From: an uncultured Ruminococcus sp.
Lineage (GTDB): Bacteria > Bacillota > Clostridia > Oscillospirales > Acutalibacteraceae
DNA: 30,999 nucleotides
Direction: 5' to 3'
Assembly: GCA_934476515.1 (NCBI GenBank)
Contig: CAKSNZ010000025.1
Location: 1-30,999 of the forward strand
Shown: piece by piece, positions 1 through 30,999 of the stretch
How positions within the stretch are numbered: the stretch's first letter is position 1
Layout of the letters: each line of letters begins with the position of its first letter
Made by a program: the position numbers and the translations under genes
Notes under the pieces: model-generated
Seen by the model: the letters and a program-made list of their open reading frames with translations, nothing else
Told to the model about the DNA's origin: nothing
Databases searched by the model: none

Positions 1-35
1 TTAGACGAAGCTAGTAACATAGCCTTTAAGGCGTT

Positions 36-64
36 AAAAGAAAAGCCACCGGCTAAGCCGGTGG
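36..64 (-). terminator. Intrinsic terminator downstream of the XRE gene
   Basis: A perfect 8-bp stem (CCACCGGC / GCCGGTGG, loop TAA, 46-64) is followed on the minus strand by a T-rich run (CTTTTCTTTT). It lies just past the stop of the minus-strand regulator gene, so it probably ends that transcript. On the plus strand no T run follows. Confidence 0.75.
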
Positions 65-92
65 ATCTTTACTGTATGAATATTGTTATATG

Positions 93-335
93 TTATTTGA
101 TTTCTTGTTCTAAATTATCAAAATCTTCTGTTGAGAAAAATTCACCTAAAGTTATTTCTAAACCATCACAAAATTTTTTAATTGTTATGATAGAAATATC
201 TCTTCTTTTCTTATCTAACATACTATAAGCTGTTGATGGAGTAACACCGGATATATTAGCTAATTCATTAATTTTAATACCTCTTTCTTTACACAGAAGT
301 TTAAATCGTTCTGCTACAACATCTTTGACATTCAT
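93..335 (-). CDS. Small XRE-family (Cro/C1-type) HTH regulator
   Basis: This encodes an 80-residue protein consisting almost entirely of one Cro/C1-type helix-turn-helix domain. The recognition region is around residues 22-45 (INELANISGVTPSTAYSML), followed by the usual hydrophobic segment containing FCDGLEITLGEFF. There is no sensor domain, membrane segment or second domain, so it would act as a small DNA-binding dimer in the cytoplasm. The ATG start is supported by AGGTG about 8 bases upstream. The gene is divergent from the secreted-protein gene starting at 445, and a TACGCA-type dyad lies between them over the likely promoter of that gene. Control of the neighbour and of itself is an inference from this layout. 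The fold is clear, but the target and signal are unknown. Confidence 0.85.
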   Translation of the reverse strand: MNVKDVVAERFKLLCKERGIKINELANISGVTPSTAYSMLDKKRRDISIITIKKFCDGLEITLGEFFSTEDFDNLEQEIK

Positions 336-365
336 AAAATCACCTCAAAAATATTGTAAAATTAT

Positions 366-395
366 TAACGCATACGCGTGTACGCACTTGCGTAA
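366..395. promoter_or_regulatory. Candidate operator of the XRE regulator (ACGCA repeats and dyad)
   Basis: The divergent spacer holds a GC-richer island in AT-rich DNA. It contains ACGCA at 368-372, an ACGCGT palindrome at 374-379, and a perfect inverted repeat TACGCA-CT-TGCGTA at 381-394. The last dyad overlaps the -35 hexamer of the rightward promoter. This is the arrangement expected for a repressor site, but binding is inferred. Confidence 0.5.
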
Positions 396-416
396 TTAGA
401 TTTATTATGTTATAAT
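388..416 (+). promoter_or_regulatory. Sigma-A promoter of the secreted Fn3 protein gene
   Basis: A perfect -10 TATAAT (411-416) is preceded at 17 bases by TTGCGT (388-393), a partial -35. The -35 sits inside the inverted repeat at 381-394. Transcription would start near 423. Confidence 0.6.
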
Positions 417-444
417 TTTAGTATCAAATTTTTTGGAGGTAATT

Positions 445-1227
445 ATGAAAGGTAAAAAATTAATTAGTGTTTTTCTTGCAAGTGTTATGTTATTGTGTGT
501 TGTTTTCAGTTCTGTGACGGCAACAAGTGCAAAAACGATTTCTGTAAAGCCAACCAAAGTTACTGCTATATCCCAAACTGACATTACTACTTTACGAATT
601 AGTTGGTCAAAAGTTTCCGGTGTGAATGGATATGTTCTTTACTATAGCACTAATGGTTCTCGTTTTAAAAAACTTACAACTACTAAAAGTCGTTCTTACT
701 ATCACAAGAAGTTGAAAAATGGAGTAAAGTACTATTATAAATTAAAAACTTATAAAAAGTATAAGGGGAAAAATAAATATAGTAAATACTCTAATATTAA
801 AGCTAAAAGTTGTACAAATAATCTTGTAAATATTTATAAGCCTTATAGAACAAGAAATTATGAACTATGTACTGGATTAAATAAGCTTATGATTTCAGGT
901 AAATCATATAGTAATGGTTTTAAATTGAAAACTTCTGTTTGGGATGAGAAATCATTTGCTGATTATAATTTATCCGGAAAATATAGTAGTATTAAATTTA
1001 CATTTGGATATTTAGATGATGGATATTCAGGTGCTGAAGATACGCTTTATATTTTATCTGATAATGAGGAAGTTGCATCATATAAGTTAAGAGCCGGTGA
1101 TTTAGCCAGAACAGTAAAAATAAATATTAGAAGAGCAAGTAAGTTAGAATTTTATGTAAAAAATGATATTGGTAGTAACGTGATTAATGAATATATTGGT
1201 TTTGCTAATATAAGTCTCTATAAATAA
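445..1227 (+). CDS. Secreted protein with Fn3-like and NPCBM-like domains
   Basis: The 260-residue product begins with a clear Sec signal peptide: a KGKK basic start, a hydrophobic core, and likely cleavage after ATSA near residue 29. Residues about 35-122 look like a fibronectin type III module (TTLRISWSKVSGVNGYVLYYS, a Tyr-rich end and many lysines). Residues about 133-260 resemble an NPCBM-type carbohydrate-binding domain: a leading FADYNLSGKYSSIKFTFG strand, then DTLYILSDNEEV and a late LEFYV strand. No catalytic domain or sortase motif is seen, so it is probably a secreted or cell-associated binding protein. ATG 445 was chosen over an in-frame TTG at 433 because GGAGGT (435-440) fits 445. 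The divergent XRE gene may regulate it. The NPCBM call is by pattern only. Confidence 0.7.
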   Translation: MKGKKLISVFLASVMLLCVVFSSVTATSAKTISVKPTKVTAISQTDITTLRISWSKVSGVNGYVLYYSTNGSRFKKLTTTKSRSYYHKKLKNGVKYYYKLKTYKKYKGKNKYSKYSNIKAKSCTNNLVNIYKPYRTRNYELCTGLNKLMISGKSYSNGFKLKTSVWDEKSFADYNLSGKYSSIKFTFGYLDDGYSGAEDTLYILSDNEEVASYKLRAGDLARTVKINIRRASKLEFYVKNDIGSNVINEYIGFANISLYK

Positions 1228-1247
1228 TCATTAGTTGTCTATAAATC

Positions 1248-1276
1248 TTGACAAGATTACTGAAAGATAATATAAT
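1248..1276 (+). promoter_or_regulatory. Consensus sigma-A promoter of the fluoride exporter
   Basis: Perfect TTGACA (1248-1253), a 17-base spacer, and perfect TATAAT (1271-1276). The expected start near 1283 coincides with the 5' edge of the riboswitch aptamer. A strong promoter under riboswitch termination control is typical of such genes. Confidence 0.9.
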
Positions 1277-1280
1277 AACC

Positions 1281-1370
1281 CTTAGGGAATGAATGTCTCC
1301 CTTAGTATTATTACTTAAACTGCTTTTTAAGCTGATGACTTCTGCATTTTGCAGGGTTATCAGCTTTTTT
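1281..1370 (+). ncRNA. Fluoride riboswitch (crcB motif) with terminator platform
   Basis: The aptamer shows P1 CTTAGGGA (1281-1288) pairing with TCCCTTAG (1298-1305) with one mismatch, the conserved AAACTGC (1318-1323 region), a short GCTT/AAGC stem (1322-1332), and the signature GCTGATGACTTCTGC (1331-1345). The pseudoknot can form between GAA-t-GTC in the P1 loop (1291-1297) and GACTTC (1337-1342). The 3' aptamer strand is reused in a terminator: GCTGATGAC (1331-1339) pairs with GTTATCAGC (1356-1364), with an inner CTGC/GCAG, followed by six T (1365-1370). Without fluoride the terminator should form; fluoride binding should lock the pseudoknot and allow readthrough into the CLC gene. Confidence 0.92.
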
Positions 1371-1388
1371 CGTGTAAGGAGGAATTTT

Positions 1389-2609
1389 GTGGAGAATTTT
1401 AAGAAAAAGTCATTTACTGTGCTAAAGTACATAGCTTTTGGTGTGGTGATAGGTGTTTTGGTTGGTGCAATTGATACTTTGTTTGGTAGAGTGTTAATAG
1501 CTATTACTGATTTTAGAACAGACTATTATTTATTTTTACTACCGTTTTTGCCTTTAGCCGGATTATTAATTACTTGGATGTACAATAAGTTTAGTGCAGT
1601 TAGCTTAAAGGGTATGTCACTTGTTTTTGAAACAGGTCAAAGTAAGAGAAATTCAATACCCTTACCACTAGTGCCACTTGTAATGATAGGTACTTGGATT
1701 ACACATTTGTTTGGTGGTAGTGCCGGTAGGGAAGGTGTTGCAGTACAGATTGGTGCAACCCTATCCCATAGAATAGGTAGAAAGTTTCACTTTTCTAACA
1801 ATGAGAGGGTGTTGCTTATTACCGGTATGTCAGCCGGTTTTGGTGGATTGTTTCAAACACCACTTGGTGCAGTTTTCTTTGCACTGGAGGTTATTGTTGC
1901 CGGATATTTGGAGTATGAAGCATTACTACCGGCTTTTATTGCATCAATAGTTGCTTGTATAACTTCTCATACCTTAGGACTGGAGAAATTTTCAGTTAAT
2001 GTTACAGATACCCTCGATTTTACAGATTACAAGGTGATAATTTTCCTAGTTATAATGGGTATTGCTTTTGGTTTAGTAGGTAGATTGTTTTCATATCTAT
2101 TGCAAAAATCAAAGGACTTTATGAAAAATAAAATTAAGAATCCATATGTGAGAATAGCTGTGGTTTCTATTCCACTTGCTATAATTTTAATTTTCTTCCA
2201 TAATGGCAGATATAGTGGACTTGGTACAAACTTAATTTCAGCCTCATTTAGTGGTGGGGAAGTTCATTACTATGATTTTATTGTAAAGCTACTATTAACT
2301 ATTGTAACCTTGGCAATAGGTTTTCAAGGTGGTGAAGTTACACCTTTATTTTCAATAGGTGCAACACTTGGTGTAGTGCTGGGTAATTTATTTGGTGTTT
2401 CCCCAATTGTGTGTGGAGCTATTGGATATGTTGCAGTATTTGGCAGTGCAACAAATACTTTAATTGCACCTATACTTTTAGGAGTAGAGGTTTTTGGTGT
2501 AGCCAATGTTTTGCCTATAGCAATAGTTTGTATAATTGCATATATAGTAAATGGTAACCTTTCAATTTATTCCTCTCAACAGAAAGCACTTTTTGGTTTT
2601 GAAGAATAA
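1389..2609 (+). CDS. eriC: CLC-type fluoride/proton antiporter (EriC-F)
   Basis: The 406-residue membrane protein has the CLC architecture with about ten or more hydrophobic segments. The helix-F motif is GSAGREGVAVQIG, with the gating Glu in GREGV, where chloride-selective CLCs usually have GREGP. The later motif is GFQGGEVTPLFSIGATLG, the version seen in CLC-F proteins in place of GxFxP. Together with the fluoride riboswitch directly upstream this supports export of F- in exchange for H+, protecting enolase and other enzymes. The start is GTG 1389, 6 bases after AAGGAGG (1376-1382). Upstream in-frame ATG codons would lie inside the riboswitch and are rejected. It is a single-gene unit. Ion selectivity is inferred from family motifs and context. 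Confidence 0.9.
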   Translation: MENFKKKSFTVLKYIAFGVVIGVLVGAIDTLFGRVLIAITDFRTDYYLFLLPFLPLAGLLITWMYNKFSAVSLKGMSLVFETGQSKRNSIPLPLVPLVMIGTWITHLFGGSAGREGVAVQIGATLSHRIGRKFHFSNNERVLLITGMSAGFGGLFQTPLGAVFFALEVIVAGYLEYEALLPAFIASIVACITSHTLGLEKFSVNVTDTLDFTDYKVIIFLVIMGIAFGLVGRLFSYLLQKSKDFMKNKIKNPYVRIAVVSIPLAIILIFFHNGRYSGLGTNLISASFSGGEVHYYDFIVKLLLTIVTLAIGFQGGEVTPLFSIGATLGVVLGNLFGVSPIVCGAIGYVAVFGSATNTLIAPILLGVEVFGVANVLPIAIVCIIAYIVNGNLSIYSSQQKALFGFEE

Positions 2610-2652
2610 AGGGTAAAAATTATTGTAAAATTAAATCAATTAAAACTAACAA

Positions 2653-2681
2653 CTGTAACGGGTGTTTAGTTACCCTTACAG
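2653..2681. repeat. Hairpin downstream of the fluoride exporter gene
   Basis: CTGTAA (2653-2658) pairs with TTACAG (2676-2681) and GGGT (2660-2663) with ACCC (2672-2675), with one bulged C. No T run follows, so this is an RNA hairpin (possibly 3'-end stabilising) and not a complete intrinsic terminator. Confidence 0.5.
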
Positions 2682-2696
2682 CAGTACAACAAAAAA

Positions 2697-2738
2697 GACC
2701 TTTGAGCTTAAAAATAGCCCAAAGGTCATATTTTTTCT
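2697..2738 (+). terminator. Intrinsic terminator after the fluoride exporter gene
   Basis: Stem GACCTTTG-a-GC (2697-2707) pairs with GC-c-CAAAGGTC (2717-2727) and is followed by ATATTTTTTCT. An A run also precedes the stem, so it could act in both directions. It separates the CLC unit from rpoB. Confidence 0.85.
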
Positions 2739-2776
2739 AAAAAAATAAAGATTTTCGCATTTTTTGCAAAAATCTC

Positions 2777-2805
2777 TTGACATTCAAAAACTTCTTGTGT
2801 ATAAT
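2777..2805 (+). promoter_or_regulatory. Consensus sigma-A promoter of rpoBC
   Basis: Perfect TTGACA (2777-2782), 17-base spacer, perfect TATAAT (2800-2805). The expected start near 2812 leaves a leader of about 150 bases before rpoB. This promoter means that rpoBC can be transcribed independently of any upstream ribosomal protein operon. Confidence 0.92.
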
Positions 2806-2810
2806 AGTAC

Positions 2811-2899
2811 GGCATAATATTATGAGATAGTATCGCTAGTATGCCTTTCTTATGGGTGAATATTACCACAAGTTTTTTTACTTGTCAAGTGGTAATATT
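2811..2899 (+). ncRNA. Structured 5' leader of rpoB
   Basis: GGCATA (2811-2816) can pair with TATGCC (2840-2845) at the 5' end of the transcript. A second, strong fold pairs AATATTACC (2859-2867) with GGTAATATT (2891-2899), and ACAAGT (2868-2873) with ACTTGT (2880-2885) across a T6 loop. An alternative pairing extends AATATTACCAC directly with GTGGTAATATT (2889-2899), so the two forms compete. I do not recognise this as a named leader family. It could serve autogenous control or RNA stability. Confidence 0.5.
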
Positions 2900-2964
2900 T
2901 AAAGCGACTCTCAGTAATAAAGTTATATAAAAGTAGTGCAAATATACAAAAGGAGTGAACTAAA

Positions 2965-5900
2965 GTGGTAGATGTCAAACCAGTTAAGCTTGGCAGAAAC
3001 GAAAGAATGTCCTTTGGTAAGATTGATGAAGTTATCCAGATGCCTCATCTTCTTGATATTCAGAGGAAGTCTTACCAGTGGTTCCTTGAAGAAGGACTAA
3101 GGGAAGTCTTTAAAGATGTATCAGGTATTACTGATTACACAGGCAACCTTGTTCTTGACTTTATGGATTATGAGCTGGATGTTGATAAGCCAAATTATTC
3201 AGTTATTGAATGTAAAGAAAGAGATGCCACATATTCAGCAGCCCTTAGGGTTACTGCAAGACTGTTAAATAAGGAAACAGGCGAAATCAAGGAATCTAAT
3301 GTATTCATGGGTGATTTCCCTCTTATGACAGACAGTGGTACATTCGTTATCAACGGTGCAGAAAGAGTTATTGTTTCTCAGCTTGTTAGAAGCCCTGGTG
3401 TTTACTACAAGATGGACCGTGATAAGACAGGTAAGGAACTTTATTCCTCAACTGTTATTCCTAACCGTGGTGCTTGGCTAGAATATGAAAACGACATTAA
3501 CGATGTTTTCTATGTTCGTATTGATAAGAACAGAAAGATTCCTGTAACAGTATTTATCCGTTCATTAATCGGTCTTGAAGCTTTGCTAAAAGACAGAGAA
3601 GAAAAGGAAATGAACGGTGAAAAGTGGAACCTTGAAGATGTTGACCTTACAGTAATCGGTAAGGATAGCGAAATCATTGATATCTTCGATATGAACGATA
3701 TGATGAAAGCTACTATCGAAAAGGATACTACCACTAACGCTGCAGAAGGTCTGATTGAAGTTTACAAAAAGCTAAGACCATCTGAACCTCCAACAATTGA
3801 ATCTGCTATGACTCATCTATCAAATCTATTCTTTGACGATAGAAGATATGATATGTCAAGAGTAGGTAGATATAAGTACAACAAAAAGCTTGGTATTGCT
3901 CACCGTCTTGAAGGTTACAAGTTAGCATCTCCTATTGCTAACCCAAGAACAGGTGAAGTTATGGCTCTTGCTGATGAAGTTATCACAAGAGAAAAGGCTT
4001 TTGAAATTGAAAATGCCGGTGTTACACTTGCTTATGTTAAGAGCGACGACGATATTCCTGTAAAGGTTATCTCAAACGGTATGGTTGACATTAATGCTTA
4101 TGTTGACTTTAATGCTGAAGAAGAATGTGGCATTAACGAAAAAGTAAGAGCATCTGTACTTTTCCCAATTCTTGAAGAATGTGAAACAGAAGAAGAGTTA
4201 AAGGATGCTCTAATTGATAACAAAGCAGAGCTAATCCCTAACTACATTACTATTGATGATATATTTGCTACTATTAACTATATGAATTCCCTAGCACAGG
4301 GCATTGGTGTAACAGACGACATTGACCACCTAGCTAACAGAAGAATCCGTTGCGTAGGTGAACTACTACAGAACCAGTTTAGAATTGGTTTCAGCCGTCT
4401 TGAAAGAGTTATCCGTGAAAGAATGACACTTCAGGCTCAAGACCCTGAGGCACTTTCACCAAATACACTAATTAACATTCGTCCTGTAACAGCAGCTATT
4501 AAAGAGTTCTTTGGTAGTTCTCCTTTATCACAGTTTATGGACCAGAACAACCCTCTTGCTGAACTTACACATAAGAGAAGACTTTCAGCCCTAGGTCCCG
4601 GTGGTCTTTCAAGAGACCGTGCATCATTCGAAGTTCGAGATGTTCACTATACTCACTATGGTCGTATGTGTCCTATCGAAACTCCTGAAGGTCCTAACAT
4701 CGGTCTAATCTCTTACTTAGCTACTTTTGCAAAGATTAATGAATACGGCTTCATTGAAGCTCCATATAGAAAGATTGATAAAGAAACAGGTATCGTTACT
4801 GACGAAGTTGTTTATATGACAGCTGATGTTGAAGATGGTTTCAAGGTTGCTCAGGCTAATGAACCACTTGACGAAAACGGTCGTTTTGTTAACAAGAAGG
4901 TTGTTGGTCGTTGCAGAGAAGAATTTGTAGAACTTGCTCCGGAAGAATTCGACTTTATGGATATTTCTCCTAAGATGGTTGTTTCTGTTGCTACATCTCT
5001 AATTCCTTTCCTAGAAAACGATGACGCAAACCGTGCTCTTATGGGTGCTAACATGCAGCGTCAGGCTGTTCCTCTACTTGTTACAGAATCTCCTATCGTT
5101 GGTACAGGTATGGAATACAAAGCCGGTGTTGACTCAGGTAACTGTATTCTTGCTGAAGAAGACGGTATTGTACTTTCTGTTTCTGCTGACAAGATTTGTG
5201 TTCAGTATGACAGTGGTAGAATTCAGAACTTTGATGTAATCAAGTTCCTTCGTTCTAACCAAAGTACATGTATCAACCAGATTCCTGTTGTTGACAGAGG
5301 TCAAAGAGTTGTTAAGGGTGAAGTTCTTGCTGATGGTCCTGCTACAGACAACGGTGAACTTGCTCTTGGTAAGAACGCACTTATCGGATTTATGACTTGG
5401 GAAGGTTATAACTACGAAGATGCTGTTCTTATTAACGAAAAGATTGTACGTGAAGATATGTACACATCTATTCATATTGAAGAACACGAAACAGAAGCTC
5501 GTGATACAAAGCTAGGACCTGAAGAAATTACTCGTGACATTCCAAATGTCGGTGAAGATATGCTTAAGGACCTTGACGAAAACGGTATTATCCACATCGG
5601 TGCTGAAGTTCGTTCAGGTGATATTCTTGTTGGTAAGGTAACTCCAAAGGGTGAAACTGAGCTAACTGCTGAAGAAAGACTACTAAGAGCTATCTTCGGT
5701 GAAAAGGCAAGAGAAGTTAGAGATACTTCACTTAGAGTACCTCATGGTGAAACAGGTATCGTTGTTGATGTTAAGGTATTTACTCGTGAAGATAGTGCTT
5801 CAGAACTACAGCCCGGTGTTAATAAGGTTGTTAGAGTTTACCTAGCTCAGAAGAGAAAGCTATCTGTTGGTGATAAGATGGCAGGTCGTCATGGTAACAA

Positions 5901-6774
5901 GGGTGTTGTTTCCAGAATTCTACCTCAGGAAGATATGCCATTCCTACCTGATGGTACTCCACTTGACATCGTTCTTAACCCTCTAGGTGTTCCATCTCGT
6001 ATGAACATCGGACAGGTTCTAGAAGTTCACCTAGGTTATGCTGCTAAGGCTCTAGGTTGGAAGATTATGACACCGGTATTTGACGGTGCTCATGAACAGG
6101 ATATTTTCCAGTGTCTAAAAGACGCCGGTTATAGCGAAGACGGTAAAACATGGCTGGTTGATGGCCGTACAGGTGAAAGATTTGATAACCCTGTTACCGT
6201 TGGTTATATGTATTACTTGAAGTTGCATCACCTTGTTGATGATAAGATTCATGCTCGTTCAACAGGTCCATACTCACTAGTTACTCAACAGCCACTTGGT
6301 GGTAAAGCACAGTTCGGTGGTCAGCGTTTCGGTGAAATGGAAGTTTGGGCACTTGAAGCTTATGGTGCTGCTTATACTCTACAGGAAATCCTAACAGTTA
6401 AGTCTGATGATGTTGTTGGTAGAGTTAAAACTTACGAATCAATCGTTAAGGGTCAGAATATTCCTACTCCTGGTATTCCTGAATCATTTAAGGTTCTTAT
6501 TAAGGAACTTCAGTCACTTGCTCTTGATGTTAAGGTACTTGACGAAGATAAGAATGAAATTGACCTAAAGCAACATTTTGATGATGATATTCCTGAAGTT
6601 GCTAATAACGAAGAAACCCTTGAAGAAGATAATGTTATGACTTCCGAAGGTATGGAAGGTTTTGTACTGGACGAAGATTCTGACGGCGAGGGTAATATGT
6701 TTGATGAAAACTCAATCGTTGAAGATAATGACGATATGTTAAACTTTGATGATTTTGGTTCAGATGAATTATAA
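2965..6774 (+). CDS. rpoB: RNA polymerase beta subunit
   Basis: This 1269-residue protein is the beta subunit of RNA polymerase and forms, with beta', the catalytic core and rifampicin pocket. The rifampicin region is intact: QFMDQNN starts at residue 523, [12 protein letters not shown] follows, and the positions matching E. coli D516, H526 and S531 are D526, H536 and S541, the susceptible residues. [38 protein letters not shown] and the C-terminal [21 protein letters not shown] region are all present. Start is GTG 2965 with AAAGGAG about 9 bases upstream. The C-terminal tail (about residues 1215-1269) is very acidic. rpoC follows after 17 bases. The promoter and leader upstream suggest separate control. 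Confidence 0.99.
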
Positions 6775-6791
6775 TAAGGAGGCAGTTTATA

Positions 6792-9700
6792 ATGGAAAAC
6801 AATACATTTGATTCAATTAAAATTGGTCTTGCCTCCCCTGACCAGATTAGAGAATGGTCATATGGTGAAGTTAAGAAACCAGAAACAATTAACTACAGAA
6901 CATTAAAGCCTGAGAGAGACGGTCTATTCTGTGAAAGAATTTTCGGACCTACTAAGGACTGGGAATGTCACTGTGGTAAATATAAGAAAATCCGTTTTAA
7001 AGGTAAAATTTGTGATAGATGTGGTGTTGAAGTTACAAGATCCAAGGTTCGTAGAGAAAGAATGGGTCATATTGAACTAGCTGCTCCTGTATCACACATT
7101 TGGTACTTTAAGGGTATTCCTTCAAGAATTTCCCTAATGCTTGATATTTCTCCTAAGGCTTTGGAACAGGTTCTATACTTTGCATCTTACATTGTTATTG
7201 ATCCGGGTGAAGCTAGAGAAATCTCTAAAATGCAGATTCTTACTGAAACAGAATACAGAGATTTGTATGAAAAGTATGAAGATGACTTTAGAGCAGGTAT
7301 GGGTGCTGAGGCTATCAAGGAACTTCTAACAGAAATCGACCTTGATCAGCTATATACTCAGATTACTACTGATCTTGAAGGTGCATCAGGTCAGAAGAGA
7401 GTTAGACTTCTTAAGAGACTAGAAGTTGTTGAATCATTCCGTCAGTCAGGTAACAGACCTGAATGGATGATTCTTGATGTTATTCCTGTTATTCCACCGG
7501 ACATCAGACCTATGGTTCAGCTTGATGGTGGTAGATTTGCAACATCTGACCTTAATGACCTATATAGAAGAGTTATTAACAGAAACAACCGTCTTGCAAG
7601 ACTACTTGAATTACAAGCTCCTGATATTATTATCAGAAACGAAAAGAGAATGCTACAGGAAGCTGTTGACTCTCTAATCGACAACGGCAGAAAGGGTAGA
7701 CCTGTTACAGGTCCTAACAACAGACCTCTTAAGTCACTATCTGATATGCTAAAGGGTAAGCAAGGTCGTTTCCGTCAGAACCTACTGGGTAAGCGTGTTG
7801 ACTACTCAGGTCGTTCAGTTATCGTTGTTGGTCCTGAACTAAAGATGTATCAATGTGGTCTTCCTAAGGAAATGGCACTTGAACTATTTAAGCCTTTCGT
7901 TATGAAGAGACTTGTAGAAACAAAGGCTGTTGTAAATATTAAGGCTGCAAGAAAAGCAGTAGAAAGAGCAAAGCCTGAAGTTTGGGATGCACTTGAAGTT
8001 GTTATCAAGGGTCATCCGGTTCTACTAAACCGTGCTCCTACACTTCATAGACTTGGTATTCAGGCATTTGAACCTGTACTTGTTGAAGGTCGTGCTTTAA
8101 AGCTACACCCACTTGTATGTACAGCTTACAACGCTGACTTCGATGGTGACCAGATGGCTGTCCATGTACCACTATCTGCAGAAGCTCAGGCTGAAGCAAG
8201 ATTCCTAATGCTTGCTGCCGGTAACCTACTAAAACCTTCTGACGGTCGTCCTGTTTGTGTACCTACACAGGATATGATTCTTGGTTCTTATTACCTAACA
8301 CTTGATAAGGACGGAGAAAAGGGCGAAGGTAAGGTATTTAGAGATGTTGATGAAGCTATGATGGCTTATCAGACAGGCTACCTAACACTTCATTCTAAGA
8401 TTAAGGTTAGAATGACTAAGGAATTCAACGGTGTTAAAGAATCAGGCCTAGTTGATACAACAGTTGGTAAGATTATCTTTAATAACCCAATTCCTCAGGA
8501 TCTAGGCTTTGTTGACAGAAGCCTTGAAGAAAACAAATTTAAATTAGAAATTGACTTCCTTGTAGGTAAGAAACAGCTAGGTAAGATTATTGATGCTTGT
8601 ATCAGAGTACACGGCACACAGACCACTTCAGTTGTTCTTGACCATATCAAGGCTCAAGGTTATAAATATTCAACAAGAGGTGCTATCACAGTTGCTGTTT
8701 GTGATGCTAAGATTCCACCTGAGAAAAAAGCAATTATCTCAGCTGCAGAAGAACAAGTTGATGGTATCCGTAACGAATATATGATGGGTTTCTTATCAAA
8801 CGACGAACGTTACCAAAATGTTCTTAAAGTTTGGGAAAAAGCTACTGATGATGTTACTGCAAAACTACAGGATAACCTAGACAGATTCAACCCAATCTAT
8901 ATGATGGCTGACTCAGGTGCTCGTGGTAGTATGTCACAGATTCGTCAGCTAGCCGGTATGCGTGGTTTGATTGCCAACACATCAGGTAAAACAATTGAAA
9001 TCCCTATCAGAGCTAACTACCGTGAAGGTCTAAACATCATGGAATACTTTATTTCTTCCAGAGGTGCTCGTAAGGGTCTAGCCGATACTGCTCTAAGAAC
9101 TGCCGACTCAGGTTACCTAACAAGAAGACTTGTTGATGTTTCTCAGGATGTTATTATTCGTGAAGACGATTGTCATACTGATGAAGGTCTTGAAATCTTC
9201 GATATTAAGTCAGGCAACAATGTTATTGAAGGTCTTCGTGAAAGACTTATCGGTAGATACCTTGTTCATGACTTCTGTGATGAAAATGGCAATGTTCTTG
9301 TATCTAAGGACAAGATGATGGGCGAAGAAGAAGCTGACATTATTGTTAATGCAGGTACAGAAGAAATCGAAATTAGAAGTATCCTTGGTTGTCATTGTAA
9401 GCATGGTGTATGTAGAAAGTGCTACGGTTCTAACCTTGCAAACGGTCAGCCTGTTACTGTTGGTGAAGCTGTTGGTATTATCGCAGCTCAGTCAATCGGT
9501 GAACCTGGTACTCAGCTAACAATGAGAACATTCCACACCGGTGGTGTTGCTTCTGCTGAAGATATTACACAGGGTCTTCCAAGAGTTGAAGAACTATTTG
9601 AAGCCAGAAAGCCTAAGTCACTTGCTATTATTTCTGAAATCGACGGTGAAGTTAGATTTGAAGAAATCAAGAAGGCTCGTCACGCAGTTGTTTATAATAA

Positions 9701-10337
9701 GGCAACAGGTGAAGAAAGACAGTACCTAATCCCATTCGGTTTTAGAGTAAATGTTGAAGAAGGTCAGGTTATCAAGGCCGGTGACAAGATTACTGATGGT
9801 GCTATTTATCCTGCAGATATTCTTTCAATCCTTGGACCAAAGGCTGTTCAGAACTACCTAATCTCTGAAGTACAGTCAACATACCGTCTACAGGGTGTTG
9901 ATATCAACGATAAGCATATCGAAGTTATTGTTCGTCAGATGATGAAGAAGGTTAAGATTGAAGACAGTGGTTCTACTAGCTTTATGGCCGGTCAGAACTA
10001 TGACCGTAACGAAGTTCTTTACGAAAACAAGATGATTGAAGAAAGAATTAAGAACGGTGAAGAAGGTCTTAAACCTGCTAAGTATACTCAGTTACTTCTT
10101 GGTATTACAAAGGCAGCTCTTGCTACTGATTCATTCCTATCAGCTGCTTCATTCCAGGAAACAACTAGAGTTCTTACAGATGCTGCTATTAAGGGTAAGG
10201 TTGACCCACTGGTAGGTCTAAAAGAAAATGTTATCATTGGTAAGCTAATTCCTGCCGGTACAGGTATGCACAGATACAACGGTGTTGAACTTGAAGAAAA
10301 CTATGTTCAGCCACAGCAGGTACAGCCACTTGACTAA
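6792..10337 (+). CDS. rpoC: RNA polymerase beta' subunit
   Basis: This 1181-residue protein is the beta' subunit, which holds the catalytic magnesium. The invariant NADFDGDQM motif is at residues 447-455, with the metal-binding aspartates at 449, 451 and 453. The N-terminal zinc ribbon ([20 protein letters not shown], about residues 56-75) and the second zinc site ([13 protein letters not shown], about residues 870-880) are intact, as are the bridge-helix region and [16 protein letters not shown]. Length is normal for Clostridia, without the large insertions of proteobacterial beta'. Start ATG 6792 follows AAGGAGG (6777-6783), 17 bases after rpoB, so the two are cotranscribed. Confidence 0.99.
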
Positions 10338-10356
10338 TATATAACTGTTTAAATTA

Positions 10357-10386
10357 GAGGTTACCCTTATGGGTAGCCTCTTTTTT
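10357..10386 (+). terminator. Intrinsic terminator after rpoC
   Basis: GAGGTTACCC (10357-10366), loop TTAT, GGGTAGCCTC (10371-10380), then TTTTTT. The 10-bp stem has one G-T pair. It ends the rpoBC transcript before the rpsL promoter. Confidence 0.92.
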
Positions 10387-10418
10387 GCAGAAAAAAAGAA
10401 AAAATATGAAATTTATTA

Positions 10419-10448
10419 TTGACAATGTTGTAACTAATGTGATAGAAT
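10419..10448 (+). promoter_or_regulatory. Promoter of the rpsL-rpsG-fusA operon
   Basis: TTGACA (10419-10424), an 18-base spacer and TAGAAT (10443-10448). It lies just beyond the rpoC terminator and about 90 bases before rpsL. Confidence 0.75.
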
Positions 10449-10544
10449 GACGGTAAGCGTGGAATAGGGTAATTGCGTAAAATTACAGTAAAATCCGTGC
10501 TAAAATATCGGAAAAACCGAAATAACTTAAGAAGGAGGAAAAAA

Positions 10545-10964
10545 ATGCCTACATTTAACCAGCTTGTTCGCAAGGGTAGAGAAGTTACTGAAAAGAAGGC
10601 AAAGGCACCTGCTCTTTTAAAGGGTTGGAACTCACAGAAGAGACAGGCTACTGATAATGCTTCCCCACAAAAGAGAGGCGTATGTACTAAAGTGTCAACT
10701 GCTACACCAAAGAAGCCTAACTCAGCTCTTAGAAAGATTGCCAGAGTAAGACTTTCAAACGGTATTGAAGTTAGTTCTTATATCCCTGGTGTTGGTCATA
10801 ACCTACAGGAACACTCAGTTGTTCTTATCCGTGGTGGCCGTGTAAAAGACTTACCTGGTGTTCGTTACCATATCGTTCGTGGCACACTTGATGCTCAGGG
10901 CGTTGCTAACAGAAATCAGGCTCGTTCAAAGTATGGCGCAAAGCGTCCAAAAGCAGGTAAATAA
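10545..10964 (+). CDS. rpsL: Ribosomal protein S12
   Basis: The 139-residue protein is S12 of the 30S subunit decoding centre. [12 protein letters not shown] at the start, [17 protein letters not shown] in the middle and [17 protein letters not shown] near the end are diagnostic. The lysines of PKKPNS and GRVKDLP, where streptomycin resistance changes usually fall, are wild type. The segment around [17 protein letters not shown] is the insertion found in Firmicute S12 and absent in E. coli. Start ATG 10545 follows AAGAAGGAGG. A longer in-frame reading from 10473 would run through the promoter-proximal leader and lacks a ribosome binding site. It is the first gene of the str operon. Confidence 0.98.
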
Positions 10965-10970
10965 GGAATT

Positions 10971-11580
<610 letters not shown>

Positions 11581-11624
11581 TAGCAGGACTTATTAGAAAT
11601 AACTTATAAAGGAGGATATTAACC

Positions 11625-13709
11625 GTGGCAAGACAGGTTTCACTTGAAATGACAAGAAATATCGGTATCATGGCTCATATTGATGCCGGTAAAACTACAA
11701 CTACTGAAAGAATTCTGTACTACACAGGTGTTAACCATAAGATTGGTGAAACACATGATGGTGCTGCTACTATGGACTGGATGGTTCAGGAACAAGAACG
11801 TGGTGTAACAATTACATCTGCTGCTACTACATGTTTCTGGAAAAAACACAGAATCAACATCATCGATACACCTGGTCACGTTGACTTCACTGCTGAAGTT
11901 GAACGTTCACTTCGTGTACTTGACGGTTCTGTAACAGTACTTTGTGCTAAGGGTGGTGTTGAACCACAGTCAGAAACAGTTTGGAGACAGGCTGATAACT
12001 ATCATGTTCCAAGAATGGCTTATGTAAATAAGATGGACATTATGGGTGCTGACTTCTACAGAGTTGTTCAGATGATGAAAGACAGACTAAGCTGTAACGC
12101 AGTTCCAATTCAGCTACCAATCGGTGCTGAAGATACATTCAGAGGCATTGTTGACCTAGTTACAATGAAGGCTGAAGTATATTACAATGATGACGGTACA
12201 GACATTAGAGAAGAAGAAATTCCTGAAGATATGAAGGAAATCGCTCAGAAATACCATGAACAGCTAATCGATTCTGTTGCAGAACTAGATGACGCTCTAA
12301 TGGAAAAATATTTCGAAGGCGAAGAACTAACAATTGACGAAATTAAGAAGACTATTCGTAAGGCTACTATTGCTAACGAAATGGTACCTGTAACTTGTGG
12401 TACTTCATACCGTAACAAGGGTGTACAGCTACTTCTTAATGCTATCGTTGACTATATGCCAGCTCCTGTTGACATCCCATCAATTAAGGGTGTTAACCCA
12501 GACACAGGTGAAGAAGATGTAAGACATTCTTCTGACGATGAACCATTTGCAGCTCTTGCATTTAAGATTGCAACTGACCCATTCGTTGGTAAGCTATGTT
12601 TCTTCAGAGTATATTCCGGTGTTGTTAATGCTGGTCAGACAGTTTACAACGCATCAAAGGATAAGAACGAAAGACTTGGTCGTATCCTACAGATGCATGC
12701 TAACCATAGAAAAGACATTGATACAGTTTATGCCGGTGATATTGCTGCTGCTGTTGGTCTAAAGAATACTACTACAGGTGATACTCTTTGTGACGAAAAG
12801 CACCCTATCATCCTTGAATCAATGGAATTCCCAGAACCTGTTATTAGAGTTGCTATTGAACCTAAGACAAAAGCAGGTCAGGAAAAGATGGGTATTGCTC
12901 TTGCAAAACTTGCAGAAGAAGACCCAACATTTAAGGCATATACAGATGAAGAAACAGGCCAGACAATCATTGCCGGTATGGGTGAACTTCATCTGGAAAT
13001 TATCGTTGACAGACTACTAAGAGAATTCAAGGTAGAAGCTAACATCGGTGCTCCACAGGTTGCTTATAAAGAAACAATCCGTTCTGATGCAGATGTTGAT
13101 ATGAAGTATGCTCGTCAGTCAGGTGGTAAAGGTCAGTACGGTCATGTTAAGATTCGTGTTTCTCCTAACCCAGGCAAGGGCTACGAATTTGTTAACTCTA
13201 TCGTTGGTGGTGCTATTCCTAAGGAATATATTCCAGCAGTTGACCAAGGTATCCAGGGTGCTATGCAGTCAGGTATCTTAGCTAACTACAATGTAGTTGA
13301 CTGTAAGGTTGAACTATACGATGGTTCTTACCATGAAGTTGACTCATCTGAAATGGCATTTAAGATTGCCGGTTCTATGGCTTTCAAGGAAGCTATGAAG
13401 AAGGCAGATCCTGTTCTACTTGAACCACTAATGAAGGTTACAGTTATTGTTCCTGAAGAGTATATGGGTGACGTTATCGGTGACCTTAACTCTCGTCGTG
13501 GTCAGATTCAGGGTATGGAAGCTGTTGGTAATGCTCAGCGTATCAACGCTCATGTTCCTCTATCTGAAATGTTCGGTTATGCTACTGATATGCGTTCTAA
13601 GACTCAGGGCCGTGGTCAGTACGTAATGGAACCAGACACATATCAGGAAGTTCCAAAGTCAATCGCTGAAGACATTATGTCAAAGCGTAATAAGAAGTCT
13701 GAAGACTAA
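11625..13709 (+). CDS. fusA: Elongation factor G
   Basis: The 694-residue protein is EF-G, the GTPase that drives ribosomal translocation and, with RRF, recycling. GTPase motifs are in place: AHIDAGKTT (17-25), DTPGH (81-85) and NKMD (135-138). Domains II to V follow, including the domain IV segment with [12 protein letters not shown] and the C-terminal RRGQIQGME region. Length and motifs match the translation factor, not the TetM-type protection proteins. Start GTG 11625 follows AAAGGAGG. It is the third gene of the str operon; tuf follows 117 bases later with its own promoter candidate. Confidence 0.98.
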
Positions 13710-13729
13710 TATCTTAATAAATTAATACT

Positions 13730-13756
13730 CTTTTGTTGATTATATATCAACAAAAG
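13730..13756. repeat. Inverted repeat between fusA and tuf
   Basis: CTTTTGTTGAT (13730-13740) and ATCAACAAAAG (13746-13756) form a perfect 11-bp stem with a 5-base loop. It is followed by GGTTGCAATTTT, not a proper T run, so it is at most a weak terminator or a processing/stability hairpin. Confidence 0.55.
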
Positions 13757-13758
13757 GG

Positions 13759-13787
13759 TTGCAATTTTATTAAAAAATTGTTACAAT
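13759..13787 (+). promoter_or_regulatory. Candidate promoter of tuf
   Basis: TTGCAA (13759-13764), 17-base spacer, TACAAT (13782-13787). It would start transcription about 30 bases before the tuf ribosome binding site, allowing EF-Tu to be made in excess of EF-G. Confidence 0.5.
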
Positions 13788-13826
13788 AATAACTACCAAG
13801 ATTTTAATCTAAGGAGGATTATAAAA

Positions 13827-15029
13827 ATGGCAAGAGAAAAGTTTGAAAGAAATAAGCCACACGTAAACATTGGTACTATCGGTCACGTTGACCATGGTAA
13901 AACTACACTTACAGCTGCTATCACAAAGGTTCTTAACCTAAACGGTGAAGCAGACTTCGTTGATTATGCTAATATCGATAAGGCTCCAGAAGAAAGAGAA
14001 AGAGGTATTACAATCAACACAGCTCACGTTGAATATGAAACAGATAAGAGACACTACGCTCACGTTGACTGCCCAGGCCATGCTGACTATGTTAAAAACA
14101 TGATCACTGGTGCTGCTCAGATGGACGGTGCTATCCTTGTTGTTTCTGCTGCTGATGGTCCTATGCCACAGACAAGAGAACACATCCTTCTATCTCGTCA
14201 GGTTGGTGTTCCATACATCGTTGTATTCATGAACAAGACTGACCAAGTTGACGATCCTGAACTACTAGAACTAGTAGAAATGGAAATCCGTGACCTACTA
14301 AACGAATATGACTTCCCAGGCGATGACACTCCAATCATCAAGGGTTCAGCATATCTTGCTCTAACAAGCACATCAACAGATACAAATGCTCCTGAATACA
14401 AGTGTATTCACGAACTAATGGACGCTGTTGACGAATTCATCCCAACTCCAGAAAGAGATTCTGATAAGCCATTCATCATGCCAGTTGAAGACGTATTCAC
14501 AATCACAGGTCGTGGTACTGTTGCAACAGGTAGAGTTGAAAGAGGTATTATCAACGTAAATGATGAAGTTGAAATCGTTGGTCTAACAGACGAAATCCGT
14601 AAGGTTGTTGTTACAGGTCTTGAAATGTTCAGAAAGTCTCTAGACTATGCTGAATGTGGTGATAACGTTGGTGCACTTCTAAGAGGTGTTCAGAGATCTG
14701 AAATCGAAAGAGGTCAGGTTCTTGCAAAGCCAGGTACAATTCACCCACATAAGAAGTTCAGTGGTCAGGTTTACGTTCTAACAAAGGACGAAGGTGGCCG
14801 TCATACTCCATTCTTCAACAACTATCGTCCACAGTTCTACTTCAGAACAACAGACGTAACAGGTACAATCACACTTCCAGAAGGTACAGAAATGTGCATG
14901 CCTGGTGATAACGTTGAAATGTCAGTTGAACTAATCACTCCTATCGCTATCGAAGAAGGTCTTCGTTTCGCTATCCGTGAAGGCGGTAGAACAGTTGGTT
15001 CAGGTGCTGTTACATCTATCAACGAATAA
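13827..15029 (+). CDS. tuf: Elongation factor Tu
   Basis: The 400-residue protein is EF-Tu, which delivers aminoacyl-tRNA to the ribosome. It opens with the standard [19 protein letters not shown] and carries GHVDHGKTT (19-27), DCPGH (81-85) and NKTD (136-139). Domains II and III are complete, ending in [10 protein letters not shown]. Start ATG 13827 follows AAGGAGG. Leucine is often encoded by CTA, which is also marked in rpoBC and fusA here. It probably reads from its own promoter in addition to fusA readthrough, and ends at a strong terminator. Confidence 0.99.
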
Positions 15030-15064
15030 TTATAACTTAATATAATTATTTACCTAAGTAATTT

Positions 15065-15095
15065 AGTCCCTTGTCTTTTGACAAGGGACTTTTTG
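15065..15095 (+). terminator. Intrinsic terminator after tuf
   Basis: AGTCCCTTGTC (15065-15075), loop TTTT, GACAAGGGACT (15080-15090), then five T. A perfect 11-bp stem. Confidence 0.95.
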
Positions 15096-15138
15096 CGTTC
15101 ATTTCTTATTAATTATTAATTCTTGTTGTGAAATTATA

Positions 15139-15169
15139 CAAAGTGGTAATATTCTTGTAATACACTTTG
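15139..15169. repeat. Inverted repeat upstream of the beta-helix gene
   Basis: CAAAGTG (15139-15145) and CACTTTG (15163-15169) form a dyad with a 17-base centre, about 30 bases upstream of the promoter candidate. It may be a regulator site; nothing in the window identifies the regulator. Confidence 0.3.
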
Positions 15170-15199
15170 CACAAAGTTATTGTGTTGTTTTAATAAATA

Positions 15200-15228
15200 T
15201 TTACAGTAAAAAATATAAGTGGTAAAAT
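15200..15228 (+). promoter_or_regulatory. Candidate promoter of the beta-helix operon
   Basis: TTTACA (15200-15205), 17-base spacer, TAAAAT (15223-15228), 30 bases before the start codon. Confidence 0.55.
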
Positions 15229-15257
15229 GTAGTTACAATATATTTGGAGGGATAATT

Positions 15258-16973
15258 ATGAACATATTTAAGAAAATTATACCGTTGTGTTTATGTTTAT
15301 CAATGATATGTACTTTATTTGGCTTTCAAACTGTAGAAGGTGCTACTGCATATGATGAAACAATTTCTAACGGTAGTTTTTCAGACTTTCAAAAAGCATT
15401 GCTAAATGCAAAAGACAAAGGTACTGCTAATCATATTTATAAAATACATATTACAAAGGATTTAAGAATTAATCAATCTGTAGGTATTTATTCAAACACT
15501 ATGATTGTTGTTGATAAAAATGTAAAAATTATTCGTAATTTACCTGCAGGTGATGGTGGAACAACATTTAGAGTAGGCAAACCGGGTTCTTCTGCTTCAG
15601 GATATTATTATAGAAACATTACTATTCAAGGTGGTATTTGGGATGGTAATGTTAGAAGTAAAGATACAGGCTTCTGCACATTTAAAGTAAACCATTCTCA
15701 GAATGTTAAGTTCCTAAATATGACAATTCAAAATGACCTTGAAGGTCATATGATTGAGGCAGGTGCTGTTAATGGCTTAACAATTTCTAGGGTTAACTTT
15801 AAGAATCATAAATGCTACTTTAAGGCTCATAAAAATAAGAATGATTATTATGAGCATGAAGAGGCTTTACAACTTGATGTAAACCTATATGAAACGACTG
15901 CTATCGGCAATTATGATAAATACCAAAACAAAAATGTAACTGTTGATAGATGTAATTTTACAAACTTAGGCAGAGGTATTGGTTCTCACAATAGTATTGA
16001 TGGTTGTTATTTTACAAATATGAAGTTTACTAACAATACCTTTAAGAATATTAAGAGTTATGCAATCGGTGCTATTAATTATAGAAATAGCAAAATTCAG
16101 AATAACAAAATTCTAAACTGTGGCTCAGGTATTTTGTTTGTAAATTCTAAGCCTAATTATACTGGCTATACCGGCACTTATGTTGTAAATAATTGGAATT
16201 TAAAGGTTAATACTTCTAAGGACAATTCTATTATTTCAGGTAATACAATTACAATTAATAGCCCAAAATCTAAGGATAGCAGAGCTTTGTACATTAACGG
16301 TAACAAAATTTCAAAACCTGCAATTTATAAAAAAGGTCTTAACTCAGCAAACAGACTATCCGGTTATCAAGGCTATCTAAAAGGTGACCACAGAATTAAT
16401 GGTTTAACAATCACTAAAAATAACATTACCGTTAAGAATATGACTGCTGTCTTTTATAAAGGCATCAGAAACTCAACATTTTCTAACAATAATATTACAT
16501 TTAACGGCAACCAAAAATCAGATCACTATGGACTAACTATGGATAGCGTTCCGGATCAGCTAAATGAAAATGTAACTGTTAATGGCAACAAAATCAAGAA
16601 CTTTAATGGTGGTATACTATGTAAGAATAGCAAGAAAGTTACTTTCAAAAATACTACAGTTTATAATTCATATAAGCAACATATTTATCTTGAAGGTGTC
16701 AATGTTACATTTGTCGGTTGTTCACTTGATAAAGCAAAAACTAAGCATGGTATTGCAAGTAAGAACAGTAAAATTACTTTGAAAAATACAAATATTACTA
16801 ATGCAAAAGAATTTGGCCTTTATTCTTACAACTGTTCCGGTAAAGTAACAGGTGGTAAGATTGCAAATTGTGGTAAGTACGGTATCGGTGCATACAAGAA
16901 AGGTATATCATATAGCAAGGTTAAGTTCTCTAATAACGGTGCAAACGGTAAATGTAATTATTACAGAGGTTAA
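15258..16973 (+). CDS. Secreted right-handed parallel beta-helix protein
   Basis: The 571-residue product starts with a signal peptide (hydrophobic core to about residue 22, cleavage probably after VEGA near 29). The rest is a chain of short repeats rich in Asn, with N-x-hydrophobic patterns such as VTVDRCNFTN, IQNNKILNCGSGILFVN and ITKNNITVKN. This is the pattern of right-handed parallel beta-helix (Pbh1/pectate-lyase-like) proteins, which bind or cleave polysaccharides or act as surface adhesins. No obvious catalytic set can be assigned and no cell-wall anchor is present. Start ATG 15258 follows TTGGAGGG; a longer frame from 15219 overlaps the promoter and has no ribosome binding site. The next gene begins 27 bases on and encodes an anchored protein, so the two may work together at the surface. 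Confidence 0.8.
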   Translation: MNIFKKIIPLCLCLSMICTLFGFQTVEGATAYDETISNGSFSDFQKALLNAKDKGTANHIYKIHITKDLRINQSVGIYSNTMIVVDKNVKIIRNLPAGDGGTTFRVGKPGSSASGYYYRNITIQGGIWDGNVRSKDTGFCTFKVNHSQNVKFLNMTIQNDLEGHMIEAGAVNGLTISRVNFKNHKCYFKAHKNKNDYYEHEEALQLDVNLYETTAIGNYDKYQNKNVTVDRCNFTNLGRGIGSHNSIDGCYFTNMKFTNNTFKNIKSYAIGAINYRNSKIQNNKILNCGSGILFVNSKPNYTGYTGTYVVNNWNLKVNTSKDNSIISGNTITINSPKSKDSRALYINGNKISKPAIYKKGLNSANRLSGYQGYLKGDHRINGLTITKNNITVKNMTAVFYKGIRNSTFSNNNITFNGNQKSDHYGLTMDSVPDQLNENVTVNGNKIKNFNGGILCKNSKKVTFKNTTVYNSYKQHIYLEGVNVTFVGCSLDKAKTKHGIASKNSKITLKNTNITNAKEFGLYSYNCSGKVTGGKIANCGKYGIGAYKKGISYSKVKFSNNGANGKCNYYRG

Positions 16974-17000
16974 TTTATTATTATCTAAGGAGTGTTTATA

Positions 17001-17378
17001 ATGAAAAAATTAATGTGCTTAGTTACAGTGTTGATGATGATTTCTATGTTTGCTTTCAGCATTAATTCTTTTAGTGCTGATGAGGTTGATAATCAAGATA
17101 CTTCTATTGTAACTAATGAAAACAATGCAGAAAATTACGGTGAGGACAAAGTGTTGCTTACTGATGATATTGAGGGTGATGCAACTGTTGATGAAGCCAC
17201 TGATGATGAAATGGCTTATTCCAGTGGTAATCCGGCACCAAAAGGTGCAACTTCCGATGAAGTAGGTTCAGAAATGAGTTCACCTAAAACAAGTGATACA
17301 GATACATATACTGCAGTAGTTTTAGCGCTACTATTTGGTTCAGTAGCTTCTGTTGCAGTTTATAAGCTAAAGAAATAA
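17001..17378 (+). CDS. Small secreted acidic protein with sortase-type C-terminal signal
   Basis: The 125-residue protein has an N-terminal signal peptide (cleavage near FSA, about residue 26), a highly acidic low-complexity middle (many Asp, Glu and Thr), and a C-terminal sorting signal: SPKTSD followed by a hydrophobic stretch (VVLALLFGSVASVAVY) and the basic tail KLKK. The motif resembles the (N/S)PKTGD variant of LPXTG, with Ser in place of Gly. This implies covalent attachment to peptidoglycan by a sortase that is not in this window. Start ATG 17001 follows AAGGAG. It is cotranscribed with the beta-helix gene. No enzyme domain is seen; it could be a wall-anchored partner or spacer. The anchoring inference is moderately sure. 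Confidence 0.7.
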   Translation: MKKLMCLVTVLMMISMFAFSINSFSADEVDNQDTSIVTNENNAENYGEDKVLLTDDIEGDATVDEATDDEMAYSSGNPAPKGATSDEVGSEMSSPKTSDTDTYTAVVLALLFGSVASVAVYKLKK

Positions 17379-17392
17379 TTAAATAAAAAACT

Positions 17393-17424
17393 AAAAGGTC
17401 TGTTACTATGTAGCAGACCTTTTG
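17393..17424 (+). terminator. Terminator after the surface protein operon
   Basis: AAAAGGTCTGTTAC (17393-17406) pairs with GTAGCAGACCTTTT (17410-17423) with one G-T pair, giving a 14-bp stem closed by a T run that is part of the stem. Confidence 0.85.
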
Positions 17425-17466
17425 TGTATAAGATAATAACAGAATAGCAGAAATAGGGTAGGATTA

Positions 17467-17495
17467 TTGCAATTTTATTTAAAGTATTGTACACT
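17467..17495 (+). promoter_or_regulatory. Candidate promoter of the DUF1292 gene
   Basis: TTGCAA (17467-17472), 17-base spacer, TACACT (17490-17495), 27 bases before the start codon. The first 13 bases (TTGCAATTTTATT) are identical to the tuf promoter candidate. Confidence 0.5.
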
Positions 17496-17522
17496 ATTTA
17501 TATAACTTTTTAGGAGGATACT

Positions 17523-17786
17523 ATGGAAAAGAATGTAATTTTCACTTTAGAAGACGATTTAGGCAATGAAACTGAGTTTGAGTTGCTTGATGTTATTAAC
17601 TATAAAAATGATGAATATGCTGTTTTAATTGAGAATGTTGAGGATGTAGAGGACTTAACTATTCTTAAGATAGACAGTTATGATGACCAAGAAGAGGTTT
17701 ATACCGGTATTGATGACGATGATTTGGTACAGAAAATCTTTGATATTTTCAAGAAAAATCATCCGGATGAATTTGATTATAAATAA
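17523..17786 (+). CDS. DUF1292 family protein (YrzB-like)
   Basis: The 87-residue acidic cytoplasmic protein has the DUF1292 pattern: an opening VIFTLEDDLGNETEFELLDVI, then YKNDEYAVLIE, and an Asp/Glu-rich second half ending in an IFDIFKKN helix. The family is widespread in Firmicutes and has no firm function. In Bacillus it sits with yrzL (IreB-like) and yrrK (RuvX), but here the IreB gene lies 12 kb away. Start ATG follows TAGGAGGA. It is a single-gene unit between two terminators. Confidence 0.85.
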   Translation: MEKNVIFTLEDDLGNETEFELLDVINYKNDEYAVLIENVEDVEDLTILKIDSYDDQEEVYTGIDDDDLVQKIFDIFKKNHPDEFDYK

Positions 17787-17830
17787 TTTTTATTTCAATT
17801 TCCATATTTATGTATTAAATTGCATAGCAA

Positions 17831-17858
17831 AAAAGGCACTCAGCTGAGTGCCTTTTCT
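17831..17858. terminator. Bidirectional terminator between convergent genes
   Basis: A perfect 26-base palindrome (17831-17856) with centre CAG/CTG: arms GGCACTCAG and CTGAGTGCC flanked by AAAA and TTTT. It serves the DUF1292 gene on plus and the small gene at 17916-18182 on minus. Confidence 0.92.
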
Positions 17859-17915
17859 GTTAAGGATTTTTGAAATTAATGCGTTCTAAACGCGACTTGT
17901 TATCAATGTTACTGA

Positions 17916-18182
17916 TTAAGCAATTTCAGCATTACCTGTATCACCAAGTAGGTTGAATCTGAATAATTTGCTTTCATCATTCTTGTTATCACAATAAATG
18001 CAAGCTTCTGCGATTTTGCCGCCTTCGATTAGCTTTGTTAAACCAACGAGCTGACATAGTTTGCTTTTTAGATTCAAACGGTCTCCCTCGCTAGTAACTA
18101 GATATACATTACCTTCGCAAGTGTCGAGCACGGCAAGGAACTTGGTAACATCAATGTCATGTAGATTGATCATAGGTGTCAT
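17916..18182 (-). CDS. Conserved small protein of unknown function
   Basis: The 88-residue protein has no signal peptide or membrane segment. It opens with MTPMINLHDIDVTKFLAVLD, then a YLVTSEGDRLNLKSKLCQL region and a KLIEGGKIAEACIYCDNKND segment with two close cysteines. I recognise its general look as a small protein conserved in Clostridia but can give no function. Start is ATG at 18182, 8 bases after AAGGAGG; an internal ATG at 18173 is possible but less well placed. It is a monocistronic gene with a perfect-box promoter, a 110-base leader containing three hairpins, and a strong terminator, which suggests high and regulated expression. Confidence 0.7.
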   Translation of the reverse strand: MTPMINLHDIDVTKFLAVLDTCEGNVYLVTSEGDRLNLKSKLCQLVGLTKLIEGGKIAEACIYCDNKNDESKLFRFNLLGDTGNAEIA

Positions 18183-18206
18183 AAAATTTTCCTCCTTAAA
18201 TTATAT

Positions 18207-18269
18207 ACGATTTTTCGTGCTGCCATTTACCATTTGGCTGTGAATGAATCGCTAACGAATGTTTGCGAT
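18207..18269 (-). ncRNA. Hairpin-rich 5' leader of the small conserved gene
   Basis: Within the 110-base leader three hairpins can be seen: ATCGC-t-AAC-gaat-GTT-t-GCGAT (18248-18269), GCCA/TGGC (18222-18238) and ACGA/TCGT (18207-18218). The first is a 5+3 bp stem with one symmetrical mismatch. No known riboswitch family is recognised. Confidence 0.4.
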
Positions 18270-18287
18270 ATCAAGTGGACTATTTAC

Positions 18288-18327
18288 TTGACACTTACTA
18301 TTATACATATTCTTTAGTGAATGTCAA
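18288..18327 (-). promoter_or_regulatory. Promoter of the small conserved gene, inside a dyad
   Basis: On the minus strand TTGACA (18327-18322) and TATAAT (18305-18300) are both perfect with a 16-base spacer. An imperfect inverted repeat surrounds it: TTGACACTTACTA (18288-18300) and TAGTGAATGTCAA (18315-18327), 11 of 13 positions symmetrical. One arm covers the -35, the other the -10 edge and start point, an operator-like arrangement. Confidence 0.75.
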
Positions 18328-18571
18328 CAAATAATTGCTACTTTATTTGTACAAGGTGACTACTAAATATCAAAACTGTACAATTACAATGTGTGATTAT
18401 TGTGCAATATGCTACAAAAAATTTAACAGTAATTTTAACTAGTTAAAGTTTGTGTAAATTCTTTTAGTGAATATTATCAAATTTGTTCTCTAAAAGAAAA
18501 ATAATTTGCACAATCATACAAATTACAAAAATGAAATTTTCTATATTGGAATAAAAATAACATAAAAGTAC
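18328..18571. other. Gene-free AT-rich region, possible small RNA
   Basis: No credible ORF lies on either strand. There is a 9-bp inverted repeat ATTGTGCAA (18399-18407) / TTGCACAAT (18506-18514) and a second copy of TTTAGTGAAT (near 18466) that also occurs at the promoter dyad (18313-18322). The stretch ends at an intrinsic terminator with no plus-strand gene upstream of it. A weak promoter candidate is TTGTGT with a 16-base spacer to TATTAT (about 18449-18476). Confidence 0.3.
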
Positions 18572-18573
18572 CG

Positions 18574-18600
18574 AAAAAGCCCATTACAATGGGCTTTTCT
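18574..18600. terminator. Orphan intrinsic terminator
   Basis: AAAAAGCCCAT (18574-18584), loop TTACA-like, ATGGGCTTTT (18589-18598). Both strands have a T run. The nearest plus-strand gene upstream already has its own terminator at 17831, so the transcript ended here is unassigned. Confidence 0.85.
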
Positions 18601-18701
18601 TTGCGTTATAATCGGCTAAAAATAAGGAAAAATAAAATTAAAAAATTTTTAGGAAAACCCTTTACAAGGCTAAAATAGGTGAAATTATATACTTATTTTT
18701 A

Positions 18702-18730
18702 TTGTATTGAACTTTGTTATATTGTATAAT
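18702..18730 (+). promoter_or_regulatory. Promoter of the phosphohexomutase operon
   Basis: TTGTAT (18702-18707), 17-base spacer, TATAAT (18725-18730), 33 bases before the start codon. Confidence 0.7.
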
Positions 18731-18763
18731 AGTTTTAGAAAATTAATTTAAGGGGTATATTTT

Positions 18764-20266
18764 ATGCTTGATAATTTTTATAAAAACTTTAAAAGTGGTA
18801 CAGATATTCGTGGTGTAGCATCTGAGGGTGTTGAAGGCCAAAATGTTAACCTTACTGATGATGTTGTTAAAAAAATGGCATTTGGTTTTGTTCTATGGCT
18901 AGAAAAGGTTGCAAATAAAAAAGCAAGTGAAATGACAATTTCAGTCGGTAGAGACAGCCGTATCAGTGGTGAAAGAATTGCAAATGATGTTATAGATAGC
19001 TTTAAGAAAGCCGGTGTAAAGGTAATTTACACTAACCTATCATCAACACCATCAATGTTTATGACTACTGTTGACCTTGGTTGTGACGGTGCAGTACAGA
19101 TTACAGCATCTCACCATCCATTCAATAGAAACGGTTTAAAGTTTTTCACACCTAATGGTGGACTTGAAGCAAGTGATATTGAAGAAATTTTACAGTATGC
19201 ACAGGACGATAAAAAGCCTGAAATTACTGATAACGGTACTGTAGAAGAAATGGACTATATGTCAAGATATAGCAACCACCTATGTGATATTATTAAGAAG
19301 GGTGTTAATGCTGAGGACTATGACCACCCTCTAAAGGGCTTTAAAATCGTTGTAGATGCCGGTAACGGTGTTGGTGGATTCTATGCTGACAAGGTGCTAA
19401 AAGTTCTTGGTGCTGACACAGAAGGCTCAGTTTACCTTGATCCTGACGGAATGTTCCCTAACCATATTCCTAATCCGGAAGATAAAACTGCTATGGAGTC
19501 AATCTCTAAGGCTGTACTTGATAGCAAAGCTGACCTTGGTGTTATTTTTGACACTGACGTTGACAGAGGTGGTGCAGTAGATAGCTTTGGTAAAGAAATC
19601 AACAGAAACAGACTTGTTGCTCTTGCATCAGCTATTGCACTTGAAGGAACTGACGGTGGTACTATTGTTACTGACTCAGTTACATCATCAGGTCTAAAGG
19701 ATTTTATTGAAAATCATCTTGGTGGTAAGCATTATAGATATAGAAGAGGCTACAAGAATGTTATTGATAAGGGTATTGAGCTAAATAACAATGGTGAGTT
19801 CTGCCCATTAGCTATTGAAACATCAGGTCATGCTGCTATGAAAGAAAACTATTTTCTTGATGATGGTGCTTATCTATGTACAAAAATTATCATTAAAATG
19901 GCTCAACTTGCTAAGGAAAACAAAACAATTGATATGATGCTTAAGGACCTTAAAGAACCTGCTGAAAGCAAGGAAATTCGTTTTAAGATTACTGAAGAAG
20001 ATTTCAGAGTATGTGGTGAAAAGATTATTGCCGATCTTGAAAAGTATACTGAAAATGAACCTAATTGGATTGTTGCAGATGATAACAGAGAAGGTATTAG
20101 AGTTTCATTTGATAAAGAAAATGGTGACGGTTGGTTCTTATTAAGACTTTCTGTACATGACCCTATTATGCCACTTAACATCGAAAGCGACTCTGTTGGT
20201 GGTGTAGAGAAAATCTACAATCAGTTCTATCAGTTCCTAAAAACAACTAAAGGACTTGAATATTAA
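18764..20266 (+). CDS. Phosphomannomutase/phosphoglucomutase
   Basis: The 500-residue protein belongs to the alpha-D-phosphohexomutase superfamily, which interconverts hexose 6- and 1-phosphates through a phosphoserine. The catalytic loop is TASHHPFNRNG (residues 114-124, phosphoserine S116), the magnesium loop DTDVDR is at 263-268, and the sugar-binding loop ETSGH and a C-terminal phosphate-binding segment (DNREGIRVSF) are present. All four domains are there. Substrate preference between mannose, glucose and glucosamine phosphates cannot be read from this. Start ATG 18764 follows AAGGGG. Its stop TAA shares a base with the ATG of the acetyltransferase gene, so translation is coupled. Confidence 0.93.
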   Translation: MLDNFYKNFKSGTDIRGVASEGVEGQNVNLTDDVVKKMAFGFVLWLEKVANKKASEMTISVGRDSRISGERIANDVIDSFKKAGVKVIYTNLSSTPSMFMTTVDLGCDGAVQITASHHPFNRNGLKFFTPNGGLEASDIEEILQYAQDDKKPEITDNGTVEEMDYMSRYSNHLCDIIKKGVNAEDYDHPLKGFKIVVDAGNGVGGFYADKVLKVLGADTEGSVYLDPDGMFPNHIPNPEDKTAMESISKAVLDSKADLGVIFDTDVDRGGAVDSFGKEINRNRLVALASAIALEGTDGGTIVTDSVTSSGLKDFIENHLGGKHYRYRRGYKNVIDKGIELNNNGEFCPLAIETSGHAAMKENYFLDDGAYLCTKIIIKMAQLAKENKTIDMMLKDLKEPAESKEIRFKITEEDFRVCGEKIIADLEKYTENEPNWIVADDNREGIRVSFDKENGDGWFLLRLSVHDPIMPLNIESDSVGGVEKIYNQFYQFLKTTKGLEY

Positions 20267-20703
20267 TGAATATTCGTGTAGCAAAATCAAGTGACTTAGA
20301 CGGAATTTTACCTTTAGTGCAAAGTGTATGGACTTCAGTAAAATCTTCTCTTGACTTGTACTTGCAGTTCTCGGATATGGACAATGACTCCTCTGTAATG
20401 TTTGTTGCAGAGGAGCATAATATTTGTATAGGGTTTGCTTCAGTTGGGTTAAGGTTTGAATATGTTGAGGGGACAAAAACTGTACCTGTAGCCTACCTTG
20501 AGGGTATTGCAGTTAAGGAAGAATATTCTTCTAAAGGTGTAGGCAAAGCCCTTATAAATATGTGCGAAAAATGGGCAAAGGAACACTGTTGTACTGAATT
20601 TGCATCAGATTGTGAAGTGGATAATTTATCTAGCGAACAGTTTCATAAAGCTACAGGGTTTAAAGAAGTCAGCAGAAATATTCATTTTGTAAAACCCTTG
20701 TAG
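20266..20703 (+). CDS. GNAT acetyltransferase, AAC(6')-I type
   Basis: The 145-residue protein is a single GNAT domain. The segment from about residue 65, RFEYVEGTKTVPVAYLEGI, with the acetyl-CoA loop EEYSSKGVGKALI and then AKEHCCTEFASDCEVDN and the FHKATGFKEVSRNIHFVK end, closely follows the pattern of aminoglycoside 6'-N-acetyltransferases of the AAC(6')-Ic/Iz kind. Such enzymes acetylate the 6'-amino group of kanamycin, tobramycin or amikacin. Chromosomal relatives can instead have other physiological substrates. Start ATG 20266 overlaps the mutase stop (TAATG), and there is no separate ribosome binding site, so it is translated by coupling. There are no mobile element traces around it. 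Resistance activity is not shown by sequence alone. Confidence 0.72.
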   Translation: MNIRVAKSSDLDGILPLVQSVWTSVKSSLDLYLQFSDMDNDSSVMFVAEEHNICIGFASVGLRFEYVEGTKTVPVAYLEGIAVKEEYSSKGVGKALINMCEKWAKEHCCTEFASDCEVDNLSSEQFHKATGFKEVSRNIHFVKPL

Positions 20704-20757
20704 CCCAGTGTTTAAGCCAATGCAACCAATAGTTGCGTAATTGCAAACTAAAATATG

Positions 20758-20786
20758 TTGTGCTACCAAAGGGCAAAATGTATAAT
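20758..20786 (+). promoter_or_regulatory. Promoter of the HTH-DUF4097 gene
   Basis: TTGTGC (20758-20763), 17-base spacer, perfect TATAAT (20781-20786). Just upstream lies a small dyad GCAAC-caata-GTTGC (20722-20736), which could be a regulator site. Confidence 0.6.
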
Positions 20787-20812
20787 GAACTCATCAAAAA
20801 AGGAGGGCGTTT

Positions 20813-22699
20813 ATGAATATTGAAACGGCAAACATACTTTTGCAATATAGAAAGAAAAGTGGTCTAAGTCAGGAAGAATTAGCATCAAAAATCGGTGTTA
20901 GTAGGCAGGCTGTTAGTAAGTGGGAGAGAGCAGAGGCTTCACCTGATACTGACAACCTTATTCTATTGGCAAAGGTATATGGAGTAACTCTTGATGAACT
21001 TTTGACAGGTGACCCTGAAGAAATCTTAAACAGAAATAAGCAAGATTTAGAAGATAATAAAACTGGAGAAAATACCGAAACTGATACTGAAAAAGAAACG
21101 GAAAATAATGATACTAATGAAGAAACAAAAGCAAAAGTATCTTTTAGAAACGGTATCCATGTTGATGACGGTAAAGACAAAGTTGATATAAGTTTTAGAA
21201 ACGGTATCCATGTAGACAGTAGTGACGGTGCAAAGGTACATATTGACCGTAACGGTATAAATGTTGTTGATGAAAGTGGCAAACAAAAAGTCTATACCGA
21301 TGAAAACGGTCATATATATGGTGACAAAGATTATAAAAAGAATGGCAAGAAAAATCCTGCTATGGAGTTTCCAATTTGGTTAGTTTCAGTTGTGGCATTC
21401 TTCTTATTTGGATTCTTAGATATTTTAGGTGGTTGGGTAACTAGCTGGTTGTGGTTCTTGGTTATTCCACTGTATTACACAACGGTAAAGGCTATACAGA
21501 AAAAGAAAGTAAATATTTTCTGTTATCCGGTGTTTATTACTTGGATATACTTGGTGTTAGGTTTGTACACTAACTTGTGGCACCCAATGTGGCTATTGTT
21601 CTTAACAATTCCTTTATTCTATTATATAGCCAATATTATAGATAGAAAAAATCATCCACAAGAAGATATTAATATTGAGCAAGATGGTTATAGTGCAACA
21701 GTAACTACAGTTACACCACAAAAGGAAAGTCATATATTAAGAAATACAATTATTATTGTAGGTTCAGTTTTCTGTGTATTACTATTATTAGTTTGTTTTT
21801 CATTAGTCTTCGGAAAGAATGGTAGCTATACAAAAGTATATAGTATTGATGTACCGGTTAAAAACTCTGTTCATACCATTAATGTAGATAATTCTAGTGG
21901 TGAATTGAATTTTTACCGAAGTAAAACAAATAAAAGCTATGTTGAATATAAGTGCGAATACAAAGGATATTTTGGTAGCCTAAATAATGATGTTTCTATA
22001 GACAAAATAGATATAAAGCAAGTTGATATTGACATTAACCCTAAAAACGGTTTTGGCTTTTGCAAGCAGATAACGAATGTTTATATTTCTAAAAATTTAT
22101 TAACTGATGATAAAAATAAAATCAAAACACTTAATATTGAAAGTGGTTCAGGTTTAGTGAATATGAAACATAACCTAGGTTTTGAAGATGTATCAATAGA
22201 TTTATCTTCCGGTGAATGTAATTTTAGCAATTTGAAATGCAGACATTTAACAACTAGCGTATCAAGTGGTAATGTTAATTTGAATAATATAACCGGTACA
22301 AATGTTAAGACAGATGTTTCAAGTGGTTCTGTAGATGGCAAAAATATTACAGCCAACAGTCTAAAAACCATTTTAGGTTCCGGTGATACAAATTTACAAG
22401 GTAATTTTGATAAAACAGATCTTGAAGTATCAAGTGGTAGTGTTCAGCTGGATTGTAATGATGTTCCTAGATATTCAGATATTAATATTTCATCAGGTAG
22501 TGTTGAGTATATTATTCCTGATTCAATGATTAGAGGCTTTAACTTAGTATACGAAAAAAGTTCAGGTAGCATTGACAGCGACTTTGAAATGGATAATTCT
22601 CTAGATGGAGATAAGGGTAATGCTACTTATAAAGAAGGCAAGAATAAATTTAATGTTAAAATGTCATCCGGTTCATTAGATTTAAAAAAAGCAAAATAA
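20813..22699 (+). CDS. Membrane-anchored HTH regulator with extracytoplasmic DUF4097-like domain
   Basis: The 628-residue protein has an N-terminal XRE helix-turn-helix (residues 7-65, SQEELASKIGVSRQAVSKWE). A charged linker follows (67-105), then a repeat block with SFRNGIHVD at 110-118 and 127-135 and a variant DRNGINVVD at 146-153. About five membrane segments follow (near 186-206, 211-224, 236-254, 258-276 and 311-333), which place the C-terminus outside. Residues 340-628 carry about ten turns ending in SSG-type motifs (SSGELNF, SSGNVNL, SSGSVQL), the DUF4097 adhesin-like beta-helix pattern. The arrangement suggests one-protein signalling from the envelope to DNA. Start ATG 20813 follows AAAGGAGG. 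Target genes are unknown; self-regulation is possible. Confidence 0.85.
   Translation: MNIETANILLQYRKKSGLSQEELASKIGVSRQAVSKWERAEASPDTDNLILLAKVYGVTLDELLTGDPEEILNRNKQDLEDNKTGENTETDTEKETENNDTNEETKAKVSFRNGIHVDDGKDKVDISFRNGIHVDSSDGAKVHIDRNGINVVDESGKQKVYTDENGHIYGDKDYKKNGKKNPAMEFPIWLVSVVAFFLFGFLDILGGWVTSWLWFLVIPLYYTTVKAIQKKKVNIFCYPVFITWIYLVLGLYTNLWHPMWLLFLTIPLFYYIANIIDRKNHPQEDINIEQDGYSATVTTVTPQKESHILRNTIIIVGSVFCVLLLLVCFSLVFGKNGSYTKVYSIDVPVKNSVHTINVDNSSGELNFYRSKTNKSYVEYKCEYKGYFGSLNNDVSIDKIDIKQVDIDINPKNGFGFCKQITNVYISKNLLTDDKNKIKTLNIESGSGLVNMKHNLGFEDVSIDLSSGECNFSNLKCRHLTTSVSSGNVNLNNITGTNVKTDVSSGSVDGKNITANSLKTILGSGDTNLQGNFDKTDLEVSSGSVQLDCNDVPRYSDINISSGSVEYIIPDSMIRGFNLVYEKSSGSIDSDFEMDNSLDGDKGNATYKEGKNKFNVKMSSGSLDLKKAK
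21142..21213 (+). repeat. In-frame 51-bp duplication in the HTH-DUF4097 gene
   Basis: A 21-base segment beginning TTTTAGAAACGG is repeated exactly at 21142-21162 and 21193-21213, period 51 bases (17 codons). It encodes the SFRNGIHVD repeats in the linker. A third, diverged copy follows in protein sequence. Confidence 0.85.
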
Positions 22700-22710
22700 T
22701 TTTACGAAAA

Positions 22711-22735
22711 GGGAGTACAGTGTACTCTCTTTTTT
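22711..22735 (+). terminator. Terminator after the HTH-DUF4097 gene
   Basis: GGGAGTAC (22711-22718), loop AGT, GTACTCTC (22722-22729), then six T. The 8-bp stem has one G-T pair. Confidence 0.88.
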
Positions 22736-22744
22736 GTTTCAATA

Positions 22745-22781
22745 TAAAATAAAAAGTGGCTATCCATAATGGGTAGCCACT
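22745..22781 (-). terminator. Terminator of the mini-NrdD gene
   Basis: AGTGGCTATCC (22755-22765) pairs with GGGTAGCCACT (22771-22781), 11 bp with one G-T pair. The minus strand continues with TTTTTATTTTAT, so it ends the minus-strand gene. It is back-to-back with the plus-strand terminator at 22711. Confidence 0.88.
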
Positions 22782-22853
22782 AATTAGATAAAAGGAGAAG
22801 ATTATAAACAATTTTCTCAAGTTATATTTTAGTTTTTAGTATTGCCTATAAAA

Positions 22854-23144
22854 TTAAGCAATTTCCTCTGCTGAGCAACATTTTGTTAGGCTATGCTTAA
22901 CTCTATCGTTAACTTCAGCTCTTTTAGCGTCATTAAATCTGTCAACAGTACCTACTAGGTAACCTGTGATTCTTCTGATTCTTTCAAAAGGAACTTCGTC
23001 ATATGTGTAGTTAACATCAACATATTCACCGTCAACAGTAATATCAACTGTCTTGAAATATTTATCAGGATTTTTTTCCTTTAACTGCTGTACATATAGA
23101 TTAGCTTCTTTTTTACTCATATCGCCATTAATTGTTAGTGTCAT
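22854..23144 (-). CDS. Small protein resembling the C-terminal glycyl-radical segment of NrdD
   Basis: The 96-residue protein ends with RIRRITGYLVGTVDRFN (residues 56-71) followed by DAKRAEVNDRVKHSL, which matches the C-terminal pattern of anaerobic (class III) ribonucleotide reductase NrdD. In NrdD the glycine of R-x-x-G-Y carries the stable radical; here that would be G61. The catalytic barrel and the four-cysteine zinc motif of NrdD are absent. The first 50 residues are a short alpha/beta segment (MSKKEANLYVQQLKEKN, then VDITVDGEYVDVNYTYDEVPFER). The C-terminus has a CC pair. Start ATG 23144 is preceded by GGAGG at 8 bases; an upstream frame to 23192 lacks this. A NrdR-like box sits in the promoter. 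Function could be a spare radical domain, comparable in idea to GrcA/YfiD for pyruvate formate-lyase, or a regulator. That is inference. Confidence 0.6.
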   Translation of the reverse strand: MTLTINGDMSKKEANLYVQQLKEKNPDKYFKTVDITVDGEYVDVNYTYDEVPFERIRRITGYLVGTVDRFNDAKRAEVNDRVKHSLTKCCSAEEIA

Positions 23145-23194
23145 AACTCTTACCTCCATTATTTTGTTATTCTTCTTTTTTTGAGTGTACATCT

Positions 23195-23223
23195 ATATTA
23201 CCACTATATATTGTGGTTTTCAA
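23195..23223 (-). promoter_or_regulatory. Promoter of the mini-NrdD gene with NrdR-like box
   Basis: Minus-strand TTGAAA (23223-23218), 17-base spacer, TAATAT (23200-23195). The spacer is almost completely filled by CCACTATATATTGTGG (23201-23216), a palindrome that fits the NrdR-box consensus aCACwAtATaTwGTGt at 14 of 16 positions. NrdR represses ribonucleotide reductase genes. Only one box is evident; NrdR sites usually come as tandem pairs. Confidence 0.6.
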
Positions 23224-23300
23224 GTGCTTTTTGCAATTTTTGTGCAATATTTTGTTTACAATATAATTTCTGTATAGGCAAGAAATTTGTGTATTATCTC

Positions 23301-23334
23301 TAAAACTCTTACTACAAGGTAGTTATGTAGTAAG
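23301..23334 (-). terminator. Possible weak terminator at the end of ndoA
   Basis: CTTACTAC (23308-23315) and GTAGTAAG (23327-23334) form a perfect 8-bp stem with an 11-base loop. On the minus strand it is followed by AGTTTTAG, only four T. The stem overlaps the last codons of ndoA. Confidence 0.45.
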
Positions 23335-23682
23335 TCTGTTGTTAATACCGAATGAGATTGATAGTGCTTCATCAACTTGATTCATAGAGTTAAATTCTAC
23401 TTCTCCCATTTTTTCTCTAAGTCGCTTTTTGTCTATTGTGCGAATTTGCTCTAACAAAACTACAGAGTCCTTTGCCAGTCCACTTTTGCTACCATTTATC
23501 TCAATATGTGTTGGAAGTTTAGCCTTTTGGTGTTGGCTTGTAATTGCTGCTGCAATAACTGTCGGTGAATATTTATTGCCAACATCATTTTGTACAATAA
23601 GTACCGGTCTGACTCCTCCTTGTTCGCTGCCAACAACAGGACTTAGGTCAGCATAATATATATCTCCACGCTTAACTGTCAT
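23323..23682 (-). CDS. ndoA: mRNA interferase, MazF/NdoA (PemK) family
   Basis: The 119-residue protein is a MazF-fold endoribonuclease. [33 protein letters not shown] is the family opening, followed by [17 protein letters not shown], and [16 protein letters not shown]. The arginine of GGVRPV and the threonine of AAITSQ are the usual catalytic residues. In Bacillus, NdoA cuts mRNA at UACAU and is held in check by NdoAI, encoded just upstream. Here no antitoxin ORF can be found in the 100 bases upstream, where a lipoprotein gene ends. Start ATG follows GGGAGTG. The order nnrD, lipoprotein, ndoA resembles the Bacillus acpS-ydcC-alr-ndoAI-ndoA region with acpS, alr and the antitoxin missing. Confidence 0.92.
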
Positions 23683-23782
23683 AATTTCACTCCCAGAATT
23701 TTTCTATTAATATTGTTGCCAAAACAATTTCTTTTTATTCTTTGACATTATATATTACGGAAAAATTCACTTGGGGTTAATG

Positions 23783-24274
23783 TTAACTATTACTAACCTT
23801 TTGTGGAATTGCTTTTCCATTTACAAAGGTTATGTGAATGTTACTGTTGCTTATACTGTCAACAAACCCATTGTTGTTGACCTTTAGAACATAGTCATCA
23901 ATTTTCATTTGATAAAATTCACCCTTATCCTGTAACAGTGACTTGGAATTATCAAATTCATCAAGAACATTTTTCATTATTTTTATAGGTGCTTTATGGT
24001 TAAATTTATTTATATTATATGTACAGTTTAAACCTTGAAAAGTCATTTTTACAGAACTGTCTTTTACTTTATATGTATAGCCCTTTAGATTTTCAGGTGA
24101 AGTAATTTTCAGAGAAATATCACCGTCACTGTTCCTACAGAAGTCACCCTTTCCACTAAAGTCACCACTACTGATAAATACCTTAGCAGAAAAATAATTA
24201 TTTACTGTCATTTCTTTCTTGCAACCTGAGAAAAGAAAAATAATTGCAAAAAGAAAAAACAAACCTTTCTTCAA
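23783..24274 (-). CDS. Small secreted lipoprotein
   Basis: The 163-residue protein begins with a short basic start and hydrophobic core leading to the lipobox LFSGC, with the lipid-bearing cysteine at residue 18. The mature part is rich in beta strands (AKVFISSGDFSGKGDF, ISLKITSPENLKGYTYKV, VKMTFQGL) and recalls the YdcC/LolA-like fold, as in the Bacillus alr-ndoA region, but this is uncertain. It is expected to sit on the outer face of the membrane. The start appears to be TTG at 24274, with GGTGAT a few bases upstream; this weak start would give low expression. It follows nnrD by 66 bases on the same strand. Confidence 0.7.
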   Translation of the reverse strand: MKKGLFFLFAIIFLFSGCKKEMTVNNYFSAKVFISSGDFSGKGDFCRNSDGDISLKITSPENLKGYTYKVKDSSVKMTFQGLNCTYNINKFNHKAPIKIMKNVLDEFDNSKSLLQDKGEFYQMKIDDYVLKVNNNGFVDSISNSNIHITFVNGKAIPQKVSNS

Positions 24275-24340
24275 ATTATCACCATCCGAAATTGAAATGT
24301 TTGTTTTTACTTTCTTGATTTTTATTTGTTCTTTGTTTTA

Positions 24341-25207
24341 TTATTCTATGTTTTTAAATACTTTGTAGATGTTTTCAACAATATCACTTGGCAACATAGA
24401 GGCTTCACCAAGAACTTTCTTTGCTTCATCACCTGCACTGCCATGAATAAATACACCACAACATGCACTGTCTATTGTTGAATATCCTTGTGCAAGTAGG
24501 GAAGAGATAATCCCTGCCAAAACATCACCACTGCCACCGGTAGCCATTCCGGGATTTCCTGCATAACTAATATATGTTTCTTCACCGTTAGAAATAACTG
24601 TGTCAGCACCTTTTAGTACAGTTACAACACCGTATTCTCTGCTAAAGTCCTCTGCTACCTTTTGTGGATTAGCTGAGATTTCTTTTACCGTAAGTCCTGT
24701 CAGCCTACTCATTTCTCCGGGATGTGGTGTGATGATAATATCACAACTTTTTTCCTTTAGTAAATGTATATGATTTGCAATACAGTTTAGACCATCAGCA
24801 TCAAGTACCATAGGAATTTTACAGTTTTTCACAAGATACTGTACAAGGCTTTCTGTATCTTCATTGTGAGAAAGTCCACAACCAATAAGTAAAGCCTTTG
24901 ACTTTTCTACATTTTCATTTATAGTGTCAATATTCTTCATACCGAAAGAAGATTTGTTACCATTATCAACCGGTAAGAAAACTGCCTCCGGTACAACTTG
25001 TGCAACAATAGGGTAAACTGATTTTAATATTAAAAGTCTAAGTAGTCCAACACCTGTCCTTAAAGCCGATTTAGCAGATAAAATCTCTGCACCTGCCATA
25101 CCATAACTACCACAAATAGATAACAAAGAACCCATACTACCCTTATGGGCATTGTATGGGCGTGGTTTAATAGTATTTTTTAGGAACTGATAATTAATTT
25201 CTTTCAT
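24341..25207 (-). CDS. nnrD: ADP-dependent NAD(P)H-hydrate dehydratase
   Basis: The 288-residue protein is a ribokinase-like fold enzyme (YjeF C-terminal/CARKD family) that repairs hydrated NADH and NADPH by dehydration using ADP. Signature segments are HKGSMGSLLSICGSYGMAGA near the N-terminus, DADGLN in the middle, TPHPGEMSRL, and GNPGMATGGSGDVLAGI towards the C-terminus with the catalytic aspartate. The N-terminal epimerase domain (NnrE) found fused in many bacteria is absent. Start ATG follows GGAGCAAG. It is the second gene of a minus-strand set, 21 bases after the membrane protein gene. Confidence 0.93.
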   Translation of the reverse strand: MKEINYQFLKNTIKPRPYNAHKGSMGSLLSICGSYGMAGAEILSAKSALRTGVGLLRLLILKSVYPIVAQVVPEAVFLPVDNGNKSSFGMKNIDTINENVEKSKALLIGCGLSHNEDTESLVQYLVKNCKIPMVLDADGLNCIANHIHLLKEKSCDIIITPHPGEMSRLTGLTVKEISANPQKVAEDFSREYGVVTVLKGADTVISNGEETYISYAGNPGMATGGSGDVLAGIISSLLAQGYSTIDSACCGVFIHGSAGDEAKKVLGEASMLPSDIVENIYKVFKNIE

Positions 25208-25228
25208 AATCTTGCTCCATAATAAAAA

Positions 25229-25771
25229 TTACTGTACATTTCTAAGTAACTTAACAACCTGAATTTGAATACTTGGGTTTAGCTTTGGTCGCATACCCTC
25301 AAGAATAGTGTTGTTAGGTTTCATAACTACTGCAAGGTTGCCTCTTGCTTCATTATAAAATGTAAATGCATAAACATCATCATCATTAACATCATCAACT
25401 GCAATAAAATACTTGTTGATTTTCTTGCCGGTATATTTTTCGTTAAACTTAACCATTTCTTTGATTTCGTCAATACGAATTCTGACAATCTTTTTTCTTC
25501 TTCTTTTAGCAATAATCTTGTCAACATTAAGAGTATTGTCAACTACTGAATACTCATATTCAATTTTCTGATAATTAATAAGCAAAATTGCAGTTGGCAC
25601 TAAAGCAAGAAGTAGGAAAAATCCTATGTAAATAAAGTATGCAGTAATAACATAAGCAAGGCTAATGCATACTGCCGGAATAATTAGTGAAAGTAAAATA
25701 TATACTACTGCTAAAACATTGTCCTTAGCTTTTCTTTTTCTCTTAACAACCTGTTCGCAAAACCCGTCCAT
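25229..25771 (-). CDS. Membrane protein with two N-terminal TM helices and a PH-like cytoplasmic domain
   Basis: The 180-residue protein has a short basic N-terminus (VVKRKRKAKDN), two close hydrophobic segments (about residues 19-41 and 44-66) and a soluble C-terminal part of about 110 residues rich in beta strands, with a very basic stretch AKRRRKKIVRIRI. This looks like the small clostridial membrane-protein group with a PH-like domain (DUF6106-type, from memory). No enzymatic motif is seen. Start ATG follows AAAGGAGAG. It is the first gene of the minus-strand operon with nnrD. Confidence 0.6.
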   Translation of the reverse strand: MDGFCEQVVKRKRKAKDNVLAVVYILLSLIIPAVCISLAYVITAYFIYIGFFLLLALVPTAILLINYQKIEYEYSVVDNTLNVDKIIAKRRRKKIVRIRIDEIKEMVKFNEKYTGKKINKYFIAVDDVNDDDVYAFTFYNEARGNLAVVMKPNNTILEGMRPKLNPSIQIQVVKLLRNVQ

Positions 25772-25795
25772 TTATATCTCTCCTTTGTTAATAGA

Positions 25796-25824
25796 ATGAT
25801 AACATAAATAATAAAAAAATACAA
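25796..25824 (-). promoter_or_regulatory. Candidate promoter of the nnrD operon
   Basis: Minus-strand TTGTAT (25824-25819), 17-base spacer, TATCAT (25801-25796), 25 bases before the first start codon. Confidence 0.4.
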
Positions 25825-25868
25825 CAAAATAATTACAAATACTTGCATTACACATTGATAAATGTTAA

Positions 25869-25874
25869 TATAAT
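25869..25874 (+). promoter_or_regulatory. -10 element of the pheST operon promoter
   Basis: A perfect TATAAT (25869-25874) lies about 20 bases before the T-box conserved 5' segment. No good -35 is found at 16-18 bases (CATTAC at 25846). Confidence 0.5.
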
Positions 25875-25889
25875 AGAGATATGTAACAC

Positions 25890-26172
25890 TATGACGAAGA
25901 AAGTAGTGACTAAAGAAATAATCAAAGAGATTTTTGCCTTGGCTGAAAGCAGAAAATTATTTTTAGTTATGAAGTTCCCTTCTGAGTGGCAACACTGAAC
26001 AAAATTCCGGTTTTTATAAACTGTTACGAAAAAATACAATCCAGTTTTTACAGTAGGTGTTGACGGTAGTCACCGTTATATGACAACAGAGTGTTTGCTC
26101 AGTGCAAAAATGTGGGTGGTACCACGGATTTAATTATTCGTCCCAGAGGTTTTCTCTGGGACTTTATTTTTT
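25890..26172 (+). ncRNA. T-box leader controlling pheST
   Basis: The conserved T-box landmarks appear in order: GACGAAGAAAGTAG at the base of stem I (25893 on), AGAGA, GAGTGGCAACACTGAAC (25984 on), and the T-box core GGGTGGTACCACGG (26114-26127). A terminator follows: GTCCCAGAG (26140-26148) pairing with CTCTGGGAC (26154-26162) then a T-rich run. A TTC triplet at 25975-25977, at the expected distance before GAGTGG, is the likely specifier and matches tRNA-Phe. Uncharged tRNA-Phe should stabilise the antiterminator and switch on pheST. Confidence 0.96.
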
Positions 26173-26184
26173 ATGGAGGTAAAA

Positions 26185-27237
26185 ATGGACGAAAAAATCA
26201 TTAATCTAAAAAAAGAATTAAAAAATGAACTTGAAAAAATCCAAAACCTCGTTGACCTTGACAAAGTAAGAGTTGCTTACCTTGGTAAAAAAGGTAGTGT
26301 AACCGGTCTTTTAAAGGGAATGAAGGAACTTTCTAATGAAGAAAGAAAAGAATTTGGTAAGAAAGTAAATGAACTTAAGGCAACTGTTGCAAAGAGCATT
26401 GAAGAAAAAACTGCTGAGCTAAAAGCTAAGGAAATTGAGAAAGAAATCAACTCAATGCCTAAGATTGATATTACAACTCCTGCTAATTTAGTTAGAGGTT
26501 CATATCACCCAATCACTCTTGTACAAAGACAATGCGAAGAAATTTTCCGTTCAATGGGCTTTACTGTTGAGGATTATTCAGAAGTTGTTACTGACTATGA
26601 ATGTTTTGAATCCCTAAACATTCCTAAGCATCACCCTGCAAGAGATATGCAGGACACATATTATCTTGAAAACGGTCAGCTACTAAAGTCACAGACTTCA
26701 GCAGCACAGAATGCTATTCTTAAGAAATACGGCAAGAACCTAATTGAAAACGATGTACCAATCAGAGCAATTTTCCCGGGCAGATGCTTTAGAAATGAAG
26801 CAACCGATGCTTGTCACGAAAACACATTCTTCCAGATGGAAGGTGTTATGGTTGATAAGGACATTAGCATTTCCAACCTAATTTACTTTATGAAAACTAT
26901 GCTTTCAGAAGTATTCCAAAAGGATATTAAAGTAAGACTTCGTCCGGGTTTCTTCCCATTTGTTGAACCGGGTTTTGAACTTGACATTAGCTGTCTAATC
27001 TGTGGTGGTGAAGGTTGTGCATCTTGTAAGCACAGTGGTTGGCTAGAACTTTGCCCATGTGGTATGATTCACCCTGAGGTTCTAAAGGAAGGTGGCATTG
27101 ACCCTGAAAAATATACAGGATTTGCCTTTGGCCTTGGTTTAACAAGACTTGTTATGATGAAGTATGGCGTAAAAGATATTAGAGATTTAAACAGTGGTAA
27201 CTTAAAGTCATTATCACAGTTTACTGACGATAAATAA
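26185..27237 (+). CDS. pheS: Phenylalanyl-tRNA synthetase alpha subunit
   Basis: The 350-residue protein is the catalytic alpha subunit of the alpha2-beta2 PheRS. An N-terminal coiled-coil (about residues 1-85) is followed by the class II core with motif 2 (FPGRCFRNEATDACHENTFFQMEG) and motif 3 (FAFGLGLTRLVMM). A cysteine cluster (CLICGGEGCASCKHSGW, then CPCG), common in Firmicute PheS, probably binds zinc. ATG 26185 follows GGAGGT; an in-frame ATG at 26173 overlaps the terminator T run and has no ribosome binding site. pheT follows after 14 bases. Confidence 0.97.
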   Translation: MDEKIINLKKELKNELEKIQNLVDLDKVRVAYLGKKGSVTGLLKGMKELSNEERKEFGKKVNELKATVAKSIEEKTAELKAKEIEKEINSMPKIDITTPANLVRGSYHPITLVQRQCEEIFRSMGFTVEDYSEVVTDYECFESLNIPKHHPARDMQDTYYLENGQLLKSQTSAAQNAILKKYGKNLIENDVPIRAIFPGRCFRNEATDACHENTFFQMEGVMVDKDISISNLIYFMKTMLSEVFQKDIKVRLRPGFFPFVEPGFELDISCLICGGEGCASCKHSGWLELCPCGMIHPEVLKEGGIDPEKYTGFAFGLGLTRLVMMKYGVKDIRDLNSGNLKSLSQFTDDK

Positions 27238-27251
27238 GGGAGGTTTTAATT

Positions 27252-29621
27252 ATGTTTTTATCTATGAACTGGATTGAAGATTTTGTTGACCTAAGTGGTC
27301 TTGACAAAGTTGATTTAATTCATCAATTCTCCCTTTCTACTGCAGAGGTTGAGAATGATATTTTCTTCAAAGGTTCTGATTTAAGTGGTGTTGTTGTAGC
27401 AGAAATTAAGTCTGTTGAAGAACACCCTGAGTCAAAGAAACTTCACCTACTAAAGGTTGATGCCGGTGAAGATGAACTTACTGATGTTGTTTGTGGTGCA
27501 CCTAATGTAAGAGTAGGTATGAAAACTGCTTTTGCTAAGGTTGGTGCTAAGATTGGTGAAATTGAAATTGCACCACGACCACTAGCCGGTTATATGTCAA
27601 ATGGTATGTGTTGTTCTGAGGCTGAAATCGGCATTAGTGACGATAACTCAGGTATTATGGATATTACCGATGATGTAGCTAACGGTACAGATCTTAAAGA
27701 TGTTTATGCTATTGACGATATTATCTTTGAAGTTGACAACAAGTCACTAACTAACCGTCCTGACCTATGGGGTCACTACGGTATTGCAAGAGAATTTGCA
27801 GCTTTAGCACATAGAGAACTAAAGCCACTTGAAGTTGACGACTTAAAGGCGTACAACAATCTACCAAAGATTGATATGAAAATCGAAGACCCTTTATGCC
27901 AAAGATATTCTTGCTTACAGGTTGAAAATATTAACAGAAACATCAGCCCTGTAAATATGAGAATCAGACTATTCTATTGTGGTATGAGAGGTATCAACTT
28001 CCTTGCTGACTTAACTAACTACTTAATGCTTGAAATGGGTCAGCCAATGCACGCATTTGACTCAAGAAAAGTTGAAAAGATTAGAATTAAGCGTTTTGAC
28101 AAGCCATTTACTTTCCAGACACTTGATGGTGTTGACAGAAACATTGATGAAAATACATTGATGATTTGTAACGACAACACACCTGTTGCTATTGCCGGTA
28201 TTATGGGTGGTCTTGACTCTGAAATTGTTGACGATACAACAACACTAACTCTTGAATCAGCTACATTTGACTCAGTATCAGTTAGAAAGTCAACTGTAAG
28301 ACTTGCTCACAGAACAGATGCATCTATGAGATATGAAAAGTCACTTGACCCTGAAATGACAGTTACTGCTATCGGTAGATTTGTTAACCTACTAAAGAAG
28401 TACGACTCTGATATTAAGGTTGTTTCTTCTCTAACAGATGAATATGCTTATCACTACGATACAGTAGAACTTGACTTTGACAAGAACTTTGTTGACAGAT
28501 ACACAGGTATTGAAATCAGCAATGACACTATTGTAAAGACTCTAGAGTCACTTGGCTTTAAGGTTACTCTTGAAAATGACAACTTTGCAGTTGTAGTTCC
28601 TTCATGGAGAGCAACTAAGGATGTTACTATCAAGGCTGATATTATTGAAGAAATCACAAGAATTTACGGTTACGATAACTTTGAAATCAATACAACTCGT
28701 TCACCACTTTATCCTGTAAGAATGGATGAGGTTAAGTCTGATGAAGAAAAGATTAAGGATATGCTTGTTAAGAAGTACAACCTTCATGAAGTACATTCTT
28801 ATGTATGGGCTTATAGTGATGAACAAAAGGCACTTGGTATTCCTGTAGAAGAAAATATCAAACTTGCCAACGCTACTAACCCTAACATTGAAACAATCAG
28901 GAAGTCAATTATTCCAACTCAGCTTTGTCAGGTTAAGTCAAATGTTGGTTATGCTCCTGAATTCGGTATCTTTGAAATCGGCAGAGTTGTTGAAGGTCTG
29001 GACAGTGACAACAAGTGTATTGAAAAGAAGAACCTTGCTATTACACTATATAGCAAAACTGCTGATATTAAGGACCTTTACATTGAACTAAGAGATATTC
29101 TTGCTACAATTACTGATGACCTAAAGCATAAATCATTAACATTTGAAGTAATGGAAGCTACTAAGAGCTATGAACATCCTGTTAACCTAAACAAGGTTAT
29201 CCTTGATGGCAAGACTATCGGTAAGGTAGGTATTGTTCATCCTGTAGTAAACAAGAATATTGATAAGAAGGCAAATATTGTATTTGCCGAAATTGATATT
29301 AAGGCATTTGCCGGTGTTGAGAACTCAAGTATTCAGTATGAAGAACCATCAAAGTTCCCACCAATGACATATGACCTAAGCCTAGAGCTTTCTCCTGATG
29401 TTTTCTATTCTCAGTTACAGGAATGTTGGAAAAATGTTGGTACAGAAATTCTTAAGAATACAAAGATTGTTGACACATACGATACAGAAACAATCCACAG
29501 TATGACAATTCGTTTCGAATTTTCTTCCAACGAAAGAACACTTTCTTCTGCTGAAGTTCAGGAAGTTATGGACAAAATTGTTGAAAATCTAAAGGGAATT
29601 AATGTTTCTTTGAGAGGTTAA
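27252..29621 (+). CDS. pheT: Phenylalanyl-tRNA synthetase beta subunit
   Basis: The 789-residue protein is the beta subunit of PheRS. It has an N-terminal tRNA-binding (EMAP-like) domain at about 40-150 (VVVAEIKSVEEHPESKKLHL), then the B1, B3/B4 editing and B5 domains, including the NLTNYLM-like DLTNYLMLEMGQPMHAFD segment, the catalytic-like domain, and the FDX-ACB anticodon-binding domain at about 695-789 (SKFPPMTYDLSLEL). Length is normal. Start ATG follows GGGAGGT. It is cotranscribed with pheS under the T-box. Confidence 0.97.
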   Translation: MFLSMNWIEDFVDLSGLDKVDLIHQFSLSTAEVENDIFFKGSDLSGVVVAEIKSVEEHPESKKLHLLKVDAGEDELTDVVCGAPNVRVGMKTAFAKVGAKIGEIEIAPRPLAGYMSNGMCCSEAEIGISDDNSGIMDITDDVANGTDLKDVYAIDDIIFEVDNKSLTNRPDLWGHYGIAREFAALAHRELKPLEVDDLKAYNNLPKIDMKIEDPLCQRYSCLQVENINRNISPVNMRIRLFYCGMRGINFLADLTNYLMLEMGQPMHAFDSRKVEKIRIKRFDKPFTFQTLDGVDRNIDENTLMICNDNTPVAIAGIMGGLDSEIVDDTTTLTLESATFDSVSVRKSTVRLAHRTDASMRYEKSLDPEMTVTAIGRFVNLLKKYDSDIKVVSSLTDEYAYHYDTVELDFDKNFVDRYTGIEISNDTIVKTLESLGFKVTLENDNFAVVVPSWRATKDVTIKADIIEEITRIYGYDNFEINTTRSPLYPVRMDEVKSDEEKIKDMLVKKYNLHEVHSYVWAYSDEQKALGIPVEENIKLANATNPNIETIRKSIIPTQLCQVKSNVGYAPEFGIFEIGRVVEGLDSDNKCIEKKNLAITLYSKTADIKDLYIELRDILATITDDLKHKSLTFEVMEATKSYEHPVNLNKVILDGKTIGKVGIVHPVVNKNIDKKANIVFAEIDIKAFAGVENSSIQYEEPSKFPPMTYDLSLELSPDVFYSQLQECWKNVGTEILKNTKIVDTYDTETIHSMTIRFEFSSNERTLSSAEVQEVMDKIVENLKGINVSLRG

Positions 29622-29627
29622 TCTATA

Positions 29628-29665
29628 GGGCTACTACTAAATATTGTGGTAGCCCGTATTTTTTT
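29628..29665 (+). terminator. Terminator after pheT
   Basis: GGGCTACTAC (29628-29637) pairs with GTGGTAGCCC (29646-29655) with one G-T pair; seven T follow after GTA. Confidence 0.92.
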
Positions 29666-29687
29666 GTTCAAAATATGCAATAATCAG

Positions 29688-29716
29688 TTGACACCTAAGG
29701 GTTTATATGTTAGTAT
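29688..29716 (+). promoter_or_regulatory. Promoter of the ireB gene
   Basis: Perfect TTGACA (29688-29693), 17-base spacer, TAGTAT (29711-29716). The leader is about 60 bases. Confidence 0.65.
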
Positions 29717-29779
29717 TATATTAATTGATAATAAGGGCCTATAGCTTTTATTACTACTTATAGTTGGAGGTGTTTCCTT

Positions 29780-30025
29780 ATGTTAGATAAGACAATGATT
29801 TTCTCAATTAACGGTGACCGTGACCAAGAGATTAAGAATGCAATGATTTCTGTTTATAATTCTCTAAAGCAGAAAGGCTATAACCCAATTAATCAGCTTG
29901 TCGGTTACATTCTTTCAGAAGATCCTACTTATATCACAACATATAATAATGCTCGTAACATTATTAGTTCTATTGACAGGGATGAATTACTGGAAGCACT
30001 TGTGAAATCATATTTGAATATTTAA
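29780..30025 (+). CDS. ireB: IreB family regulatory protein (UPF0297)
   Basis: The 81-residue protein has the full UPF0297 pattern: TMIFSINGDRDQEIKNAMISVYNSLKQKGYNPINQLVGY, then LSEDPTYITTYNNARNIISSIDRDELLEALVKSYL. In Enterococcus, IreB is a dimeric substrate of the Ser/Thr kinase IreK and tunes cell-envelope stress and cephalosporin tolerance; the usual phosphorylated threonine lies in the N-terminal region, where T5 is found here. In many Firmicutes it is followed by ruvX and a DUF1292 gene, but here a terminator and a different small gene follow. Start ATG follows TTGGAGGTG. Confidence 0.93.
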   Translation: MLDKTMIFSINGDRDQEIKNAMISVYNSLKQKGYNPINQLVGYILSEDPTYITTYNNARNIISSIDRDELLEALVKSYLNI

Positions 30026-30060
30026 CAAGTATTTTTGGAAGAAATTTGAAATTTGAGATT

Positions 30061-30091
30061 CGCAAGTGCCTACTACACTTGCGTCTTTTTT
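30061..30091 (+). terminator. Terminator or attenuator between ireB and the next gene
   Basis: CGCAAGTG (30061-30068), loop CCTACTA, CACTTGCG (30076-30083), then TCTTTTTT. It lies directly before the ribosome binding site of the next gene, so that gene depends on readthrough or on an unseen start. Confidence 0.88.
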
Positions 30092-30112
30092 GTGAAAGAA
30101 GGTTTACTTTTT

Positions 30113-30421
30113 ATGGCAGATAAAAAAGAATTTATGACATACAAGGGCAAGCCACTTGTAAGATGTGGCAATGAATTATATTACGGCAGTATGGATGAAC
30201 CTTATGTTATCCATCTTGTTGTTAAGTCAACTAAAGATGTTAACGGTCTAAAGGTAGCTGATAAGGTGGCTGTTCAGCTAATGGCTACTGACCCTGACCT
30301 TTCTCCTAGAAAGCAAATTGTAAAGTCTAGTGAAAAAGCCGGTCTTTTCCTTGCTATGGATATTGCTGAAGCATGGCTACACAAAGCCCTAAAGACAGCC
30401 AAAGCAAATAATGCTAATTAA
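30113..30421 (+). CDS. Conserved small protein of unknown function
   Basis: The 102-residue cytoplasmic protein opens with MADKKEFMTYKGKPLVRCGN, has a strand-rich middle (ELYYGSMDEPYVIHLVVKSTK, then VADKVAVQLMATDPDLSP) and ends in a helix with AMDIAEAWLHKALK. I believe this is a protein conserved in Clostridia but cannot give its function. The start is ATG 30113, 10 bases after AGAAGG; an upstream frame to 30053 would run through the terminator hairpin. It has no separate promoter that I can see and probably relies on readthrough from ireB. Confidence 0.75.
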   Translation: MADKKEFMTYKGKPLVRCGNELYYGSMDEPYVIHLVVKSTKDVNGLKVADKVAVQLMATDPDLSPRKQIVKSSEKAGLFLAMDIAEAWLHKALKTAKANNAN

Positions 30422-30510
30422 TAGATGATTGTGTAGCTTGTAGTTGCATTTGTATTTTAATGTGTTTGATTGCTATTATTTGTGTTAAAATTTATCATAA
30501 ATTATAAATC

Positions 30511-30535
30511 AAAAGCTCCCTAATAGGGAGCTTTT
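30511..30535 (+). terminator. Terminator after the conserved small gene
   Basis: AAAAGCTCCC (30511-30520), loop TAATA, GGGAGCTTTTT (30526-30536). The stem is flanked by A and T runs, so it could act in both directions. Confidence 0.9.
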
Positions 30536-30576
30536 TGTTGCTTAAATATTCTTTTGTTAAGTTGCAAAATTATTTA

Positions 30577-30755
30577 TTTTAATTTTGTTTGTGGGTAAAG
30601 ATAAATCATTTCTTAAAAATTTTATTTGTACTAATTTATAAATCATTTCTAAAAATTTGGGTTTTTAATTTTGTTTGTGGTTAAAGGTTAATTAGCACTA
30701 CAAATTTGGGTTTGTCTTTTTAATTTTGATTGTGGTTAAAGGCAAATTTGTAGTG
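30577..30755. repeat. Degenerate noncoding repeat array
   Basis: AATTTTGTTTGTGG occurs at 30581 and 30667 and with one change at 30722, each followed by TAAAG. ATAAATCATTTCT occurs near 30601 and 30640, and AAATTTGGGTTT near 30655 and 30702. CACTACAAATTTG (30696-30708) and CAAATTTGTAGTG (30743-30755) are a perfect 13-bp inverted repeat. No ORF is present. The mosaic suggests partial duplications of one noncoding element. Confidence 0.6.
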
Positions 30756-30798
30756 AGAATATATACTATAAAATCATATGAAACTATGACTCACAGGT

Positions 30799-30824
30799 GT
30801 AGGGGACATCATTGATGTCCCGTT
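30799..30824 (+). repeat. REP-like palindrome, copy A
   Basis: GTAGGGGACATC (30799-30810), ATT, GATGTCCCGTT (30814-30824): an 8-bp stem with the flanks GTAG and GTT. It shares its ends with copy B on the other strand. Confidence 0.6.
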
Positions 30825-30921
30825 TAAAAATTAACCTTTCTATTTGTATTTTGTCTTTTGTAGATATTATAAATTTATAGTCTGCAAACAGGACAAAAAT
30901 CCCGTAGGTATCACACTTTTT
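30825..30921. other. Noncoding spacer between the two REP-like palindromes
   Basis: AT-rich sequence with no ORF. It includes CCCGT (30901-30905) and ACGGG (30923-30927), which could pair and extend the structure of copy B. Beyond copy B, to the window end at 30999, I see nothing assignable. Confidence 0.4.
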
Positions 30922-30947
30922 AACGGGCGAACACTGTTCGCCCCTAC
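30922..30947 (-). repeat. REP-like palindrome, copy B
   Basis: Read on the minus strand: GTAGGGGCGAAC, AGT, GTTCGCCCGTT. The ends GTAGGGG and CCCGTT are identical to copy A while the inner arms differ with base pairing kept. The two copies are in opposite orientation, about 100 bases apart. Confidence 0.6.
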
Positions 30948-30999
30948 CGTGTAACTCATAATTTTCTTATACTTTATAGTTAGAAATAGAGGAAAGTTT

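Follow-up and report, generated by a model that had tools for sequence, protein, structure and literature searches.

The window, a 30,999-nucleotide stretch of contig CAKSNZ010000025.1 from an uncultured Ruminococcus sp., carries on its minus strand a gene for a 96-residue protein that joins a conserved N-terminal domain to a glycyl loop of the type found in class III ribonucleotide reductase (NrdD). The gene is preceded by a promoter-like site whose spacer is filled by a NrdR-like box. In window coordinates, the features are as follows.

22756..22780, minus strand: possible terminator, hairpin GTGGCTACCC..GGATAGCCAC followed by TTTTTATTTT, read from the sequence
22854..23144, minus strand: coding sequence of the stand-alone glycyl-radical protein, 96 aa, ATG at 23144-23142, stop at 22856-22854
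22893..22988, minus strand: codons 53-84, NrdD-type glycyl loop and following helix, FERIRRITGYLVGTVDRFNDAKRAEVNDRVKH; PF13597 positions 533-562; hhalign 99.6% to the NrdD C-terminal region; 8p23 residues 707-738
22962..22964, minus strand: codon of Gly61, putative equivalent of the NrdD radical glycine, invariant in alignment A1 and aligned to 8p23
22989..23144, minus strand: codons 1-52, conserved N-terminal domain, predicted beta-alpha-beta-beta, no homologue detected
23153..23157, minus strand: ribosome-binding site GGAGG, read from the sequence, 8 nt upstream of the ATG
23195..23200, minus strand: -10 hexamer TAATAT
23201..23216, no strand assigned: NrdR-like box CCACTATATATTGTGG, filling the -35/-10 spacer and conserved before orthologues
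23218..23223, minus strand: -35 hexamer TTGAAA

The hairpin at 22756..22780 is absent from the output of the terminator scan, whose limit on loop length it exceeds; a minus-strand stem at 22727-22713 was listed instead. Just upstream of the stand-alone gene, at 23323-23682 on the minus strand, lies a MazF/PemK-like toxin ORF (named by eye), and no antitoxin was recognized by eye beside it.

In a Pfam profile search, residues 53-84 matched the last 30 positions of the NrdD profile PF13597 (533-562 of 562) with 30.8 bits against a cutoff of 26.2, and positions 1-532, which comprise the 10-stranded barrel, the finger-loop cysteine and the zinc site, were unmatched in the 96-residue protein. The NrdD models of NCBIfam also matched, solely at their C termini. 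A match to the NrdD C terminus, which the initial annotation had named as a test, was thus found, and its statement that barrel and zinc site are missing proved correct. It had further described the gene as holding only the glycyl segment and a helix; loop and helix are indeed present, but "only" has to be dropped, since residues 1-52 form a conserved domain of their own. This domain is unrelated to the NrdD C-terminal region in a profile comparison and gave no significant fold match. The nearest solved relative of the protein is the NrdD of P. copri (8p23), with whose loop glycine G61 aligns. The radical glycine of that enzyme is named Gly711 in the available text of its description (PMC11226230), and the loop glycine of 8p23 was equated with Gly711 by assuming a chain numbering offset of 4. 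From this alignment, Gly61 is taken as the equivalent of the NrdD radical glycine; the AlphaFold2 confidence for the glycyl loop of the protein was modest. Like class III NrdD (PF13597, TIGR02487), the protein has a glycyl loop, a presumptive radical glycine and a C-terminal helix, but the ATP cone, the barrel, the finger-loop cysteine and the zinc site of NrdD are all missing from it. It is a small protein with a C-terminal glycyl-radical segment and without a catalytic barrel, and it cannot be a reductase by itself.

G61 was invariant in the 42 rows of alignment A1, which were gathered with peptides that do not span this residue; alignment A3 was not used for this purpose because its rows had been chosen by a motif that includes the glycine. 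When relatives were sought by the N-terminal domain alone, the standard loop was found in 56 of 60 distinct proteins. The conservation of G61 that had been predicted is therefore confirmed, with Asp in its place in only 2 of these 60 members (G232 and G363, from one genus); two others (G459 and G309) keep the glycine in an altered loop. All four genomes with non-standard loops have an intact NrdD, and some family members therefore do something else or nothing. The non-standard-loop paralogues lie at loci L202, L262, L305 and L306, two of them with Asp for the glycine, and may be regulators or decaying copies. The second half of the earlier functional proposal, a regulator of NrdD, may apply to the Asp paralogues. 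The family is large: 7,986 of 8,000 short proteins scored matched at E ≤ 0.001, a figure that may include other short loop proteins. PF13597 was present in all 120 proteins listed among the matches, and the source names given for 3 of these 120 were anaerobic ribonucleoside-triphosphate reductase. By N-terminal-domain search, carriers make up 16 of the 120 genomes sampled from the taxonomic family, 53 of 396 from the order and 7 of 398 from the phylum.

The box CCACTATATATTGTGG differs at 2 of 16 positions from what we take to be the NrdR consensus and sits in the 17-bp spacer between TTGAAA and TAATAT, as had been noted before. Of this presumed consensus, the portions of the literature at hand confirm only the palindromic boxes, the conserved GC pairs and the spacing. 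By itself, a promoter-like site does not exceed chance (4.2 such sites are expected, and 2 were found); the operator evidence beyond chance is the conservation before orthologues. Indeed, 52 of 94 distinct orthologue upstream regions contain the box with at most 2 mismatches (shuffling would yield 0.1, and the reversed pattern yields 0) and 66 with at most 3 (1.7 and 4, respectively), and 35 of the 94 come within 2 mismatches of the strict form of the assumed consensus. In 60 upstream regions inspected by eye, the box was mostly flanked by -35-like and -10-like elements. A second NrdR box at +/-31 or 32 bp was not found in the window (8 to 11 mismatches); 21 of 67 relatives do have one at +31, which corresponds to the classical gap of 15 bp, but it is weaker (up to 5 mismatches). 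Two boxes are reported to be necessary for NrdR in the part of the relevant study available (PMC12051234); the single good box therefore counts against NrdR binding at the promoter of the window. Elsewhere in the window, CTACTAAATATTGTGG (29634-29649), two mismatches from the window's box, lies between pheT-like and IreB-like ORFs (by eye), possibly by chance.

The NrdD state of the window's organism was taken from the nearest genome examined, G001, in which 52% of the words sampled from the window recur. G001 encodes an intact 788-aa NrdD that has both the zinc site and the glycyl loop, an adjacent NrdG, and NrdR, and no match to a class I or class II RNR was found in it. Its stand-alone gene is located about 209 kb from nrdD, and its NrdD and stand-alone protein differ at one of the first 32 loop residues. 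Over 34 pairs, loop identity between NrdD and partner was 0.887 within genomes versus 0.846 between genomes, the own partner being best or tied best in 9 of 34; with relatedness uncontrolled, this similarity is weak evidence. The genome contains 213 sites within 3 mismatches of the box pattern versus 190 with a control pattern, and most of these sites are therefore noise. The best four, with 0 or 1 mismatch, lie before the stand-alone gene, before nrdD (two) and at an aldo/keto-reductase-like ORF; the perfect match before the stand-alone gene arises by construction, the pattern having been widened to fit that site. Several boxes precede nrdD itself; among them are two at a distance of 31 bp from each other and one that sits within a promoter-like spacer. 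An NrdR gene and NrdR-like boxes before nrdD, on which the initial annotation had made its proposal depend, are thus both present in G001. The site at the aldo/keto-reductase-like ORF (named by eye), one mismatch from the pattern, is at the start of that ORF (L116:1501-1516; G001 C1:106287).

Relatives of the organism, most of them probably MAGs, were surveyed for the integrity of NrdD. Among the same 120 genomes of the taxonomic family, 21 had an NrdD match that ends ahead of the glycyl loop or within it (profile end 530-547). In 20 of these 21, the truncated gene is followed by a separate short ORF with a complete loop, and 12 of those 20 have no NrdD-sized match besides the truncated protein; the remaining genome, G080, has the window's family instead. 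From the order, 138 genomes were sampled, of which 134 had a match and 34 a truncated NrdD: 28 with an adjacent ORF, 5 with the window's family, which all belong to one genus and therefore are not five independent cases, and G190, which is cut by a contig end and in which no adjacent ORF was seen. The two evenly drawn samples overlap, with 5 truncated genomes common to both, and neither contained a demonstrated orphan, that is, a truncated NrdD with no separate loop. In neither sample did the window's family occur in a genome that has a truncated NrdD with an adjacent loop ORF. The truncated nrdD with its adjacent loop ORF is a split class III RNR that is common in the order. These adjacent ORFs mostly encode 52-80 aa (loci L145-L162, L164, L276-L284 and L286-L300).

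In G080, nothing lies between nrdD and nrdG, NrdD ends in ...SERIKRLI directly before the stop codon, and PF13597 matches just one further protein, a member of the window's family encoded at another place in the genome. When 42 carriers from the order were checked with PF13597, 16 more truncated NrdDs were found, giving 17 genomes with G080, mostly drawn from carriers of the family. All 17 proteins end inside their own loop, directly ahead of the glycine, so that the first half is kept and the glycine is missing; examples of such ends are ...CPKCGRSDHGDNTRCERIPRIKV (followed by the stop), ERIPRIKV, ERIKRLI and ERVERIKL. By motif, all 17 keep the finger-loop MGC, the barrel cysteine and the zinc cysteines. 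No glycyl loop was found beside nrdD in these 17 genomes, and the partner stand-alone protein keeps its glycine in every one of them. A class I or class II RNR match was found in none of the 17 (18 genomes examined), and in 14 of the 17, there was no second NrdD-sized match, so that the truncated NrdD is the only RNR found there. Genomes that combine a glycine-less NrdD with no detected glycyl loop other than that of this family support the earlier suggestion of a spare part for NrdD, as far as gene content can indicate function. By analogy, the truncated NrdDs resemble an oxygen-cleaved enzyme written into the genome, for which the family would provide the missing remainder. A separate case is G287, where the stand-alone gene is accompanied solely by an NrdD from a different subfamily that has a glycine of its own (DRMNGYLSY); relatives of the same genus have a truncated NrdD.

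A tree of 116 NrdD cores, computed by a quick method, comprised 44 split cores with an adjacent ORF (G190 being counted among them), 37 intact cores with the family, 18 intact cores and 17 truncated cores with the family. The truncated-plus-family label changes 6 times on this tree, and at least 5 changes are forced by well-supported branches. Its rows mostly stand beside intact-plus-family rows; one truncated clade (G257, G375 and G474, one genus) has no clear intact-carrier neighbor. The placement suggests that the spare part came first and that NrdD lost its own glycine later, several times. Since the truncated rows were sampled through carriers of the family, they are biased towards this pattern, but the two even samples do not contradict it.

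Gene order and phage contigs provide further links to NrdD. At L049, an intact nrdD, the stand-alone gene and nrdG follow one another. In viral contigs, 366 relatives were confirmed by a scan, and 80 loci (L316-L395) were examined, among which misassigned bacterial contigs are possible. The standard loop with its glycine was present in 79 of the 80, the exception being L380 (one search peptide contained the glycine), and no NrdD or NrdG match was found in the examined flanks of 79 of the 80, the exception being L369. On this 62-kb phage contig (2145-4736), nrdD ends in ...TEKVRRIK, its stop overlaps the start of a 97-aa-type gene, and an nrdG ORF overlaps the end of that gene; the NrdD ORF encodes only 612 aa. 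Among 17 neighbor proteins from viral loci that were scanned (8 + 9, including the L369 NrdD), tail or integrase PHROG matches were obtained at L349, L330, L327, L383 and L323, 5 had no match, and one, at L385, is a transposase; some of the stand-alone genes have tail-fiber or integrase genes nearby. Stand-alone glycyl-loop genes were also seen on viral contigs L166 and L167. On a 176-kb viral contig (L168:4653-5141), a 162-aa ORF carries an NrdD glycyl loop near its end behind a different N terminus, and there was no NrdD match in the stretch searched.

Oxygen cleaves glycyl radical enzymes at the glycine. For pyruvate formate-lyase (PFL), YfiD is described as restoring the piece lost from the oxygen-cleaved enzyme, and PFL without residues 696-733, a stretch containing the half loop that remains on the cleaved enzyme, is not rescued by YfiD, according to the portions consulted of the same paper (PMC8683613). 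This half-loop requirement is a precedent for the truncated NrdDs, all 17 of which keep the corresponding first half. A review, in the section available, states that the same oxygen cleavage occurs in class III RNR (PMC12288474), and the NrdD glycyl domain is described, in the text available, as mobile and as disordered in the dATP-inhibited enzyme (PMC11226230); such mobility makes a loop exchange physically plausible. We consider it quite likely that the protein is a free-standing glycyl-radical subunit for NrdD, serving as a spare part in the window's organism and as an obligatory subunit in several relatives. In this scheme, NrdR would probably repress the stand-alone gene together with nrdD when dNTPs are plentiful, as the conserved operator suggests. 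The activase NrdG would put the radical on Gly61, given the near-identity of the loop to that of NrdD; the loop would then insert into the barrel of NrdD, substituting for the C-terminal loop of that enzyme, and generate the catalytic thiyl radical, and the N-terminal domain might, as a guess, dock the protein to NrdD or NrdG. In the window's organism, the protein would most likely restore NrdD after oxygen cleavage at the glycyl radical, as GrcA/YfiD does for PFL. In several related lineages, whose gene content includes an NrdD without its own glycine, the spare part would by now be an obligatory subunit.

Could the protein instead act without any catalytic radical, binding to NrdG or to the active site of NrdD and tuning the reductase, for example, as a competitive inhibitor? 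A regulator or decoy of this kind would fit a NrdR-like operator like that before nrdD, the intact NrdD of G001, and the 2 of 60 members with Asp for the glycine and 2 more with a non-standard loop. We nevertheless regard it as unlikely: the other 56 members have the standard loop, Gly is kept in 17 of 17 genomes with a truncated NrdD, and a pure inhibitor would leave 14 genomes without a working RNR. It is a little less likely still that the subunit is obligatory or preferred in the window's organism too, the loop of NrdD being redundant or disappearing and the protein supplying the radical in normal growth instead of following oxygen damage. The NrdD loop of G001, like that of its relatives, is intact and thus still looks under selection, and the gene lies far from nrdD in that genome (the 209 kb given above), even though carriers have lost the NrdD loop repeatedly, NrdR-like boxes precede both genes, and L049 has the intact nrdD-gene-nrdG operon.

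The general logic is also that of a true GrcA, as presented in the available part of PMC8683613, so the protein might serve another glycyl radical enzyme such as PFL. This is very improbable, since no PFL or GrcA family matched at E ≤ 10 in Pfam or NCBIfam, where only NrdD was hit, and since the loop is near-identical to that of NrdD, the operator is NrdR-like, and the gene stands in an operon with nrdD and nrdG at two loci. That the gene is short and has no barrel would suit a non-functional fragment from an nrdD duplication; there is hardly any chance of this, given its own conserved N-terminal domain and operator, its presence on phage contigs, and the 7,986 of 8,000 matching short proteins (with the reservation made above for other short loop proteins). 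A free-standing subunit that supplies NrdD with its glycyl radical is therefore the reading that we retain. Extended to a large group of anaerobes, many of them from gut and rumen, it would mean a separately encoded, exchangeable RNR glycyl radical: a GrcA-like part with a NrdR-like operator would have come first, and repeated loss of the NrdD glycine would have fixed the oxygen-clipped enzyme form in the genome and made the part essential to DNA synthesis. Phages have the part too, and its probable role there is to sustain the NrdD of host or phage. We hold this broader account to be probable.

The closest functional parallels are GrcA/YfiD and Y06I of phage T4, the PFL cofactors. They too are small stand-alone C-terminal glycyl-radical segments with an extra N-terminal half, are proposed to replace an oxygen-cleaved tip, and occur in bacteria and phages. 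In contrast to GrcA/YfiD, the stand-alone family belongs to NrdD rather than PFL, has a NrdR-like operator and, in some relatives, has a partner enzyme without its own glycine. Moreover, the N-terminal half of YfiD is described as disordered in the available text (PMC8683613), whereas that of the stand-alone family is predicted to be folded. RNR polypeptides made from two genes are known from class II RNR, split as NrdJa/NrdJb, in the part seen of PMC9669993, and from phage nrdD genes into which introns, inteins or endonuclease genes have brought a split, in the part seen of PMC3653736. Both resemble the present case in that one RNR polypeptide comes from two genes. However, the cut here is at or next to the glycyl loop, it is found mostly in bacterial genomes, each piece has its own start (the flanks were read for introns and inteins), and no loop lies beside nrdD in the 17 truncated genomes. 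The adjacent short loop gene of the order's nrdD operons also has the same glycyl loop apart from NrdD; unlike the window's family, it directly follows a truncated NrdD, has a short N terminus and brings the whole loop. Within the portion of the open-licence PubMed Central literature covered, no description was found of a stand-alone NrdD glycyl-radical protein or of a bacterial NrdD split at the glycyl loop. As far as the available text goes, a replaceable radical part is presented as validated for PFL only, and spare parts for other such enzymes are called possible (PMC8683613).

The family is thus a strong candidate for a spare part of the DNA-precursor enzyme of strict anaerobes and also a candidate class of phage metabolic gene. 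Natural genomes would offer, as a ready test, an RNR whose radical site lies on a chain of its own and could be swapped, labeled or mutated while the catalytic subunit is left as it is. Such a part would offer an explanation for how anaerobes regain DNA synthesis after brief oxygen exposure.
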